DNA from: Prosthecobacter sp.
GTDB taxonomy: Bacteria > Verrucomicrobiota > Verrucomicrobiia > Verrucomicrobiales > Verrucomicrobiaceae
DNA length: 64,000 bases
Direction: 5' to 3'
Assembly: GCA_021733925.1 (NCBI GenBank)
Contig: JAIPJY010000012.1
Span: forward strand, 79,036 to 143,035
Made by a program: the position numbers and the translations under genes. The notes under the pieces are model-generated. The model ran no database searches. It saw nothing but the letters and a program-made list of their open reading frames with translations, and was not told where the DNA came from. Shown one piece after another: positions 1-64,000 of this stretch (the stretch's first letter is position 1; each line of letters starts with the position of its first letter).

Positions 1-1
1 C

Positions 2-292
2 TCCGATGGCGACGGCATTCCGAACGGTATCGAGTTTGCCTTGGAAGGCACCATCAATGCATCCAGCATGCCCAAACCGGTGATGCAGGGAAATGCGCTG
101 ACGCTGACTTACCGGCCTCGTGCGGTCTTCACCGAGTGGGGATCCATTCTGGCACAGTCATCGGCCGATTTGCTCAACTGGAACGACATTGGAGCAGCTC
201 AAACGACGACGAACCCAGACGGCACGATCACTGTCAGCGTGAATACGGTTGGAAGAGGTTTTGTGCGGCTGAAGGTCACGCCTGGAGGATAG
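2..292 (+). CDS. C-terminal end of a large secreted protein (partial)
   Basis: Only the last 96 codons are in the window; the 5' part lies upstream. The visible start reads SDGDGIPNGIEFALEG, an acidic Asp/Gly calcium-binding-like repeat (thrombospondin type 3 or dockerin style). In Verrucomicrobia such a repeat often sits just before the C-terminal beta-sandwich of very large surface or autotransporter-like proteins. The rest alternates hydrophobic and polar residues (LTLTYRPR, ITVSVNT, GFVRLKV) as expected for a beta-rich domain. The function of the full protein cannot be judged. The frame is open from base 2 and ends at TAG 290-292, converging on the FAH-family gene. Confidence 0.7.
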   Translation, partial: SDGDGIPNGIEFALEGTINASSMPKPVMQGNALTLTYRPRAVFTEWGSILAQSSADLLNWNDIGAAQTTTNPDGTITVSVNTVGRGFVRLKVTPGG

Positions 293-384
293 GCCTCCGG
301 CCTGTCAGCGGATCGAGGCGTCCCGCCTTTGATCTTCTGACATAGGCTGGAAGCCCCAGTCCGTAGTCAGGCAGGATGCCTGAC
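291..384. repeat. Array of four short perfect hairpins (REP-like)
   Basis: The 99 bases between two converging genes hold four perfect hairpins, each with a 3-base loop: AGGCC-TCC-GGCCT (291-303), AGGCG-TCC-CGCCT (316-328), GGCT-GGA-AGCC (345-355) and GTCAGGCA-GGA-TGCCTGAC (366-384). All loops are TCC or its complement GGA. This shared design suggests a REP/BIME-like element rather than a single terminator, although it may also stop transcription from both sides. There is no T tract. Confidence 0.5.
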
Positions 385-391
385 CTCCGAC

Positions 392-1249
392 TCATGCAGC
401 CGCCACCGCAGTCTGTCCCTGCTCGCCGAGGCCTTCGACGCCGAGTTCGATGACATCGCCGGGCTTCATGAAAAGGGGATCGGGTTTGAAGCCGAGGCCA
501 ACGCCGGGAGGAGTACCGGTGGTAATGATGTCTCCAGGCAGCAGGCTCATGAACTGGCTGAGGTAGCTCACCAGCGTCTTCACGCCGAAGATCATCTGCG
601 CGGTGCTGCTGTTCTGAATGGTCTTGCCGTTGAGCTTGAGCCAGAGCTTCAAGTTCTGCGGATCAGGAATCTCATCGCTCGTGGCGAGGAAGGGACCGAT
701 GGGTGCGAAGGTGTCGCAGCTCTTGCCTTTGACCCACTGGCCGCCGCGCTCAAGCTGCCATTCGCGCTCGCTGTAGTCGTTGTGCACGCAGTAGCCGGCC
801 ACGTGGCTCATGGCGTTCTCTTCGGAGACGTAGCTGGCTTTTTTGCCGATGACGAAGGCGAGCTCGACCTCCCAGTCGGTCTTCTTGGAGTTGCGCGGGA
901 TGACCACGTTGTCGTTCGGGCCGGTGATGGCGCTGGTGGCTTTGAAAAACACGATGGGCTCAGCCGGGATCGGCATACCGCTTTCCTTGGCGTGGTCGCT
1001 GTAGTTCAGACCGATGCAGATGATCTTGCTCGGTCGTGCGATGCACGGGCCCAGACGTGTGTCGGCAGCCACGGTCGGCGCAGTGGCCGCGTTGGCCTTG
1101 GCCCAGGCGGAGAGGCGTTCCAGACCATCGCCCCCGAAGAATTTTTCATCGTAGTCGCTGCCAAAGGCGCTCGCATCAATGCGGCTGCCATCGTCGAGTT
1201 GCAGGCCGGGTTTCTCTTCTCCAGGATTTCCAAAGCGGATCAGTTTCAT
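392..1249 (-). CDS. Fumarylacetoacetate hydrolase (FAH) family protein
   Basis: 285 aa, the usual size for the ureidoglycolate lyase / 2,4-diketo-3-deoxy-acid hydrolase branch of the FAH fold. The N-terminus MKLIRFG is typical. ICIGLNYSDHAKE is the conserved entry to the catalytic domain. The divalent metal ligands appear as E-x-E in DWEVELAFVIG and D in VHNDYSERE, and GTPPGVG is the family glycine loop near the end. Substrates of this family are 2-keto acids whose C-C bond is hydrolysed or which are isomerised. The upstream neighbour is an SDR. Together they could form the dehydrogenase and hydrolase steps of a non-phosphorylated 6-deoxy-sugar (fuconate/rhamnonate) pathway. That is inference; the family is certain, the substrate is not. 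Confidence 0.88.
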   Translation of the reverse strand: MKLIRFGNPGEEKPGLQLDDGSRIDASAFGSDYDEKFFGGDGLERLSAWAKANAATAPTVAADTRLGPCIARPSKIICIGLNYSDHAKESGMPIPAEPIVFFKATSAITGPNDNVVIPRNSKKTDWEVELAFVIGKKASYVSEENAMSHVAGYCVHNDYSEREWQLERGGQWVKGKSCDTFAPIGPFLATSDEIPDPQNLKLWLKLNGKTIQNSSTAQMIFGVKTLVSYLSQFMSLLPGDIITTGTPPGVGLGFKPDPLFMKPGDVIELGVEGLGEQGQTAVAAA

Positions 1250-1284
1250 GGTATGGGTGTTCTCGGTTCTAGGTTTTTAATTCG

Positions 1285-2073
1285 TTATTTCTTCTCGTCG
1301 CCTTCGTGATTCGTGTAGCGGCCGATGAGCGGATACTGCTCCAGTTCGGCCACGGTGCCGGTGACGGGGAAGCTTTCGCGACCGACCCAGTAAACGGCTG
1401 CCGCAGCAATGTCTTCCGGCATCAGCAGGCGGCCCATCGGCACGGCATAGGCAGGGAGACGATCCGGCCAGCCTTCGCCGAGTCCGTCGCCGAGTTTCAC
1501 CTGGTATTCGTTCTCGGTGAGCGTCCAGCCCACGTTGAGCTGGTTCACGCGCACGCGGTCGGTGCCGAGCGCGTCGGCCAGATTGCGCGTCATCGTCATC
1601 AGCGCACCCTTGGACATCGAGTAGGCGAGGAGATTGGCCTGACCGCAGTGGGCCAGCACCGAGCCGATGTTCAGCACGACGCCCCGGTTCTTTTTCAATT
1701 CGGGCAGCAAGGCGCGGATCAAGAGCATCGGCGCACGGGCATTCACGCCGATGATGCGGTCAAACATGGCCGCATCCGTCTCGTCGATTTTTGCGCGATT
1801 GGTCAGCGCCGCGTTGTTCACCAAGGCATCGACCTTGCCGAAGGCGGCGATCGCGTCCGCCGCCAGCTTGGCCGGATACGCAGCATCCGCGAGATCCCCC
1901 TGGCAGAAGGCCGCCTTGTCCTTGCCGAGTTCCTGGCACAAAGCTTCGCCGCGTGCCGCGTCACGGCCATGCAGGATGACTTTGGCGCCTTCGGCGACGA
2001 AGCGCCGCGCCATGAATTCGCCGATGCCGGTGGTGCTGCCGGTGATGAGGATGACCTGGTCTTGAAGTCGCAT
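1285..2073 (-). CDS. Short-chain dehydrogenase/reductase (SDR)
   Basis: 262 aa classical SDR. The Rossmann motif TGSTTGIG is at residues 11-18, NNAA is the structural motif after beta-4, and the catalytic Ser (IGSV) and YSMSK (Tyr/Lys) follow in order. It should oxidise a sugar-acid or alcohol hydroxyl using NAD(P). It lies 35 bases upstream of the FAH-family gene on the same strand, so the two are probably cotranscribed, and a 101-base gap separates it from the longer operon above. Substrate not determined; a 2-keto-3-deoxy-sugar acid dehydrogenase is one option suggested by the FAH partner. Confidence 0.88.
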   Translation of the reverse strand: MRLQDQVILITGSTTGIGEFMARRFVAEGAKVILHGRDAARGEALCQELGKDKAAFCQGDLADAAYPAKLAADAIAAFGKVDALVNNAALTNRAKIDETDAAMFDRIIGVNARAPMLLIRALLPELKKNRGVVLNIGSVLAHCGQANLLAYSMSKGALMTMTRNLADALGTDRVRVNQLNVGWTLTENEYQVKLGDGLGEGWPDRLPAYAVPMGRLLMPEDIAAAAVYWVGRESFPVTGTVAELEQYPLIGRYTNHEGDEKK

Positions 2074-2174
2074 GTTCGTCGGGGTGGTTTGGTGAGCTGT
2101 TTTCTATGGCGAGCGGTTGGCGATGCTCAAGGCTTCACCTCCAGCGCGCAAAAGAAAAAAGCGGCCAAATAGTT

Positions 2175-3125
2175 TCAAAATTTCGCGAGCGCGGTCTGCA
2201 CACTGCGCAGGATGTACGCATCATTCTTCGGTGATCTTTGATTCTCCTCCGACCAGCGCTCATAGCCAAGTTCGCGAAAGGCGATGTCATCCGCCTGATC
2301 GAGCGCCTGGAGCACCTCACGAATGAACTTCCATCCCGTAAGGCGCAGGTCTTTCAGCACAGGCGTGCCGTCGGTATAACGCAGCGCCTGCACACGGGTG
2401 AGGGCCGGCGAATCAGGAATCTCGCCAGTCGCATCGGTCTTCGCGGTCAGCGGATTCCAAAAGTGTTCGGAGGCCTCGTAAGACATCGCAAAGACGGCTG
2501 CCGCCTGATCTTCCGGCAGCGGCCACGCACTCAGAATTTTTGCCGGACCGAGGCCGCCGACACCCAGCGCGCGTTCCGACCAGCGGGCCGTGCCTTCACT
2601 GAACCAGCGGTTTTTGAAATAGGTCGTGCTGTTCTGAATGAGGTGAAAAAACTCATGCGCGGGAGTCAGATTGGTCGCGGCTTTGACCGAAGTGGCGACC
2701 GTGAAGCTGATGCTGAGTGAACCTTTGGGATCGCCGGGTCTGTTGTAGCGCTGAAGCTCGTCATAGGCCACGCCGTTGGACTTGAGCACATCTTTATGAC
2801 GGAAGCTGATGTCGATGTAACTTGCCGTGCGGAACCGCTGCGTTTGCAGCGGGTCAGGAAAGCCGAGCGCTTCGACAAAGACCTCCCGCGCTGCCAGCAC
2901 CTGTGTCAGCACGTCTTCCACCTGATCCGGCACGCCGTTCTTGTTCACATCCGCCGGATCGACCGCATGCTGGCCTTCGATCTGATAAAACACACGGATT
3001 TTGCCTGACTGATGCACGTGCTGTGCCGGTGTCTGCGCGAGCAGCCGCGGCGCGTGGAGCAGCACCCCCGCCACCAGCAAAGGCTGGAGAATGCCAACGG
3101 CAGCGATGGAGCAGAACAGCCTCAT
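2175..3125 (-). CDS. Secreted HExxH putative metalloprotease
   Basis: 316 aa with an N-terminal signal peptide (hydrophobic up to about residue 30, LLAQ-TPA cleavage region). A short Asp/Asn-rich loop DVNKNGVPD (about 59-67) resembles a calcium-binding repeat. HEFFH at 157-161 is a gluzincin-like zinc motif, and E177 in FSEGTARW is in the right place for the third zinc ligand. The layout resembles the MXAN_6640-type putative metalloproteases of Myxococcota and Verrucomicrobia, but I cannot verify the family. Catalysis is likely in the periplasm or outside the cell. It lies 23 bases downstream of the ThuA gene on the same strand and is probably the last gene of the long operon. Confidence 0.6.
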   Translation of the reverse strand: MRLFCSIAAVGILQPLLVAGVLLHAPRLLAQTPAQHVHQSGKIRVFYQIEGQHAVDPADVNKNGVPDQVEDVLTQVLAAREVFVEALGFPDPLQTQRFRTASYIDISFRHKDVLKSNGVAYDELQRYNRPGDPKGSLSISFTVATSVKAATNLTPAHEFFHLIQNSTTYFKNRWFSEGTARWSERALGVGGLGPAKILSAWPLPEDQAAAVFAMSYEASEHFWNPLTAKTDATGEIPDSPALTRVQALRYTDGTPVLKDLRLTGWKFIREVLQALDQADDIAFRELGYERWSEENQRSPKNDAYILRSVQTALAKF

Positions 3126-3148
3126 GCGGATGCGACTATGAAGGCACC

Positions 3149-3919
3149 TTACTTCTCCAAGGCCCAGGCGATGCCGTTCAGCAAAAAGCGCCGGAAGGCG
3201 GGCAGTTTGAAGTCATCCCAATGGCCCATCGACGTGTAAAAGATGCGGGACTTCTTCTCGCCGTACGTGTGAGTCCACGCGACGGGTTCTGTCGCTGCAC
3301 CTGCCAGCGTTCCCATGAGCAGGGGAGTGGTCCCGGCCTGCAGCGGTGTGTTTTTGTACAACCCCCCATGGCCGATAAGTTCAGCGACGGTGACTCCTTT
3401 CAGGATGGGATGCGACTCCGCACCCGGCACCAACGTGATGGCGGCGGCGTCTTTGCCATAGTGGCCGGTGTAGTTGCCGCCCAGCACCTCCGGATCAAAC
3501 TCCTGCCACTTCGCCAGCCCAGCTTTGGGCTCGGGCTCCTTTGGGCGCAGGGCAAAGCAATGGCTCGCGGTGCGGATTCCCACCAGCGGCTTTCCGGCGG
3601 CAAGATGGGCACGCACGGCATGGATCACCTCAGTCGTCGGCGTGCGGCGTCGCACACTGATGAAGAGAAGATCCGCATCACGCATGGCTTCCACGAATCC
3701 CGGAAACTGGTTTTTATCCGTCGCGTCCGCCTGAATGAGGGTGACGCGATAAGGCGCGGCCTTTAATTCGTTGGCCGCAAACTCCGGCAAGGTTTCCCAG
3801 GTGTGATACTCCTCCTCGCCAATCATGATGACGATGTGCGGCGGTTCCGCTGCCTGGAGCTGCCACCCAAAGGTGACGGCAATGATGAGCATAATGCGAA
3901 AAACGGAGGATAAGTTCAT
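3149..3919 (-). CDS. ThuA domain protein, secreted (copy 1)
   Basis: 256 aa. A signal peptide (hydrophobic residues 8-23, QAAE) is followed by a class I glutamine-amidotransferase-like ThuA fold: IVIMIGEEEYHTW at the start, DLLFISVRRRTP, LAAGKPLVGIRTASHCF and the C-terminal RIFYTSMGHWDDF. ThuA is named for a trehalose-utilisation locus. In Verrucomicrobia and Planctomycetes secreted ThuA proteins are common in carbohydrate operons and their reaction is not established. This copy and the one at 6204-6962 align closely (RTASH/RTANH, RIFYTS), so they are paralogues within one operon. Confidence 0.82.
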   Translation of the reverse strand: MNLSSVFRIMLIIAVTFGWQLQAAEPPHIVIMIGEEEYHTWETLPEFAANELKAAPYRVTLIQADATDKNQFPGFVEAMRDADLLFISVRRRTPTTEVIHAVRAHLAAGKPLVGIRTASHCFALRPKEPEPKAGLAKWQEFDPEVLGGNYTGHYGKDAAAITLVPGAESHPILKGVTVAELIGHGGLYKNTPLQAGTTPLLMGTLAGAATEPVAWTHTYGEKKSRIFYTSMGHWDDFKLPAFRRFLLNGIAWALEK

Positions 3920-3940
3920 GAGGATTAAATGGCTCTCAGC

Positions 3941-4699
3941 TCAGGGTTTTGCGGGTGCTTGCAGTGCCGCCTTGGCCGCCGCCCAGTCTGGGTTCGGCAG
4001 AGCCTCCCACACGCGCAGATGGCGAAAGCTGGCCTCAGTTCCAGCCCCCAGCATGATGCTGTGCTTGGCCACGCGGATAAGTGGATTGCTCAAGGTGGTG
4101 CTCTTGCCGTCGAGCGTGCCCACCACTTCGTCGCCTTGGATCTCCAGCACCACCATATGCCACTCGTTGAGTTTGACCGGCGTCAGCACGCGACTGACGG
4201 CTCCTTTGTCCCGTTGTTTGGTGCTGGGGTTGATGCGGTTTGCATCATACGGTGTTAAAAACAGACCCCCGGGGCCGATGCTGAGCGAGATCACATAGTC
4301 CTTCACATCTGTGGCCTTCACAAACAACGAGCGATACTTGCGCCCCTCATCAGGCACATCGTTCAACCGCACTTCGCACTGAATGATGGCGTCGGTGAAT
4401 TGAAAACCAAACGACGCCGTCGCCGGATGGTTGGCCCCGGGGCTTTCCATGCCGGTAAAGCAACCATCGGCGGGCTTCCACTGCCCGGACTTTCCACCGG
4501 CAGGCCCCGCATTGTAGCGCCAGCCGGTAAACCCGCTGGCAAAACCAACGGGCTTGCCCGTGACCGGAGCGAGCGGCGGCGTGAAGTCTTCGCTGACCAG
4601 CAGTTTGCCACGCATCGTCATGAGCGTCTTGGGCTGTTCATCAGCGGCCAATGCGCCGTAGGTCCAGGCGCATAATAAGAGTGTGAGGGAGGGCTTCAT
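3941..4699 (-). CDS. Secreted LamG/DUF1080-like beta-sandwich protein
   Basis: 252 aa from ATG 4699, which begins a clear signal peptide MKPSLTLLLCAWTYGALAA; the longer upstream reading has no signal and was rejected. The body is beta-rich and matches the concanavalin-like fold found in DUF1080 and family 16-like proteins of this phylum: GTLDGKSTTL, IMLGAGTEASFRHLRVWEA and QFTDAIIQCEVRL are the kind of strands seen there. These domains bind or cleave sugars (some DUF1080 proteins act on 3-keto-disaccharides), but no catalytic residue can be assigned here. It sits 10 bases after the ceramidase-like gene and 21 before ThuA copy 1. Confidence 0.65.
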   Translation of the reverse strand: MKPSLTLLLCAWTYGALAADEQPKTLMTMRGKLLVSEDFTPPLAPVTGKPVGFASGFTGWRYNAGPAGGKSGQWKPADGCFTGMESPGANHPATASFGFQFTDAIIQCEVRLNDVPDEGRKYRSLFVKATDVKDYVISLSIGPGGLFLTPYDANRINPSTKQRDKGAVSRVLTPVKLNEWHMVVLEIQGDEVVGTLDGKSTTLSNPLIRVAKHSIMLGAGTEASFRHLRVWEALPNPDWAAAKAALQAPAKP

Positions 4700-4709
4700 G
4701 GGAGGAGTG

Positions 4710-6197
4710 TCAGTTGAGGTTGCGCAAAACTTCCAGCGCCTTGGTCTCGAAGATCTTCTGCCATTCGGGTGCAACCAATGTGTCGCAGTCTTCCTGGGCG
4801 TAGCCTGTGTTCAGACGCTGCTCGACGGTAGGGGTGTAGTAAATGTAGCCGTTGGTGTAGCCGGAGACATGGGCCTGGGGATCTCCGGCGGCTTTCTTGA
4901 TGTTCAGGCCGACCTGCACCGTGACTTCACCGGGAAATGTCACCAGTTTAAAATCTCCGACACGCAGGCCGCAGACTTCGACTTCGAGCGTGGGTGTGGC
5001 CGCCGCCAGAGTTTGCTTCAGGTGCATTTTCAGCAGCGCCAGGTTCGCGTTCAACCGCGTGAGCCGCTCCATGATTTCAATGTTGGCGAGGTAGTTTTCC
5101 ACCAGCAGGCGGTTGTCGGCATCGAGCTGCGAGATGGCCTTCCGATCAAGCGCCTGATCGTGCAGATAGCTCTGCGAGTAATGCGAGGGCGTGTCCGGCC
5201 AGAGCTTGTGCTGGAGCAGCAGCGGCAGGAAAGTTTTGAAGTTGATGTTCGTGGGCTTGAGCGCCGCGAGGAGCTTTTTTTGTTCTGCTTCGATGTTGCT
5301 GATGCGTGCGGTGTAATCCGCCGCGCGTGGCACCTCAATGGTGGCGTTGCTCACTTTGAGCACGCCGTCGCCTTTGGTTACGATCTGCCGTGCAGCGGCC
5401 AAAACAGTCGCACCGAGCATCGTTCCGAGCGGTTCGGCATCGGCAGGACGCGTGACTTCTTTGTAGCGCACCGGATTGATGTCGCCACCGCAGCCCTGCA
5501 CGAAGAAGGCCATCGCGCCGCCACCGAGCGCCTCTTCAATGACCTTGGAGGCGAAGCCCGGATAGTCTGCCGAACAGCCTTTGCTCGGCGGATTCATAAT
5601 GGGATGACAGGCGAACTGGTAGAGTACGGCCAGGGGCGTACCATCCATGCGATCCAGGCGCAGCAGACCCACCTGCGGATCAATCGGTCCAACGCTCGCG
5701 ACATCTTCATCTCGTGGCATTGAGTAAGCACGGCGCATGTCCACCGTGCTGCCGTCCTTCATATAGAGCCGACGGTTTTCGCTGATGCGTGTCTCCGAAC
5801 CGACGCCACTCCCAGCCTTCACGGGAACGAGGTTTTGCATGGCCTCCTTCACCGCCTGAATGACGAGCGGCTCCAGATCGCCACGCACAATGCCGTGACA
5901 ATGGCTGGCATTGACCACGACATTCGACGGTGGAATGCCCAGCTCCTGCTGCAATCCCTTGCGCACGGTGGCCATGAAGCCGTTGCCGACGCGCCCGATG
6001 CCCCCGACGGCCACCGCATCCAGCGTGATCAGCACCGCCGTATTGTCGCCGCTTTTCAAGACGAGCGCCTTGGCAAAACACGGATCGTTCACCAGCGGAA
6101 CGGTGCGGTCTGTAATGTCGATTTTGGCGGCCCCCGCAAGCATCTCAGCTTTGACAGCGGCCACATTGACGAGCAGGAGGAGACAGATTAATTTCAT
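4710..6197 (-). CDS. Neutral/alkaline ceramidase-like protein (copy 1)
   Basis: 495 aa with signal peptide (MKLICLLLLVNVAAVKAE). The N-terminal domain of neutral ceramidases is recognisable: AGAAKIDITD, NASHCHG (the metal-binding His loop, canonically SAxHTHSG), FACHPIMNPPS then SADYPG, and FVQGCGGDINP. A second metal ligand His in ACHP is kept. Ceramidases hydrolyse the amide of N-acyl sphingosine, but most bacterial homologues in sugar operons of this phylum have no proven substrate, so lipid hydrolysis should not be assumed. It is a paralogue of the protein at 8345-9763 and lies 6 bases downstream of ThuA copy 2. Confidence 0.75.
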   Translation of the reverse strand: MKLICLLLLVNVAAVKAEMLAGAAKIDITDRTVPLVNDPCFAKALVLKSGDNTAVLITLDAVAVGGIGRVGNGFMATVRKGLQQELGIPPSNVVVNASHCHGIVRGDLEPLVIQAVKEAMQNLVPVKAGSGVGSETRISENRRLYMKDGSTVDMRRAYSMPRDEDVASVGPIDPQVGLLRLDRMDGTPLAVLYQFACHPIMNPPSKGCSADYPGFASKVIEEALGGGAMAFFVQGCGGDINPVRYKEVTRPADAEPLGTMLGATVLAAARQIVTKGDGVLKVSNATIEVPRAADYTARISNIEAEQKKLLAALKPTNINFKTFLPLLLQHKLWPDTPSHYSQSYLHDQALDRKAISQLDADNRLLVENYLANIEIMERLTRLNANLALLKMHLKQTLAAATPTLEVEVCGLRVGDFKLVTFPGEVTVQVGLNIKKAAGDPQAHVSGYTNGYIYYTPTVEQRLNTGYAQEDCDTLVAPEWQKIFETKALEVLRNLN

Positions 6198-6203
6198 GGT
6201 TCG

Positions 6204-6962
6204 TTATTTCTGCAGGGTCCACGCCACCGCATTGAGCAGCAATTTCTGCACATCCGCGCTGCGCATGTCTTCGGGCGCACCGAGGCTGGTGTAAAAAATG
6301 CGGGCCTTGCCAGGTCCATACGTGCGAGTCCAGGCGACAGGCTGCGGCGGTGTGGCGGCAGGGTCCTGCGCACTGCCGATGAGAATCGGCGTGGCATCTG
6401 CGGCCAGCGGCAGCACCTTGTAGAGCGACTGATAACCATGGATGTTCGCCACATTCACACCCTGCACCAGCGCGCTTGCTTCAGCACCTGGCGCGATGCT
6501 CACGCCGTAGGGCAGCCCCTTGGTTTCATAGCCGGTGTTTTCACCACCCAAAACCTCATGCGTAAACTCCGGCCAAGGCGCGAGGCTTGCATCGACGACC
6601 TCGTTGGGCTTGGGAATGAACGCATGATTCGCCGTGCGGATGCCGAGCAGCGGCTTGCCAGCCGCGAGGTGCGCACGGATGGCGGCCATTTGCTCCTTCG
6701 GCGGAAAGCGGCGGCGGGAGAAAAGCACCAGCAAATCCGCATCCTTCAGCGCTTCGACGAGTCCCGCGAAGTGATGCATCTGCGGCTTGTCCCCCTCGAT
6801 GAGCGTGACGCGATGCCCAAGCGGCCGGAGCTCCTTCTCCGCAAATTCACGCATCGTCCTCGGTGCCTCATAGTTGTTCGGATCTTCCACGGTCATGATG
6901 ACGATGTTCGCCGCAGACGCAGCGCAGGTGAGCAGAGCGAAACAGAGCAGGATGGATTTCAT
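6204..6962 (-). CDS. ThuA domain protein, secreted (copy 2)
   Basis: 252 aa. Signal peptide MKSILLCFALLTCAASAA, then IVIMTVEDPNNYEAP, ADLLVLFSRRRFPP, HLAAGKPLLGIRTANHAF and the C-terminal ARIFYTSLG. It is the same secreted ThuA type as 3149-3919 and each is preceded by a ceramidase-like or deacetylase gene, which suggests a duplicated block (ceramidase-like plus ThuA). It lies 12 bases after the deacetylase gene and 6 before ceramidase copy 1. Reaction unknown; ThuA domains lack the full amidotransferase triad. Confidence 0.82.
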   Translation of the reverse strand: MKSILLCFALLTCAASAANIVIMTVEDPNNYEAPRTMREFAEKELRPLGHRVTLIEGDKPQMHHFAGLVEALKDADLLVLFSRRRFPPKEQMAAIRAHLAAGKPLLGIRTANHAFIPKPNEVVDASLAPWPEFTHEVLGGENTGYETKGLPYGVSIAPGAEASALVQGVNVANIHGYQSLYKVLPLAADATPILIGSAQDPAATPPQPVAWTRTYGPGKARIFYTSLGAPEDMRSADVQKLLLNAVAWTLQK

Positions 6963-6974
6963 ATCAAGGCATGA

Positions 6975-8336
6975 TCACGGGGTCACATTGATCGAGTAAT
7001 CCGCCTCACGCGGCGGCACGTCAAAACGCAGTGCATCGGCACCTTCGAGCTTGCCTGGCTTGGCGGGGATGACTGTGCCTTGCGCATCTTTGATGACCAC
7101 GTTTGGCAGCTTCCATGCTGGCGGCACCGCCATTTCGACCGTGAGGGGTTGATCGTAGAGCGCGGCATCGGTGGCGCAGGCGAGTTTGAAACTGAGTTGC
7201 TGCGCGTCTGATTTGATCAAAGTGAGCTTCGCGGCATCACGCTCGGTCAGGTATTTGTGGATGTCTGCCATGCCAGCGATCCAGAGATCGGTCTGATGTT
7301 GTTTGGCGATATCCATGGCCGCACGAAAGTTCGCCTCGGTGCTGCTGAGCCCATCACCAATGTAGTGGTAGTGGATGCGGCACCAGAGGCCGCGCTGAAT
7401 GTGCTGCTCCAGAATCCGGCGAAAATTTTCGACGCGGTTGCCATAGCTGTCGTCCATGCCCGTGCTGTTCTCTGAGGCATCGAAATGGTGATACTTGTCG
7501 AGGTAGTAGCGCAGGGAGCGCGTGGTCTCCCAGCGCGTGCCGCCGCCGAGGTTCAAAGCGGTGAGCCTGCTCCTGCCGGGTGTCATCCGCCAGATCGCCT
7601 GAGCAGCCTCGCCAATCTCGGCCTCCATGTCCACATCACCAAATCCACCCCGGTGATGCGCCGAATGGTTGGCAAGCTCGTGCTTTCCTTGTTTCGCCAG
7701 CGCCGCCCATGCGGCGCGCTGTTGACCAAATTCTGAAACACGGCGGCTTCCAGGTTCAGAGGCACCGGGATTGATCATGAAGGTGCCGCGAAAGCCATAA
7801 CTGTCGAGAATTGGCACCGCTTTGCTGAGATGCGTGGGATGTGAGTCGTCAAAGCGGATGCTCAAGGCCGCAACTCGACCCTCGTGCCATTTCGCGATGC
7901 GCATCTTCACGCCGCTGGTGGGATCTTGAATAGCACGGTCTTTTTCCGTTGTGGGCTTCGTCCAGCCGCCAGAAGGCGGAAGCGTCTCCACGACGCAACT
8001 CATCACTCCAGCAGGCAGTGGGACGAGCAGCTTGAACCACTCGATGCCTGTGCGACGAACCAGCAGCGCGTTTCCACCGGCATCACGCACGACCACATCG
8101 GCGGCGGGCCAGGCCTTGGGGCCGCTGTTCGGCAGGTCGATGCGGATCGTTTGCGGCTTCGTCTCCGAATTGGGAGCCACGTTGATCTGCAGCTGGAATG
8201 GCGTGACAAGAACGGCGGTGACGGCGGCCTGACTGGAGGGATCAGCGAGAGTGACCTTCACGCCGCCCAGATCTGGCGATTGAGCGTGGAGGGCGATTGC
8301 CAGCAGGCCCAAGACAAGAGTCGCGAATGCTTTCAT
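6975..8336 (-). CDS. Secreted polysaccharide deacetylase (NodB fold)
   Basis: 453 aa from ATG 8336, chosen because it begins the signal peptide MKAFATLVLGLLAIALHAQ; a GTG at 8348 would overlap the preceding stop by 4 bases and is an alternative. An N-terminal beta domain of about 140 residues precedes the NodB domain: ALSIRFDDSHPTH (metal-binding Asp pair), GFRGTFMINPG and HELANHSAHH (the His motif). The last 80 residues look like another beta domain. NodB enzymes remove N- or O-acetyl groups from polysaccharides or xylan. The substrate is unknown. It is in the middle of the minus-strand operon between ceramidase copy 2 and ThuA copy 2. Confidence 0.78.
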   Translation of the reverse strand: MKAFATLVLGLLAIALHAQSPDLGGVKVTLADPSSQAAVTAVLVTPFQLQINVAPNSETKPQTIRIDLPNSGPKAWPAADVVVRDAGGNALLVRRTGIEWFKLLVPLPAGVMSCVVETLPPSGGWTKPTTEKDRAIQDPTSGVKMRIAKWHEGRVAALSIRFDDSHPTHLSKAVPILDSYGFRGTFMINPGASEPGSRRVSEFGQQRAAWAALAKQGKHELANHSAHHRGGFGDVDMEAEIGEAAQAIWRMTPGRSRLTALNLGGGTRWETTRSLRYYLDKYHHFDASENSTGMDDSYGNRVENFRRILEQHIQRGLWCRIHYHYIGDGLSSTEANFRAAMDIAKQHQTDLWIAGMADIHKYLTERDAAKLTLIKSDAQQLSFKLACATDAALYDQPLTVEMAVPPAWKLPNVVIKDAQGTVIPAKPGKLEGADALRFDVPPREADYSINVTP

Positions 8337-8344
8337 GGGGAGGT

Positions 8345-9763
8345 TCACTTCAGTTTCTCAAACAGCTCCTCCAATCCTACCTCGATCTTTGTCGAGGCAT
8401 CGACTTCAAGGCAGGCTGACCTAGCACGCCAAGTTTCATAGCCACCGAGCTTGTGCTGCTCCGGCGTGGGCAGATAGCCATGGTAGGCATTGGCCAATGA
8501 CACCGTGAAGGTCTGAGCATGACGCTTTTTCAATCCGAGACCGATCTCCACAAAGACCTCGGCGGGAATGGCCGAGACACGCAGGTCGCCGATCTTGAGG
8601 ACTTGCAGCGGTGCGGAGACTTCTTTGGGAAAGTCACTGAGCAGGACGGTCTCGCGCGCATACACCTGCTCCATGGTTTCCATGCGCGGGAAAAGCTTCG
8701 ACTGCTTGGTCAGTTCGCGTGCTTTCTCCACTTCATCCTGAGTGGGGATGCGCAGGCCCAGCGTGACCTCCTTCTGCGCCACACCCAGCGGCACCCAGTC
8801 TTGATATGTCAGCTTTTTGCAGGCACCCGCAACAGCCTGCGCCACATCATTCGCCACGATCTTGATGCGCCCATACGGCCCTTCTTTGGCCTGGCCGCCA
8901 CGGAAGTCGATGTTGTTGATGTCGCCGCTCGTACCGTTCGACATGATGCCCACGAAGGGCGGGTCCTGCCGGTCCGCACCCAGCAGTTCACCGATTTCAT
9001 TGCAAAACACACCATAGTAATCCGCCGAGATGTGGCCGGGGCCGACGCCGCCGACGTAATGCAGCGAGTAGTTCGCATACAGCGCGATGGGTTTTCCCTC
9101 CGCTGACTGGACACTGATGAAACATACCTGCGGGTCCGTTGGCCCGGCGGGCTCAAGGAGGTTCGGATTGTTGATGCCGGGATTCGTCTTCACCTGATCG
9201 GTGGTGACGCCATGAGGCGTGCGAGGAATGCCGCCGGGCTTCATTTTCCAGCGGCGGTTGAACACATGCTGCGGCACATCGACGCTTCCCCACGCGATTT
9301 TGGCAGGCGCGAGGTTGTTCAGCGCACGACGCACGCCATCAGCGATTCGTTTGGCAAGGAAGCGCTGATACATCGGGCTAGGTTCGCTCTGGCCCACGGC
9401 CTGCGCGGTGCCGCAGGAGTGCGAATGCGTGGCGGACATGAGCATGTTTTCCAGCGGCAGGCCCGTGGCCTCGTTCACCATCTTCTTCGCTTCATCGAAA
9501 ATGCCGCGACCGATGACACAGCTGTCCGCCACGACCAGCACGAGCTTCGTTTGTCCATCATTCAGTGCAAGGCAGCGGGCGTGCAGTTCATCGTGGATGA
9601 ACGCTGCCTTGCCATCCTGAAAGCCCCCATTGATCGAGCTGCCAAGATCCGGCGTGATGTTGCTCGTGGCGGCTCCGGCTTGGAAAACACGAGCAGGATC
9701 AGCGGAGTACGCGGTGGAAAGGAGGGTGCAGATGACGAAGAGAAGAGGTCGCATTCTCTCCAT
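8345..9763 (-). CDS. Neutral/alkaline ceramidase-like protein (copy 2)
   Basis: 472 aa from ATG 9763 (MERMRPLLF, with ATG 9754 as a close alternative). The much longer open frame upstream overlaps the MFS gene and was not used. A signal peptide (PLLFVICTLLSTAYS) precedes AGAATSNITPDLGS, VVADSCVIGRG, MSATHSHSCG (closer to the canonical metal loop than copy 1), SADYYGVF and MSNGTSGDINN. The C-terminus ends with a short immunoglobulin-like extension. Hydrolase of unknown substrate; it is 19 bases after the MFS gene and 8 before the deacetylase gene. Confidence 0.78.
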   Translation of the reverse strand: MERMRPLLFVICTLLSTAYSADPARVFQAGAATSNITPDLGSSINGGFQDGKAAFIHDELHARCLALNDGQTKLVLVVADSCVIGRGIFDEAKKMVNEATGLPLENMLMSATHSHSCGTAQAVGQSEPSPMYQRFLAKRIADGVRRALNNLAPAKIAWGSVDVPQHVFNRRWKMKPGGIPRTPHGVTTDQVKTNPGINNPNLLEPAGPTDPQVCFISVQSAEGKPIALYANYSLHYVGGVGPGHISADYYGVFCNEIGELLGADRQDPPFVGIMSNGTSGDINNIDFRGGQAKEGPYGRIKIVANDVAQAVAGACKKLTYQDWVPLGVAQKEVTLGLRIPTQDEVEKARELTKQSKLFPRMETMEQVYARETVLLSDFPKEVSAPLQVLKIGDLRVSAIPAEVFVEIGLGLKKRHAQTFTVSLANAYHGYLPTPEQHKLGGYETWRARSACLEVDASTKIEVGLEELFEKLK

Positions 9764-9782
9764 ACGGTCGCCGAATGAAAAC

Positions 9783-11015
9783 TTAATCGGCCAACTCATG
9801 TGTCTGCGTGTCCGGTGCCCACCAGATGACAAAGATGCCCAGCGCGTAAACCGATGCACAGATCGCACCCACGCGTGCGTAGTCGCCGCCAAGTGCGTTG
9901 AAAAGGTATCCCGCAGCAAGCACCCCGACAGCAGTGCCAAAGCGCCCGGAATTGTACGCCAGCCCGCTGCCAGTGGCGCGGACACGCGTGGGAAAGAGCT
10001 CCGGCAAATAAAGGGCGAGCCAGCCAAAGAACAAGGTGGCGACAAAGCCCTGCACAAAAACAATGGGATGAAACGAAGCCTCCAGCGGCGCAGTCAGCTG
10101 GAACATCGCGAAGGTGATGCTCACAGTGGCAAGACTGATGAGGCAGTAGCTCAGGCGGCGGCCGAGCCAGTTCGCGCACTGACCTCCAAGCAGGCTGCCG
10201 AACGTTGCACCCAGCGCCCACCAGCCCTGCGTCACAGCCTTGTAGTCTCCATGCGCAGTTCCCGCGATCTTGTCAGACCACGGAATCATCCACTTGCTGG
10301 CCGACCATGCGCCGATCATGGGAATGGAGCTCAATAAAACGCCGAGCAGCGTGAGGCGAATCAACCGTGGCTGAAACAATTCGCGCAAGGGTGTCACGGG
10401 GCTCTTCGCCATCCCACGCGAAGCGATCCACTTCGGCGACTCGGGCAAAGCCACGAGAACAAAGACACCCAGCAGCGCCGGAAAACCCGCAAACTGAAAC
10501 ACCCAGCGCCAGGAATCCGGCGTGATGTGCCAGTGACGTGCCACCTGGGAGAGAGCCAGAATGCCGACGTTCAATCCGGCCATCATCGCGCCTGAAACCA
10601 GCGGGCGCGAAGCGCTGGACCAGCATTCCGAAACGAGCGCAATGCCATTTGGCCACAAGCCGCCAACACCCAGACCCACAAGGAAGCGCAGCGCGAGCAT
10701 CTGTTCCTGCGTCTGCGCATAGGCGCCCAGCGCCGCAAAGAGGGAGTAGAACAGGATGCACACACCCATCGCCCGAGTGCGCCCCACACGGTCGCCAAAG
10801 CTTCCGAGCACAATGCCGCCGATGGCTGCACCCAGCATCAGCGCAGCGGTGAAACGTGCGAACCACTCGCCACCGAGTGCCGCCGAAAAGCCAGCTCCCA
10901 GCAGGCTTTTCGACACCGAGAGCGAGGCCACCGGCATCAGGCCGAGTTCCACTCCATCAAAGACGAGTGCCAGAAAAACGGCGACTAGCACCAGGTAGCG
11001 TTGGGCGGTGCTCAT
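9783..11015 (-). CDS. MFS transporter (sugar/organic acid type)
   Basis: 410 aa with about 12 membrane spans. FGDRVGRTRAMG between TM2 and TM3 is MFS signature A, and FPTRVRATGSGLAYN is typical of the C-terminal half in the aromatic-acid and sugar-acid symporter branch. It would import the product made by the secreted enzymes of this operon (inference). The start ATG 11015 overlaps the stop of the dehydrogenase gene by 4 bases (ATGA), so the two are translationally coupled. Confidence 0.85.
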   Translation of the reverse strand: MSTAQRYLVLVAVFLALVFDGVELGLMPVASLSVSKSLLGAGFSAALGGEWFARFTAALMLGAAIGGIVLGSFGDRVGRTRAMGVCILFYSLFAALGAYAQTQEQMLALRFLVGLGVGGLWPNGIALVSECWSSASRPLVSGAMMAGLNVGILALSQVARHWHITPDSWRWVFQFAGFPALLGVFVLVALPESPKWIASRGMAKSPVTPLRELFQPRLIRLTLLGVLLSSIPMIGAWSASKWMIPWSDKIAGTAHGDYKAVTQGWWALGATFGSLLGGQCANWLGRRLSYCLISLATVSITFAMFQLTAPLEASFHPIVFVQGFVATLFFGWLALYLPELFPTRVRATGSGLAYNSGRFGTAVGVLAAGYLFNALGGDYARVGAICASVYALGIFVIWWAPDTQTHELAD

Positions 11016-11833
11016 GGTTTCAGAATAGCTTGAATCACCGCGCTGTTGTCCGCCTCACCATAGCCGAGTGCCTCCGCCTTTTCGAGCAACCGACGATGCG
11101 TTTCGCTCAGCGGCAGTGGCAGCGCACTCGCAGCCAGCATGAGACGCACATCCTTCAGATGCTGCGAGAGCTTGGCCTGAGGCGTGAACTCCTGCGAGAT
11201 CATCTTCTCCCCCTTTGTGTCCATGATGCGGGAGTAGGCCATGCTGCGGCGCAACACGTCAAGCGATTGCACGAGATCGAGATCGAGCTGCTGCGCAAAT
11301 GCGATGCCCTCCGCCAATGCCGCACGGTTGAGGCCGAGTACGAGGTTCGTCACCAGTTTCATCTTGGCGCCGCTGCCACAAAGACCCACATGAACCACCT
11401 CACGGGCAAACCGATCAAACCACGGACGACATTGTTCGAAAACCTCCACGTCTCCGCCGACCATGACCAGCACGTCCCGCTGCAAAAGTTGCGCACTGCT
11501 GCCGGACACCGTGGCATCCAGGTAATGCACACCCTGTGCGTTCAGCTCAGCTCCGATAGCGGCCATGACACGCGGATCTCCGGTGGTGGTATCAATGATG
11601 ATCTGGCCGGGCTTCAAGGTGGCTGCGCAGAGCACGTCGCGCACGATGTCGGAGTTCGGCAGACAAAGAAAAACAATGGCGCAATGCTCGAACACATCGT
11701 TGGCCTTCGGTGCACGGACGCAGCGGGAGGCATCCACATCCCATCCGCGACCCGCTCCGGTCATCTTCATCACAGCAATGCCCATCAGGCCCATGCCAAT
11801 GATTCCAAGGGTGCTGACAGGCGTTTCACTCAT
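11012..11833 (-). CDS. NAD(P)-dependent beta-hydroxyacid dehydrogenase (HIBADH family)
   Basis: 273 aa, normal for the 3-hydroxyisobutyrate / tartronate semialdehyde reductase family. GIIGMGLMG is the cofactor glycine motif, DTTTGDPRV and YLDATVSGS are the substrate loops, and GAKMKLVTNLVLGLNRAALAEG carries the catalytic Lys followed by Asn. It oxidises or reduces a short beta-hydroxy acid using NAD(P). Its start codon overlaps the stop of the amidohydrolase remnant by 4 bases (ATGA at 11830-11833), and its own stop overlaps the MFS start in the same way. Confidence 0.85.
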   Translation of the reverse strand: MSETPVSTLGIIGMGLMGIAVMKMTGAGRGWDVDASRCVRAPKANDVFEHCAIVFLCLPNSDIVRDVLCAATLKPGQIIIDTTTGDPRVMAAIGAELNAQGVHYLDATVSGSSAQLLQRDVLVMVGGDVEVFEQCRPWFDRFAREVVHVGLCGSGAKMKLVTNLVLGLNRAALAEGIAFAQQLDLDLVQSLDVLRRSMAYSRIMDTKGEKMISQEFTPQAKLSQHLKDVRLMLAASALPLPLSETHRRLLEKAEALGYGEADNSAVIQAILKP

Positions 11834-11955
11834 ACAAGGCCAAAGAGCTTCCGCATCATGTCGAGCACCTCGGGGAAGAAGAGGTGGCTCTGGCAGTCGA
11901 TGCTGCCTGTGTGCGGCGCTGCGGCGGCGGCACTGAGAAAATGACGGCGATTCAT
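11830..11955 (-). pseudogene. 41-codon remnant of a Tat-exported amidohydrolase
   Basis: A tiny open frame (ATG 11955, TGA 11830-11832) fits exactly between two operon genes. It starts MNRRHFLSAAAAA, the typical twin-arginine-like leader of this phylum, and continues with IDCQSHLFFPEVLDMM, which matches the first metal-binding strand of amidohydrolase-2 proteins. It then ends at once in LFGLV. The rest of the roughly 300-residue barrel is missing, so the likely history is an internal deletion that kept the reading frame and the ATGA coupling to the next gene. A real 41-aa peptide cannot be excluded, but it would be catalytically dead. Confidence 0.6.
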
Positions 11956-11962
11956 AGTGTCA

Positions 11963-13528
11963 TCACTGAGCGGGTTTCAAATACAGGGCGCTGAAGCGGA
12001 TGTCCGTGTTGCGCCGGCCTTCAAACGTCACACGGATGCGAATGCGTTCAGGCAAATCGCCGGCATCTTTCTGCCACGTCACCGGCGTTTGAAAACCGCT
12101 CTTGCGAATGGTGCTGCTGTAACCCGGCAGCGGCGTCTCGTTGGCGCTGAGAAGTTCGATCTTCAAAGCCGCCTCAGACCCGAGGCCGTCTGCGTTGAGA
12201 AAGAACCGCGGTGTGTCCTTCACGGGAATCGCGGCAGTGGTGAACTCGCTGGTGATCTCCGGCAGTTGATAGTTGCCCGGACCTTTGCCAGCGGTTTCAA
12301 CGACGAGATCCCCAAAACGATCACGCGGCAGCGTGGCGATGCCGACTCCTCCGCGCGGAGGTGCTTCATTCCAATGCCGCGGGTCCCACGCACCGTAGTA
12401 GATGAAGGTTTCGTCGCCGATGTTCTCAAAACCCTGCCCTTGCAGCAGGCCGCCTTGATCCCACGCACCATCCTCACCACGTTTGAGAAAGGTCCACTCG
12501 TGCGCCGGTTCACGGAAATTGAGGCCGTCGTTGCTGATCACGAAGCCGAGATCCACGGAGATGTCCCGCCAATCTTTCGCGCCATGCCACAGACCGACGA
12601 CGCCGAGCAGCAGATTGCGGCGGTTCCACACGCTGATGCCCTCATGCGTCTGCTCCCCTTCGAGGCTGCGGCCCGCACCTAGCACCTGATGTTGTGGCTC
12701 GCGCACGAAGCCGATGCTCTGCGTGGGCAGCCAATGCACGAAATCAGGCGAGCGGTACATGCGCGTCACCCGCCCCTGATACGGACGCGTGGCATTCAGG
12801 GCATTTTGGCCGCAGGCGTAGAACATGCCGTCCCATTGATAAAGGCCGCCGCTGGGTTCGAAGTGAATGGAGGGCAGTAGCAGATCCTCTTTCCCGAGCT
12901 CGGCCTTCACGGACTTCACCTCTTTCACCGGCTTCCATATATAGCCATCCGCGCTGACAAACGGCAGCAGGGTTCCCAGTCGTGATTGATACCGAAAATA
13001 GACATGCGATGTCATTTTGTAGCGCCGAGATGGATCGGGGTCAGCATCATCCTTGAGCACCTTGATGTTCACAAAACCCCAGGGTCCTCCGCCCATCTGC
13101 AGAAGATTGTTGTGCTTGCTGCCATGAAACTCGACGAGGCCAAGATCGGGCTTCGTCCAGTTCAAGCCATCCGTGCTCTCCGCATAGGCCGCACGCCAGC
13201 GCGATGAAGCCACTTTGTTTTCGGTATCGTCATCAAAGGCGATATACCACATACGTAGCTTGTCGTTCTCGCGAATGACCGAGCCATAGAACTGCACGCC
13301 CAGCGCGTCGGGTGTGCCGGGAGCACCCCGTGGCAGCACCGGATTGGCAGCATGCCGCGCGGGCTGGCGCATCTCCAGCCGGAGATTCTGCGAGTAAGGG
13401 ATCGAGACGCTGTCGAAAGCGAAAACGGTCGTCGCCGTCGTCTCGTCAAAATAATCCGCCGCACGGGTGGTCAGCACACCGCCCATCAGCATCAGGCTGA
13501 GGATGCTGATGGACGTGAACTGATTCAT
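11963..13528 (-). CDS. Secreted five-bladed beta-propeller, glycoside hydrolase-like
   Basis: 521 aa. A signal peptide (MNQFTSISILSLMLMGGVLTTRAA) is followed by repeated strand-turn units of the GH32/43/68-like five-bladed propeller: RMWYIAFDDDTE, YAESTDGLNWTKPDLG, FVSADGYIWKPV, MYRSPDFVHWLP, ISNDGLNFREP, and FIYYGAWDP. The last 100 residues form a beta-sandwich (FFLNADGLGSEAALKIELLS). The acidic catalytic residues of GH43-type enzymes are not securely identifiable. It is likely a glycosidase or sugar-binding protein acting outside the cytoplasm. It starts 6 bases after the Gfo/Idh gene. Confidence 0.65.
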   Translation of the reverse strand: MNQFTSISILSLMLMGGVLTTRAADYFDETTATTVFAFDSVSIPYSQNLRLEMRQPARHAANPVLPRGAPGTPDALGVQFYGSVIRENDKLRMWYIAFDDDTENKVASSRWRAAYAESTDGLNWTKPDLGLVEFHGSKHNNLLQMGGGPWGFVNIKVLKDDADPDPSRRYKMTSHVYFRYQSRLGTLLPFVSADGYIWKPVKEVKSVKAELGKEDLLLPSIHFEPSGGLYQWDGMFYACGQNALNATRPYQGRVTRMYRSPDFVHWLPTQSIGFVREPQHQVLGAGRSLEGEQTHEGISVWNRRNLLLGVVGLWHGAKDWRDISVDLGFVISNDGLNFREPAHEWTFLKRGEDGAWDQGGLLQGQGFENIGDETFIYYGAWDPRHWNEAPPRGGVGIATLPRDRFGDLVVETAGKGPGNYQLPEITSEFTTAAIPVKDTPRFFLNADGLGSEAALKIELLSANETPLPGYSSTIRKSGFQTPVTWQKDAGDLPERIRIRVTFEGRRNTDIRFSALYLKPAQ

Positions 13529-13534
13529 GCGGGA

Positions 13535-14878
13535 TTAGCCGTCGATGTTCCAACCGTCACGATACGCCTTCTTCATGAAGGCGTTCGCTTCGGGTGTGTC
13601 CGGGCTGGTGCCGGTTTTGCCGTCGTATTGGATCTTCTTGCCCGTGCGGTAGGCGACGAGGCCGAGGAGCATCATTTCAATCATGTTCGCGCTGTAACCA
13701 AAGTTGCAGGCGGTGGGCTTGCTCGGATCGCGGCAGGCGTCGAACCATTGCTTCTGGAAGTGGCCGAGATCGGGCAGCATGTCCTCCTTCTTGCGGCGGT
13801 TGTAATAGCTCATGTCGGCGGTATCGCCGTAGGGATAGATGATGCGAGAGGTGAAGTCGGCAACGAGGAAACCCTTGGTGCCTTTGAACATCACGCCGTG
13901 GCCGATCTTCTCGAGATCGATGGCGGCGCTCGGATTTCGCGGCATCGCCCCGCCCTGATACCAGCTCACCGTAATCGGACCACGCCAGTCATTGGCAGGC
14001 AGGTCGAAGTGCGATTCACACTTCACGGGTGTCACATCGGAATTGAAGGCGTCTCCCTTGGCCTCGGCGGAGGTCGGCAGGCCACCGTCCACGGCGTTCC
14101 AGAGCAGATCCATCGTGTGGCTGCCCATGTCTCCGATCTGTCCGGCACCGAAGTCCCAGAACATGTTCCAGGAGAGGCAGTTCGCACCAGCTCCGCCGGA
14201 GAAGTAGGCCGGATTGTACGGATGGAACGGCGATGGGCCGAGCCACAGGTCATAGTGAAATCCTTTCGGCGGTTCGCCTTCCTCTGGGAAGTAGCCGGGC
14301 TTCGGAATCTGGCGATTGCCCCAGGCATAGGCGGCCTTCAGTTCACCGATGGCACCATCACGGATGAGTTCGCGCACACGGTTGAAATTCGGATTCGCAT
14401 GCCGCTGCATGCCCACCTGCGTGGCCAGCTTGTCTTTTTTGGTCTCCCACGTCGAACGCACGATGCGCGCTTCATCGACTGAGATGGCCAGTGGTTTCTC
14501 GCAGTAGCAGTGCAGATTGCGCTTCAGCGCCCAGTTGGCGATGAAGGCATGCGTATGGTCCGGCGTGCAGACAACGACAGCGTCCAGGTCTTTGTGGTCG
14601 AGGCACTTGCGCCAGTCGATGTACGTCGTGGCACCGGGGAAACGCTTCAGCGCATCGGGGAAACGCGCCTCATTAATGTCACACAGCGCGACAACATTTT
14701 CCTCCGCGATGGAGTCGTAATGCGCGAGACCGCGGCCCCACACACCGATGAGGGCGACGTTGAGTTTGTTGCTGGCAGCGTTTTGACCGAACAAAGGACG
14801 GGTGATCATGCTCCCGGCGACGAGACCGGCAGCACCGACGAAGCGGCGACGTGAGAGAGGCGTGGGTTGGGTGCTCAT
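13535..14878 (-). CDS. Tat-exported Gfo/Idh/MocA-family oxidoreductase
   Basis: 447 aa from ATG 14878, chosen because it opens a twin-arginine leader ([17 protein letters not shown]); upstream ATGs add 14 residues without a leader. [12 protein letters not shown] is the NAD(P)-binding motif; [12 protein letters not shown] and [11 protein letters not shown] (EKP with the conserved Lys) are diagnostic of the family. The C-terminal half is the beta-sheet substrate domain. It should oxidise or reduce a sugar or sugar acid in the periplasm, with a prebound cofactor carried through Tat. It is the first gene of the long minus-strand operon. Confidence 0.85.
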
Positions 14879-14885
14879 GGCAAGC

Positions 14886-14913
14886 ATGAAACGACGCAAA
14901 GAATCATTCTCAA
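14886..14913 (-). promoter_or_regulatory. Putative sigma-70-type promoter of the 13-gene operon
   Basis: On the minus strand, TTGAGA (14908-14913), a 16-base spacer, and TTTCAT (14886-14891) lie 7 bases before the ATG of the Gfo/Idh gene. The start of transcription would then fall at the start codon itself. The hexamers match the consensus at four positions each, so this rests mainly on the layout shared with other promoters in this window. Confidence 0.35.
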
Positions 14914-15012
14914 GCATCAAGGTTGGCCGATTTCCCGCTTTTCCCCCAACCAGAGATGCCTGGAAAACGAAGCTTGATTAACCGAATCCAATTTCAGAAA
15001 ATACCCAATACC

Positions 15013-15462
15013 ATGGAAATCACCACCGCAGCCAAAACCCTGTTGGAACACAAGGGACGTGACATCTGGACCATCCCGCCAACAGCCACCGTCTATCAGG
15101 CCATTCAAATGATGTCCGAGAGGAACATCGGTGCCCTGCCGGTGCTGGACGGCACCAAGCTTGTAGGCATCATATCAGAGCGCGACTACATGAGCAAAGT
15201 GGTGCTCAAAGGCAAGTCCTCCAAGGATACGCCGGTCAGCGACATCATGGCACGAGACCTCGTGACTGTGGGGCCTGACCAAACCGTCTCCAGCTGCCTG
15301 GAGATCATCACGGAGCATCGCATCCGCCATCTCCCCGTGGTGGATGGCGACGAACTGCTCGGCATCGTTTCGATTGGCGATCTGGTGAAGTGGATCATCG
15401 CCACACAGCGCATGACGATCGAGCAGCTGAATGCGTACATCTCAGGCGGCTACTCCGCTTGA
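15013..15462 (+). CDS. Stand-alone CBS-pair protein
   Basis: 149 aa from ATG 15013; an upstream frame extension is not supported. Two CBS motifs fill the protein: IGALPVLDGTKLVGIISERD (about 40-59) and RIRHLPVVDGDELLGIVSIGD (about 107-127). These domains bind adenine nucleotides and usually sense energy charge or control a partner enzyme or channel. It resembles the small CBS regulators found across proteobacteria and Verrucomicrobia. The gene converges on the sialidase-like gene with only 4 bases between stops. Confidence 0.88.
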   Translation: MEITTAAKTLLEHKGRDIWTIPPTATVYQAIQMMSERNIGALPVLDGTKLVGIISERDYMSKVVLKGKSSKDTPVSDIMARDLVTVGPDQTVSSCLEIITEHRIRHLPVVDGDELLGIVSIGDLVKWIIATQRMTIEQLNAYISGGYSA

Positions 15463-15466
15463 TCCA

Positions 15467-16681
15467 TCACACCAGGGCGTTCGGCCTGCTCCAGCGGATC
15501 TTGCCGAGCACCAGATCGCCTTTGTAGCCGTGTTTCGGCAGCATCTCGCCGTCGGTGACCCACGATTCATTCGCTGAGATGTTGGTGGTCTGGAAATTGC
15601 CCATCAGCGGCACTTCATCCGGCGCATTCACGCCATCGCCGCCCATAGGCAGCACGACGCGTTCCGTGTCGCGAAGGAGCCGCAGCGTTGTCAAATCAAC
15701 CTGCGCCATGAACAGCGGCGAACGCCAGCGGATCACATTCGCATTGCTGGTGTCTTTGCGTGTATAGACCAGATGGAGCGCCTCACTGTGCGGCAGCCAG
15801 TGCTGCTGCGTCGTGCTCATCTCCAGCGGTGTGCCATCGTCCCAGCACCACGGCTGTTTTTCTTCGAAGTCGAGTCCGTCATCACTCGCGGCGACGTAAC
15901 CGCGATTGTCCTCGGCACGCAGTGTCGCATAAAACTTCCCGCGATACCGCACCAGCGATGGCTCCAGCAGTCCACGACCTGCGACATGCTTGATTTCGCG
16001 GCCCACTTTTTCAATCGCGAGCGTCTCGCCATCAAACGAGCAGCGCACCCCGGCGGCCGAGCGGCTGGTCTGCTTCGCGCCGAAGGACATCACGAAAGCA
16101 ATGCTGCCATCTTCCAGCACCTCGCGCTGGCCGCAGTTGTTCGTATAGATCGTCGCGCCGCGCGGATCATCCCAGATCAGGCGTTTGCGTTCCGACCACC
16201 GGCCATCCTTGTAAACCGCATACACCGGACAACGTGGAGGCTGGTTGCGGTCAAACTTCGGACCTCTGTAAAAGACGTTGTGACCAAGCGCCAAAACGGT
16301 GCCGGTTTTCGCATGATACTGCGGCACCACATCGCACACACCTTCATCGCCACGCCCATCTGTCGTCGGGTCTCGGCCCAGCGGCGGCACCGGCTGGGGT
16401 TCCGACCACGTCTGGCCGAGATCACGCGACTCCATCCAGTGCACCGGGAGAAAAAAATCTGAACCGCGAATTTCCTGCATCGTCATGAACACCACCGGCC
16501 CATCCTTCGACGGAACCACGCAGGGCCGCGGATGAAACCACGACGGACCACTGCCATCGCGGCCACGTTTGAGCGTGATTTTATCCATCGAGGCGATCAG
16601 CGGAGATGCTGACTGCCCGGCGGCCAGATTCACGGCCAGCATGCCCGCCGTGCTTTGTTGAAGAAAACGACGGCGGTTCAT
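15467..16681 (-). CDS. Tat-exported sialidase-like (BNR/Asp-box) protein
   Basis: 404 aa with a twin-arginine-like leader MNRRRFLQQSTAGMLAVN. SRDLGQTWSEP (about 85-95) is a classic Asp box (S-x-D-x-G-x-x-W), and further blades read YVAASDDGLDFEEK and VVPQYHAKTG, giving a six-bladed sialidase-type propeller. In this phylum such proteins are called exo-alpha-sialidases, but the Arg triad and Tyr/Glu pair needed for sialic acid cleavage cannot be confirmed by eye. It is followed 19 bases upstream on the same strand by ThuA copy 3, so the two form a second small secreted carbohydrate operon. Confidence 0.7.
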   Translation of the reverse strand: MNRRRFLQQSTAGMLAVNLAAGQSASPLIASMDKITLKRGRDGSGPSWFHPRPCVVPSKDGPVVFMTMQEIRGSDFFLPVHWMESRDLGQTWSEPQPVPPLGRDPTTDGRGDEGVCDVVPQYHAKTGTVLALGHNVFYRGPKFDRNQPPRCPVYAVYKDGRWSERKRLIWDDPRGATIYTNNCGQREVLEDGSIAFVMSFGAKQTSRSAAGVRCSFDGETLAIEKVGREIKHVAGRGLLEPSLVRYRGKFYATLRAEDNRGYVAASDDGLDFEEKQPWCWDDGTPLEMSTTQQHWLPHSEALHLVYTRKDTSNANVIRWRSPLFMAQVDLTTLRLLRDTERVVLPMGGDGVNAPDEVPLMGNFQTTNISANESWVTDGEMLPKHGYKGDLVLGKIRWSRPNALV

Positions 16682-16700
16682 GAGAGACAGCAGGGCTGAT

Positions 16701-17612
16701 TTACTTCGCCTTCGGCTTTTCCGGCAGCCCCTGGCCGGGCTTGAGATCGAGATTCGCCTTCATGTCTTCTTCCGTCACGGTCGAGGCCACGCCATCCGTC
16801 GGAACCTTGGCCTTCGCGGTCCACAGGATCGCGTTTAGCACCAGCTTGCGCTGGTCGTTGTTGGCCCAGCCCTTGTGGTAGTGGCCGCCGGTGAAGCCGA
16901 ATCCACGTCCGCCGTCCGCACGCTCGCAGGCCCAGGCGACATGCTGCTTGTCCTTGTTCTTCACCGACTCACGCACGGCAGGGTTGCCGCTGTGCGCACC
17001 ATCCGGGCGGCTCATGGTGGATTCAGGAGCCACATCGCTCAGGATCGGTGTCACACCTTTCATGTTCGGGCGGAAGCGCATGAAGAAATACCACTCGTCG
17101 TTCGTGCCGAAGGGTTTCACGCCTTCGCTGATCGGATGCGCGGGCAGTTCTTTGAAGTTGGCGTCCCAGTGCGGGTTCACGCTCCAGTTGATCTCAAAGC
17201 AGCCGCCCATCCAGTCGATGAACTCCTTGCCACCCTTCTCAATCGTCGGCTCCACCGCATAATGCAGCGTCAGGAAACCGCAGCCGCGCTTCATTTCCTT
17301 GTCCAGCTGCGCCAGGCGCTCGCCTTGCAGAGCCGGATGTCCACCGCCGCCGTCCGAGTAGATGACGACCGTATCTGCTGCGGCAAGCTCATCCTGGGAG
17401 GGCCACTCTCCATTCAGGTGATACTTGATGTCCACCTGGTCCGCCACCCCCTGCTCCAGGCACTTTTTCAGCAGCTGGATGCCCGCATTGTGCTCATGCT
17501 GCCCCGGTCCGTGCGAGGGTTTCCCCGCGATCATGACGATGTTTTTTTTGTCCGCCGAAAACGCGGAGCCGAGGAGTGAAAAGGCAAAGAGGGCGGTAAT
17601 CAGGTACTTCAT
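16701..17612 (-). CDS. ThuA domain protein, secreted (copy 3)
   Basis: 303 aa from ATG 17612, which begins the signal peptide MKYLITALFAFSLLGSAFSA; a further 38 codons upstream are open but overlap the divergent channel's leader. The core is IVMIAGKPSHGPGQHEHNAG, VVIYSDGGGGHPAL, RGCGFLTLHYAVEP and RGFGFTGGHYHKGW, which is a different and longer ThuA subtype than the two copies in the first operon. The C-terminus is Lys/Pro-rich. It probably acts with the sialidase-like protein; reaction unknown. Confidence 0.8.
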   Translation of the reverse strand: MKYLITALFAFSLLGSAFSADKKNIVMIAGKPSHGPGQHEHNAGIQLLKKCLEQGVADQVDIKYHLNGEWPSQDELAAADTVVIYSDGGGGHPALQGERLAQLDKEMKRGCGFLTLHYAVEPTIEKGGKEFIDWMGGCFEINWSVNPHWDANFKELPAHPISEGVKPFGTNDEWYFFMRFRPNMKGVTPILSDVAPESTMSRPDGAHSGNPAVRESVKNKDKQHVAWACERADGGRGFGFTGGHYHKGWANNDQRKLVLNAILWTAKAKVPTDGVASTVTEEDMKANLDLKPGQGLPEKPKAK

Positions 17613-17741
17613 AGATTGGGGTTGGAACGTGGAATGCAAACGTCCCCAACGCACGCGGCATTTCAACGAGCAGGAGCGATCTGCAACGAACGCACCGCTT
17701 CTGGCACGCCTTACGCTACCTATCACATTCCGCCCGACCGC

Positions 17742-18761
17742 ATGTCCATCTCCAAGAGCCGCCCGCAGACCAACGTCTTCTATGCCTTAGCCTTCGTCGG
17801 CGTGGTCATGGCGGTCTTCACCGTGGGTTACCGTGTGGCAGGGTGGACGTGGGGCGACTCATTCTATATGGTCGTCATCACCGCCTTCAGCGTCGGCTAT
17901 GGCGAGGTGGTGCCGATCACGGACCCCTGGCTGCGGGCGTGGACGGTCATCTTGATTCTCTTTGGCTGCACCGGCATCATTTTTGTCACGGGTACCCTGG
18001 TGCAATGGCTGACGGAGGCACAAATTCAACGAGCTTTGGGAGGCAAACGCATGGAAAACGAAATCGAAAAACTGACCAACCACGCCATCATCTGCGGCTA
18101 CGGCCGCATTGGCCGCATGATCGCCTCGCAGTTGCAGGCGGGCGGCATTCCCTTTGTCATCGTCGATCAGGCGACTGACCGCGTGGCGGAAGTGCGCGAC
18201 GCAGGCTTTCTCACCATGCAGGGCGAGGCCACCGACGAAGCCGTGCTGAAAGCCGCAGGCATCAGCCGCGCCCGGGTGCTGGCCACCGTGCTGCCGAATG
18301 ATGCCGCGAATGTCTTCATCACGCTCAGCGCACGCAACATGAACCCCTCGATTCAGATCATCGCACGTGGTGAAGTGCCCTCCACCGAGCGCAAGCTGCT
18401 GCAGGCTGGCGCAAACCGTGTCGTGCTGCCCGCACACATCGGCGCAGACCGCATCGCCCACCTGATACTGCACCCAAATACGCGCGACCTGATCGGCGGG
18501 CAGACGAAGGCCAGCATCGACTTTGACCACCACCTCACTGAACTCGGCCTCGACATGGAGGAGATCGAGATCCGTGCGGACTCGCCCTGGGTGCACAAGC
18601 GCATTTCCGACGTCGAATCCGGCACCGCCGGCCGACTCCTTCCCGTGGCGATCTTGCGCAAAGAGGGGGCCACAGATTTGAATCCCAGCCCCTCCGCGAT
18701 GCTCATGCCAGGAGACGCCCTGGTGGTGATGAAACGCGTGCTGCGGCGTTCCATGACTTAG
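17742..18761 (+). CDS. RCK-type potassium channel
   Basis: 339 aa from ATG 17742. Two membrane spans (about 10-32 and 64-86) flank the selectivity filter SVGYGEV, a standard potassium filter. A cytoplasmic RCK domain follows: IICGYGRIGRMIASQL (Rossmann glycine motif), FVIVDQATDRV, QGEATDEAVLKAAGI, and then an RCK_C-type domain (DSPWVHKRISDVE, LMPGDALVVM). It should form a tetrameric potassium channel gated by ligand binding to the RCK ring. It is on the same strand as, and 45 bases before, the NDH-2 gene, so potassium flux and respiratory electron entry may be co-regulated. Confidence 0.85.
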   Translation: MSISKSRPQTNVFYALAFVGVVMAVFTVGYRVAGWTWGDSFYMVVITAFSVGYGEVVPITDPWLRAWTVILILFGCTGIIFVTGTLVQWLTEAQIQRALGGKRMENEIEKLTNHAIICGYGRIGRMIASQLQAGGIPFVIVDQATDRVAEVRDAGFLTMQGEATDEAVLKAAGISRARVLATVLPNDAANVFITLSARNMNPSIQIIARGEVPSTERKLLQAGANRVVLPAHIGADRIAHLILHPNTRDLIGGQTKASIDFDHHLTELGLDMEEIEIRADSPWVHKRISDVESGTAGRLLPVAILRKEGATDLNPSPSAMLMPGDALVVMKRVLRRSMT

Positions 18762-18806
18762 GCGAATGCATTTTTCGGTCAAGCTGGCTCGCTGCCTGCG
18801 TCTGAA

Positions 18807-20843
18807 ATGCGGACTATGCCCAAGCAACCCGACCGCATTTTCAAAGTAGCCATCATCGGCGGAGGGTTTGCAGGAGTTTACTGTGCACGTGAGCTGCTGC
18901 GGCTCACCCAGGGTGTGGCAGGCATGACCGTGGGCATCATTGCCAGCGAAAACCACATGGTCTTCCAGCCGATGCTCCCCGAAGTCGCGGGCGGCTCGCT
19001 GTCCCCGCAGCATGTGGTCAATCCCATCCGCATGATCTGCCGTGGCGCGGAGGTGCTGAAAGGCGAAGTCACGCACATCGACCTCGAGAACCGCATCATC
19101 ACGCTGAACGGCGGCATGTTCACACCGCAGGTCACGGTGGGCTTTGAGCATCTCATGCTCGCCCCCGGTGCCGGGGTGGACCTCAGCCGCATTCCCGGCA
19201 TGGGCGAGCACGCCTACCTCATGCGTACAGTGGGCGATGCGATGAAGCTGCGCGCCGCCATCATCAGCCGCCTGGAGGAGGCCAATCTCATCACCAACCC
19301 CAAGCTGCGCAAAGAACTGCTCTCCTTCGTCATCGTCGGTGGCGGATACTCCGGGGTGGAAACTGCCGGGCAGATCCAGGATTTGATCCAGGGCGCACGC
19401 CGCTTCTACGAGAACATCGAGCCCGATGAACCCAGCGTCACGCTGATCCACAGCGGGGAACGCCTGCTGGGCATGCTGAGCGACAGCCTCGGCACCTACA
19501 CCGGCAAATGCCTCACCGAGATGGGGGTGAAAATCATCTTCAAAAGCCGCGTGCGCGCTGTCACGGCGCGCACCGTGCAGCTGGGAGACGGCGTCTCACT
19601 TTCCGCCACGCTCGTGGTCTGCACCGTCGGCAATGCGCCTCATCCACAGATCACGGCCCTCGGTGCCAGCGGCGGGCTTCCCGTCGAGCGTGGCAAGGTC
19701 GTCGTCGAGTCCAGCGGACAGGTCAAAGGACTCACCAACGTGTGGTCCGCCGGTGACTGCGCCGCTTTCCCCAAAGCAGACGGCGGCAACTGCCCCGAAA
19801 CCGCGCAGTTCGCCATGCGCCAGGGGGCGCTCGTCGCCAAAAACATCGCCGCCAGTTTCGACGGACGCGAGTTGAAAGCGTTTCACTTCACCGGCCTCGG
19901 CGAACTCGCCACCATCGGCCATCGCAAAGCGGTTGCGCAGGTGTTTGGCATGCGTTTCTCCGGCATCATCGCCTGGTTCATGTGGCGCAGCATCTACCTC
20001 ATGAAACTCCCCGGCTTCGACCGCAAGCTGCGCGTCATGGCAGAGTGGAGCTTTGAATTGTTCTTCCCGCGCGACATCAACCTGCTCACTCCCAGCTTCT
20101 CCTCCCCCCTCGGCGAGATGCATCTCGAGCCCGGGGACTCCCTCTTCCATGCTGGTGAGCCTGCGCAATCCTTGTACGCCGTCAAAAAAGGCAATGTGAA
20201 CATCACCGACGCCCAGGGCCAGCTCGTCAAAGCCGCCGGACCCGGGGAGCACTTCGGTGAACGTGCTCTGCTGACCGACGGCATCTGGCGTTTTGATGCC
20301 ACCGCCACCGTATCCAGCGAACTCGTCGCCATCGACGGTGAAACCTTCAAGACGCTCGCGAAAAGCATCGGCTCGCTGGACTCTCTTTTCCGTGGCACCG
20401 CGCAGCAATATCATCTGCCCGAGGAAATCCAGAACACGGTGGACATGATTCCAGAAGCCACCCGCCAGGCCTGCGCCGCAGATGTCATGACGCGCAACAT
20501 CGCCTTCCTCGATGCCAATGTCACCGTGCAGGATGCCGTGGCGGAGTTTCAGGCCCATCCGCACAGCACTTATCCCGTCACGGCCGACGGTTGTGTCATC
20601 GGTCTGCTACGTCGTTCCATCGCCTACGAATGGCTGAAAAACCACGGTCTCACCTGCGTGGACCAGCTGCAGACCCTTCCGCTCACCAAACCTTTCTGCA
20701 TCACCGCCGGCACCCCCGTGCCCGTGCTCGTCGGCACTCTGATGCGCAGCGGCGTCAGCAAAGCGGTCGTCGTCGATGAGGAAAAAAAACTCCTCGGCAT
20801 GATCACTCTGTTCGATCTGCTCAAGGGAGCCCGGAACGCTTGA
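18807..20843 (+). CDS. Type II NADH dehydrogenase fused to cNMP-binding and CBS domains
   Basis: 678 aa (ATG 18807, or 18816). The first 430 residues are a two-dinucleotide-fold flavoprotein: VAIIGGGFAGVYC for FAD, FVIVGGGYSGVETAGQI for NADH, and SAGDCAAFP for the FAD ribityl contact. An amphipathic membrane-binding stretch (FSGIIAWFMWRSIYLMKLPG) is typical of NDH-2. Unlike ordinary NDH-2 (about 400-450 aa) it continues with a cyclic-nucleotide-binding-like domain (LEPGDSLFHAGEPAQSLYAV, GEHFGERALL) and then a CBS pair (AADVMTRNIAFLDANVTV, VVVDEEKKLLGMITLFDLL). It should pass electrons from NADH to quinone, with ligand control through the tail. Its 3' end overlaps the convergent YndJ gene by 23 bases. 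Confidence 0.85.
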   Translation: MRTMPKQPDRIFKVAIIGGGFAGVYCARELLRLTQGVAGMTVGIIASENHMVFQPMLPEVAGGSLSPQHVVNPIRMICRGAEVLKGEVTHIDLENRIITLNGGMFTPQVTVGFEHLMLAPGAGVDLSRIPGMGEHAYLMRTVGDAMKLRAAIISRLEEANLITNPKLRKELLSFVIVGGGYSGVETAGQIQDLIQGARRFYENIEPDEPSVTLIHSGERLLGMLSDSLGTYTGKCLTEMGVKIIFKSRVRAVTARTVQLGDGVSLSATLVVCTVGNAPHPQITALGASGGLPVERGKVVVESSGQVKGLTNVWSAGDCAAFPKADGGNCPETAQFAMRQGALVAKNIAASFDGRELKAFHFTGLGELATIGHRKAVAQVFGMRFSGIIAWFMWRSIYLMKLPGFDRKLRVMAEWSFELFFPRDINLLTPSFSSPLGEMHLEPGDSLFHAGEPAQSLYAVKKGNVNITDAQGQLVKAAGPGEHFGERALLTDGIWRFDATATVSSELVAIDGETFKTLAKSIGSLDSLFRGTAQQYHLPEEIQNTVDMIPEATRQACAADVMTRNIAFLDANVTVQDAVAEFQAHPHSTYPVTADGCVIGLLRRSIAYEWLKNHGLTCVDQLQTLPLTKPFCITAGTPVPVLVGTLMRSGVSKAVVVDEEKKLLGMITLFDLLKGARNA

Positions 20844-21840
20844 CCTCACCCCGCCAAGCCAGGATCCCGCATAGGCCAAATCCAAACGCATTCAGCGTCC
20901 CGTGGATCGCCCACATCTGGGGCATCGTCAGCGCGAAGTTCGGGATCACGTAACGAAGACCAAAGCCGAGTGCCAACATCATCGCCGCAAAGAGAGACGC
21001 GCCTGAAAGGAGAAAGCCGATACGTGCCAAAATGGTGCGCTGCCCTTCCAGTCCCCGCCACACTTGTGAAACAGCAACCCCGAGCGCTCCCAGCACCAAA
21101 ATCGCCACGCCAAACGGCTCCGAGAACTTCAACACGCCAAAGTGCGTGCCGGTGATTCCCACAGCCACCAGCGGCACACCGAGCAAAATCAACACACACG
21201 AAAGCTTCGTACAGAAGCCCGGACTCGCCTTGGCATTCAAGCCCGCCATCAGTGGCAGAGTGAATCCCGCATGATGAAAATGCGCCGCCGTCAGCAGCAC
21301 GATCAGCGGATCAAATCCCCACGGTGCCCAGTTGGCACGATGTGCCACAATCCATGCGGCACCGATGGCGGGAAACACCTGTGCAGATTCCAAACACAAA
21401 CGATCATGATTCGAACTGCCGTGACGTAGCCAGCCCACCACGACGGGAACCGCAGCACGCGCCCGAACCCAGAGCCAGGGCACTGACAAGACGAAGCCCA
21501 ATGGAACGATCCTTCTGATCGAATAGTCATCCGCAATGAGCACTCTGGGATCCACGGGTCTCGCCAGCAAAGAGAGCCCCAGCAAACAGGCCGAGATCAC
21601 CTCAATCCAGGGTGTTTTTGATCCACTCACTTCACTTCCCAGAGGTATCAGCACCAACACGGAGAGCATGAGCAATGCGTGAAGCCAAATGTCCGGCTCA
21701 TTCACATGAAACATCCAGATCGGTTCGATATAATCAACCATCCCCATTCCACAGCATCCCGCCTCTGGACTGGCCCACAAGACTGCATAGTGCAGCGCGA
21801 CAATCGAGGCCCATGCGATCAGCCGAATCCAGAGGCTCAT
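20821..21840 (-). CDS. YndJ-like integral membrane protein
   Basis: 339 aa from ATG 21840. The longer frame upstream runs inside the DUF1990 gene and was rejected; the ATG overlaps the DUF1990 stop by 4 bases (ATGA). About nine hydrophobic segments are visible. LTAAHFHHAGFTLPLMAG contains the conserved H-F-H-H cluster of the YndJ family, and MWAIHGTLNAFGFGLCGILAW lies in the last span. The function of YndJ proteins is unknown; the His cluster hints at metal or heme binding. The coupling with DUF1990 is a known pairing in bacteria. Confidence 0.65.
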   Translation of the reverse strand: MSLWIRLIAWASIVALHYAVLWASPEAGCCGMGMVDYIEPIWMFHVNEPDIWLHALLMLSVLVLIPLGSEVSGSKTPWIEVISACLLGLSLLARPVDPRVLIADDYSIRRIVPLGFVLSVPWLWVRARAAVPVVVGWLRHGSSNHDRLCLESAQVFPAIGAAWIVAHRANWAPWGFDPLIVLLTAAHFHHAGFTLPLMAGLNAKASPGFCTKLSCVLILLGVPLVAVGITGTHFGVLKFSEPFGVAILVLGALGVAVSQVWRGLEGQRTILARIGFLLSGASLFAAMMLALGFGLRYVIPNFALTMPQMWAIHGTLNAFGFGLCGILAWRGEVKRSGLP

Positions 21841-22379
21841 GTGACGGCCTCCCTCATCCTCGCTTGCGAATCCCGCACAAATCGGCACTGCCACCACCGC
21901 GCCAGTGGAAAGCCGAGCCACGCCATCCAATGACGTGGATGTGAAAACGCACGGATCACATACCACACGCTGCCATCTGACCGCTGCTCGATCACGAACT
22001 GCTCCTCCCCGCACTCCGCGTGCTCCGGCAAGGTGCCATAGACAAAGCCGTGCGTGTGCGCCGAATCGCAGCGCCTCAAAATCCGGCAGGGGTTCACCCA
22101 CCACAGTCCGCAGATGCGTGTCACCATCGCCACGATCTGACCCTCCTCCTGGCCTGTGGCTTCCAGACGGCTGACATCCGCCCACCTTGGAAACATGACC
22201 CATGCATCCAAAGCATCGCATGCCATGCGATAGGCCTCATCTCCACTGCCAAGCTTCACCGCATGCCCGTCGTCGATGAACCCGTCCGCCAGTGGCGGTG
22301 TGTAGCTCAAAGCCTCATCTCTCCATGACTCCAGCAGTCTTCGCAGTCGTTCGGGGACGGGTTGTCGCAGGCTGAGCAT
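21837..22379 (-). CDS. DUF1990 family protein
   Basis: 180 aa from ATG 22379 (MLSLRQPVPERL); a further 44 codons are open upstream but have no coding look. Family-typical features are AWVMFPRW near residue 70, RICGLWWVNPCRI, HTHGFVYGTLPEHAECGEEQF (the gly-x-x-x-H-x-x-x-G-E motif region) and VIRAFSHPRHWMAWLGFPLARWWQ at the end. DUF1990 proteins are small soluble or membrane-associated proteins, frequently fused or adjacent to YndJ, and their role is unknown. The downstream YndJ start overlaps its stop. Confidence 0.7.
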   Translation of the reverse strand: MLSLRQPVPERLRRLLESWRDEALSYTPPLADGFIDDGHAVKLGSGDEAYRMACDALDAWVMFPRWADVSRLEATGQEEGQIVAMVTRICGLWWVNPCRILRRCDSAHTHGFVYGTLPEHAECGEEQFVIEQRSDGSVWYVIRAFSHPRHWMAWLGFPLARWWQCRFVRDSQARMREAVT

Positions 22380-22501
22380 CGTGGTAGCACGCTGCCATGG
22401 CCTGTGGGCCGGAAGAAACGAAAAAGCATAAAAAGTGCTCCGGCAGTTTTCACAGCTTTCGAATCTTTTGCATCTTTCGCTACTTTCGGCCATCCATCCG
22501 C

Positions 22502-23164
22502 ATGCCCCCACCCATCCGCGCCGTGATCTTCGACTTCGACGGCCTCATCGTTGACACTGAAAGCACCGGTTACCACACCTGGAGAGAAATCTTCGACCAG
22601 CATGGCCATGAACTGCCCGTGGAGCGCTACGCTCAGGCCGTGGGCACCGACTTCCTCACCGGCATCTACGATCCCAAGCGTGATCTCGAACAGCTCACCG
22701 GCCGCGAATTCGACTGGGACGCGGTTGAGGTGCAGCGCAAGACCCACGAAAATGAACTGCGCAAGCATCTACAGTTGCTCCCCGGTGTGGCGGACCGCCT
22801 GCAAGAAGCTGCCTCACTCGGTCTGCGCATCGCCATCGCCAGCAGCAGCCCGCGCGTGTGGATCAACTCCTGGATGGATCAGCTCGGTCTGCATGCTCAT
22901 TTTCACCACATCTCCACCGTCGATGACACCGGCAAGGTGAAGCCCGATCCGAGCCTCTTCCTGCATGCCGCTGAAAATCTTGGCGTCGCACCCGAGGAAG
23001 CCGTCATTTTCGAAGACTCCCTCAACGGCCTCCGCGCAGCCATGGCCGCCGGCATCCGCTGCATCGTCGCACCGGGGCCAATGACGCAGCACCTGGATTT
23101 TACCGGCGCGTGGAAGCGCGTCGATTCCCTCGCACACGTCTCGCTCAAGGAACTCATGGCATGA
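22502..23164 (+). CDS. HAD-superfamily phosphatase (beta-phosphoglucomutase-like)
   Basis: 220 aa from ATG 22502; the upstream extension is Lys-rich and not family-like. FDFDGLIVDTES carries the nucleophile Asp and acid/base Asp (motif I), IASSS is motif II, GKVKPDPSLF has the motif III Lys, and FEDSLNGLRAAMAAG is motif IV. The cap region is helical as in the PGM/phosphatase subclass. It probably dephosphorylates or isomerises a sugar phosphate. Its stop overlaps the start of the GH62 gene by 4 bases (ATGA at 23161-23164), so the two were cotranslated. Confidence 0.85.
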   Translation: MPPPIRAVIFDFDGLIVDTESTGYHTWREIFDQHGHELPVERYAQAVGTDFLTGIYDPKRDLEQLTGREFDWDAVEVQRKTHENELRKHLQLLPGVADRLQEAASLGLRIAIASSSPRVWINSWMDQLGLHAHFHHISTVDDTGKVKPDPSLFLHAAENLGVAPEEAVIFEDSLNGLRAAMAAGIRCIVAPGPMTQHLDFTGAWKRVDSLAHVSLKELMA

Positions 23165-24522
23165 AGCTGCACACTCTGCTCTCCCTGTGTCTCATCAGCA
23201 CCCTTCATGCGGCTGATCCAGCCTGGTTGAGCACCGGCGAATTCCAGTGGCAGAGCTCGCCCCCGCTTATCGGTCCCGCCACAGACGCAGCCGACCCCGA
23301 TGTGGCGCTCAAAGATCCGACGATGGTGTTTCATGAGGGAAAATGGCATCTGTTTGCCACGCATCGACGCGCCTCGGGCAAGGTGGACATGCAATACCTC
23401 AGCTTCACCGATTGGAAAGACGCCGGCAAAGCCACGCGCCACACGCTCGACTTCCATGATCAATATCATTGCGCTCCCCAGGTGTTCTTCTTCACACCGC
23501 ATCAAAAGTGGTATCTCATCTACCAGCTCGTCGATGAACGCCGTGCGCTGAAGATGTCGCCCTATTTTTCAACTACCTCCACCCTCGCCGATCCAACGTC
23601 CTGGACCAAGCCGCAGCCCATGATCGAAACGCTGCCCGAGGGCGGCGACAAGATCCGATGGATCGACTTCTGGGTCATCTGCGACGCCACCAAGGCCCAC
23701 CTCTTCTAAACCAGCGACGACGGCCATTTCTGGCGGCGCGATACCTCCCTCGCCAACTTTCCGCTCGGCTGGTCCAAGCCCGAGCTCCTGCTCAAAGACA
23801 CCAAGGATGAGCTCTTCGAAGCCTCCCACACCTACAAGCTCAAAGGCCGTGATCAATACCTCACCCTCATCGAGGCCATGGCTCCCGGACAGCGCTACTA
23901 CAAAGCCTGGCTGGCAGACAAACTCGAAGGCCCTTGGAATCCGCTTGCCGCCACACGCGATCACCCTTTCGCCTCCACCGCCAACGTCACGCAAAAGGAG
24001 CCCTGGACCACCAGCATCAGCCACGGCGAGCTCATCCGCAGCGGCAATAGTGAAACACTCGAAGTCGATCCCGCGCATCTCCGCTTCGTCTTCCAAGGCG
24101 TCGATGCCGAAGGCTACAAGGCAAAAAAATACGGCAGCATCCCCTGGCAGATCGGGATTCTCGATCTCCGCACGAGCCACTTGGAGCAGACCTTGAACAG
24201 CATCATCTTTCCGAAACTCACCTTCCAAGATGCCGATGTGGATGAGGTCACCACTTACCTCAACATCAATAGTCGAGAGCTCCAGATGGCACCAGGCGCA
24301 CAGCTAAGTGGAGTAAATCTCGTGGTGAAAACCGATGACAAAACCTCCACCGCAAAAATTTCCCTGAATTCCGAAAACATTTCCTATCGGGATGCCCTTG
24401 AGGAAGTAGCTCGTCAGTCCAACCTGCGCCTGACCCTCTTTCAAAAGGGGGCGGTGCTGAGTCCCAAGTCAGAAAAAATTCCCACCGACCCCTGGCAATC
24501 CCTGCGAAAAACTGAGCCATGA
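23161..24522 (+). pseudogene. GH62 alpha-L-arabinofuranosidase with C-terminal STN-like domain, interrupted by a stop codon
   Basis: One frame runs from ATG 23161 (signal peptide MKLHTLLSLCLISTLHAA) to TGA 24522 (453 codons) but contains TAA at 23707-23709. The halves on either side fit one GH62 protein: KDPTMVFHEGKWHLFA (Asp base), YCAPQVFFF-like APQVFFF, WIDFWVICDATKAHLF | TSDDGHFWR, DELFEASHTYKLKG (the expected acid Glu) and PWTTSISHGELIR. The stop replaces what is normally an aromatic residue, so TAC to TAA is the simplest cause. The truncated product (182 aa) would lack the catalytic Glu. The last 110 residues resemble a secretin/TonB short N-terminal (STN-like) module, odd for GH62. A sequencing error is the main alternative. 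Confidence 0.75.
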
Positions 24523-24670
24523 ACGGACTCCCGTTCACTGAACTTGATATCTCCCGGCATGGATGCAACCTTCCATGACTGGCGTTCTCCCATTCCTGCC
24601 GCCATCGACAACTTACAAATTTGGTGGCATTCCACGCCAGACCCGCCTTGGTGCTTGATCGACCAAACGT

Positions 24671-26071
24671 ATGACGCCGCTCCCGCTCGCCGACCGCTAT
24701 GCACGTTTTCGCGACGCCGTGTTTTCCGGCGTGGCCGAGACGCTGCCCGGTTTTGCCGACCCCATGACCGAGATGGAACTGCAGAGCCTGTGGTTCTCCG
24801 GCGCCTTCGGCAGTGAATTCACCACCACGGACGGCAGGGCCGTGCGCATCGCCGATTTCGGCGAGTGGAATTCCGGCGCGGGTCCGGACTTCAACGGCTG
24901 CGCCATCGTGATCGACGGCCAGCCCCTGCGTGGCGACATTGAGCTGGATCCCGACGCCCGCGACTGGGAACGGCACACGCATGGCGCGAACGAAAACTTC
25001 AACCGCGTCGTCCTTCACCTCTTTCTGCATGCACCCGAAGAGCGTTTCTACACGCGCACCAGCGAGCACCGCGAAGTGCCGCAGGTGCTGCTGAACGCGG
25101 GCATGCTGCCGGAGGGCGTCCAACCCAAACGCCACCTCGCTCCCGCCCGTCTGGGCCGCTGCGCCACCCCTTTGCATTCAATGGACAGCACCCAGGTGCA
25201 GTCGATCATCGAATCCGCCGCGCAGCATCGTCTTGATCTCAAATCGAAGCGTCTGCATCGCAGCGTTTCTGCGCAGGGTCGTGAGCAGGCGATCTATCAA
25301 GCCCTCGCTCAAACGCTGGGCTACCGCAGAAACCAGCAGCCCTTTGCCATTCTCACTCAACGGCTGCCGCTGAAGAAGATCACCAAGCTCGATCCCGCGC
25401 AGCGCGAGGCCTGGCTCTTCGGCGTCTCCGGCTTCCTCGAAAGCGTCCGCAGCGACGACACCGAGCCTGCGACACGCACCTACCTGCGCGAACTCTGGAG
25501 CGAATGGTGGAAGCTGCGCAGTGGCGTGGAACGCTGGCTGGACGACCGCCAGCTCCTGCGCTGGAAGCTCAATGCCATCCGCCCCGGAAATCACCCGCAG
25601 CGCCGCCTTGGCGCGCTCGCCGCGCTGCTGCGTTCCTGGTCGTCCATCGTCACGCCGCTCGCCGATGCCACACGCTGGAGCCAGGCCGCATGGCGTGAGT
25701 CCCTGCTCTCCCTTACCCATGATTTCTGGGCCACCCACTACACCCTGCTCGCGGAGGCCTCGGAGAAACCCGTCGCTTTGATTGGCGAGACACGGGTGCA
25801 GGAGATGCTCGCCAATGTCGCCTACCCGCTGCTGGTGCCGGAGCGCACCCGCCTGTGGGCCGAATACCTCGAACTCCCCGCCCTGCTGGACAATCAAAAG
25901 GTGCGCCGCGCCGTGCTGCGACTCTTTGGCGATGACCCGCGTGGCCGCGACTTCACCAAGAAACTGCACCATCAGCAGGGTCTGCTGCAAATTTACGAAG
26001 ACTTCTGCCTCGAAGACGACTCCGCCTGCGCCAACTGCCCCTTCCCGGAAAGATTGAAGGAGTGGAGCTGA
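24671..26071 (+). CDS. DUF2851 family protein
   Basis: 466 aa. The N-terminus holds the DUF2851 signature: LQSLWFSGAF, DFGEWNSGAGPDFNGC, GDIELDPDARDWERH, and NRVVLHLFLHAP. A short Cys cluster closes the protein (CLEDDSACANCPFPERL). The family is found in Bacteroidetes, Verrucomicrobia and Chlorobi and its role is unknown; the ordered Asp/Glu/His residues suggest a metal-dependent nuclease-like core, which is inference. The 148 bases upstream contain no recognisable gene, only a weak inverted repeat CATGGA/TCCATG at 24558-24577. Confidence 0.8.
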   Translation: MTPLPLADRYARFRDAVFSGVAETLPGFADPMTEMELQSLWFSGAFGSEFTTTDGRAVRIADFGEWNSGAGPDFNGCAIVIDGQPLRGDIELDPDARDWERHTHGANENFNRVVLHLFLHAPEERFYTRTSEHREVPQVLLNAGMLPEGVQPKRHLAPARLGRCATPLHSMDSTQVQSIIESAAQHRLDLKSKRLHRSVSAQGREQAIYQALAQTLGYRRNQQPFAILTQRLPLKKITKLDPAQREAWLFGVSGFLESVRSDDTEPATRTYLRELWSEWWKLRSGVERWLDDRQLLRWKLNAIRPGNHPQRRLGALAALLRSWSSIVTPLADATRWSQAAWRESLLSLTHDFWATHYTLLAEASEKPVALIGETRVQEMLANVAYPLLVPERTRLWAEYLELPALLDNQKVRRAVLRLFGDDPRGRDFTKKLHHQQGLLQIYEDFCLEDDSACANCPFPERLKEWS

Positions 26072-26095
26072 CCTTGACGTTTTGGCGTCACAACC

Positions 26096-27514
26096 ATGCG
26101 CCCTCTCATCGCTCTCCTGCTCTCTTCTTCGTTCGTTTTCGCCGAACTGCCTGACCCCGACGTCATCACGGCGGCCATGAAGAAGGCCGTCACCTACGCT
26201 CACACGCATCTCGCCCGCGAAGGCGGTTATGCGTCCACCTATGACAAAGAGGGCAAGATCGGCGAAGTCGAACACGGCAAATCCGCCACGATCACTTCGA
26301 TCCAACCCCACGGCACCACGACCATGGGCATGGCCATGCTGAAAGCTTATCAGGCCACGGGTGACGGCGTTTTCCTCAGCGCCGCGAAAGACGCCGCCAA
26401 ATCTCTGCTCAAGTGCCAGCTCGCCACCGGCGGCTGGGACAGCGCCTTCGATTTTGATCCTGAGAAGGCAAAAAACTACCACCTGCGCAGCGATCTCGAC
26501 GCCGGGGACAAGGAGCCCGGCAAACGCCGCAACTCCTCCACCCTCGATGACAACAAGACCGAGTCCGCGCTGCTCTTCCTGCTGGAAATGACACACGAGC
26601 CGGCCTGCAAAGACGATGCCGAATTGAAGCGCTGCACCAAGTTTGCCTTCGACGCCCTGCTCGCCGCCCAGTCCCCCATCGGCGCCTGGCCACAGCAGTT
26701 CACCGGCCCGGCGGACCCGACCGCTCCCGTGCTCAAGGCCAGCTATCCCGAAACCTGGAGCCGCACTTTTCCCGCCGTGAAATACACCGGCTTCTACACG
26801 CTCAATGACAACAACCTGGAGCAGATCGCCAAGGTGCTCTTCCGCGCCTACGAACTCGAAAAGGACGAACGCTACCTCACTGCCATGAAGAAACTCGGCG
26901 AGTTCTTCCTGCTGGCGCAAATGCCCGAGCCTCAGCCTGTCTGGGCGCAGCAGTATGACCGCGACATGCATCCCGTCTGGGCACGCAAGTTCGAGCCCCC
27001 ATCCGTCACCGGCTTCGAAAGCATCGGTGCCATGGAGGTGCTGCACCGACTCTGGGTGCTCACAGGTGATGACAAATACCTCAAGCCGATTCCGCCCGCC
27101 CTCGCATGGTTCGAACGCTCCAAGCTGCCCGACGGCACCCACGCACGCTTCTACGAATTGCACACCAACAAGCCGCTGTTCTTCGTCAAAGACACCTACG
27201 TGCTGACCTACGACGACAGCAACATGCCCACGCATTATTCCTTCAAGACCAGCCAGCAGAGCAGCCTCGACCTCTTCAAAAAGCAGCTCGCCAAAGGCCG
27301 CGAAGAACTGCAGACCAACCATGTCGGACCACAGACGCCGAAGGACTGGGCCAGCCGCGCCAAAGCCGCTGTCTCGAAGGCTAAAAAAGCCGCCGCGTCC
27401 CTCGACAGCGAAGGCCGCTGGCTCAAAAACGACGAGATCGACGCAGGAGAATTCGTCAAAAACATGAATGCCATGACGAATTATGTGGAGGCACGGAAGA
27501 AGAGCGCGGAGTAG
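26096..27514 (+). CDS. Secreted pectate lyase (PL10-like)
   Basis: 472 aa. Signal peptide MRPLIALLLSSSFVFA, then an alpha/alpha-barrel: TMGMAMLKAYQATGD, LLKCQLATGGWDSAF, SSTLDDNKTESALLFLLEM (the family's conserved D-D-N segment), IGAWPQQFTG, FYTLNDNNLEQIAKVLF and GFESIGAMEVLHRLW. These match the pectate lyase family of Pel10 type, which cleaves polygalacturonate by calcium-assisted beta-elimination. With the neighbouring GH62 gene it suggests growth on plant cell wall polysaccharides. It starts 24 bases after the DUF2851 gene. A short hairpin TGACG/CGTCA lies in the gap. Confidence 0.75.
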   Translation: MRPLIALLLSSSFVFAELPDPDVITAAMKKAVTYAHTHLAREGGYASTYDKEGKIGEVEHGKSATITSIQPHGTTTMGMAMLKAYQATGDGVFLSAAKDAAKSLLKCQLATGGWDSAFDFDPEKAKNYHLRSDLDAGDKEPGKRRNSSTLDDNKTESALLFLLEMTHEPACKDDAELKRCTKFAFDALLAAQSPIGAWPQQFTGPADPTAPVLKASYPETWSRTFPAVKYTGFYTLNDNNLEQIAKVLFRAYELEKDERYLTAMKKLGEFFLLAQMPEPQPVWAQQYDRDMHPVWARKFEPPSVTGFESIGAMEVLHRLWVLTGDDKYLKPIPPALAWFERSKLPDGTHARFYELHTNKPLFFVKDTYVLTYDDSNMPTHYSFKTSQQSSLDLFKKQLAKGREELQTNHVGPQTPKDWASRAKAAVSKAKKAAASLDSEGRWLKNDEIDAGEFVKNMNAMTNYVEARKKSAE

Positions 27515-27546
27515 CTCTTTTCCAAAGCCGCGCCTGTTACAGACCA

Positions 27547-27927
27547 ATGAAGCATCCTCTCAATTCGACTTTTGAGTTCATGCCGGACAAGGATCTGCGG
27601 CTTTTTATCCTTCATCAGGTCATCACGCCTTTTCTCGATCAAAAAGCAGTGGAAGGCGTCCGCCTGTCGGCCGGCATTGATTACAAAGCTGAAACTCAGA
27701 TCGTTCATGGCCCGCGATTTGATCGAAAAGGAAAAACAACTGAGGTTCTAGTGATGGTGGTTTGCAGACAGAATTCCTCAGGGCTCTCTCAGAGTTTGCT
27801 GTCGATCGAGATTGTTCCGACAGGTGATGCCTCTGCGGACTTTGCCTCTTATGCCATTCACGGAGTCTTGCGGAAAGATGATCGCGGCTACTATTTGACC
27901 GAAAGTACTGTCCGAACTTTGAAATGA
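27547..27927 (+). CDS. Hypothetical protein, 126 aa
   Basis: Not recognised. It is a soluble mixed alpha/beta protein of 126 residues (MKHPLNSTFEFMP, QTEVLVMVVCRQ-type strand region, SLLSIEIVPTGD). The base composition is visibly poorer in GC than its neighbours, a sign of later acquisition. It begins 32 bases after the pectate lyase stop and converges on the CorA-like gene with 31 bases between stops. Coding is likely because the frame is long, starts with ATG and lacks the Arg/Ala/Pro bias of shadow frames here. Confidence 0.55.
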   Translation: MKHPLNSTFEFMPDKDLRLFILHQVITPFLDQKAVEGVRLSAGIDYKAETQIVHGPRFDRKGKTTEVLVMVVCRQNSSGLSQSLLSIEIVPTGDASADFASYAIHGVLRKDDRGYYLTESTVRTLK

Positions 27928-27958
27928 TAAGCTCCTCCAAAGTCCACAGGGCCAGACC

Positions 27959-28693
27959 TTAGCGCCTTGCCACCACAAACGAACTCATCACCAGGCCGAT
28001 GATCACCCCCACGGCACCGATGAGCCAGAAGTTCGTCGGCGTGTCGGCCACATCGGCCCGCACATACATGCTGAACAGGCCCGTCAGCGCCGTGAGCGGC
28101 AGAAACAGCGCGGCCATCACATTCAGGCGGTGCGAGGTGTTCGCCATGATTTGTGCGCTTTGCGCCTGAGCCTCGGCTTGTTTCGCAACAGTGAAGTTCA
28201 GGCCGAATTGCGCGTCCTGCAGCAGCAGTTCGGCAGTGCGCTCGATACTCGCCGCCTGATCTCGCAGATTGATCAAATCGCGGTCCGCTTTGATGAATTC
28301 ACGCGCCTGCTGCAACGCACGATGCATGCCACGTGAACTGCGCAGCACAGGAGCGATGGCTTCGAGCACCTTGTGATACTCGACGGCGGTTTGTGCCGCG
28401 TGCTCCGCCTTGTCCAGTTCATCCAGCCGTGCCACATAGGATGTCTGATGATTTTGCAGCGCGAGACTGCCGCCATTGTCAGGGCTGGATTTCCAGGTAC
28501 CATCCGGCATCCGCCAAAACAACGCGGGCCGTCTTTCCACATCATCAGGTCCGGGAAGCTGGTGGAGAATGATGAGCAGGTGCCCCTCCTCAAAGATCGC
28601 ACGCTGCGTACCCGCCTCGCGCCCCACCCGGTTGCGAATGGCCTCCGGGATGGCGGTCCAAAGTTTCGGAATGATTTGTATGTCTGGTTTCAT
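27959..28693 (-). CDS. CorA-like membrane protein with altered GMN motif
   Basis: 244 aa. A soluble N-terminal part (residues 1-95, including LIILHQLPGPDDVERRPALFW) leads into a long coiled-coil helix (about 95-190) and two C-terminal spans: MAALFLPLTALTGLFSMYV and FWLIGAVGVIIGLVMSSFVVARR. This is the topology of CorA magnesium channels, where the loop after TM1 carries GMN. Here the equivalent residues are SMY, so the ion filter is changed. The protein is also shorter than CorA (about 316 aa). It may be a CorA relative with another role, such as the zinc exporter ZntB branch or a membrane stress sensor. Confidence 0.6.
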   Translation of the reverse strand: MKPDIQIIPKLWTAIPEAIRNRVGREAGTQRAIFEEGHLLIILHQLPGPDDVERRPALFWRMPDGTWKSSPDNGGSLALQNHQTSYVARLDELDKAEHAAQTAVEYHKVLEAIAPVLRSSRGMHRALQQAREFIKADRDLINLRDQAASIERTAELLLQDAQFGLNFTVAKQAEAQAQSAQIMANTSHRLNVMAALFLPLTALTGLFSMYVRADVADTPTNFWLIGAVGVIIGLVMSSFVVARR

Positions 28694-28855
28694 GATTGGA
28701 AATGGATTTCATTCCCGCCGCCATGAGAGCAGAAACCCGAGAGACGGGCGATTGGAAAATGCGTGGGCGTTTGTCAGTGACCGGGAGATCTGGCGAGATT
28801 CCATTCTGTCCCACAAATTTGACAATCTTGAGGGGCAGCTCACCGTTCGTCCATC

Positions 28856-29062
28856 ATGGAAAAAGGTATCTATGTTCGAATCGCTGACGAACTGCGTTGT
28901 GGTTGCGCTCATGAGAAGAACCTCAAATGGGCATTGCTCAGGAGGCAATTGAGTGCAGGCGCCGAAGCGACTGAGTCGGAATTTGTGACTCTTGATGCGG
29001 AATCTTTGCTCGCAGCAGCAAAGAAACGCAAAAAACCGAAATTGCCTGATTCCATTCTGTGA
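28856..29062 (+). CDS. Possible small protein, 68 aa
   Basis: Not recognised. It starts MEKGIYVRIADELR and ends in a basic tail (AAAKKRKKPKLPDSIL). Composition is natural for a protein and the frame ends just before the promoter-like site of the next gene, but there is no family match. The 162 bases upstream (28694-28855) hold no better gene; a fragment in another frame (ENAWAFVSDREIW, about 28760) looks protein-like and could be part of the same broken gene. Confidence 0.35.
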   Translation: MEKGIYVRIADELRCGCAHEKNLKWALLRRQLSAGAEATESEFVTLDAESLLAAAKKRKKPKLPDSIL

Positions 29063-29070
29063 AGTAACTT
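29042..29070 (+). promoter_or_regulatory. Putative sigma-70-type promoter of the HNH operon
   Basis: TTGCCT (29042-29047), 17 bases, TAACTT (29065-29070), then 6 bases to ATG 29077. The expected transcription start coincides with the A of the start codon, so the message would be leaderless. The -10 box is identical to the one before the antitoxin gene at 38202. Confidence 0.5.
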
Positions 29071-29076
29071 GCCCGC

Positions 29077-29340
29077 ATGATCACCGACATTCCGAGTCTC
29101 GAAAGGATGCTTGATCCGTTGAGCCGCAGTCTCAACGCCGCCGCCGCCCATGCCTTGGTGGACTTGAAGGCCGATGAGCAACTGGCTGACGAACTGGACC
29201 GCCTCGCCGCCAAAGAAAGTGCCGACAACATCACTGAAGAAGAGCGCCGCCGCTACGAAACCTATGTAAGCGCAGCAAGCATCCTTTCGGTGCTTCAGGC
29301 CAAGGCACGTCTTTTTCTGCGAGATCAAGCGTCGGCATGA
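29077..29340 (+). CDS. Small hypothetical protein upstream of HNH nuclease
   Basis: 87 aa, mostly helical and acidic (LDPLSRSLNAAAAHALVDLKAD, ESADNITEEERRRYETYV). Its stop overlaps the start of the HNH gene by 4 bases, so both are made together. Small helical genes of this length in front of HNH genes are frequent in Verrucomicrobia and Planctomycetes and look like a conserved partner; the function is unknown (antitoxin-like or adaptor role is inference). Confidence 0.6.
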   Translation: MITDIPSLERMLDPLSRSLNAAAAHALVDLKADEQLADELDRLAAKESADNITEEERRRYETYVSAASILSVLQAKARLFLRDQASA

Positions 29341-29741
29341 TGGAAGAAACCATCCGTCAGACGGTACGTCTCCGAGCCAGAGACCGCTGTGAATACTGTC
29401 TGCTTCGACAGGAGCACGAGCCGACGTGTCCACTGCACATAGATCATATCATTGCCATCAAACATCAGGGAACAGGCACGCTGGAAAATCTTGCGTTGGC
29501 CTGTGGCGTCTGCAACCGGGCCAAAGGCACCAATGTGGCGGGCATAGATCCCGACTCGGGCGAACTGACCCGGCTCTACCATCCTCGCAAGGATGTCTGG
29601 GATGAGCATTTCCTGCGTGATGGGGCTTTGATTTTGGGACGCACGGCCATCGGGAGAACCACTGTTTGGGTTCTGCAAATGAACATCGCGCCACGCGTCG
29701 AGTTGAGGACGCTCCTGCAGAAACTCGGTGAGCTGGATTAA
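29337..29741 (+). CDS. HNH endonuclease
   Basis: 134 aa. CEYCLLRQEHEPTCPLHIDHIIAIKHQGTG shows the family's zinc-type Cys pair and the HIDHI catalytic His/Asp, followed by LENLALACGVCNRAKG with the second Cys pair and Asn (HNH). The rest is a short C-terminal extension. It is a stand-alone HNH nuclease of about standard length; no methylase or phage genes are next to it, so its target is unknown. Its start ATG 29337 overlaps the stop of the upstream 87-aa gene by 4 bases. Confidence 0.85.
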   Translation: MMEETIRQTVRLRARDRCEYCLLRQEHEPTCPLHIDHIIAIKHQGTGTLENLALACGVCNRAKGTNVAGIDPDSGELTRLYHPRKDVWDEHFLRDGALILGRTAIGRTTVWVLQMNIAPRVELRTLLQKLGELD

Positions 29742-29750
29742 CCACAAATC

Positions 29751-29779
29751 TTGCCCGCATGCGAATCACGGCCTAGCTT
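29751..29779 (+). promoter_or_regulatory. Putative promoter of murC-murB
   Basis: TTGCCC (29751-29756), 17 bases, TAGCTT (29774-29779), and 11 bases to ATG 29791. The hexamers match the layout seen before several other genes in this window and predict a leader of only about 4 bases. Confidence 0.4.
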
Positions 29780-29790
29780 CCCTGCCCATC

Positions 29791-32097
29791 ATGTCCCACG
29801 CCGTCCTCAGTCTCCTCAAAGAAAGCCGTCACCCCATGCGCATCGACCTCATCGGGGTCGCAGGCTCCGGCATGAGCGGGCTGGCGTTGCTGCTGCTGGG
29901 ACTCGGGCACAAAGTGAGCGGTTCAGACAAGGCGACGACCTTGGAGACAGACCGGCTGCAAAAGCTCGGCTTGCAGTTCTTCCACGGCCACACGGAGAAA
30001 GAGGTCGAGGACTGCGACATGGTCATCTACTCAAGTGCCATCAAGCCGGGCAACGTGGCCTATGAATCGGCCTTCAAGCAGGGCATTCCACTCGTCCGCC
30101 GTGCAGAAGCGCTGGCCGCTGTGATGGCGAACAAGAAAGGCGTCGTCGTCTGCGGCACGCATGGCAAGACCACCACCTCCGCACTCACCGCACACGTTCT
30201 GCGTCAGGGCGGCCTCAAGCCCAGTCACTACGTCGGCGCGGAAATTCCGATCCTCGGTTCCAATGCGCACTGGGACACCGAAGGCGAGCTCTTCGTGGCC
30301 GAGGGCGATGAAAGCGACGGCACCCTGGTCAACTTCCATCCTGAGCACGCCATTGTGCTGAACATCGAGCCCGAGCATCTCGACTTCTACGACGGCATCG
30401 AAGCCATCAAGACCGTCTTCCGCCAGGTCCTCAGCCAGACACGCACCCACTGGGTGTATTGCGCTGAAGACCCCGTCGCCAGCGAAGTCTGTGCCGGGTC
30501 ACAAGGCGTCAGCTACGGCTGGAGCCGCGACCACGATTTCTCGGCCAACATCCTCTCGATGAAGCCGGATCATTCCGAGTTCGAAGTGTATCAAAAGAAC
30601 CAACTGCTCGGCACAGCCACGCTTGGCATTCCCGGCAAACACAATGTCAGCAACGCCCTCGCGGCCATTGCACTCGCCACCCGCTGCGGCGTCGCGTTTG
30701 AGGCCATCCAGCATGCCTTGCGCACCTTCCGCGGTGCAAAACGCCGGTTTGAAATCCGTCACAGCGGCGAGCGCTTCACCGTCGTGGACGACTACGGCCA
30801 TCACCCGAGCGAAATCGCCGCCACCCTGGCCACCGCGAAAGGCCTGAACGCGAAACGCATTGTGTGCCTCTTCCAGCCACATCGCTACAGCCGCACGCAG
30901 CTCTTGAAAAAGGAGTTCGGCGCAAGCTTTGACGCCGTGGACGAGCTGTTCGTGACCGACGTCTATCCAGCCAGCGAAAAGCCGCTCCCCGGCGTCAGCG
31001 GCGAGACCATTCTCGAAGAGGTGCGGCTGCAAAACGATCACACCAAGACCGGCAGCACTCCCACCATGCCCATCGCTCGCGACAAGGTGGGCAACGCCCT
31101 CCGCCCCGGCGATCTGCTCATCACCCTCGGTGCAGGCAATGTGCACGAAGTCGGCCGCTGCATCGCCCGTGACCTGCCCGTGCTCGAAAAACTCTGCGCC
31201 ATCCTTGATGCCAACGGCGGTGGTGTAGCAAAGCTCTATGAGCCCATGAGCCGCCACACCACCTGGCTCATCGGCGGCCCCGCGCAGTACTGGATCGAAC
31301 CGCGCAATGAAGCGTCCTTTGCTGAAGTCGTGCGCTACCTGCGCTCCGCATCGATTCCCATCCGCGTCATTGGCCGTGGCTCCAACCTGCTGGTCAAAGA
31401 CGGCGGCATTCGCGGCGCGGTGATTCACACGAAAGGCGACTTTGAAAATGTGACGGTGAACGGTGATTCGATCACCGCCGGAGCCGGAGCACGGCTCAAA
31501 AAAATCGCCAGTGCAGCCCGCAATGCCGGCCTTGGCGGCTTTGAATGGATGGAAGGCATCCCCGGCAATCTCGGCGGTGCCATCCGCATGAACGCCGGAG
31601 CGATGGGTAGCGAAACCTTCGATCAAATCGTCAGCGTGCGCTTCATCGACACAGACGGCAGCATCAAAGAAAAGCCGCTGGCCGAAATCACGCACCACTA
31701 CCGCAGCGCGCCCGAATTTGAAGAGCGCTACGTCGTTTCTGCTGTGTTCAAAGGCACCCCTGCCCCGCAGGCCGAGATCGACACCAAGCTCGCCGCCTCC
31801 CATCAAAAACGCCGTACGTCCCAGCCCGTCGGAGCCAGCGCCGGCTGCACCTTCAAGAACCCTGAAGTCTGCGGTGCAGGCAAACTGATCGACGACCTCA
31901 CCCTCAAAGGCCGCACGGCTGGCAAGGCCATCGTCAGCGACATCCACGCCAACTTCATCGTCAACCAAGGCGGTGCCACCGCCCGCGAAGTCCTCGACCT
32001 CGTGGCCCAGATCAAAGACACCGCCTTGCACGAGCGCGGCGTGACACTGGAGATGGAAGTGAAAGTCATCGGCGAGGACCAAGCGCTGCCGTTGTGA
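29791..32097 (+). CDS. murC-murB: MurC-MurB fusion (UDP-MurNAc--L-Ala ligase / UDP-enolpyruvoyl-GlcNAc reductase)
   Basis: 768 aa from ATG 29791. Residues 1 to about 455 are MurC: IGVAGSGMSGLALLLLG, the ATP loop GTHGKTTT (122-129), GDESDGTLVNFHPEHA, and DDYGHHPSEIAAT in the C-terminal domain. Residues from about 475 are MurB: VIGRGSNLLVKDGG and GIPGNLGGAIRMNAGAMG bind FAD, and SAGCTFKNP plus HANFIVN form the active site. The position that is Ser in well-studied MurB enzymes is Cys here (SAGC). The fusion joins two consecutive cytoplasmic steps of peptidoglycan precursor synthesis and is known in Verrucomicrobia/Chlamydiae-type bacteria. A strong terminator follows at 32103. Confidence 0.93.
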   Translation: MSHAVLSLLKESRHPMRIDLIGVAGSGMSGLALLLLGLGHKVSGSDKATTLETDRLQKLGLQFFHGHTEKEVEDCDMVIYSSAIKPGNVAYESAFKQGIPLVRRAEALAAVMANKKGVVVCGTHGKTTTSALTAHVLRQGGLKPSHYVGAEIPILGSNAHWDTEGELFVAEGDESDGTLVNFHPEHAIVLNIEPEHLDFYDGIEAIKTVFRQVLSQTRTHWVYCAEDPVASEVCAGSQGVSYGWSRDHDFSANILSMKPDHSEFEVYQKNQLLGTATLGIPGKHNVSNALAAIALATRCGVAFEAIQHALRTFRGAKRRFEIRHSGERFTVVDDYGHHPSEIAATLATAKGLNAKRIVCLFQPHRYSRTQLLKKEFGASFDAVDELFVTDVYPASEKPLPGVSGETILEEVRLQNDHTKTGSTPTMPIARDKVGNALRPGDLLITLGAGNVHEVGRCIARDLPVLEKLCAILDANGGGVAKLYEPMSRHTTWLIGGPAQYWIEPRNEASFAEVVRYLRSASIPIRVIGRGSNLLVKDGGIRGAVIHTKGDFENVTVNGDSITAGAGARLKKIASAARNAGLGGFEWMEGIPGNLGGAIRMNAGAMGSETFDQIVSVRFIDTDGSIKEKPLAEITHHYRSAPEFEERYVVSAVFKGTPAPQAEIDTKLAASHQKRRTSQPVGASAGCTFKNPEVCGAGKLIDDLTLKGRTAGKAIVSDIHANFIVNQGGATAREVLDLVAQIKDTALHERGVTLEMEVKVIGEDQALPL

Positions 32098-32102
32098 CAA
32101 AC

Positions 32103-32125
32103 GTCTGACAACTCAGACATTTTTT
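32103..32125 (+). terminator. Rho-independent terminator after murC-murB
   Basis: Stem GTCTGA (32103-32108), loop CAAC, TCAGAC (32113-32118), then A and six T (32120-32125). Six perfect pairs and a T run, 5 bases after the murC-murB stop: a textbook terminator shape. Confidence 0.75.
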
Positions 32126-32193
32126 CAGTGTCCAACTTTGGAGAACAGGTGTTCATTTTCAGCTTGTTCCGTCTTTTGGGCGGTCTTTTTTGC

Positions 32194-34110
32194 ATGCAAA
32201 AACTCGCTCTCATTCTCTTCCTCCTTGGCCTGTTCGTGACCGGATTGCTCGGCACGGAAACACGCCTGCTTTTCTTCTGGCCAGGGTGTCTGCTGCTCGG
32301 GCTGGCAGGCTTGAGCGCCGTGCTGCGCTGGAAGCTGCGCGTGAGTTTTCAGCCGAGTGACTGGTGTTTGCTCACGGTTCTGACGCTGGCAAGCTACGTG
32401 GGCTGGCGGGCCTGGGCGTCGCCCGTGGAAGTGTATGCGCGTGAGGACGCGGCCGTGCTGCTGGCGGGTTTCGTGGCCTACTTATTGACCGTGACAGCCG
32501 TCAGTGACTCGAAATGGCGGCTGGGCATCGTGTGCGTGCTTCTGGTGCTGGCGGCGGGAAATCTGACCGCCGGCTGGCTGAATTTCAAAGGGCGCTGGGA
32601 TTTCCATCTGGTGCCGGGTTTCTCACGTTCCTTTCCGCCGGGACGCATCGGCGGCTTCTTCAACAATCCCAATCATCTCGCGGCGTTTCTGTCCTTCACG
32701 GCCTTCCTGTCGGCAGGTGTGATGCTCTTTGCGCGCATTCACATCGCCTCACGGCTGCTGCTGGGCTTCGGCATTTTGTCGATGCTCGCGGGTGTGGCGC
32801 TCACAGCCAGCCGGGCGGCGATGCTGGGTATTGCCGTCGGTGGCGTGGGGTTTGTGCTGCTGACGCTGTGGATCGTTTGGAGCACCAAGCGCTCGCTGTT
32901 CAAATGGCTCGTCATCGCCCTGCTCCTGGTGGGTGGCGCTGCGGGCGGTGCACTCTACAAGGTGAACGAAGACTCCCTGCTCCGGCGGCAGCTGACGAGC
33001 CCGCTGGGCGAGGACATGCGCGTGCACATCTGGCGCGCCGCGCTGGCACAGAATGCAGACTCACCGTGGATCGGTGTGGGATCACGCATGTTTTACGAAG
33101 GCAGCATCACGCATCGGGATCCGGAGTCTTCGCCCTACATGGGAGATGCGCTCTTCGCCCACAATGAATACCTGCAGACCCTGGCGGATTACGGCTGGGC
33201 CGGGCTGGCTCTGGTGCTGCTGGTCGTGCTGGCACACCTCATGAATGGCCTGCGTTTCCTGCGCTGGTTCACGGCGGAGAAGTTTCCAGCCACCGGCATG
33301 CTCGGCAGCAATGCACTGGCGCTCACCCTCGGCGGCATCGCCGCACTGGTGGCTACGCTGGTGCAGGCGGTGTTTGAATTTCAAGGCCACATCCCGATCA
33401 CAGCGGTCGTCGGCGCCATCCTCCTCGGCCTGCTCGCCAATCCGGGCATCGAGAGCGAGGCCTTCAAAACCCGCCGCATCTGGGGTCTGCGCTTCCTCAT
33501 GAAAATCGCCATGCTGGCGGCATCCGCCGCGCTGCTGGGGGCCGCAGCGATCTTTGGCACCGCCGATGGATACGCGGGCTATGCACGACTCCAAAACAGC
33601 CGCGGTGAAACCGGGCAAGCGCTGGCTCATTTCGCACGCGCCACACTCATGGACCCACGCAACGCCGTGCTGGCCTATCAGCACGGGGTGGCCTTGATGG
33701 ACTCGGTCAATTCAAAAATGACCAAGGATGCCTACCTCCGCACGGTGGACGCCTCGCTGAAAGAACTCACCCGTGCGACGGCCCTGAATCCCCACAATTA
33801 CCTCTACCAGCTCGCGCTGGCGGATGCTCTGGATGCCGCAGGCAAGAATGACGCAGCGTTTCAGGCCATCCAGCGGGCCCTGACCCTTGCCCCGCTCTAT
33901 GAAGAGCCCCGCCTGGCCCTGGGCATGCACTATCACCGCCTGAAACAATACCAGGAGGCTGAATTGGCCTACCTCTGGGCCGGAAAGGCGCACGTCAAGA
34001 ACCCTGAAGGCACCGCCAACTGGCTGGACACTTACCGTGAACTCCTGCGTCAAACCGCTCTGGAGGCCGAGCAGGCACGGGCCGCCCTGATCCAGCAGCA
34101 AGGACGCTGA
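32194..34110 (+). CDS. O-antigen ligase/polymerase-like membrane protein with TPR tail
   Basis: 638 aa from ATG 32194 (MQKLALILFLLG); an ATG at 32128 would add 22 residues and lies close to the terminator. About eleven membrane spans are followed by the Wzy_C signature: FFNNPNHLAAFLSFTAFL, LTASRAAMLGIAVGGVGF and HNEYLQTLADYGWAG. After about residue 455 come tetratricopeptide repeats (ALAHFARATLMDPRNAVLAYQ, AFQAIQRALTLAPLYEEP). It would transfer or polymerise surface glycans on the periplasmic side, with the TPR tail binding a partner. Independent of its neighbours in function as far as seen. Confidence 0.8.
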   Translation: MQKLALILFLLGLFVTGLLGTETRLLFFWPGCLLLGLAGLSAVLRWKLRVSFQPSDWCLLTVLTLASYVGWRAWASPVEVYAREDAAVLLAGFVAYLLTVTAVSDSKWRLGIVCVLLVLAAGNLTAGWLNFKGRWDFHLVPGFSRSFPPGRIGGFFNNPNHLAAFLSFTAFLSAGVMLFARIHIASRLLLGFGILSMLAGVALTASRAAMLGIAVGGVGFVLLTLWIVWSTKRSLFKWLVIALLLVGGAAGGALYKVNEDSLLRRQLTSPLGEDMRVHIWRAALAQNADSPWIGVGSRMFYEGSITHRDPESSPYMGDALFAHNEYLQTLADYGWAGLALVLLVVLAHLMNGLRFLRWFTAEKFPATGMLGSNALALTLGGIAALVATLVQAVFEFQGHIPITAVVGAILLGLLANPGIESEAFKTRRIWGLRFLMKIAMLAASAALLGAAAIFGTADGYAGYARLQNSRGETGQALAHFARATLMDPRNAVLAYQHGVALMDSVNSKMTKDAYLRTVDASLKELTRATALNPHNYLYQLALADALDAAGKNDAAFQAIQRALTLAPLYEEPRLALGMHYHRLKQYQEAELAYLWAGKAHVKNPEGTANWLDTYRELLRQTALEAEQARAALIQQQGR

Positions 34111-34119
34111 GATGTGCAT

Positions 34120-34147
34120 TTGCCCTCGCGCCGATTTCCGCTACTGT
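34120..34147 (+). promoter_or_regulatory. Putative promoter of leuD
   Basis: TTGCCC (34120-34125), 16 bases, TACTGT (34142-34147), 10 bases to ATG 34158. Same layout as the murC and HNH promoters. Confidence 0.4.
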
Positions 34148-34157
34148 CGCGCCCCTC

Positions 34158-34754
34158 ATGGCACTCGCAAAAATCACCCAAGTTACCGGCTGCGGCGTTT
34201 ACGTTCCTGGCTCGGACATCGACACTGACCGCATCATCCCGGCACGCTTCATGAAATGCGTGACGTTTGACGGACTCGGCGAATTCGCCTTCTACGACGT
34301 GCGTTTCGACAAAGACGGCAAGCCCACCGGCCACCCGCTTGACGATCCACGCTTCAAAAGCGCGAACATCCTTCTCTCCGGCACCAACTTCGGCTGCGGC
34401 AGTTCCCGTGAGCACGCCCCCCAGGCCCTGTATCGCTTCGGCATCCGTGCCGTGATCGCCGAGAGCTTCGCGGAAATCTTTTTCGGCAACTGCACCACGC
34501 TGGGCATCCCCTGTGTATGCGCGAGCGCTGCCGACATCCGCGTGCTGGCCAACGAGATCGAGCGCAACCCGAAGCTCGAAGTCACCATCGACGTCGCTTC
34601 CGGCAAGGTGCTCTTTGAGGATCAGGAATTCTCCGTCGCCCTGCCAGGGACTGCGCATGAAGCGCTGACCACCGGCAAGTGGGACCCCATCGCCGAACTC
34701 CTTGAAAACAAGGACGCCGTACATGCCCGCATCACAGCGTTGGGTTTTGCCTGA
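34158..34754 (+). CDS. leuD: 3-isopropylmalate dehydratase small subunit
   Basis: 198 aa, the normal size. GSDIDTDRIIPARFM is the conserved N-terminal swivelling-domain motif, and LSGTNFGCGSSREHAPQAL is the LeuD signature. ESFAEIFFGNC and the following GIPCVCA are also family-typical. With LeuC it isomerises 2-isopropylmalate to 3-isopropylmalate in leucine synthesis. leuC is not in the window, so the two subunit genes are separated. Homoaconitase or methylsubstituted relatives are less likely given the motif. Confidence 0.9.
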   Translation: MALAKITQVTGCGVYVPGSDIDTDRIIPARFMKCVTFDGLGEFAFYDVRFDKDGKPTGHPLDDPRFKSANILLSGTNFGCGSSREHAPQALYRFGIRAVIAESFAEIFFGNCTTLGIPCVCASAADIRVLANEIERNPKLEVTIDVASGKVLFEDQEFSVALPGTAHEALTTGKWDPIAELLENKDAVHARITALGFA

Positions 34755-34774
34755 GTCAGATCTTTCTGTAACGC
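34747..34774 (+). promoter_or_regulatory. Putative promoter of the pyrophosphatase gene
   Basis: TTGCCT (34747-34752) overlaps the leuD stop; 16 bases later is TAACGC (34769-34774), with 7 bases to ATG 34782. The predicted start is at the ATG (leaderless). The -10 is weaker than the others, so this is tentative. Confidence 0.35.
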
Positions 34775-34781
34775 CTGACGC

Positions 34782-36536
34782 ATGGCCGCCACTGAAACAG
34801 CCTCGACGGATCATTCATCGCTGATCGTCCGCCTTTCGTCGGCTTTGCGACAGCCTGCCTCGCCGGACACGATCCACGTGATCGGGCATCGCAATCCCGA
34901 TACGGACGCGATCTGTTCCGCCATCGGCTACGCGGCTTTTTTGCGTGATGTGCGCGGGATGAAGGCCGAAGCCGCCTGCTGTGGCGAACTCAGTGTGCGC
35001 ACCAACTGGGTGCTGCAAACCGCAGGAGTTCCCGGCCCCAAGCTGCTGCTTGATGTCCGGCCCACCGCCGCCTCCATCTGCCGCCGCGATGTGTTCACCG
35101 CCAGCCCGCACCAGACCTTCCTCTCGGTGTATCGGATGATGATGGATCACAACTTCCGCAGCATTCCCATCGTCGATGACGAAGGCCGCCTGCTCGGCAT
35201 GCCGGCCATTCAGGAGCTCGCGCAGCTCTTTCTGCCCGCCCAGACGAATGACAAAACGGACGCCGCCAATCGTGAAGTCCGCAGCAGCCTGCTGAACATC
35301 GTGAATGCGCTCGACGGCATCCTGGGTGGTGCATCCGCCGATCTGGAAACGATTCAGGATTTTGTGCTCGTCGTCGCTGCATCCAGTTTGGAGACCACGC
35401 GTAAACGTACCCAGCAGTTCCCGGCGAACCTCCTTGTGATGATCACCGGCGACCGCCCGGAGATTCACGAACTGGCAATCGAGATGAATGCGCGCTGCCT
35501 CATCATCACCGGCAAGTTCAAAGCGAACTCCAGCATCCTGTCGCGGGCGGCACAGCAGGGCGTCGCCATCATTTATTCGCCCTACGACACCGCCAGCACC
35601 TCGCAGCTGCTGCGCTTCTCACGTCCCATCGGCGAGGCGCTGACACACGAGTTCCTCTCCTTCGGCTCACGCACACCCCTGCGCGAAATCGTCCCGGCGG
35701 CGCAGCATTCCAGCCAGCCGCTGTTTCCCGTGGTCGACGAGGAATCGCACAAGCTCCTGGGCGTCTTTTCCAAGTCGGATCTCCTCGATCTGCCGCGCAT
35801 GAAGCTCGTGCTGGTCGATCACAATGAATTTGCCCAGGCCGTGGCCGGTGCCGATGAGGCTGAGATCATCGAGGTGATCGATCATCATCGTCTCAGCGGC
35901 AATCTGCGCACCAAGGAGCCGATCCGTTTCATCAACGAGCCCGTGGGCAGCACCTCGACCATCGTGGGCATCATGTATCGCATGCGCGAGGCCGCACCGG
36001 ACAAGTCCACGGCGATCTGCCTGTGCGCCGGCATCATCTCCGACACCCTGCACCTGACCAGCCCGACCACGACGAGCACGGACAAGGAAATCCTCGAATG
36101 GCTCAGCGGCATCGGCGGCATCGACAGCGCCCAGTTCGTCAAAGACTTCTTCGCCGCCGGCTCCATGCTGCGCGAGCAAACACCGGACCGCGCGCTGGAA
36201 AGCGACCGCAAGGTCTTCGAAGAAAACGGCTGGCACATCAGCATCTCCCAGATCGAAGAACTCGGCCTCGACGAATTCTGGAAACGCGAAGCCGAACTGC
36301 AGGGCGCCCTGCAATCCCTCCTGGCGAAGCACAATCTCCACTTCGCCTGCCTCATGGTCACCGACATCACACGCCATCACAGCGTGCTGCTTGTAGCCGG
36401 AGATCAGCGCGTCATCGACGCCATCGACTACCCACAGGCCAAAGAGCATGTCTATGACATGGCAGGCGTCGTAAGCCGGAAGAAACAACTCTTCCCCTAC
36501 ATGAGCCACGTCGTCACGAAGCTGGCGGCTCCGTGA
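34782..36536 (+). CDS. ppaC: Family II (manganese) inorganic pyrophosphatase with CBS and DRTGG domains
   Basis: 584 aa. The DHH catalytic domain opens with VIGHRNPDTDAICSAIGY and continues after the insert with VLVDHNEFAQ and EVIDHHRLSGNL. A regulatory insert lies between: CBS (YRMMMDHNFRSIPIVDDEGRLLGM), a DRTGG domain (MITGDRPEIHELAIEM), and a second CBS half (SSQPLFPVVDEESHKLLGVFS). The C-terminal DHHA2 domain includes SRKKQLFP, which binds phosphate. It hydrolyses pyrophosphate; the CBS pair binds adenine nucleotides (AMP or ADP inhibit, ATP or diadenosine polyphosphates activate in known members). Length and domain order are those of the known CBS-PPases. Confidence 0.9.
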   Translation: MAATETASTDHSSLIVRLSSALRQPASPDTIHVIGHRNPDTDAICSAIGYAAFLRDVRGMKAEAACCGELSVRTNWVLQTAGVPGPKLLLDVRPTAASICRRDVFTASPHQTFLSVYRMMMDHNFRSIPIVDDEGRLLGMPAIQELAQLFLPAQTNDKTDAANREVRSSLLNIVNALDGILGGASADLETIQDFVLVVAASSLETTRKRTQQFPANLLVMITGDRPEIHELAIEMNARCLIITGKFKANSSILSRAAQQGVAIIYSPYDTASTSQLLRFSRPIGEALTHEFLSFGSRTPLREIVPAAQHSSQPLFPVVDEESHKLLGVFSKSDLLDLPRMKLVLVDHNEFAQAVAGADEAEIIEVIDHHRLSGNLRTKEPIRFINEPVGSTSTIVGIMYRMREAAPDKSTAICLCAGIISDTLHLTSPTTTSTDKEILEWLSGIGGIDSAQFVKDFFAAGSMLREQTPDRALESDRKVFEENGWHISISQIEELGLDEFWKREAELQGALQSLLAKHNLHFACLMVTDITRHHSVLLVAGDQRVIDAIDYPQAKEHVYDMAGVVSRKKQLFPYMSHVVTKLAAP

Positions 36537-36575
36537 GGCAAGATCGAATTTGTCGCGTTCTTTCTATAACAAGGC

Positions 36576-36989
36576 ATGGAATTCATTCTTCGAGTTAGTA
36601 TCCCGATTTATGATTCCTTGGTGTGCTTTGCGTACAGCAATCTTGGAGTAAAACTCACAGAGTATTTTCCCGGGTTGGTGGTGGAGGAAGAATGGTTTGA
36701 AATCGGCGAGTATTCGCGCCTGGAAGACTTTTTAGATAACAAGCAAACTGATGCAGAAATCAGAAAAACCATGCTGAGGCAAATTCGCTCAAAGCAAATT
36801 GCTCATGGTCCCACTTTGAAATTCAGCATGCCGTCCTCAGACGAAGGCATTCCTATTTCCGGCACATTCAACCGTTGGGGACTCACGTTCAAGAGACCAA
36901 GTCAGTTTGCGGAACATGATCGAACACAAATCCTTGAGTTTCTAGCATCACTCGGACATGGGACAGTCGAAGAATACTCGATGGAATAA
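36576..36989 (+). CDS. Hypothetical protein, 137 aa
   Basis: Not recognised. A soluble protein of 137 residues (IRKTMLRQIRSKQIAHGPTL, ISGTFNRWGLTFKRPSQF) whose DNA is clearly richer in A+T than the flanking genes, so probably a recent arrival. TATAAC sits 12 bases before its ATG. It converges on the hydrolase gene with 15 bases between stops. Confidence 0.5.
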   Translation: MEFILRVSIPIYDSLVCFAYSNLGVKLTEYFPGLVVEEEWFEIGEYSRLEDFLDNKQTDAEIRKTMLRQIRSKQIAHGPTLKFSMPSSDEGIPISGTFNRWGLTFKRPSQFAEHDRTQILEFLASLGHGTVEEYSME

Positions 36990-37004
36990 GGGAACCGCGG
37001 CTGT

Positions 37005-37679
37005 TCACGCTTCTTTAAAACTCCCCGTCTTCAAAAACCGGTTTACCGCCCGGAAAACCGCAGGCTGTAAAATAATGGTCGCATGATTCGTCGGCAGCAG
37101 CGTGAAGTCTGCCTCGCCTTCCCCATGCGAACTGGCAATCGTGACAACCCCATCCGATTCCGCACCGAGCAAACGCCGAAAAACCGGCAGCGTGTCTTTG
37201 TTTCCCATGATGACTCCCGTCTCGGGTGGCAGCGGCCCCAGCATATTCGGTGTGCTTGCAGCATCCGTGCCCAGCTCCGCTGACACCGGCCCCAGCAGCC
37301 AGCGTACCCATCCCCACTGGCCCAATTCATCAATGATCTGGCTGCCCTGATTCGGCGGTGCCAGCAGCACCGCACGTCCCAGCGGAAACGCCGCATCCCG
37401 CTGCGCCGCCCAGGCACGAAACACGATGCCGCCAAGAGAGTGCGTCACAAAATGCACCCGCGAACCCGCCGCAATCTCCAGCCGTTCCAGCGCAGGATTC
37501 AGATGCTTCTGCACCGCATCAGCAATCGAAACGCGGTGCGATGGATACCCAATGCTCTTCACCCGATACCCGCAAAACTTCAACCACAGCCCCACCAGCC
37601 ACATGCTACGTCGCGAACGCCCGAGCCCATGGATAAGGATCACTGTGGGGGTGGGAGGACTGGATGAGGTGTCGTTCAT
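37005..37679 (-). CDS. Alpha/beta hydrolase (lipase/esterase-like)
   Basis: 224 aa. VILIHGLGRSRRSMW is the oxyanion-hole segment, HFVTHSLGGIVFRAW carries the nucleophile Ser in THSLGG, and the catalytic His is likely in LPTNHATI near the end. It resembles small PGAP1/lipase-like hydrolases acting on lipid esters or acyl chains in the cytoplasm; no signal peptide. Its ATG 37679 overlaps the toxin's stop by 4 bases, so it is the third gene of the antitoxin-toxin operon, an unusual addition. Confidence 0.78.
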   Translation of the reverse strand: MNDTSSSPPTPTVILIHGLGRSRRSMWLVGLWLKFCGYRVKSIGYPSHRVSIADAVQKHLNPALERLEIAAGSRVHFVTHSLGGIVFRAWAAQRDAAFPLGRAVLLAPPNQGSQIIDELGQWGWVRWLLGPVSAELGTDAASTPNMLGPLPPETGVIMGNKDTLPVFRRLLGAESDGVVTIASSHGEGEADFTLLPTNHATIILQPAVFRAVNRFLKTGSFKEA

Positions 37680-37987
37680 GGCATACGATTGAGCAACTCA
37701 TCCCACCATTTGTCTGGATCACGCCTAATGTCAGCAACTCCAATGATGACAATGCCACGCGATTCTGGAACGTAAAACAAAGCGAGCTTGCGGCGCCTAA
37801 TCATGAGGCGTCGGACTGGAAACCTCCAACTGCAAGCCATGCGGGGGTATTGCGCCAGCAAGGCCGTGGCGGTTTCAACTTGGGTTAGCAACTCCACGCC
37901 CCGACCTTCCTGAATGTCTTCGGCCTCAGAAAAGAAACGCTGCAAGTCGGCCTCAGCGGCCCACGTCCAGACGATTTCATGTTTCAT
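37676..37987 (-). CDS. RelE/ParE-family toxin
   Basis: 103 aa, normal for the family. EIVWTWAAEADLQRFFSEAEDI, a central basic core (WRFPVRRLMIRRRKLALFYV) and the terminal IIGVADIRRDPDKWWDEL match ParE/RelE toxins. RelE members cleave mRNA on the ribosome and ParE members poison gyrase; the sequence alone does not decide. It starts in a 4-base overlap with the antitoxin stop. Confidence 0.8.
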   Translation of the reverse strand: MKHEIVWTWAAEADLQRFFSEAEDIQEGRGVELLTQVETATALLAQYPRMACSWRFPVRRLMIRRRKLALFYVPESRGIVIIGVADIRRDPDKWWDELLNRMP

Positions 37988-38202
37988 GCACGAGAGGCAA
38001 CAATACGAGCTTTGACCTCACTCCAAGGAGACACACGATCAGGATGCTGACGGTATTCCTGCCAACGCTGCTCCACGAATTCCGCCAGCTCAGGATTGTC
38101 ATCAGGCGTATCGTCCATGACATCTTTCCAAAGTTCTGCCATCAGAGTCATCTTATCCTCATCGGGAAGTTGCGCGAGACCTGGAAAACGTTCGACGATC
38201 AT
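37984..38202 (-). CDS. Antitoxin of the addiction-module type
   Basis: 72 aa. LAQLPDEDKMTLMAELWKDVMDD and the C-terminal WSEVKARIVASRA fit the short helical antitoxins (TIGR02574 type) that pair with RelE/ParE toxins. It would bind and neutralise the toxin and repress the operon. Its promoter at 38209-38237 is the clearest in the window and would give a leaderless message. Confidence 0.75.
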   Translation of the reverse strand: MIVERFPGLAQLPDEDKMTLMAELWKDVMDDTPDDNPELAEFVEQRWQEYRQHPDRVSPWSEVKARIVASRA

Positions 38203-38208
38203 GGCATG

Positions 38209-38237
38209 AAGTTATTGCACCAATGCCACCGAGTCAA
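38209..38237 (-). promoter_or_regulatory. Promoter of the toxin-antitoxin operon
   Basis: Minus strand: TTGACT (38232-38237), exactly 17 bases, TAACTT (38209-38214), then 6 bases to ATG 38202. Five of six -35 bases match the consensus. Transcription should begin at the A of the start codon. Confidence 0.6.
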
Positions 38238-38263
38238 TGCCTGACGGGGGCAGGTATAAGAGC

Positions 38264-38286
38264 CAGCCCGGTCGCCAACCGGGCTG
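38264..38286 (-). terminator. Terminator-like hairpin after the giant cytochrome gene
   Basis: Perfect stem AGCCCGGT/ACCGGGCT with loop CGCCA (38265-38285), extended by one C-G pair. It lies 12 bases past the stop of the minus-strand gene. The T tract is poor, so it could be a REP-like hairpin. Confidence 0.5.
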
Positions 38287-38297
38287 CTTTGAGCGCT

Positions 38298-41200
38298 TCA
38301 ATGATTAAACAAGAACGCCGGTGAGTTGATCAAGGCCCACGCCAGATCCTGCGCCGCCGTAAGCCGCTTGTTGCCAAGCTGGCTCTGACTCAGACCCGCA
38401 TCTCGACGGAGCTGGACCAGTTTAGGATCAAGCGAGATCGGCTTCTGCGTATCGGTGTGCTTGGTTTCCAACGCCACGAGCTGCTCATCCACCGGCAGCG
38501 GCTTGCGGGCGTTCGCGAGAACCTTCTTCTGCGACTGGTAGTCCTTGAACTGGTTCAGGAAGTGCTGGGTCAGCAGCGCCTTCTGCTCAGGCTTGCGATT
38601 GGCGGCAGGAACCTTCAGCGCGGCGGCGACAGCAGCAGGAGTGCCAAAACGGACGGCGGGGCTGGTGGTGACCCACAGGCGGAAACGTCCGGCGTTGTAT
38701 TTGCCATTCTGGAAATTGGAGGTCATCACGATGGTGAACTGCGAACCGCCGTCATTTGCCACAGGCTTGGCGAATTCAAAGGTGGCCTCATGGCGGAATC
38801 CACCCTGCGGGCTCACAGCCCAGCCGCGGTCACGATTGCCTTTCTTGAGAGCTTCGGTCACGACAAAGTTGGTCTGCTCAAAGTCGGCCTTCGGATTCTT
38901 CAGCAACTGCTCTTCACCACCGCGCTTGCTGCGCTTGGCGTCCATGGGGTCCGTGCGGACTGTGAATTCGCCGAGCACAAAGTTGCCATCTGGGGCGAGG
39001 CCAGGACCGTTGCTTGGCAGGCGGTCGTCGGGGATCATCTCCAGCTTGATGGCCGTGATGTTCGTGAGCGACGTTTTACCAATGAGCATGTAGTTGCCGG
39101 CAGTTTCTCGGCCTGCGGGCAGCGCCGTGGCAAAGAGACTGCCATCCGGCTGCACTTCGAGTTTCTCCACGCCCGCGGCACGCTGCACCTTGATGTTGTC
39201 AAACGGCTGCCATTCCGTGGTGAGATCGAGATAATTTTCCCACGCAGGCTGATTCGCAGCGGCGGTGTCCTGCACGGTCTTCACCTTGGCTTCAGCGGCG
39301 ATGGTGGCGGCCTTGCGTGCGGCTTCCTTCTTGGCGATCTCTGGAGCCATCTTGGCCTTGTAAGCTTCGAGTTCCTTCTTCGCAGCGTCGATGGCAGCCA
39401 GACGCTCCTGCTCAGCTTTATCGATCAACGGCTTCTGTTCGGCCTCCTTGACCTGAAGTGTGGCGGCGAGCTGTTTGTTCTCAGGATCAAGCTCCTGCAT
39501 GGAAGCCAGCGCAGCGTCGATTTCCTTCTCGTTCGCATGGCTGTTAAGGATGCGGAGGAAGATGGCATCGACGAGCTGGCGGTCGTCTTTGATTTCGCTG
39601 GTCAGTTTGGCTATGGCGTTGCCGGGATCGCTGATGGCATCGCCCACAGTCGGGCCGCTCATCAGCGCCATGACGGGACCGAGGTTGACCTCGTTGCTAC
39701 GTTCGCACTCGCACACGGATTCACGGGCGGGTTTGCCGAAGTTGGCGAGGAAGCCGTCCTGCAATTTGACCTGACCATCAGCCAAAGCAGCGGCGCGTGT
39801 GCCCTTCGGCATGCCCGGAATGTTCGGCATGCTGCCAGTGACGGCAAAGACGGAGTCAAACAGCACTTCAGCAGGCAGGCGGCGTGCCTTGGCGTGGCTG
39901 TAGTTGGTCTTGTCGTCCTCGTTCCATTTGTTGGTGCCAAGGCTCAGATTGTACGTGCGGCTGTTGGCGATGATCTTCATCAGGTGGCGCACGTTGAAAC
40001 CGCTTTGAACAAACTCGTTCGTCAGGTACTGCAGCAGTTCAGGATTGCTCGGCGGATTGCCGGCGCGGATGTCATCCAGCGGTTCGATGACTCCGGTGCC
40101 GGTGAGGTAGCCCCAGATTCGGTTGGCATAGCTCATGGCAAAGTAATCATTCTGCGGGCTGGTCAACCAGGTGGCGAACTGCTCACGACGTGTGTTCGCC
40201 GTTTTGCTGACGAGTTCGGTTTCAAACGGCACCTGAGGCGAGACGGGCTTGTTGGTGCGCAGATGCAGCACGTCGCCGTCTTTTTTGTCGGAGACGATTT
40301 CGAACAGCGGCTTCGCTCCTTCGACGGCGGTCCCGCCGATAGTCTTGCCCTGGGCGGCAGGATCGCCCTTGAGATCCACCTGCGCGAAGTAGGACGCGGT
40401 TTCATAGTACTGGTCCATCGTCCAGCGCTCGAAGGGATGGTCGTGGCACTTGTTGCAGTTGAAACGGGTCGCGAGGAAAAGATGCGTGGTGTTTTCGCTG
40501 ATTTCTTCAGCAGTGCGCACGGTCTTGAAATACGCGGCGGGCGGATTGTCCTTGTTCGAACCCGTGGCGGTGATGATGCGATACGCAAAGCGGTCATACG
40601 GCGTGTTGTCGCTCACCTGCTGCTTGATCCACGTGCGCAGACCACCGGCACCTTCGGCACCGAGGAATTTGGAGTTCACCTGCAGCATGTCGGCCCACTT
40701 GTTCGCCCAATGCTCGACGAAATCCGGATTGCCGATGAGCTTGTCCACCACCTCGCTGCGCTTGGTGCGTGTGTCACGCTTGTCAGCCATGAAGGCGATG
40801 ACTTCTTCGGGCTTCGGTGGCAGGCCGGTGAGATCGAGATGGATGCGGCGCAGGAAGTCCTCGTCCTTGCACAGGCCGCTCGGCTCGATCTTCATGCGCT
40901 CCCACTTCTGCGCGACGAGTTCGTCGATCTTGTTCCACTTCTCCGGCTCTTTCCAGGCAAAGCCAGAGCGGTCGCCCATCACGGTGATGGTGGTGGCGGC
41001 GTAGGAACCTTCAAAGCGCGCGAGGATCGGCGCCTCTCCACGGCGCAGGCTGGTCATGAGGCCCTTCTTGTCGGCTTCAATGACATCGCCATTGCCGCTG
41101 TCGAGGAAGGCCTCGGCGGTGACGTCTTTGACATAGCCGTCGGCATAACGCGCGATGACCCGGAGCTGCTGGCGGCCACCGATGCGCTCGATGACGGGAT

Positions 41201-43403
41201 TTTTCGGCGACAGTTCGATGCTGGTGACGCGTGGCGTCTTCATGTCCAGCTTCGCACCCTGGCCGATCCAGGCCTTCAGAGACTCGTAGTAAAGCTCTCC
41301 CGGCACGGTGAGCTGCCCGCCTTCATGCGGCACACTGCCGCTGGCTTTCAAAAGCATGAGCGAATGCTCCGGCGACGCCACGTTAGCACGGCGGCTGGAG
41401 AGGTCATCAGCAAACGCGAGCACATCATAAACAGGATCATAACCCCGCAGCGAAAGCTTGAAGCCCGCCTTGCCTTCCTTCGCACCGTGGCAGGTGCCGG
41501 CATTGCAACCAAGCTTCGACATGATCGGCATCACATCGCGCACATAGTCGGGGTGGAGGGCTGCGTTCATGCCGCTCACGTTCACCGGAACATTCGCGGT
41601 CTTGCCGAGGAATGAGATCTTCACGCTGGTGGCACCATCCTTGTCCGGGCGCACCATGCCACGGGCGTTCACGGCCACGACATCGGTGTTTGCCGCAGTG
41701 ATCTTGGCCATGCGAGTGACGTCGGCACGCGTACCGTCGCTCATGCGTGCAGTGACGAGAAGCTGGGCGTATTCGGTGGGCTTGCCGATCTTAATCGTGG
41801 TCGGTTCGACATCGATGGAGGCGACCGTCGGGCCGTTGTGAAGGGTCTCGACCTTGGCGTCCTTCTCGACCACGGCACGCACGCTGTCGTCCACGAGCAC
41901 ATCCGAGGCTGCGAGGATCTTTTCCTTCTCCAGCGGCACCGAGACAAACTCCTTGGCGATGGCTCCGTTGGCCGCATCGATGAGACGGATCTGGCCGTCC
42001 TGCCCTGCCACGGCGACGGTTTTGCCATCGGGGCTGAAGGTGACGCTGAAGATGCCGCAGGGGATCGCCGTGCTGCTGAGTTGTTTCACGCCTTTGACGA
42101 CCCAGTCATCCAGATCCTTGCCTTTGCCGCTCACTGTTTCGACGATCTTCTTCACCGCCTCAGGCATCGTGCTGTCGTAATCGCTGGCGTAAATGTTCAC
42201 CGTCCCTGTTCCTTCAAACGAGGTGCCGGCCGCGATGCGCTTGCCATCCGGCGCGAAATCGACGCCGAAGATGCGGCCCTGCATGGCGGGGAATTTGCGG
42301 ATGAGGTTGGCGTTGTCGCCGATGACCCGCTTCGTGATGCGCTCCATGCGGTAGATCGCAGGCACACCGTCGGTGCCGCCGATGAGCACTTCATTGCGCA
42401 GCGGATGCCGCGCCAGCACCTGCACCCCGCCTTTGAGTGCACCCGGTGTGATGGAGGTCACGTTATCCACGAAGCGCTGCGTCGAGACCTCCGTGAGCTT
42501 CACGCTCATGTCACGACCGCAGGAGACGACATGCTTGCCATCCACGCCCCAGACGGTGTCCAGCACCCAGTCGCTGTGCCCGCCCATGAAGAGCGTTTCC
42601 TTGCCCGTGGCGACTTCAATGGCACGCACCGCATTGTCACCGCAGCCGAACGCGAGGAATTTGCCATCGGGTGACCAGCTCGCACCATACAGCGTGTCAA
42701 AAGTCAGCGATTTGGAGAGTTCCAGCTTCTTCGCCGCCACGTCCCAAATTTGAATTTCACCCATGCGCGCCGGGCTGCCGCCAGTAAGCGCGATCTTCTT
42801 CCCATCCGGCGACCAGGCAAGCTTCTGAATGCGTTCCGCCAGACCCACGAGACGAGCGACGATGCCGCTACCATCCGCCTTGTGGATCAAAACTTCATGA
42901 TAGCCCGCCACCGCGATCATGCTGCCATCCGGCGAATACTCAATCGAGGTGATGGCCGGCGCCTTCACATAAACGGGTGGATGGGCCATGTCGTACTGCG
43001 CCTTGGCAGACGCTGGCGTGTCATCCTTCGCACCTTCAGCGATCCAGCGTTCGATCAGGGCAATTTGAGTTTCATGCAGCGGGTCGGCCTTCTGCGGCAT
43101 CTCCACCTTGCCCTTTTCGTCCGGCTTGATCAGCTTCAGCAGATTGGATTCCACCGCCTTGCCCGGCACCACCGCATGGCCTTCCTCGCCCCCTTTGAGC
43201 AGCGCCGCGAACTCCGTCATGATGTAGTCACCCTTTTTCTTCGCCGGCTGGTGGCAGCCATTGCACTGCGCCTGGAAGATCGGACGGATGTGCTTGTAGA
43301 AGGAGACCGGCTTGTTCGGGTCAATGCCCTCCTCCTTCTTCGGCGGTGCGGCATGCACGGCGGCGGCGAGGAAGAGTACAGGAATGAGGAGACGTGTCTT
43401 CAT
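38298..43403 (-). CDS. Giant secreted protein: cytochrome c, WD40, Ig-like, DUF1549 and DUF1553
   Basis: 1701 aa with signal peptide (MKTRLLIPVLFLAAAVHAA). Order: heme-binding CNGCH (47-51) in a Planctomycete-type cytochrome; a WD40-like propeller (IEYSPDGSMIAVAG, KLAWSPDGKKIALTG, FSPDGKTVAVAGQDG); a bacterial Ig-like domain; a second Cys motif CNAGTCHG; a second Ig-like domain; DUF1549 (RRIHLDLTGLPPKPEEV); DUF1553 (RIWGYLTGTGVIEPLDDIRA), with an Ala/Lys-rich coiled coil (LAAIDAAKKELEAYKAK) inserted; and a C-terminal discoidin-like beta region. Such proteins are abundant in Planctomycetes and Verrucomicrobia, their job is unknown, and electron transfer in polysaccharide attack is a common guess. 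It is divergent from jetA with 164 bases between starts. Confidence 0.85.
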   Translation of the reverse strand: MKTRLLIPVLFLAAAVHAAPPKKEEGIDPNKPVSFYKHIRPIFQAQCNGCHQPAKKKGDYIMTEFAALLKGGEEGHAVVPGKAVESNLLKLIKPDEKGKVEMPQKADPLHETQIALIERWIAEGAKDDTPASAKAQYDMAHPPVYVKAPAITSIEYSPDGSMIAVAGYHEVLIHKADGSGIVARLVGLAERIQKLAWSPDGKKIALTGGSPARMGEIQIWDVAAKKLELSKSLTFDTLYGASWSPDGKFLAFGCGDNAVRAIEVATGKETLFMGGHSDWVLDTVWGVDGKHVVSCGRDMSVKLTEVSTQRFVDNVTSITPGALKGGVQVLARHPLRNEVLIGGTDGVPAIYRMERITKRVIGDNANLIRKFPAMQGRIFGVDFAPDGKRIAAGTSFEGTGTVNIYASDYDSTMPEAVKKIVETVSGKGKDLDDWVVKGVKQLSSTAIPCGIFSVTFSPDGKTVAVAGQDGQIRLIDAANGAIAKEFVSVPLEKEKILAASDVLVDDSVRAVVEKDAKVETLHNGPTVASIDVEPTTIKIGKPTEYAQLLVTARMSDGTRADVTRMAKITAANTDVVAVNARGMVRPDKDGATSVKISFLGKTANVPVNVSGMNAALHPDYVRDVMPIMSKLGCNAGTCHGAKEGKAGFKLSLRGYDPVYDVLAFADDLSSRRANVASPEHSLMLLKASGSVPHEGGQLTVPGELYYESLKAWIGQGAKLDMKTPRVTSIELSPKNPVIERIGGRQQLRVIARYADGYVKDVTAEAFLDSGNGDVIEADKKGLMTSLRRGEAPILARFEGSYAATTITVMGDRSGFAWKEPEKWNKIDELVAQKWERMKIEPSGLCKDEDFLRRIHLDLTGLPPKPEEVIAFMADKRDTRTKRSEVVDKLIGNPDFVEHWANKWADMLQVNSKFLGAEGAGGLRTWIKQQVSDNTPYDRFAYRIITATGSNKDNPPAAYFKTVRTAEEISENTTHLFLATRFNCNKCHDHPFERWTMDQYYETASYFAQVDLKGDPAAQGKTIGGTAVEGAKPLFEIVSDKKDGDVLHLRTNKPVSPQVPFETELVSKTANTRREQFATWLTSPQNDYFAMSYANRIWGYLTGTGVIEPLDDIRAGNPPSNPELLQYLTNEFVQSGFNVRHLMKIIANSRTYNLSLGTNKWNEDDKTNYSHAKARRLPAEVLFDSVFAVTGSMPNIPGMPKGTRAAALADGQVKLQDGFLANFGKPARESVCECERSNEVNLGPVMALMSGPTVGDAISDPGNAIAKLTSEIKDDRQLVDAIFLRILNSHANEKEIDAALASMQELDPENKQLAATLQVKEAEQKPLIDKAEQERLAAIDAAKKELEAYKAKMAPEIAKKEAARKAATIAAEAKVKTVQDTAAANQPAWENYLDLTTEWQPFDNIKVQRAAGVEKLEVQPDGSLFATALPAGRETAGNYMLIGKTSLTNITAIKLEMIPDDRLPSNGPGLAPDGNFVLGEFTVRTDPMDAKRSKRGGEEQLLKNPKADFEQTNFVVTEALKKGNRDRGWAVSPQGGFRHEATFEFAKPVANDGGSQFTIVMTSNFQNGKYNAGRFRLWVTTSPAVRFGTPAAVAAALKVPAANRKPEQKALLTQHFLNQFKDYQSQKKVLANARKPLPVDEQLVALETKHTDTQKPISLDPKLVQLRRDAGLSQSQLGNKRLTAAQDLAWALINSPAFLFNH

Positions 43404-43567
43404 GGGGTTGGCGTTGGGCTTTTTTGGAAAAGGGGCAGCAAGTCAAAACGCCCTTGATGGAGGGGGTCTTGCGGACGCGGACAGCCAGGGCAGGATCGTC
43501 CATGCGCAGAGCGGAGATGGACGGGCAGTTGCCTCCCCGTGAACTCTCCCCATGGTGGGCATCCCCA

Positions 43568-45046
43568 ATGCTTCCCGAATCCCTCAGCACCCGACTCAGC
43601 CGCAGTGTGTCGGCAGATTTTTTCCGCCCCCTCGCACGGCCTTCCGCGCCGGTGTACGTGGACTGCGCGGACCGTCTGGTCGAGGAAGCCGGTGAAGCCG
43701 GCAGGCTATCCCAGCGCGAAACCAACGAGATCATTCGCGAAGTCATCGCCCGCCATCCACTCTCCCTGCTGGCTGACGACGAGGGCGCGGCTTTACGGGA
43801 TGCACGGCAGCGTGCAGGCCAGTTTTTCAACCGCCTCATCGCCGCTGGCTGGCTGGAAGATCAGACCCTCGGCCTGCATGAGCGCTGGGCCGTCATCACC
43901 CCCGGCCTGCGCCCCCTCCTGCGCATGCTACGTGACCTCGCCGAGGATCGCGTCGCCGAACTCAAAACCTTCGCCGACACCCTGCGCGGCCTCTGCCAGA
44001 CCCTGGAGGAGCGCGGCGTGCTCGACCCCGTGCTCAAGCAACCGGATCAACTCCGCTCCACCGTCACCGATCTTTCCCAGCGCCTCGAACGCGCCATCGA
44101 GCAGCTTCATGCCGTCGAAAAAATCGTCACCAGCTTCGAGCAGCGCCAGCGGCAGAGCGCCACCGCCGCCGACACCCTGAGCCTCCTCTATGAGGAATTC
44201 GGCCAGGGCCAGCACATGGTCTGCTACGATGCCCTGCGCCGTGGCGGCCTGCTCATGCGCATCGAACAAGCCCGCAGCACCATCGCAGAGCGCCAGGACG
44301 ATCCGCTCATGCGCGAACGCCTCTCCGAAGGCCTGCGCGAGCACTACGGCTACGACTCCACCGAGTCCTACGACCTCGCCGTCTCCCTCCTCACCCGCCT
44401 CGACCGCGATCTCGGCGGCCTGAAACGCCGTGCCGAAGCCATCGACCTGCGCATGGCCGCCTTCAACCGCCTCAGCCAGCAGCGCTACCGTTACCAGACC
44501 GAACTGCGCGGCCGCCGTCCGGAGATCATCAAAGCCTACTGCGATTCCATCAACACCGCCCACGCCGGCGGTCGCTTCTCCGAACTCGGCGCCAAGCCCG
44601 CCGACTTCGCACCCCGCTGTGTCGAGACCCGCTTCTTCTTCGGCACCGAATCCCTCTACAAACCCCGCCGCACCAAAGCCCCCGTCGACCTCACCTTCGG
44701 CCAAAGCGGTGCCGTCAAACAAAGCGAAGACGACGTCCTCGCCGCCTGGAAAGAGCGCCAACGCCTCGCCCTCACCCCACAGCGCGCTGCCCGCCTCGTC
44801 GCCAGGCTCATCCCCGCCAAAAAAGGCACCGCCACCACCGAAGACATCCACCTCGAAACCACCGACGACCTCCTCGATCTCCTCGCCGTCGTGGCCTACG
44901 AACACGCCCCCGCCCTCGCCGGCAAACGCATCCGCTGGAGCGTGGACGGTCTCCGCCGCCGCAACGGCCTGGAACCTCACATCATTGAGCACGACACTCA
45001 TGCCGGCCATCGCATTGAGAGGTTTTCAGTTCAGCGGGAGAGCTGA
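43568..45046 (+). CDS. jetA: Wadjet system subunit JetA
   Basis: 492 aa from ATG 43568 (MLPESLSTRLSRS); an earlier frame extension of 58 codons has shadow-like composition and was rejected. The sequence has a winged-helix-type N-terminus (ETNEIIREVIARHP, FFNRLIAAGWLEDQ) then long helices (VTDLSQRLERAIEQLHAVEKI) as in the kleisin-like JetA/MukF-type subunits. JetA joins the heads of the JetC dimer in the loop-extruding complex that finds and cuts plasmid DNA. Assignment rests on this fold and on the downstream JetB, JetC and JetD; subtype I/II/III is not decided by eye. The next Wadjet gene is 2 kb away. Confidence 0.82.
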   Translation: MLPESLSTRLSRSVSADFFRPLARPSAPVYVDCADRLVEEAGEAGRLSQRETNEIIREVIARHPLSLLADDEGAALRDARQRAGQFFNRLIAAGWLEDQTLGLHERWAVITPGLRPLLRMLRDLAEDRVAELKTFADTLRGLCQTLEERGVLDPVLKQPDQLRSTVTDLSQRLERAIEQLHAVEKIVTSFEQRQRQSATAADTLSLLYEEFGQGQHMVCYDALRRGGLLMRIEQARSTIAERQDDPLMRERLSEGLREHYGYDSTESYDLAVSLLTRLDRDLGGLKRRAEAIDLRMAAFNRLSQQRYRYQTELRGRRPEIIKAYCDSINTAHAGGRFSELGAKPADFAPRCVETRFFFGTESLYKPRRTKAPVDLTFGQSGAVKQSEDDVLAAWKERQRLALTPQRAARLVARLIPAKKGTATTEDIHLETTDDLLDLLAVVAYEHAPALAGKRIRWSVDGLRRRNGLEPHIIEHDTHAGHRIERFSVQRES

Positions 45047-45066
45047 GGCAAGACCCTAACTTTAAA

Positions 45067-45336
45067 ATGGCAAATCTGACGCCATCAACTCCAGACCTCC
45101 AGCGAGCAATCCGTAGGGAGAAAGTGCTACGTGCGCGATCCATGAGCGAAGAAGAGCGCCTTGTAGCCGCACTGGACCAAATCGAACTCGCGTTTGCGTG
45201 GATGATGGAAGGAGTGAGACAAGAATCCCCAAGCATTACGAATGAGCAGGCCCGCCAAATCCTCGCCGAACGACTGGACCGCCAGCGCCGCCGGGAAAAT
45301 CACGGTCTTTTTGTTCCTGCCATCACAAGCGCTTGA
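45067..45336 (+). CDS. Small hypothetical protein inside the Wadjet locus
   Basis: 89 aa, 20 bases after jetA. A helical, charged protein (IRREKVLRARSMSEEERLVAAL, QARQILAERLDRQRRRENHG). TAACTT lies 4 bases before its ATG. It resembles the short helical genes that precede nucleotidyltransferase or other toxin-like genes in Planctomycetes and Verrucomicrobia, but its usual partner is absent. It may be a leftover of an inserted two-gene cassette, or an accessory of Wadjet. No function is assigned. Confidence 0.5.
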   Translation: MANLTPSTPDLQRAIRREKVLRARSMSEEERLVAALDQIELAFAWMMEGVRQESPSITNEQARQILAERLDRQRRRENHGLFVPAITSA

Positions 45337-45632
45337 TGAAAAGCTTCTGATCTCGCGGCATAATTCAGCTATTATTGAGACTTGCATCACAGACTCACAT
45401 CCTTGTCTTGAAGGCCAACGGCCTTCCGTAATATAGCCCAGGGGTGCCGAGCTTTAGCGAGTGCTCCCCTGGGTTCGGGTAGCCAATCCGGGAAGCAAAC
45501 CCAGCGCCTCTCCACACGACGCCGGGCACCAGCAGCGTCTGCTCCGACATTGCGCCGCAGGGGGCTGTGTCTTGCGTCCTGTGTCCCGCGCGGTCCAAGT
45601 CCTCCGGCTCCAGATTTCACACTCCCTTGACG
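45337..45632. repeat. Non-coding REP-like element between jetA and jetB
   Basis: No convincing gene here. Hairpin AAGGCC-AAC-GGCCTT lies at 45411-45425, and an imperfect palindrome beginning CCCAGGGG (45437-45444) and ending CCCCTGGG (45466-45473) follows, with loop core GAGCTTTAGCGAG. Downstream are GC-rich stretches with short open frames on the minus strand whose peptides look like translated repeat DNA (PGVVWRGAGF type). This is typical of intergenic repeat families in this phylum; the exact family cannot be named without a genome-wide search. Confidence 0.5.
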
Positions 45633-46934
45633 TCACTCTATTGCGCAAGCGTCAATAAGTGTGCTTACACGAAAGCCCGTCTGCGTGATCTCAATGAACT
45701 CTTTGGAATCCGGATGGTAACGCCAAGGCTTGACCTGCGGGTCCGTCAGCAAACAATCACCGGACTTGATGTCCCACACCGTCGTGCCGTCATTATCATG
45801 TACGGCAAACAGATACTGGTCGAAAAAGAACGACTCCGTCAGCCTGCGCGGCGGCCATGCGCCGGACATCCGCACCTTGGGGCCTGGGAACCATTGCAAT
45901 TGCTTCCCGTCACGAACATCAATCAAGACCGCTGCAGGCACCATCCATTCTTCATCCCCCCAGCCCCAAGAAGCCAGCGTAAAGTTGTTGATCCAACACA
46001 CAGGTTCGTCCCAAGCTTCTCGGCATGCCAAATCACGGTACGTTGGGCCGTCTTCTGATTCCCACTCATTATTCAACCACGCCGGCAGATTCCATGCTCG
46101 TAGAAATCCCATGGGATGCCAAACCCAGCCATTATCGACGACAAATTGCTGATCGGGCGAGACGCACAGACCGCCATGGAAGTAATCGAGGTAGTGAGGC
46201 GGCCTCTCTTTGTTCACATAGCAAGTGGGCCCGCGTTCGCTAAGCACCTTCCCTGTCGCAGGATCATAAAGATCCAGCCGGTTCCAATCACTGGCTGCGA
46301 TCAAATAGGTTCGATCTTCATTCCGGAAAAAAGCGACCGGAAAGTGACTGTTTTCACAATGGTAGTCACCTCGTGAAAGCTTGCTGATGATCTTGCCAGT
46401 CTTCACATTGACCAATGCGGCATTGGGACCTGAAGCTTGGGATACGACAGCAAACTCATTGTCTGGCGAGATGCAGAAACCCGTTTCACCCGTGATCTCG
46501 AAACCCAGATCTTCCAGCGGCACCGAGGCGAGGATTTTGGTCTCCTGCGTTGAAAATAAAACCAGTCTGCCAGTAGTGGACAAGGCCTGCCAGCAAGTCG
46601 GCCTGCCCAGAACTGGACGAATATCCACAAAAGAGATAGGGGCATCTTCGAGCTCCAAATCGCGAGCGGAAAAGCTTAAACCACTTTGCCTATGTTTGAT
46701 CTCCGGACTTCCGCAGATGCCTCTCCAGTAAATTGTGTCCCGATTCTTAGCCAGCCACTCCTTCGTGGCTGGCAACCAGGGCTCCGGGGCAGAGGGGTAG
46801 CTCTTGGCGCAGTCCTCGCACGTCCAGTTCAAATCCTTTCCGTAGCCCGTGAACCACGCAAATCTATATCTATATCCATTTGGTGCTTCCTCCGCCAAAT
46901 GTCGGCAAATGAATTGCGGATCGTCACTGTACAT
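45633..46934 (-). CDS. Beta-propeller hypothetical protein, antisense to the Wadjet genes
   Basis: 433 aa from ATG 46934 (MYSDDPQFICRH); an ATG at 46994 would add 20 residues. Repeating units such as LVLFSTQETKILASV, GFCISPDNEFAVVSQ, ALVNVKTGKIISKL, YLIAASDWNRLDLYDPATGKV, and GGLCVSPDQQFVVDNG form a WD40/YVTN-like propeller. There is no signal peptide. The base composition is lower in GC than jetA and jetB and the gene points the opposite way, between them. Such propellers are found as repeated orphan genes in Verrucomicrobia. Link to Wadjet is not shown. Confidence 0.6.
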   Translation of the reverse strand: MYSDDPQFICRHLAEEAPNGYRYRFAWFTGYGKDLNWTCEDCAKSYPSAPEPWLPATKEWLAKNRDTIYWRGICGSPEIKHRQSGLSFSARDLELEDAPISFVDIRPVLGRPTCWQALSTTGRLVLFSTQETKILASVPLEDLGFEITGETGFCISPDNEFAVVSQASGPNAALVNVKTGKIISKLSRGDYHCENSHFPVAFFRNEDRTYLIAASDWNRLDLYDPATGKVLSERGPTCYVNKERPPHYLDYFHGGLCVSPDQQFVVDNGWVWHPMGFLRAWNLPAWLNNEWESEDGPTYRDLACREAWDEPVCWINNFTLASWGWGDEEWMVPAAVLIDVRDGKQLQWFPGPKVRMSGAWPPRRLTESFFFDQYLFAVHDNDGTTVWDIKSGDCLLTDPQVKPWRYHPDSKEFIEITQTGFRVSTLIDACAIE

Positions 46935-47056
46935 CGTCAGAATTAAAGCGGCTGCCCGGCTGCGCCCCAAGGATAAAATGCTCTCGTGGAACAATAGCGA
47001 ATTATCGCGAGCCCAAGGTTGAAGCGCGAAAGGCTCTCTTCATCGTCCACTCCCCC

Positions 47057-47710
47057 ATGTCCGCCTCCACCTCCGATCCTCTCTGGCCGCGCTCCTTTTG
47101 GAGTGACGTACCGGATGCTGACCGCGCCGCGCTGCGCGAGGTGCTGGCGGAACTGCTCGGCCGTGGCGTGCTACTCGGCGATGAAGGCAGCGGACGCGAA
47201 CTCTACATGCTGGCTCGCGATCACTACCGCACCCACGTGGAGGACTACCTCGCACCTCTCGCGCTGGAACTGATCGTCGATGACGAAAATTCGCTGCTGC
47301 AGGCCAGACCGCGCACGGAATCCTGCCTGCTGCTCGCTCGTTTTGATAAGGACGAGACCCTCGTGCTCCTCGCACTGTGGCGTCTGTACGATGATGAAAT
47401 CAGCACCGGCAGCCAGGAGGCCGTCATCGTCACCGTGGATCAGCTCTGGGCCGCGCTGAAAGTCTATTTCGACAAAGTCGCCACGCCGGAAAAATCTCAG
47501 ATCGAGTCCTGCCTCGTGCGTCTGCGCCGGCATCGCCTCGTGCGCACGCTCAAACCCGAAGGCATGACGCAGGCCGGAGAAATGCAGATCGAAATCCTGC
47601 CCAGTCTCTCGCGTGTGATCCCCTTTGATGACATCGCCGCATGGCAGGCACGCGTAGAAACATTTCAGCCGCCCAAAGACGACAGTGACGTTGAGGAGGT
47701 GCCCGCATGA
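47057..47710 (+). CDS. jetB: Wadjet system subunit JetB (DUF4194)
   Basis: 217 aa. LREVLAELLGRGVLLGDEGSG, YLAPLALELIVDDENSLLQAR, ESCLLLARFDKDETLVLLALW, and the winged-helix-like C-terminus (VRLRRHRLVRTL) match DUF4194/JetB, the MukE-like subunit. It bridges JetA and JetC. The GTG/ATG architecture is standard, and its stop overlaps jetC by 4 bases (ATGA). The 122 bases upstream separate it from the reverse-oriented propeller gene and must hold its own promoter, since jetA's operon is blocked. Confidence 0.85.
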   Translation: MSASTSDPLWPRSFWSDVPDADRAALREVLAELLGRGVLLGDEGSGRELYMLARDHYRTHVEDYLAPLALELIVDDENSLLQARPRTESCLLLARFDKDETLVLLALWRLYDDEISTGSQEAVIVTVDQLWAALKVYFDKVATPEKSQIESCLVRLRRHRLVRTLKPEGMTQAGEMQIEILPSLSRVIPFDDIAAWQARVETFQPPKDDSDVEEVPA

Positions 47711-50700
47711 GCCAGTCGCGCATCACCTTGAGCCGCATTCTCGCCGTCAACTGGTACGGCTATCGTCAGATCATCGATGTTTCCGGCCTGTCGCTGATCA
47801 CCGGCGCCAACGGCAGCGGCAAAAGCGCCCTGCTCGACCTCATTCAGTTCGTCATGCTGGGCGAGCAACAGAGCAAGTTCAACAAAGCCGCTGCAGGTGC
47901 GGGCAGCGGTCGCAGCCTGCGTGGCTACTGCCTCTGCGACACCAACACCACAGGCCGCGACGGCCACGAGCGCTACCTGCGCCCCAGCAGCGTCACACTC
48001 GCTGCACTCGAGTTCACCTGGCCCACGCAGCCCGGCGAAGAGGAGCCACGCCGTGAGACCTGGGGCGCACGCATCGAGTACGAAAGCCCCACGGCCAAGC
48101 CTTCGACCATCTGGTTCTGCGCCGGTCGCCGCTTAGCGTGGCAGGACTTCCTCAACAGCGAAGCCGGACCGCAGGCCATGCAATTCCTCCCCGAGGACGA
48201 GTTCCGCACCCGCGTGAAGCGCGAGCTCGACGGCGACGTGTGGGACCGCCAAAAAGCCTACCTCGATGAGATGGCCATGCGCAGCCACCTCGGCTTCGAT
48301 CCCGAGCAAATGGGCAAGACCCTCCCTCGCGCCATGGCCTTCGAACCGGAGAGCAACTTCGAAAAATTCGTGCGCGAATTCCTCCTCGAACCCGGCATGC
48401 CCGACGTGAAGGCCGTGAAAGCCAGCGTCGATGCCCACCGCCGCGCGCAGGAGCGGCTGGAGAAAATGCATGACCAGCTAGAGCGCCTGAAACGCATCTC
48501 CACGCATCATCAGGACTGGATCAACTCAAAGCGCGAATCCGCCCTCTACACCCACCTCAGCGATGCCTTGAAGCACGAGGAAGCGCTTGAAAATCTCCAG
48601 CGCAGCCGCGCCGAGCTGGACGAAAAACAGGCGGACTACGAGGACAATCGCAAAACCCACGAGCAAACCCTCGAAGAGCGTGACCGCCTGCGCCGCTCGG
48701 TGGAAGCAGCCCGTGCAGCTCTGGGCGACAAAGCCGTGCGCATGGAGGAAAACGACCGCCGCCGCCGCGAGTTGTCCAAGGAGATCAGCCGCCTTGAAGC
48801 CGCCGCCACAAGCCTGCATGACCAGATCCGCTCCCACCTGCGCCACTGGCAGGACTGGACACTGCACGCCGCTCGTCTGGGCCTGCAAGACACCGCCGAT
48901 GCCTCCGCCGCCATCTCCGGCATGCAGAGCAAAGACGAGAGCAAGTCTCTCGCCGCCGCGCGTGAATCCTCCCATGCCTTCATCAAACTACGGGACGAAG
49001 CCATGGAACAGCTGCGCCCCGTCGAAGCTCGCCTGAATGATCACGAGATGCGCAAGTCCGCGCTGCACAAAGACCTCACTCAGCTCCGCGAAGGCCAGGC
49101 CTCCCCTTCTCCTCTGCTGAACGCTCTGCTCTCCCGCGGTCAGAAAGCCGTCGCATTGGGCCGTGTCGTGGAAGTGAAGCCCACGGCGGAAAAATGGTGG
49201 CCCCTCCTGGAGACCGTGCTCGGCATGAACCGCCGTGCCGTCATTCCCGAAGACTTCCGCGCCGCGTGGGATCAGGCTCAGCAGACACCGAGCCCGAACG
49301 AACTGCTCATCCATCCCGAGGAAGCCGCCAAAACCACCGCGAAAATCGAAAAAGGCTCCCTGCGCGAAATGCTGGAGACCCAGCATGAAGTGGCGGGCAA
49401 AGTGCTCGATCACCTGCTCGGCGGCATCGTCGCCGTAAACAAAGCCTCGCAGCTCGACAAGCACGAACGCGCCCTGTCACTCGACGGCTGGTTCAAAGAC
49501 CCGCCGCGTCGCCTGCGCCTCACGCCCGAAAAAGAACTCACCCTCGGCGAGGAAGGCCTGCGCCGTCTCCGCGATGTGCGTGAAAACGAACTTCGCGAAA
49601 CCGATGCCGTCATCGAAGAAGTGCGCCAGGATCGCGATGATCTCCGCGCCTTCGTCAATCGCGGCATGGAGTGGCGTCTCGACCGCTTCAATGTACCAGA
49701 AGGCGCAGACGAAGTGCCTCTGCTGCCCAAGCTGCGCAGAGAACTCGGTGAACTCCAGGCCACCTGGGATCTGCTCGCCACACCGGACAACGTAAAGGCA
49801 ATGGAAAACCTCCGCGTGGAAAACGCCTCGCTGGAAGGCATTCACGAGCGCATCGGCAGTCTCAAAGCCGCCATCACCGCCTTCGAACTCGCCAAGACCC
49901 GGCTCGAAGAATCCATCAGCAAAGACATCTTCCAGGAGGAGCAGACCCGCATCGCCCGCCAGGCCTCGCGAACACTCGTGCGAGGCACGTCGGACGATGA
50001 CATCACAGCGCGTATCAACGCCGAGCGGCAGAAATCGACCTCCTGGCGCAAATCCATCGAGATGGCCGCCACACTCGCCGTCCAGCTCGACACCCATGCG
50101 CTGGAGGCCCGCCGCCTGCGCGATGAGCATCGCCGCGAACTCGTCACCGTTCACGCTGATCTCAGCGATGCCCTCGATGCGGACGCCGAGGACAACGACG
50201 CCTACGACAAGCGCCGCGAAGATCTCGAAACCCACGAATTGGAGCGCTACAAGTCCGCCGCCCTCGAAGCCAAGCGCGAGTGGGAAGACCGCCTGCAGCA
50301 TCAAGTTCTCGATGTGCTCCGCGAAAAACTCAGCGAAGCCGACCGCACCAAGCGCGAGCTGAACCGCGCCATGGATCACGAGATCGGCGGCTGGCGCTAC
50401 CAGCTCACCAGCCGCGCCGACAAAGCCCACACCGCCATCTGGACGCTCGTCGAAAAAGGCCTGCCTAGTGGTTCCGAGATGGAGCTCTTCAACGCCGCCG
50501 GTCGCGAAGACATCGAGCGTGCCAAGAACGAGCTCATGGCCGCCATCGACGCCGCCGACAATCCTGAAGACAAGCGCCACCAGCGAGCCCTGGACTACCG
50601 CTACTACCATCACTGGGACATCGAAGCCAAGCCCGCAGGTCGCGGCGATGCCGCTGCCATCAGCTTGAACAAAAGCGCCAAGAAACAAAGTGGTGGCGAA

Positions 50701-51045
50701 AACCAGGCCCCCTTCTTTGTCGCCACCCTCGCCGCCTTCCGTCGCGTCTATGATCTCGGCCGCCGCGACGACCCGCAAAACCTCGGCCTCGTCGTCATGG
50801 ACGAAGCCTTCAGCAAGCTCAGCGGCGACCGCATTGACGACTGCCTCGCCATGGCCCGAAACTTCGGCCTGCAGCTCATCATGGCCTTCCCCGAAGACCG
50901 CCTGCCCACCATGTTCCAGCACGCCGACACCGTCGTGCAATGCCGCGTCGAACGCACCTACGATGAAACCAGCGAGCAGATTCAAAACATCGAAAACTGG
51001 GTCGTTCGCGTCGAAGGCTCACGCCTTGCAGAACTGATGGAATGA
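47707..51045 (+). CDS. jetC: Wadjet system SMC-like ATPase JetC
   Basis: 1112 aa. Walker A GANGSGKS is at residues 33-40; two long coiled coils flank a hinge region around 430-560 (ALGRVVEVKPTAEKWWPLLETVLG); the ABC signature SGGE is at 995-998; Walker B LVVMDE ends in Asp1032/Glu1033. This is the MukB/SMC-like motor of Wadjet. In studied systems it extrudes DNA loops and, with JetD, cleaves small circular plasmids. All ATPase residues are present, so the gene looks functional. Its stop overlaps jetD by 4 bases. Confidence 0.92.
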   Translation: MSQSRITLSRILAVNWYGYRQIIDVSGLSLITGANGSGKSALLDLIQFVMLGEQQSKFNKAAAGAGSGRSLRGYCLCDTNTTGRDGHERYLRPSSVTLAALEFTWPTQPGEEEPRRETWGARIEYESPTAKPSTIWFCAGRRLAWQDFLNSEAGPQAMQFLPEDEFRTRVKRELDGDVWDRQKAYLDEMAMRSHLGFDPEQMGKTLPRAMAFEPESNFEKFVREFLLEPGMPDVKAVKASVDAHRRAQERLEKMHDQLERLKRISTHHQDWINSKRESALYTHLSDALKHEEALENLQRSRAELDEKQADYEDNRKTHEQTLEERDRLRRSVEAARAALGDKAVRMEENDRRRRELSKEISRLEAAATSLHDQIRSHLRHWQDWTLHAARLGLQDTADASAAISGMQSKDESKSLAAARESSHAFIKLRDEAMEQLRPVEARLNDHEMRKSALHKDLTQLREGQASPSPLLNALLSRGQKAVALGRVVEVKPTAEKWWPLLETVLGMNRRAVIPEDFRAAWDQAQQTPSPNELLIHPEEAAKTTAKIEKGSLREMLETQHEVAGKVLDHLLGGIVAVNKASQLDKHERALSLDGWFKDPPRRLRLTPEKELTLGEEGLRRLRDVRENELRETDAVIEEVRQDRDDLRAFVNRGMEWRLDRFNVPEGADEVPLLPKLRRELGELQATWDLLATPDNVKAMENLRVENASLEGIHERIGSLKAAITAFELAKTRLEESISKDIFQEEQTRIARQASRTLVRGTSDDDITARINAERQKSTSWRKSIEMAATLAVQLDTHALEARRLRDEHRRELVTVHADLSDALDADAEDNDAYDKRREDLETHELERYKSAALEAKREWEDRLQHQVLDVLREKLSEADRTKRELNRAMDHEIGGWRYQLTSRADKAHTAIWTLVEKGLPSGSEMELFNAAGREDIERAKNELMAAIDAADNPEDKRHQRALDYRYYHHWDIEAKPAGRGDAAAISLNKSAKKQSGGENQAPFFVATLAAFRRVYDLGRRDDPQNLGLVVMDEAFSKLSGDRIDDCLAMARNFGLQLIMAFPEDRLPTMFQHADTVVQCRVERTYDETSEQIQNIENWVVRVEGSRLAELME

Positions 51046-52244
51046 AATGGCTGGCCCAACTGCACCAAGACTGGATGGCCGCCCGGAAACGGCGGGTGAC
51101 GTCCGCAGTGCAGCCCTTTCGTCGTGATTGGGAGCAGCTTCTGGAAGACGCCGGCATTCGTTCAGCAGAAGACCAGCAGACCGCTCTTCGTGAGGCCCAG
51201 CAGCTTGCCAAATTTCAACTCATCCCTCGCAAGCGAAACCCACGCTTCATCGACAAGATCATCGTGCCATTGGAGTCAGAAGCCTGGCTGCACGAACAGT
51301 TCGGCACCCAACCCGGCGCAGCGGCACAGCAGCAGGCTCTTGAAGTCGTGCAGACGTGGTCACTGAAAACACATCCCCTCATACCGGAAACTTGGACCCA
51401 ACTTTGCCACCACTTAAAAACTGCATTCAGCATTCCACGAGTGCTCGAACCCTTCCGCTGGCTGGAGCCAATCCGTGTGAATGAACTGCTGACCCTGCTC
51501 TTCCAAATCACCAGCCGCGAATGGCCCACCGGCACGCTGATTCGCGATGCAAGCACGCATCTCGGCTACGACTCCAAACATCTCGAATCCCAGCAAAGCT
51601 TCCTCGAACGCGCCCTGGAAGCGCTCTTCGGTCGTGAGACACCGCTGGAGGCTGTCGGCATTCAGACGAGCAACAGCACACTCCATTACTGCGGTCCGCT
51701 GGTGCTGCATTTCGAAGATCACGCAAAGCCGCTCGACCTCCGCTTCGAATCTACTCTGTCCGTCGCAGAGCTGGAGCACGCCACTCACATCACCACCACC
51801 GCCCAGCGCCTCCTCACCGTCGAGAATCGCAAAACCACCTTCCTGCAGCTCGCACATGCGGATGCGCAGCGCAGCACCTTGATCGTCGCCACCTCCTTCC
51901 CCACGCAGGCGGTGAAGCTCCTGCTGCAAAAGCTGCCACCTGCTCTTCCCCACTACCATTTCGGCGACACCGACCCCAGCGGCTGGGACATCCTGCGCAG
52001 ACTGCGCGAGATTTCCCCTGCCCCCGTGCAGCCCATTCACATGGCATGGCGGCCCGCCGCTCAATCAACACCACTGACCCAGCGCGGCACCCAGATCATC
52101 GACCGACTTCTGGCAGATCCCCGCATGGCAGACTGCCACGCACCTCTGCAGGCCATGCGAAACTCCGGCACGAAAGGTGACTTCGAACAGGAATCGCTCG
52201 GCCGGCCCACTTTGCCGGAGTGGCCGTTTTATGAGTTCGCATGA
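51042..52244 (+). CDS. jetD: Wadjet system Toprim nuclease JetD
   Basis: 400 aa. The N-terminal half is a DUF3322-type arm and winged helix; the C-terminal half is a Toprim domain: the Glu in TVENRKT (E261) and D-x-D in FGDTDPSGWD (D309, D311), the metal ligands of the Toprim active site. JetD cuts the plasmid after the SMC motor has trapped it. Residues needed for cleavage are all seen. It follows jetC with a 4-base overlap, which closes the jetBCD operon. Confidence 0.9.
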   Translation: MKWLAQLHQDWMAARKRRVTSAVQPFRRDWEQLLEDAGIRSAEDQQTALREAQQLAKFQLIPRKRNPRFIDKIIVPLESEAWLHEQFGTQPGAAAQQQALEVVQTWSLKTHPLIPETWTQLCHHLKTAFSIPRVLEPFRWLEPIRVNELLTLLFQITSREWPTGTLIRDASTHLGYDSKHLESQQSFLERALEALFGRETPLEAVGIQTSNSTLHYCGPLVLHFEDHAKPLDLRFESTLSVAELEHATHITTTAQRLLTVENRKTTFLQLAHADAQRSTLIVATSFPTQAVKLLLQKLPPALPHYHFGDTDPSGWDILRRLREISPAPVQPIHMAWRPAAQSTPLTQRGTQIIDRLLADPRMADCHAPLQAMRNSGTKGDFEQESLGRPTLPEWPFYEFA

Positions 52245-52293
52245 CTGGAACGCCAGTTGACCCGGAGGCTCTGAGGGCGGACGATCTGACACC

Positions 52294-53112
52294 ATGGCCT
52301 CCCCCACCGACCGCGCGCACACCATCGCTGTTTTCTGCGACTTCGAAAACCTCGCCATCGGCGTGAAGGACGCGCAGTATGACAAGTTCGACATGAACAA
52401 GGTGCTGGACCGGCTGCTGCTGAAGGGCAGCATCGTGGTGAAAAAAGCCTACTGCGACTGGGATCACTACAAGAGCTTCAAAGCCGGCATCCATCAGGCC
52501 TCCTTTGAACTGATCGAGATCCCGCACGTGCGGCAGTCCGGCAAGAACTCAGCAGACATCCGCATGGTCGTGGACGCACTTGATCTCTGCTACACGAAGC
52601 CGCATGTGGACACCTTCGCCATCGTCAGCGGCGATTCCGATTTCTCGCCTCTGGTCAGCAAGCTGCGTGAAAACAACAAGACCGTCATCGGCGTGGGGGT
52701 GAAGCAGTCCACCAGCGGCCTGTTCATCGACAACTGCGACGAATTCATCTTCTACGACGACCTCGTGCGCGAAGAAGAAAAAACCAAGAAGCGCATCGCA
52801 CGTGCCAAGCCCGCTCCCTCCACAGCCAAACCAACCGCCACTCAGGAACGCAAACCCGGCGGCGATCCCGAGAAGGCGATCCAGCTCGTGGTCGAGACCG
52901 TCGAGGCCATGCTCGGTCGCAGCGGCAGCGACACCGTCTGGGCCGGCCCGGTCAAGCAGGCCATCCGCCGCCGCCAGCCTCAGTTCGACGAACGCTTCTA
53001 CGGCTTCAGCACCTTCAGCGCCCTGCTGGAGGCAGCCGCAGATCGCAATCTCATGAAGCTGGAGCGCAACGAAAACGGCTACCGGATCAAAGTGTCGTCT
53101 TCCGAAGAGTAG
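52294..53112 (+). CDS. NYN-domain nuclease-like protein with OST-HTH/LOTUS domain
   Basis: 272 aa. The NYN (PIN-like) domain has the metal-binding Asp pattern: VFCDFENLAIG at the start, NSADIRMVVDALDL, and FAIVSGDSDFSPLVSKL. A linker rich in Lys/Pro (RAKPAPSTAKPTATQ) leads to an OST-HTH-type winged helix (AMLGRSGSDTVWAGPVKQAIRRR, FYGFSTFSALLEAAADRNLMKL). This is the LabA-like architecture thought to act on RNA. It is only 49 bases after jetD on the same strand, with a small stem (ACTGG/CCAGT at 52244-52257) between. It may extend the Wadjet operon or be an ordinary neighbour. Confidence 0.82.
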   Translation: MASPTDRAHTIAVFCDFENLAIGVKDAQYDKFDMNKVLDRLLLKGSIVVKKAYCDWDHYKSFKAGIHQASFELIEIPHVRQSGKNSADIRMVVDALDLCYTKPHVDTFAIVSGDSDFSPLVSKLRENNKTVIGVGVKQSTSGLFIDNCDEFIFYDDLVREEEKTKKRIARAKPAPSTAKPTATQERKPGGDPEKAIQLVVETVEAMLGRSGSDTVWAGPVKQAIRRRQPQFDERFYGFSTFSALLEAAADRNLMKLERNENGYRIKVSSSEE

Positions 53113-53114
53113 TA

Positions 53115-53136
53115 CGATGGGCACTCTTGCCCGTCG
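53115..53136. terminator. Hairpin between converging NYN and folC genes
   Basis: CGATGGGCA (53115-53123), loop CTCT, TGCCCGTCG (53128-53136): nine pairs including one G-T. It lies a few bases after the NYN stop and 37 before the folC stop on the other strand. No T tract, so a bidirectional terminator or REP-like element are both possible. Confidence 0.5.
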
Positions 53137-53172
53137 ATCAACGCTCCGCAATCCATCAGCGTCCGCCGCGCT

Positions 53173-54396
53173 TCACTGCGCACTGCGCTCAAACGCCGCA
53201 GACTTGTTTTCAAGCAAAGCGAGCGCTTCCCCAGCCAGATAAAGAGAACCCGCGATCAGCACTCGCGCCTCCGGCTTCACCGCCAGCATGGCTTCGGCGA
53301 TGCGCTCATGCATCGTCACAGGGCAGGATGCGAGTCCAAGCCCCCTCCACATTTCGCACAACGTATCCGGCGGCAACGCACGCGGTGACTCAAAGCCCGT
53401 GAAATGCCAGCTCGCAGCAATCGGCGCAAGTTCCCGCAACACCGCAGCCGTGTCTTTGCCTGCCACAGCACCAAAGATGACCTCCGCCTTCTCATTCGGG
53501 AACTGCTCCCACCAGGTTTGCGCCAGCATGCGCGCAGCATCGATGTTGTGCGCGCCATCAATGACGAGTCCACCGACTTTTTGAAAACGCGCAGGCCATT
53601 GAACCTCGCGCAAACCACGCGTGATCACCTCCGCATCGAAATCAAATCCCGCAGCACTCAACGCCTCAACAGCCATCGCCGCATTCCACCGCTGATGCGG
53701 ACCCGCAAGGCCGGTTTCTGCCTCCCAAGGCGTCTCAACAATCGTCAGCGGCGCACCACGCTCAGCCGCGACGCGTTCAATAACATCCAGCGCCTCAGCC
53801 TCCTGCCGCATCGTCACCACCGGCACCCCGGGCTTGATGATGCCCGCCTTTTCACCGGCGATCTTCGCCAGCGTATCACCCAGCATGTCCATGTGATCCC
53901 AGCCGATCGGAGTAATCACACTCACCACAGGCGTGATTGCATTCGTCGCATCAAGCCGCCCGCCAAGCCCCGTCTCCAGCACCACCCACGGATTCCCCCG
54001 CTGCGCAAACCATTCAAGCGCCAGAGCCAGCGTGAGTTCAAAGAATGTGGGATGCGGATCCCACCCCGCCACCCGTTCGCGCAATCGGACGACGCCTGCC
54101 GCGATCTCCTCTGCCGTGATCATGCCCTGGCTATCACGAATCCGCTCACCGAAGTGGATCAAGTGCGGCGAAGTAAACAACCCCGCATTGATGCCCCCCG
54201 CCTTTAAAATCGAATGCACGAAGGCGCAGGTGGATCCCTTGCCATTCGTCCCCGCCACGTGGATGAACTTCTGCCCTGCCGCAGGCAGCTTCAGTTCGCT
54301 CAGCAGCCTCTGCACGTTGTCCAGCCCCAGCTTGATGCCGAAGAGCTGGGTGCTGTAAAGCCAGTCGATTTCTGTTTGCGCCGTGGGGTGGGTCAT
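53173..54396 (-). CDS. folC: Folylpolyglutamate / dihydrofolate synthase
   Basis: 407 aa from ATG 54396. HVAGTNGKGSTCAFVHSIL is the ATP loop, SPHLIHFGERI and WVVLETGLGGRLDATNAI are family signatures, and IDGAHNIDAARML marks the C-terminal domain. It adds glutamate to dihydropteroate or folates in the cytoplasm. Closely related ligases are in the Mur family, but TNGKGS and LGGRLDATN are diagnostic of FolC. It is transcribed divergently from the glycosyltransferase. Confidence 0.93.
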   Translation of the reverse strand: MTHPTAQTEIDWLYSTQLFGIKLGLDNVQRLLSELKLPAAGQKFIHVAGTNGKGSTCAFVHSILKAGGINAGLFTSPHLIHFGERIRDSQGMITAEEIAAGVVRLRERVAGWDPHPTFFELTLALALEWFAQRGNPWVVLETGLGGRLDATNAITPVVSVITPIGWDHMDMLGDTLAKIAGEKAGIIKPGVPVVTMRQEAEALDVIERVAAERGAPLTIVETPWEAETGLAGPHQRWNAAMAVEALSAAGFDFDAEVITRGLREVQWPARFQKVGGLVIDGAHNIDAARMLAQTWWEQFPNEKAEVIFGAVAGKDTAAVLRELAPIAASWHFTGFESPRALPPDTLCEMWRGLGLASCPVTMHERIAEAMLAVKPEARVLIAGSLYLAGEALALLENKSAAFERSAQ

Positions 54397-54456
54397 TGTC
54401 GGGATGAAAGTGTCCACGGAACAGCCAAGAAACAAGAGCGACAGATGGGTTTCCCA

Positions 54457-54484
54457 TTTCCCACCCGACAGTCGCGGCTATCAT
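54457..54484 (+). promoter_or_regulatory. Putative promoter of the GT39-type gene
   Basis: TTTCCC (54457-54462), 16 bases, TATCAT (54479-54484), then 8 bases to ATG 54493. The -10 fits well, the -35 poorly. The palindrome ATGGG-TTT-CCCAT (54445-54457) lies just upstream. Confidence 0.4.
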
Positions 54485-54495
54485 GCACGTGCATG
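54482..54495. promoter_or_regulatory. 14-base perfect palindrome over the start codon
   Basis: CATGCACGTGCATG reads the same on both strands and covers the end of the putative -10 box and the start ATG 54493. A dimeric regulator could bind here and block transcription and the start site together; no regulator is known. Confidence 0.35.
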
Positions 54496-56076
54496 TCTGT
54501 GACTCCCGCTTCTGACTCCTCGACCTGGCTCAATCGCTTCTGGTGGCTGCTCGCCGCCGTTTTCATCGCGCGCATCGGCGTCATGCTGCTGTTTGTGAAC
54601 GGTGCAGATCTGGCCGGGGACGAGGCCTACTACTGGGACTGGGGCCGCAGGCCTGACTGGTGCTACTACAGCAAGCCTCCCATGATCGGCTGGATGATGG
54701 GCGTGATCGGCGCGCTCACAGGCAATGCCGAGTGGGGCATCCGCTTCGCCGCGCTGCTGCTGGGCACCGCCACCCTGGTCATCATCCACCGCATCGCACT
54801 GGTGCTCTTTGATGCCCGCACCGCCTTCCTTGCCGCCGTTCTCGTGCTGCTGACCATTGCCAACGCAGGACTGAACCTCCTTCTCACCATAGATGCCCCG
54901 CTTCTCCTGTGCTGGACGCTGGGGCTGCTGCTGTTCTGGCTCGCCGCCCAAAAACCCACCTGCAACACACGCTGGCTCGCGCTCGCGCTCGTCATCGGCT
55001 TCGGCACCTTGAGCAAGCAGATGATGCTGGCCTTTCCAGCGCTCATGCTGGTTTTCGCCGCCGTTTCCCGCGAAGATCGCGCTCTGCTGCGCAATCCACG
55101 CATGTGGCTCGCCATCCTCTGCGGCATGGCCTTCATCATTCCGGTGCTCCAGTGGAATCAAAACCACGCCTGGATCACCTTGGAGCACACCAAGCATCAC
55201 TTTGACACCTCCAGCCTCAGCTTCGGTCGCTGGTTGAGCCGCACGGGTGAAAACGTCGGCCTGCAGGCGCTGATCTACACGCCAGTGACATTTGCCGCGC
55301 TCGTTGCGGCGATGATCGCTGCGGTGAAGCTGCGCAAACAGCTCTCACGCCCGCTGTTGTTCGTCATGCTGGCCTCCGCTCCGGCACTGGCCTGCTTTGC
55401 ACTGCTCGCACTACGTCAGCGTATCAATCCAAACTGGCCTGCCGCCTTCTTTGTACCTGCATTCATCCTGGCGGCCGCATGGCTGCGGGGCTTCGCGCCA
55501 TTCAAGTTGCATCCCGGCTGGGAGCGCTGGTCCCTTCGAGTCGGCGGCGCGCTGGTCCTCATCGTACATCTCGCCCTCGTCATCATCTTCAGCACCGAGC
55601 TCAAAGGCATCGACAAGCTCGCCAGCCTGCGCGGCTGGCAGGAGGCGGGCATTGAGGCCCAGGAGTTCCTCGATCTGGTGCCAGAGCCCGAAAACACCTT
55701 TGTCATGGCCCTGGGTCATCGCTACCACGCGGCGGAGATGGCCTTCTACATGCCCTCCCATCCGCGCGTCTATCGCTGGGAACCGAGCGACACAGTGCAG
55801 TCTCAATATGAAATCTGGCCAGGACCGGAAGAACGCATCGGTAGTGATGCCCTGATTCTGGAACCCGGCCCAGTCGCAGCCCTGTTACAAAATGTGGTCT
55901 TCACCACCGCCTTCGAAAAGATTGAGTATCGCGGCAACATCCGCATTCCTCTGGGAAAAGAGACGCGCGAGTTCAGTGTGTACCTCGCACGAAATTTGAA
56001 GAGCTGGAAACCCGTCGGCTCCTCGATCAAAGCCCCGGATAAAACCAGCCAGGAAGGGATTCAGGAGCGCCGCTAA
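54493..56076 (+). CDS. Glycosyltransferase family 39 / ArnT-like membrane protein
   Basis: 527 aa from ATG 54493; the long upstream frame overlaps folC and was rejected. About ten to twelve spans; the first periplasmic loop contains NGADLAGDEAYYWDWGRR with the acidic D-E pair required in PMT/ArnT enzymes, and SKPPMIGWMMG follows. LTIDAPLLLCW lies in the next spans. It transfers a sugar from an undecaprenyl-phosphate carrier to a lipid or protein on the outer face of the inner membrane. The PAP2 phosphatase gene 60 bases downstream could recycle the carrier phosphate. Confidence 0.83.
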   Translation: MSVTPASDSSTWLNRFWWLLAAVFIARIGVMLLFVNGADLAGDEAYYWDWGRRPDWCYYSKPPMIGWMMGVIGALTGNAEWGIRFAALLLGTATLVIIHRIALVLFDARTAFLAAVLVLLTIANAGLNLLLTIDAPLLLCWTLGLLLFWLAAQKPTCNTRWLALALVIGFGTLSKQMMLAFPALMLVFAAVSREDRALLRNPRMWLAILCGMAFIIPVLQWNQNHAWITLEHTKHHFDTSSLSFGRWLSRTGENVGLQALIYTPVTFAALVAAMIAAVKLRKQLSRPLLFVMLASAPALACFALLALRQRINPNWPAAFFVPAFILAAAWLRGFAPFKLHPGWERWSLRVGGALVLIVHLALVIIFSTELKGIDKLASLRGWQEAGIEAQEFLDLVPEPENTFVMALGHRYHAAEMAFYMPSHPRVYRWEPSDTVQSQYEIWPGPEERIGSDALILEPGPVAALLQNVVFTTAFEKIEYRGNIRIPLGKETREFSVYLARNLKSWKPVGSSIKAPDKTSQEGIQERR

Positions 56077-56136
56077 CTAATGAAACATCTCCATCCTCGT
56101 CATTCGACATTCTGATTTCGTCATTTCTTCCTCCTC

Positions 56137-56763
56137 ATGTCCTCAATCTGGGATCTCAGCCTGCTGCATCAAATCAACACCGCGTGGTCCCACCCGGCGC
56201 TCGACTGGCTGATGCCTGCCCTCTCCGCCATTGAGGCCTGGCTCCCGCTCATCATCTTGTCAGTGCTGCTCACCGCATGGCGCGGTGGCAAGCGTGCTCG
56301 CATCATGCTGCTCTGCCTCGGCATCGCCATCGGCCTCGGTGACGGCGTCATTTCCAACACCCTCAAAAAGACCATCGGCCGCGTGCGACCCCGCGATGCA
56401 TTGGCAGGCATCACCATCCGTGATCTCGGCACCGCTTCACCCGCCTTCATGCGTTTGTTCGAAAAACCCGTCGTCAAACCCAGCGAACCCAACGGTGCCA
56501 CCCACGGCAAATCTTTCCCATCCAGCCACACCGTCAACATGTTCGCCGCCGCCACCGTCATCGCCTGCTTCTACCGCCGCGCCGGTTGGCTGATTTACCT
56601 GCTTGCCGCAGCCGTCGCCTATTCACGCGTCTACTGTGGCGCACACTGGCCCAGCGACATCCCTCCCTCGATGGCCATTGGAGTTTTGGTGGGGCTGGGC
56701 GTTGTGATCGCGGCCAGACGGACTTTGGCTCATGGCCTGGAGAAGAAAAAGCCGTCTCCCTGA
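56137..56763 (+). CDS. PAP2-family lipid phosphatase
   Basis: 208 aa, six membrane spans. All three catalytic motifs are seen: KKTIGRVRPRD (K-x6-RP), SFPSSHTVN (PSxH, with the His nucleophile-assisting motif), and YSRVYCGAHWPSD (SR-x5-H-x3-D). It dephosphorylates undecaprenyl pyrophosphate or a related lipid. Sits on the same strand after the GT39 gene, so the two may serve the same glycan pathway. Confidence 0.9.
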   Translation: MSSIWDLSLLHQINTAWSHPALDWLMPALSAIEAWLPLIILSVLLTAWRGGKRARIMLLCLGIAIGLGDGVISNTLKKTIGRVRPRDALAGITIRDLGTASPAFMRLFEKPVVKPSEPNGATHGKSFPSSHTVNMFAAATVIACFYRRAGWLIYLLAAAVAYSRVYCGAHWPSDIPPSMAIGVLVGLGVVIAARRTLAHGLEKKKPSP

Positions 56764-56825
56764 ACTGAAGTCTTTGGCCTTTGATGCACTGACATCACCG
56801 CCATCCGCGCAGTTTCAGGCCACCC

Positions 56826-57455
56826 TCACAACGGCCACTCGATCTCCGTCTCGCCGTGCATGATTTCGGCGAGGACGGGCACATCCATGAAGTGTTCCAG
56901 CACCATCCGGTTGCTGATGCTGGCCGCGTCCCGCTCCTCTTTGACGTAGTTCAAAATAATGCCAGCACAGGTGAGGCCACGGGCCTGGATATTGCGAACC
57001 GTAAGCAGGGTGTGATTGAGGCAGCCCAGCTTGTTGTTCACGACGACGATCACCGGCAACGCCAGGCGCTGCGCAAAGTCCGCCATGGTCGAAAACTCGT
57101 TCAGCGGCACTTCCCAGCCCCCCGCCCCCTCGACGAGCACGTGATCGTGGCGCTGCGCCAGCTCCTGAAAGCGGGCCATCACATCGTTCAGTTCAATCCG
57201 GCGGTTCTCCATCAGCGCAGCGGCATAGGGTGCTGCGGGCACTTTGAACCACACAGGATTGACCTCCTCAACGGTCAATCCCTCGCTGCTAGCATTGGCC
57301 AGATGAATGGCGTCATCACGTGACCCGCAGACAAAAGGTTTGAAGCCAGCGACGTTTTTGCCACTGCTTTTCAAAGCTTCCAGCAGCAAACAGGTGACGT
57401 ACGTCTTGCCTGCGTCGGTGTCAGTCCCGGTGATGAAGTAATGGCTCACGGTCAC
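56826..57455 (-). CDS. bioD: Dethiobiotin synthetase
   Basis: 209 aa from GTG 57455. This start is supported by a 4-base overlap (GTGA) with the preceding small gene; a second GTG at 57449 gives MSHYFITG. TGTDTDAGKT is the ATP loop (one change from TGTDTxVGKT), FKPFVCGSRDDA and LVEGAGGWEVPL bind substrate and metal, and VVVNNKLGCLNHTLLTV is conserved. It closes the ureido ring of dethiobiotin using ATP and CO2. No other bio genes are near; it is the last gene of the cdaA-glmM operon. Confidence 0.88.
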   Translation of the reverse strand: MTVSHYFITGTDTDAGKTYVTCLLLEALKSSGKNVAGFKPFVCGSRDDAIHLANASSEGLTVEEVNPVWFKVPAAPYAAALMENRRIELNDVMARFQELAQRHDHVLVEGAGGWEVPLNEFSTMADFAQRLALPVIVVVNNKLGCLNHTLLTVRNIQARGLTCAGIILNYVKEERDAASISNRMVLEHFMDVPVLAEIMHGETEIEWPL

Positions 57456-57622
57456 TCTTTGTTGGAGATCTCCATTGCATTCTTGAGCAACCATCCGCCA
57501 AAGGCGATGGCAATGAATGCCACGATCTGGCCTGAGTCCTTGCCAAAAGCCATGGCGATAACACCACAGCCGATGATGATGCAGGCCCCAAGAGCTAATG
57601 CGGATTCGAAGTGACCTTTCAT
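57452..57622 (-). CDS. Small membrane protein, 56 aa
   Basis: ATG 57622 to TGA 57452, 56 aa: two hydrophobic spans, ALGACIIIGCGVIAMAFG and IVAFIAIAFGGWLLKNA, joined by KDSGQ. It fits exactly between glmM (12 bases) and bioD (GTGA overlap), so it is almost surely translated. No family recognised; the layout resembles small AtpZ/DUF-type membrane proteins of two spans. Confidence 0.65.
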   Translation of the reverse strand: MKGHFESALALGACIIIGCGVIAMAFGKDSGQIVAFIAIAFGGWLLKNAMEISNKE

Positions 57623-57634
57623 CGTCAATCCAGG

Positions 57635-58996
57635 TTATCCAATTTGGGCGAGAACTGCAGAGGCAATCTTGTCAGCCTGCGCTTCAAGGTATTCCACATC
57701 ACGGCCTTCAACGAGCAGACGGATGAGCGATTCGGTGCCGGAGTAGCGCAGCAGCACACGACCGTAGTCGCCGAGCTTCTTTTCCGTCTCCTTGATGATC
57801 TTCTGCGCCTCGACGAGCTGGTCGGTGGGCGGCTTGTTCCGCACGCGCAGATTGCGCGCGCACTGCGGGAATTTTTTCAGGCACTTGCGCAGTTCGCTGA
57901 GCGGCTCCCCAGTTTCCTTCATGATGCGCAGGATCTGCAGGCCCGCGACCAACCCGTCACCGGTGGTGGCCCAGTCGCCGAAGATGATGTGACCGCTCTG
58001 CTCGCCGCCGAGGTTCAATCCGCGTGAGCGCATTTCTTCGAGCACGTAGCGATCCCCCACGCCGGTGCGGATGACGCGCCCGCCGAGACGCGACACGAGA
58101 TCGTCGAGGCCGTAGTTGCTCATCACCGTGACGGCCAGCGTGTTCTGCTTGAGCGTGCCTTTGCGCAGCATGGATTCCGCCGCGATGGCCATGAGTTCGT
58201 CACCGTCGAGCGCGATGGCTTCCTCATCGCAGAGCGCACTTCGGTCGGCGTCGCCATCATGCGCGATGCCCGCCTGCGCCTGGCACTGGCGCACGATCCG
58301 CTCGATTTCATCGGCGTGCGTGCAGCCGCATGCTTCGTTGATGTTGAAGCCGTCCGGTTCGGAGTGGTACACCTGCACATCCGCACCCAGCGCCTCAAGC
58401 GCCAGCGCACTGGTGAAAGACGAAGCGCCATGCGCGTTGTCCAGCGCGACGCGCATGCCGTCGAGGCGAACACCACCCATGGAGGCGATCGCATGCGCCA
58501 CATAGCGATCCACGCCATCGGCCAGTTTGGAAATGCGGCCAATGCCCCGGCCTTCCGGACGCGGGGTGTCTTCATTGCCAAGCACGAGGCGCTCGATGGC
58601 AACTTCTGTCTTGTCATTGAGCTTGTGACCGTCGCCGTGCACAAATTTGACGCCATTATCCATGAAAGGATTGTGCGAAGCCGAAACGATGACCCCAAAA
58701 CTCGCGCCGAGCTGGGCGCTGAGCATGGCCACCGCCGGCGTGGGCACCTGCCCTGCGAGGATGACATCCACCCCCGCCGAATTCAGACCCGCAGCGAGTG
58801 CGGACTCCAGCATCTCTCCCGAAGCACGCGTGTCGCGGCCCAGCACGGCTTTGGGACGTTCGCCCCCCTCAGGTTTGCCTCCAAGAACGACGGCAGCAGC
58901 CTGCGCAAGGCGCATGACGAACTCTGGGGTCATGGGGTGACGATTGGCCACGGCACGGACGCCGTCGGTGCCGAAGAACTGGCGCTTTTCAGACAT
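57635..58996 (-). CDS. glmM: Phosphoglucosamine mutase
   Basis: 453 aa, the standard length. FFGTDGVRAVAN at the start, VIVSASHNPFMDNGVKF with the phospho-Ser (SASHNP), GIAHDGDADRSAL for the metal, and GGEQSGHI for substrate. It turns glucosamine-6-phosphate into glucosamine-1-phosphate for UDP-GlcNAc. It follows cdaA and the cdaR-like gene, the same order as in Firmicutes, where GlmM also restrains CdaA. Confidence 0.95.
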   Translation of the reverse strand: MSEKRQFFGTDGVRAVANRHPMTPEFVMRLAQAAAVVLGGKPEGGERPKAVLGRDTRASGEMLESALAAGLNSAGVDVILAGQVPTPAVAMLSAQLGASFGVIVSASHNPFMDNGVKFVHGDGHKLNDKTEVAIERLVLGNEDTPRPEGRGIGRISKLADGVDRYVAHAIASMGGVRLDGMRVALDNAHGASSFTSALALEALGADVQVYHSEPDGFNINEACGCTHADEIERIVRQCQAQAGIAHDGDADRSALCDEEAIALDGDELMAIAAESMLRKGTLKQNTLAVTVMSNYGLDDLVSRLGGRVIRTGVGDRYVLEEMRSRGLNLGGEQSGHIIFGDWATTGDGLVAGLQILRIMKETGEPLSELRKCLKKFPQCARNLRVRNKPPTDQLVEAQKIIKETEKKLGDYGRVLLRYSGTESLIRLLVEGRDVEYLEAQADKIASAVLAQIG

Positions 58997-59030
58997 AGGA
59001 CGGCGCTACTAATGCAGGACTACCAGAGTG

Positions 59031-59339
59031 TCAAAGCCCGGCGGAGCCACTGATGGCATCCCCTGGCACGCGCGCAGGCGTGATCGATGAATTCGGCGGC
59101 GACAGCATGGGCTCCAGCTCCGAGGGGAGTTGAACGGGCGGAGGAATCACCGGAGTGAGCTGAGAGGGTGCCGGAGATGTCGGCACGGGCATCCTCGGCG
59201 GCGGCATCGAGTAAGACGGCATGTTGCGGGCGTCCTGCGCCTTGATCATGAACCAGAACAGAAATGCCAGCACCAGAGAGATGATTTTCTCCCGCCAGTT
59301 GCGTGTGATGAGTTCTTTAAGCCGGTGTCCCCAGTTCAT
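59031..59339 (-). CDS. Vestigial CdaR-like membrane protein
   Basis: 102 aa from ATG 59339. It starts inside the end of cdaA (23-base overlap). One membrane span (IISLVLAFLFWFMIKAQ, about residues 19-35) preceded by a basic amphipathic segment (LKELITRNWREK) is the typical N-terminus of CdaR/YbbR proteins. The rest is a Pro/Ser-rich tail (PPPRMPVPTSPAPSQL) with no YbbR repeats. The gene order cdaA-(this)-glmM is exactly that of cdaA-cdaR-glmM. It is either a reduced CdaR or an unrelated membrane anchor. Confidence 0.6.
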   Translation of the reverse strand: MNWGHRLKELITRNWREKIISLVLAFLFWFMIKAQDARNMPSYSMPPPRMPVPTSPAPSQLTPVIPPPVQLPSELEPMLSPPNSSITPARVPGDAISGSAGL

Positions 59340-60123
59340 GACCGCCCTCCTTTGCAGATTCTGAACCGGCAGCAGCGCCGTCGGTGAGAATTTCATTGAT
59401 GCGCTGGCGAAGTTTCTTCGGCTCCAAATCGTGCTCCAGCCTGCCCTGAAAACACAGCGAGAGCGCCCCGGTCTCCTCGGAAACGACGAGCGCGATCGCG
59501 TCCGTCTCCTCCGAGATGCCCATGCCGGCGCGGTGACGCAGACCGATGGCACGATCCTGGATTTCGCGCTGGCTTACTGGAAAAACACAGCCCGCGGCCG
59601 AGATACGGCCTTGGTCGATGATGGCCCCGCCATCATGCAGCGAAGTCTTGGGCTGGAAAATCGTGGTGACCAGCTCATTGGAGATCACCGCATCCAGTTC
59701 CACGCCGGATTCAGCATAGGGATTGAGATCAATGCCACGTTTCAAGGCAAACAACGCCCCGCAGCGGCGTGACGAGAGCTGCTGCATGGCCTCCAGCAGC
59801 ACGTCCAGCACCTCGGGGTCGGGACGATTGAAGGAAAAAATTCGGCTGCTGCCCAGCTCCGCCAGCACACGGCGCAGCTCCGGCTGAAAGATGATGACCA
59901 GCGCAATGGCGAGGAAAACCGAAAAGCGCTGCAGCAGGCTGCTGATGACGGACAGCTCCAGCAGCAGCGAGAGCAATGCGAGGCTGAGCAGGAGCACCAG
60001 CAGGCCCGTCAAAATGCGTGCGCCGCGCGTGGCACGGAAAAACAAATATCCATGATACGCCAGCGCGGCGAGGATTAAAATCTCCACGCCGTCGCGCCAG
60101 TGCTCTGTCAGAAAGTTCCACAT
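59317..60123 (-). CDS. cdaA: Diadenylate cyclase CdaA
   Basis: 268 aa from ATG 60123 (MWNFLTEHWRDG); more upstream codons are open but lack coding character. Three N-terminal spans (about 10-85) precede the DisA_N domain: SLHDGGAIIDQGRI (DGA-type motif, here DGG), then GLRHRAGMGISEETDA with the RHR motif, and LVVSEETGALSL. It condenses two ATP to cyclic di-AMP at the membrane; this messenger controls potassium and osmolyte transport and cell wall state. An RCK-type potassium channel is also in this window (17742). Divergent from priA. Confidence 0.88.
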   Translation of the reverse strand: MWNFLTEHWRDGVEILILAALAYHGYLFFRATRGARILTGLLVLLLSLALLSLLLELSVISSLLQRFSVFLAIALVIIFQPELRRVLAELGSSRIFSFNRPDPEVLDVLLEAMQQLSSRRCGALFALKRGIDLNPYAESGVELDAVISNELVTTIFQPKTSLHDGGAIIDQGRISAAGCVFPVSQREIQDRAIGLRHRAGMGISEETDAIALVVSEETGALSLCFQGRLEHDLEPKKLRQRINEILTDGAAAGSESAKEGGHELGTPA

Positions 60124-60193
60124 GCCGTTCGCTCCGTGCTGCTGCGTGGAAACTATCGCACGGGGTGATTTGTTTCTCAAAAGAAGAATCGTT

Positions 60194-60221
60194 TTGGCCT
60201 GCGATTCACGACGGCTAGGAT
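60194..60221 (+). promoter_or_regulatory. Putative promoter of priA
   Basis: TTGGCC (60194-60199), 16 bases, TAGGAT (60216-60221), 8 bases to ATG 60230; predicts an almost leaderless message. Confidence 0.4.
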
Positions 60222-60229
60222 GCAGCCGC

Positions 60230-62563
60230 ATGCCACCCACCAGCCCCAGCGCAGCCCCCAAGCCAAAACAGAGCGATCTGTTTGGCCTGCCTGTGGCTGA
60301 GGTGGCAGCTCCGCAGACCCCTATTCGCATCGCCCGCGTGCAGCTGGAGGAATCAGCGGCGATGCAGCTGGACTACGCCATTCCAGAGGGCCTGGCAGAC
60401 GAGATCGTCGTGGGCTCGCGCGTGATGGTACCCCTGCAAAACCGCCGCATGAATGCGGTGGTTCTCGAACTGCTGGATGATTCACCGCATCGCGGCCGGC
60501 TCAAGGAGATCGCCTCCATCGTGGCCAAGCGCCCCATGTTCACCCCCGGTCTGCTCAAACTCGCACGCTGGATCGCGGATTACTACCTCGTCTCCGTTCA
60601 CACCGTGCTGCGCACCATGCTCCCGCAGGCCGTGCGGGACAAACCGGGCAGTTTCGTGATGGACAGTCATCTCAAACTCCTGCGCGAACCGCCGCCGGAC
60701 GAATTTGAAAAGCTCCGGCACAAAGCGCCGATGCAGGCTCGCGTGCTCGATATCCTGCGCAGTTATAAAGGCGAAGCGACTCTCAGCCAGATCCGCAAGG
60801 ACGTCCCGCGCGCAGCCTCCATCCTCAAACCACTCCTCAAAGCGGGCTGGATCACCCGCAGCGAGGTGCGTGTGGAACGCGATCCGTTCCACGACGAGAC
60901 CTTCCTTCCCTCCCAAGCCCTGACATTCACCGACGAACAGCAGGCCGCTTATGCCCGTGTCTCCGCAGCAATTGATTCAACAGAGCAGACCCGGCCCATC
61001 CTCCTGCATGGCATCACCGGCAGTGGCAAAACAGAAGTCTATCTCCAGGCCATCGCCCGTGTGCTGGAGCGCGGCGGCACCGCGCTCGTGCTGGTACCGG
61101 AAATCGCTCTGACACCGCAGACCATCGAACGTTTCAAGGCGCGCTTTTCCGAACGTAGCGAGCGCATCGCGGTCCTGCACAGTCATTTGAGCGACGGCGA
61201 GCGCCATGATGAGTGGTTCAAAATTCACGAAGACCGTGCCGACATCGTGATCGGTGCACGCAGTGCAATTTTCGCGCCGCTGGAGCGGCTGGGCATCATC
61301 ATCGTGGACGAAGAGCATGAACCCTCGTTCAAACAGGACGAAACTCCGCGCTACCACGCGCGGGATGTGGCCGTGGTACGTGGCAGCATCGAAAAATGCG
61401 TCGTGCTGCTCGGCAGCGCCACGCCAAGCCTCGAATCCTTCGAGAACGCAGCGAACGGCAAATACGAACTCCTGAAGCTGCTGAGCCGAACGGACGGGCG
61501 CACACTGCCGCTGATCCGCATCGTCGACATGCGCATGGAACGGCGCAAAGGCACAGGGACCAGTGTGGCAAATACCGGCATCCTCTCAGAGAAGCTGCGG
61601 GCGGCGATCACCTCGCGACTGGAAAAAAAGGAGCAGACGATCCTGTTTTTGAACCGCCGCGGTTTCAACACCTCCCTGGCCTGCCTGGCCTGTGGTGAGA
61701 CCGTCCAGTGTCAGGACTGCAGCATCCCCATGACGCTGCACAAGCACGAGAACCGCCTCGTCTGTCACGTCTGCGGTTCGCGACGGCTGCCTCCGTCAAA
61801 ATGCCCCTCCTGCCAGGAGCCGGGCCTGAAATTCGCCGGTTACGGCACCGAACGCGTCGAAACCGTGGTGCGCGAAGTCTTTCCGCAGGCCCGCATCGCC
61901 CGTGTGGATACAGACACCATTCAGCGCAAAAACCAGCTCCGCGACCTGCTGCGGGATTTCCGCGCGCAAAAGCTGGATCTCATCATCGGCACGCAGATGA
62001 TCGCCAAGGGCCTCGACTTCCCCAATGTCACGCTGGTGGGCGTGCTGAATGCCGATATGGCGCTCAATCTGCCAGATTTCCGTGCGGCGGAGCGCACGTT
62101 GCAGCTGCTGGTGCAGGTGGCGGGTCGGGCAGGGCGCGGCGAGGTCAAAGGGGAGGTCGTGGTGCAAACCCACGCACCTCACAGCCCCGCCGTGCAGTTT
62201 TCCCGCCACAACGATTTCGAAGGCTTCGCCCAGCAGGAACTGGAGCAGCGCCGTGCATTTCACTACCCCCCATACACGCACGTTGTCATTCTTGCGAGTC
62301 GGGGAAAACACCAGGCCATGGCGGAATTTGCCCTGCAAACTCTGCACCGCCGCCTCTTGGAGGGTCTGTCTGAGGACGTGCTCATGGGCGAGCCCGCCCC
62401 CTGTGCCATGGCCAAGGCGCACGGGCAGTTTCGTTACCAGCTGCTGCTCCGGGCCGCCAAAATCCGCCCCCTGTGCCGCCACATCCAGCAGGTGTTGCAG
62501 GCTACAACCCTCCCGGCGGATGTCATTGTGACGTGGGATGTCGATCCAGTTTCACTTTTGTGA
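60230..62563 (+). CDS. priA: Primosomal protein N' (replication restart helicase PriA)
   Basis: 777 aa from ATG 60230. An N-terminal DNA-binding part (RIARVQLEESAAMQLDYAIP, FTPGLLKLARWIADYY) precedes the helicase: GITGSGKTEVYLQ (Walker A), IIVDEEHEPSF (Walker B, DEEH), LLGSATPSLESF, zinc-binding Cys pairs in CLACGETVQCQDC and CHVCG/CPSC, and GTQMIAKGLDFPNVTLVGVL plus QVAGRAGRGEVKG (motifs V and VI). It restarts stalled replication forks by unwinding DNA and loading the replicative helicase. Confidence 0.93.
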   Translation: MPPTSPSAAPKPKQSDLFGLPVAEVAAPQTPIRIARVQLEESAAMQLDYAIPEGLADEIVVGSRVMVPLQNRRMNAVVLELLDDSPHRGRLKEIASIVAKRPMFTPGLLKLARWIADYYLVSVHTVLRTMLPQAVRDKPGSFVMDSHLKLLREPPPDEFEKLRHKAPMQARVLDILRSYKGEATLSQIRKDVPRAASILKPLLKAGWITRSEVRVERDPFHDETFLPSQALTFTDEQQAAYARVSAAIDSTEQTRPILLHGITGSGKTEVYLQAIARVLERGGTALVLVPEIALTPQTIERFKARFSERSERIAVLHSHLSDGERHDEWFKIHEDRADIVIGARSAIFAPLERLGIIIVDEEHEPSFKQDETPRYHARDVAVVRGSIEKCVVLLGSATPSLESFENAANGKYELLKLLSRTDGRTLPLIRIVDMRMERRKGTGTSVANTGILSEKLRAAITSRLEKKEQTILFLNRRGFNTSLACLACGETVQCQDCSIPMTLHKHENRLVCHVCGSRRLPPSKCPSCQEPGLKFAGYGTERVETVVREVFPQARIARVDTDTIQRKNQLRDLLRDFRAQKLDLIIGTQMIAKGLDFPNVTLVGVLNADMALNLPDFRAAERTLQLLVQVAGRAGRGEVKGEVVVQTHAPHSPAVQFSRHNDFEGFAQQELEQRRAFHYPPYTHVVILASRGKHQAMAEFALQTLHRRLLEGLSEDVLMGEPAPCAMAKAHGQFRYQLLLRAAKIRPLCRHIQQVLQATTLPADVIVTWDVDPVSLL

Positions 62564-62637
62564 ATTATCCTTTGGAGAATTGAAGAATCGAAGGGAACAT
62601 TGACATCAAGCGTCCCGATTCAATATTCCCCCCCTTC

Positions 62638-63132
62638 ATGACGACAGAGAAACGCACCTTCTGCCTCCGCCTCGGATGTCTTTCCATCCTGGCCTTTGCG
62701 CTTTCCGCCTGTTCCAGTACCTCCGTGGGTCCAGGAGGACAAATCTCCAAGGTGAAGTACTACCACCTGATGCCGTTCTTCACGCCGCAGACGACGAACC
62801 CCACTATTCTCTTTGAGCGCCAGCACTACATTTACGGTGCCGTGTCCAAGGAGGAAATCGTTGACCGCTTCGGCCACTACTACGCCTTCTTCTGGAAGAC
62901 CAATGACCGCACCGGCCCGGTGACCATCAAATTTGAATATCTGCAGGCGAAGTCAGGCCTCAAAAAACATGTCCAGGAACAGGTGATCGATGACATTCAT
63001 CGCAGCAACGTTTCCAAATTTCAGGTCGTCGGCCCAGAATACCAAAATAGTGGCCGGGTAATCGCTTGGCGCATCAGCGTTCTGCGAGGCAAGGAAGAAC
63101 TGGTCAGCCAGCAATCCGCGCTCTGGAACTAA
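62638..63132 (+). CDS. Lipoprotein, hypothetical
   Basis: 164 aa. The leader MTTEKRTFCLRLGCLSILAFA ends in the lipobox LSAC, so Cys about 25 should be lipidated. The mature part is a soluble alpha/beta domain (RFGHYYAFFWKTNDR, TIKFEYLQAKSGLKK, VISWRISV-like VIAWRISVLRG). No family recognised; the size and pattern resemble the small outer-membrane lipoproteins of Verrucomicrobia. Stands 11 bases before the STAS gene. Confidence 0.75.
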   Translation: MTTEKRTFCLRLGCLSILAFALSACSSTSVGPGGQISKVKYYHLMPFFTPQTTNPTILFERQHYIYGAVSKEEIVDRFGHYYAFFWKTNDRTGPVTIKFEYLQAKSGLKKHVQEQVIDDIHRSNVSKFQVVGPEYQNSGRVIAWRISVLRGKEELVSQQSALWN

Positions 63133-63143
63133 CACCGCTACGC

Positions 63144-63680
63144 ATGACTCCTCCCACTCATATTCTTGTTGGCACCATCGGCCGCGTTTTCTGGATGAGG
63201 GTGGATGGACGAGGCACCTTTCAAAACAGCCTTCAGGCAAAGAAAGCTCTGCAGCGCGTGGTTTCTCAGGGCATGCGCAATCTCGTCGTCGACTTGGAAC
63301 GCTGCCCGATGATGGATTCCACCTTTCTCGGCATGCTCACGGGTGCCGCCTTGAACCTCCGCGAATCCGGCGGCGGCTCCTTGAGCGTCGTCAACGCCAA
63401 CCAGCGCAATCTGCAGCTGCTCACCAGCCTTGGACTGGATCACATCCTGGAGCTCGACCGTGACGGCAATCTCTGGGTGGCCGAACGCAAGGAAGTCTGC
63501 GACGCGCTGCAGAACTGCGGTGAAACCACCGCCGAATGCAAAGAGGTCCAGACCCAGCACGTGCTCTCTGCTCATCAGGCCCTGGCTGAGGTGAGCGATG
63601 CCAACGAAAGCCGTTTTCACGATGTGATCGAATTTTTGGAAAAAGAGCTGGAGGCTGGCACATCCGCTGTTCCCGCCTAG
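63144..63680 (+). CDS. STAS-domain anti-sigma factor antagonist
   Basis: 178 aa from ATG 63144. RNLVVDLERCPMMDSTFLGMLTGAALNLRE is the STAS core; Ser in MDSTFLGML is the phosphorylatable site and GGGSLSVVNANQRNLQLL the second half. A C-terminal extension of about 70 residues (AECKEVQTQHVLSAHQAL) is not part of STAS. It should bind an anti-sigma kinase and be reset by a PP2C-type phosphatase, which the next gene probably encodes. Confidence 0.85.
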   Translation: MTPPTHILVGTIGRVFWMRVDGRGTFQNSLQAKKALQRVVSQGMRNLVVDLERCPMMDSTFLGMLTGAALNLRESGGGSLSVVNANQRNLQLLTSLGLDHILELDRDGNLWVAERKEVCDALQNCGETTAECKEVQTQHVLSAHQALAEVSDANESRFHDVIEFLEKELEAGTSAVPA

Positions 63681-63716
63681 GCGCCACCCGGATGAGCCGG
63701 GCCGCCGTTTACACCC

Positions 63717-64000
63717 ATGATCATCGCTCTCCTTGTCCTGATCGTACTGCTGATGACGGCGGGACTCGTCATGCTGGCAAAAATTGCACGTCAGCAAAAG
63801 CATGCCATCGCCGCTCTCCGCGCCGAGGAGGAGGCCATCGTCGCCGAAGAACGGCGCATGTTTCATTACCTCCACGATCTTGGCGAGGCCATCTGGCGCG
63901 ATGACCAGCAGGCTCCGATGTACCGCTTGATCGTTGAGGGAGCCATCCGCGTCACGCAGAGCACCGGCGGTGCGCTCTACCTCTATGACGAGGCCACCCA
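63717..64000 (+). CDS. Probable GAF/SpoIIE-type phosphatase (5' part)
   Basis: The gene continues beyond the window. The visible 94 codons give a membrane anchor (MIIALLVLIVLLMTAGLVML), a coiled coil (LRAEEEAIVAEERRMF) and the start of a GAF domain (MYRLIVEGAIRVTQSTGGALYLYD). With a STAS protein just upstream (36 bases) this matches the RsbU-like GAF-SpoIIE phosphatases that dephosphorylate STAS proteins. The phosphatase domain is not seen, so a histidine kinase or cyclase remains possible. Confidence 0.55.
   Translation, partial: MIIALLVLIVLLMTAGLVMLAKIARQQKHAIAALRAEEEAIVAEERRMFHYLHDLGEAIWRDDQQAPMYRLIVEGAIRVTQSTGGALYLYDEAT

What the first reader, a model, noticed from the sequence alone, without database searches (positions are those of the whole stretch)
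43568..52244. Complete Wadjet plasmid-defence system, split into jetA and jetBCD
JetA, JetB (DUF4194), JetC (SMC-like with Walker A at 33-40, SGGE at 995-998, Walker B at 1032-1033) and JetD (Toprim E261, D309, D311) are all present and look active. jetBCD overlap by 4 bases at both joints, but jetA is 2 kb away, whereas Wadjet genes are normally packed together. Two promoters would be needed to make one complex.
Basis: partly seen in the sequence, partly recalled or inferred. Interest (0 to 1): 0.7.

Follow-up and report, generated by a model that had tools for sequence, protein, structure and literature searches.

The report
Anti-plasmid operon with swappable insert slot
A complete bacterial anti-plasmid defence operon (Wadjet) is interrupted between its first two genes; in related bacteria the same gap is either closed or filled with toxin-antitoxin or other defence genes, and here it holds the left-over antidote gene of such a pair.

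Summary
Confirmed: jetA, jetB, jetC and jetD are intact, form a type I Wadjet, and jetA lies 2 kb from jetBCD. The split is unusual: in 43 of 44 class-level genomes with both genes on one contig the jetA-jetB gap is 14-144 bp; only the window's genome has 2 kb. In the window's Wadjet clade it is empty in 10 of 21 readable loci and filled in 11: seven carry a MenA1/Rv0078B-like antitoxin plus a MenT-like nucleotidyltransferase, one a HEC-01-like defence pair, two small unknown ORFs, and the window an orphan antitoxin whose toxin and promoter are gone, replaced by 1.7 kb with a dispersed repeat and an antisense gene. Toxin tree and synonymous divergence show that cassettes have a history of their own. 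Best reading: an ordinary, probably working type I Wadjet with a decayed state of a recombination-prone toxin-antitoxin slot. The slot was found only in this lineage; whether the cassette guards, stabilises or merely rides on Wadjet is untested.

The parts
43568..45046 (+). jetA, kleisin-like subunit (PF18982), 492 aa
45067..45336 (+). orphan MenA1/Rv0078B-like antitoxin gene (89 aa), left from a toxin-antitoxin cassette; promoter-like motif of the cassette missing
   Evidence: (PF18993 E 0.001, 19.5 bits, below cut-off 27.1)
45345..47040 (.). replacement segment: no homology found to the cassette of G001/G002, which has its toxin gene here (limits approximate)
   Evidence: homology to the G002 cassette ends at about 45344 and resumes at about 47041
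45368..45628 (.). dispersed repeat, at least 44 matches in the own genome including this copy (core about 45404-45559)
   Evidence: 40 of 128 candidates scored, so a lower bound
45633..46994 (-). 453-aa ORF (433 aa from an ATG at 46934), no family match, antisense to the Wadjet genes; relatives in 2 of 95 other genomes
47057..47710 (+). jetB, DUF4194, 217 aa
47707..51045 (+). jetC, SMC-like ATPase, 1112 aa, ATPase motifs intact
51042..52244 (+). jetD, Toprim nuclease, 400 aa, E261/D309/D311 intact
38298..43403 (-). left chromosomal flank: 1701-aa PSCyt1/WD40/DUF1549/DUF1553 protein
52294..53112 (+). right chromosomal flank: NYN-domain/OST-HTH protein

Best explanation
The four genes are a complete type I Wadjet. 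From the literature (shown elsewhere, inferred here), JetABC is a loop-extruding sensor and JetD cuts small circular plasmids. The jetA-jetB junction in this Verrucomicrobiaceae clade is an insertion slot. Cassettes, mostly a MenA1-like antitoxin plus a MenT-like nucleotidyltransferase toxin with a promoter-like motif of their own, enter, leave and are exchanged there, most likely by homologous recombination through the flanking jetA and jetB sequences. The window shows a decayed state: the antitoxin is left, its promoter-like motif and the toxin are lost, and a repeat plus an antisense gene stand in the toxin's place. Wadjet itself should still work if jetBCD has a promoter or is reached by read-through. 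In relatives with an intact cassette, the pair most likely stabilises the locus (losing or replacing it would free the toxin). Shown: gene content, slot, independent cassette history, conserved motif, loss in the window. Inferred: recombination as the route, Wadjet activity, promoter and toxin activity, stabilising role.
For: Wadjet identity. Split unusual. Slot empty in 10 and filled in 11 of 21 readable loci of the clade. Cassette identity: antitoxin PF18993 above cut-off in 4 of 6 copies scanned (G057, G039; G001, G042); toxin DUF6036 above cut-off in 4 of 6 scanned (G057; G039, G042, G017); predicted toxin fold has MenT1 of the MenAT1 complex as best PDB match (8an5_A, E 3.6e-07, TM 0.63). 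Independent movement: identities, toxin tree, p-AU 0.0018 against the JetC-like grouping, dS 0.74-1.62 in the cassette against 0.26-0.44 in the jet genes among G000/G001/G002. Recombination: modest identity dip beside the junction in the empty G029. Loss in the window.
Against: No activity is shown for any part. The window's antitoxin is below Pfam's cut-off (19.5 against 27.1) and that of G002 gave no match; the toxins of G001 and G002 fall just under the DUF6036 cut-off, and PADLOC has at best a weak AbiEii match (E 0.008, G002) and none for the G057 pair. The antibiotic-modifying enzyme ANT(2'')-Ia matches the toxin model almost as well as MenT1. The window antitoxin keeps dN/dS 0.11-0.14, so it may not be a mere relic. 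The identity dip is modest (81-86% against 86-97% elsewhere in the same pair). In the class sample only 2 of 27 toxin-family genes are near Wadjet, so the link is local. Common ancestry with many losses plus allele exchange is not fully separable from repeated insertion.
Confidence: 0.72

Rival explanations
1. Guard model: the MenAT1-like cassette is functionally coupled to Wadjet, as PrrC is to type I restriction (recalled). If a plasmid or phage blocks or removes Wadjet, the toxin is released and stops translation.
For: The 11-row toxin clade holds 9 Wadjet-linked rows, the 16 rows outside it none (Fisher p 1.2e-5, ignoring relatedness). Two positions relative to Wadjet (in the jetA-jetB gap, or just upstream of jetA) carry toxins of that clade. 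PrrC embedded in type I restriction loci is a precedent of embedding (PMC12629846, passages).
Against: 10 of 21 readable Wadjets of the clade have no insert. Unrelated cargo fills the same slot. The Wadjet-linked toxins are not an exclusive clade: two unlinked copies sit among them, and holding the nine linked rows together is rejected (p-AU 0.006). The window keeps an intact Wadjet without the toxin. No contact or sensor is known.
Confidence: 0.15
2. Neutral hitchhiking: the junction merely tolerates insertions, and the cassette does nothing for Wadjet.
For: Heterogeneous contents: HEC-01-like pair in G031, unknown ORFs in G028 and G024, antisense gene in the window. A VapBC-like pair lies antisense between jetB and jetC in G062.
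Against: One toxin clade recurs at Wadjet loci far more than random placement in genomes of several Mb would give. Insertions over 400 bp at this junction were seen in 11 of 21 loci of one clade and 0 of 29 co-directional loci outside it.
Confidence: 0.25
3. Assembly artefact: jetA and jetBCD were joined wrongly at the dispersed repeat in a fragmented assembly.
For: A repeat with at least 44 matches in the genome lies in the gap; the assembly has 127 contigs.
Against: Both sides of the gap have the expected neighbours of one locus (left flank gene-jetA, jetD-NYN gene), as in contiguous relatives. None of the 44 repeat matches lies at the right junction. An artefact could hide extra sequence at the repeat but would hardly create the split.
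Confidence: 0.04

Closest known systems
Wadjet type I (JetABCD / EptABCD)
   Same: Four subunits, domain make-up, motifs; the JetC profile matches solved JetC 8as8 over profile positions 4-1082 at E 7.9e-27 (that 8as8 is a type I JetC is recalled, in line with the type I structures named in PMC10586767, passages)
   Different: jetA separated by 2 kb with foreign genes between; 43 of 44 class-level loci are packed within 144 bp
MenAT1 (MenA1 Rv0078B / MenT1 Rv0078A) nucleotidyltransferase toxin-antitoxin of Mycobacterium tuberculosis
   Same: Small antitoxin upstream of a nucleotidyltransferase; PF18993 antitoxin family; fold of the toxin; invariant T37, D39, D41 (G002 numbering), the T-x-D spacing matching MenT1 T39/D41 named in PMC10435456 and PMC11375011 (passages)
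   Different: Toxin sequence match to MenT1 is weak (8an4, E 0.45; 16-18% identity in the fold search); embedded in or beside Wadjet; in the window only the antitoxin remains
Defence systems embedded in other defence systems (Hma-embedded candidates; PrrC in type I restriction)
   Same: A second defence or toxin-antitoxin module sits inside a multigene defence operon; the G031 slot holds HEC-01A/B-like genes
   Different: Host operon here is Wadjet and the main guest a MenAT1-like pair; Payne et al. 2024 (bioRxiv 10.1101/2024.01.29.577857) is known to me only as a citation in other papers (not held), so I cannot say whether it covers Wadjet
MukBEF / MksBEF condensins
   Same: SMC, kleisin and small-subunit make-up; JetB has a weak MksE match below cut-off
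   Different: JetD nuclease present; JetB and JetC score far better as Wadjet proteins

Membership tests
Wadjet type I | All four subunits JetA, JetB, JetC, JetD | tested here: met
   best PADLOC model of each protein is the type I one (JetA1, JetB1, JetC1, JetD1)
Wadjet type I | JetC with intact Walker A, signature motif and Walker B | tested here: met
   invariant in 21 of 21 aligned JetC
Wadjet type I | JetD Toprim acidic residues | tested here: met
   (16 of 16 aligned JetD)
Wadjet type I | Gene order jetA-jetB-jetC-jetD on one strand | tested here: met
Wadjet type I | Compact cluster (usual, not known to be required) | tested here: not met
   2010-bp gap in the window against 14-144 bp in 43 of 44 class-level loci. 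I treat compactness as usual rather than defining and file this as a structural variant of type I Wadjet
Wadjet type I | Restriction of small circular plasmids | not testable with these tools
   needs an experiment
MenAT1-like toxin-antitoxin (cassette in relatives) | Rv0078B-family antitoxin upstream of the toxin gene | tested here: met
   above cut-off in G057, G039, G001, G042; no match listed for G002
MenAT1-like toxin-antitoxin (cassette in relatives) | Nucleotidyltransferase of MenT fold with catalytic acids | tested here: met
   D39, D41, E91 invariant in 8 of 8; 8an5_A first, E 3.6e-07; ANT(2'')-Ia scores nearly as well (9.8e-07), so the fold alone does not settle it
MenAT1-like toxin-antitoxin (cassette in relatives) | Toxicity and neutralisation | not testable with these tools
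   needs expression in a laboratory strain
MenAT1-like toxin-antitoxin (window itself) | Both antitoxin and toxin present | tested here: not met
   Toxin absent from the gap; the three nucleotidyltransferase matches elsewhere in the genome are 26-31% identical; one antitoxin copy in the genome. The window holds an orphan antitoxin, not a pair

The most novel reading that the evidence does not exclude
A MenAT1-like subfamily has become a nearly dedicated mobile companion of Wadjet in this lineage. It moves between Wadjet loci, enters the operon between the subunit gene jetA and the motor/nuclease genes jetBCD, and couples survival of the cell to possession of an intact Wadjet. The window shows a strain that escaped by keeping only the antidote.
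Probability: 0.2. Interest if true: 0.75.

Novelty: new variant of a known kind. Interest (0 to 1): 0.47.

Why it matters
It turns an odd gene spacing into a testable case of one immune module lodged inside another. Here a Wadjet operon is repeatedly opened at one joint by toxin-antitoxin and defence genes, with empty, filled and decayed states in close relatives. That gives natural material to ask whether embedded toxin-antitoxin pairs guard, stabilise or just ride on defence operons. My literature searches (listings, open-licence papers only) showed no report of a MenAT-type pair inside Wadjet; that is weak evidence of absence, and the preprint most likely to hold one was not available.

Tried and rejected
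Other Wadjet types rejected: JetC2 and JetD2/D3 models score far below type I. Single-sequence searches of the PDB gave nothing for JetD (E up to 10), JetC (0.01) or JetA (1); profiles were needed. The antitoxin profile gave no MenA1 and only matches that I take for chance in the PDB (best a designed-looking TPR-like chain, E 7e-4), and the toxin profile only weak matches, MenT1 among them at E 0.45, so the MenAT1 link rests on Pfam and the fold search. A class-wide test of the toxin-Wadjet link was mostly negative: 27 matches at E up to 1e-25 in 23 of 384 genomes, 2 near Wadjet. No slot of this kind was found outside the clade: in 29 co-directional loci the gap is at most 209 bp. The antisense 453-aa protein stayed without a family. 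The toxin tree used the 30 best loci (weaker matches left out), minus 3 rows dropped for length (G045 76 aa, G035 108 aa, G091 32 aa). One second, weak jetB match (G043 contig 400, E 6e-4) was not followed. No shuffle control was run for the TTGGCA motif, and the groups tested were named after seeing the tree.
Full report
What was checked. The window carries jetA (43568-45046), jetB (47057-47710), jetC (47707-51045) and jetD (51042-52244), all on the + strand. Each protein finds its type I Wadjet model first in PADLOC, and the Pfam matches to JetA, DUF4194, SbcC_Walker_B and JetD_C are above their cut-offs. A profile of 21 JetC matches the solved JetC 8as8 over almost its whole length (E 7.9e-27) and the solved JetC 9qe0 only in part (E 5.7e-06). 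The JetD residues E261, D309 and D311 are invariant in 16 of 16 JetD and fall on the Toprim acids of topoisomerase VI A. The window's genome has one JetC match at E up to 0.001.

How unusual the split is. In an even sample of 384 genomes of the class, 45 have jetB and 47 a jetA match. In 44 both lie on one contig; 43 gaps are 14-144 bp between match edges, and only the window's genome has 2043 bp (G320 is excluded, its two genes being on different contigs, and G241 and G247 have a jetA fragment only).

The gap is a slot. Of 96 related genomes (the window's included) 52 have jetB, and I fetched the surroundings of the best match in each (the window itself for G000). In the JetC tree (50 of 52; G030 was too short and G080 has no jetC next to its jetB) the window falls in a 22-row clade. 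The junction can be read in 21 of these (the G011 contig ends inside jetB). It is empty (36-74 bp) in 10: G005, G006, G007, G014, G015, G022, G025, G029, G044, G056. It is filled in 11: a two-gene cassette in G001, G002, G009, G019, G037, G039, G057; an AAA ATPase plus DUF4276-like pair in G031, which PADLOC matches to HEC-01A/HEC-01B (E 7.8e-92 and 5.2e-27); single small ORFs without a Pfam family in G024 and G028; and the window. Outside the clade 29 co-directional loci have at most 209 bp there, and G080 has jetA inverted. A further named relative, L121, also has an empty junction of 41 bp.

What the cassette is. Its first gene encodes about 90 aa (89-94 where I read the full ORF) and belongs to the Rv0078B-related antitoxins (PF18993: 31.9 bits in G057, 28.4 in G039, 27.9 in G001, 36.0 in G042, cut-off 27.1; the window copy 19.5, below; G002 no match). 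Its second gene encodes a nucleotidyltransferase of about 184 aa. DUF6036 is above cut-off in G057, G039, G042 and G017 and just below in G001 and G002. PADLOC knows the pair at best as a weak AbiEii match. T37, D39, D41 and E91 (G002 numbering) are invariant in 8 of 8. A predicted structure of the G057-type toxin (mean pLDDT 84.3, alignment of 6) has MenT1 in the MenAT1 complex as its best PDB match (8an5_A, E 3.6e-07, TM 0.63, 16% identity), followed closely by the antibiotic-modifying enzyme ANT(2'')-Ia. Rv0078B is MenA1, and MenT1 adds CMP to tRNA acceptor stems (PMC10435456, passages). Toxicity here is inferred, not shown.

The cassette has its own history. The toxins of G019 and G057 are 88% identical while their JetC are 71%; those of G001 and G057 are 47% while their JetC are 85%; that of G057 is 71% identical to the one upstream of jetA in G042 although the JetC are 47%. 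The toxin tree (27 rows of the 30 best loci) has an 11-row clade with 9 Wadjet-linked rows and 2 others (G041 contig 8, G043 contig 722), and 16 rows outside with none. Holding the toxins of G001, G002, G057 and G009 together, as their JetC would ask, is rejected (p-AU 0.0018); so is holding all seven gap cassettes together (0.015), and all nine Wadjet-linked rows together (0.006) (groups named after the tree was seen). The last result means that the Wadjet-linked toxins are not an exclusive group. Among G000, G001 and G002 the synonymous divergence is 0.74-1.62 in the antitoxin (near saturation at the top) and 0.76 in the toxin (G001-G002) but 0.26-0.44 in jetA, jetB and jetC. Beside the junction the empty G029 is 81-86% identical to G001 in the last two 150-bp windows of jetA and the first two of jetB, against 86-97% in the other windows; G001 and G002, both with cassette, are 88-95% identical in the same four windows. 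This modest dip fits exchange of the slot by recombination through the flanking genes.

A second position. In another clade of seven Wadjets (G017, G018, G033, G034, G041, G042, G045) the same kind of cassette lies just upstream of jetA: intact in G017 and G042, with only the end of the toxin matched in G045, only an antitoxin fragment in G018. All 7 gap cassettes and the 3 upstream ones with a full antitoxin carry TTGGCA, 16 nt, TAnnnT before the antitoxin; of 18 copies elsewhere 6 fit the looser TTGnCA, 15-18 nt pattern, one of them the G041 contig 8 copy (no shuffle control). So the cassette seems to bring its own promoter.

The window as a decayed state. The window keeps the antitoxin ORF but has only 23 bp before it instead of 64, without the promoter-like motif. 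Homology to the G002 cassette ends at about 45344 and resumes at about 47041; between them the toxin gene is missing and 1.7 kb of other sequence stands instead. That sequence contains a repeat with at least 44 matches in the genome and a 453-aa antisense ORF with relatives in 2 of the other 95 genomes. No near copy of the toxin was found elsewhere in the genome (three matches, 26-31% identity) and no second antitoxin; the assembly is 93% complete. The antitoxin's dN/dS of 0.11-0.14 argues against long neutral decay: either the loss is recent or the antidote is still useful.

Results against a general rule. In the class sample 27 toxin-family matches (E up to 1e-25) were found in 23 of 384 genomes, and only those of G042 contig 6 and G017 contig 2 lie next to Wadjet, although eight other genomes with such toxins also have a Wadjet elsewhere (G041, G209, G263, G278, G279, G301, G379, G454). 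The association is real but local to this lineage.

The chromosomal site. The Wadjet lies between a 1701-aa PSCyt/WD40 protein gene and an NYN gene. The same place holds a second, distant type I Wadjet (JetA 27-29%, JetB 31-34% identical) in G012, G020, G027, G030 and G047 (in G020 and G030 the two flanks are on different contigs), no Wadjet in G004, G016 and G032 (flank genes 145-173 bp apart), and two other genes in G008. Several members of the window's clade (e.g. G005, G009, G015, G057) lack these flanks in the stretches fetched, so their Wadjets appear to lie elsewhere. There are thus two nested levels of exchange: whole Wadjets at one chromosomal site, and cassettes at one joint within the operon.

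Verdict. A real, probably working type I Wadjet whose split is explained by a clade-specific insertion slot. Embedding of defence modules in other defence operons is known in kind (PMC12629846 and PMC12988326, passages); Wadjet as host and a MenAT1-like pair as main guest is, as far as my searches of open-licence papers show, a new variant.

Noticed in passing
L075, L076, L079, L081, L082 (G012, G030, G027, G047, G020): A second, distant type I Wadjet (JetA 27-29%, JetB 31-34% identical) sits at the same chromosomal site (same PSCyt/WD40 and NYN flanks) in five genomes of the genus: whole-system replacement at one locus.
   Followed up: partly
L087 (G016), L088 (G004), L090 (G032), L086 (G008): The same site without Wadjet: flank genes 145-173 bp apart in three genomes, two other ORFs (337 and 999 aa) in G008. 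Short matches there to the over-extended start of a jetA query I take for flank sequence, not a jetA remnant.
   Followed up: partly
L080 (G062), jetB-jetC gap of 915 bp: A VapB-like antitoxin and a PIN-domain gene lie antisense between jetB and jetC: another toxin-antitoxin pair inside a Wadjet, at a different joint.
   Followed up: partly
L039 / L129 (G031), jetA-jetB gap of 2307 bp: A HEC-01A/B-like ATPase + DUF4276-like pair fills the jetA-jetB slot; the record of L129 is titled Akkermansia muciniphila, which does not fit its neighbours in the JetC tree (perhaps mis-binned or mislabelled).
   Followed up: partly
L121: Contig titled Bosea sp. 12-68-7 carries a Wadjet 97-98% identical to the window: probably a mis-binned contig.
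   Followed up: no
L038 / L128 (G025): jetC is interrupted after residue 806 and only a C-terminal piece of jetD matches: a Wadjet apparently in decay.
   Followed up: no
L054 (G080): jetA lies on the opposite strand, 95 bp from jetB, and no jetC was found in the stretch fetched.
   Followed up: no
window 45368-45628: Dispersed repeat with at least 44 matches in the genome (core about 45404-45559); nature unknown.
   Followed up: partly
L062 (G042), upstream of the cassette: A DUF4238 protein (PADLOC DUF4238-Pers, E 3e-15) beside the MenAT1-like cassette upstream of jetA.
   Followed up: partly
window 45633-46994 (-): 453-aa protein without any family match; one 33% identical relative in G074 and a partial one in G027.
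   Followed up: partly
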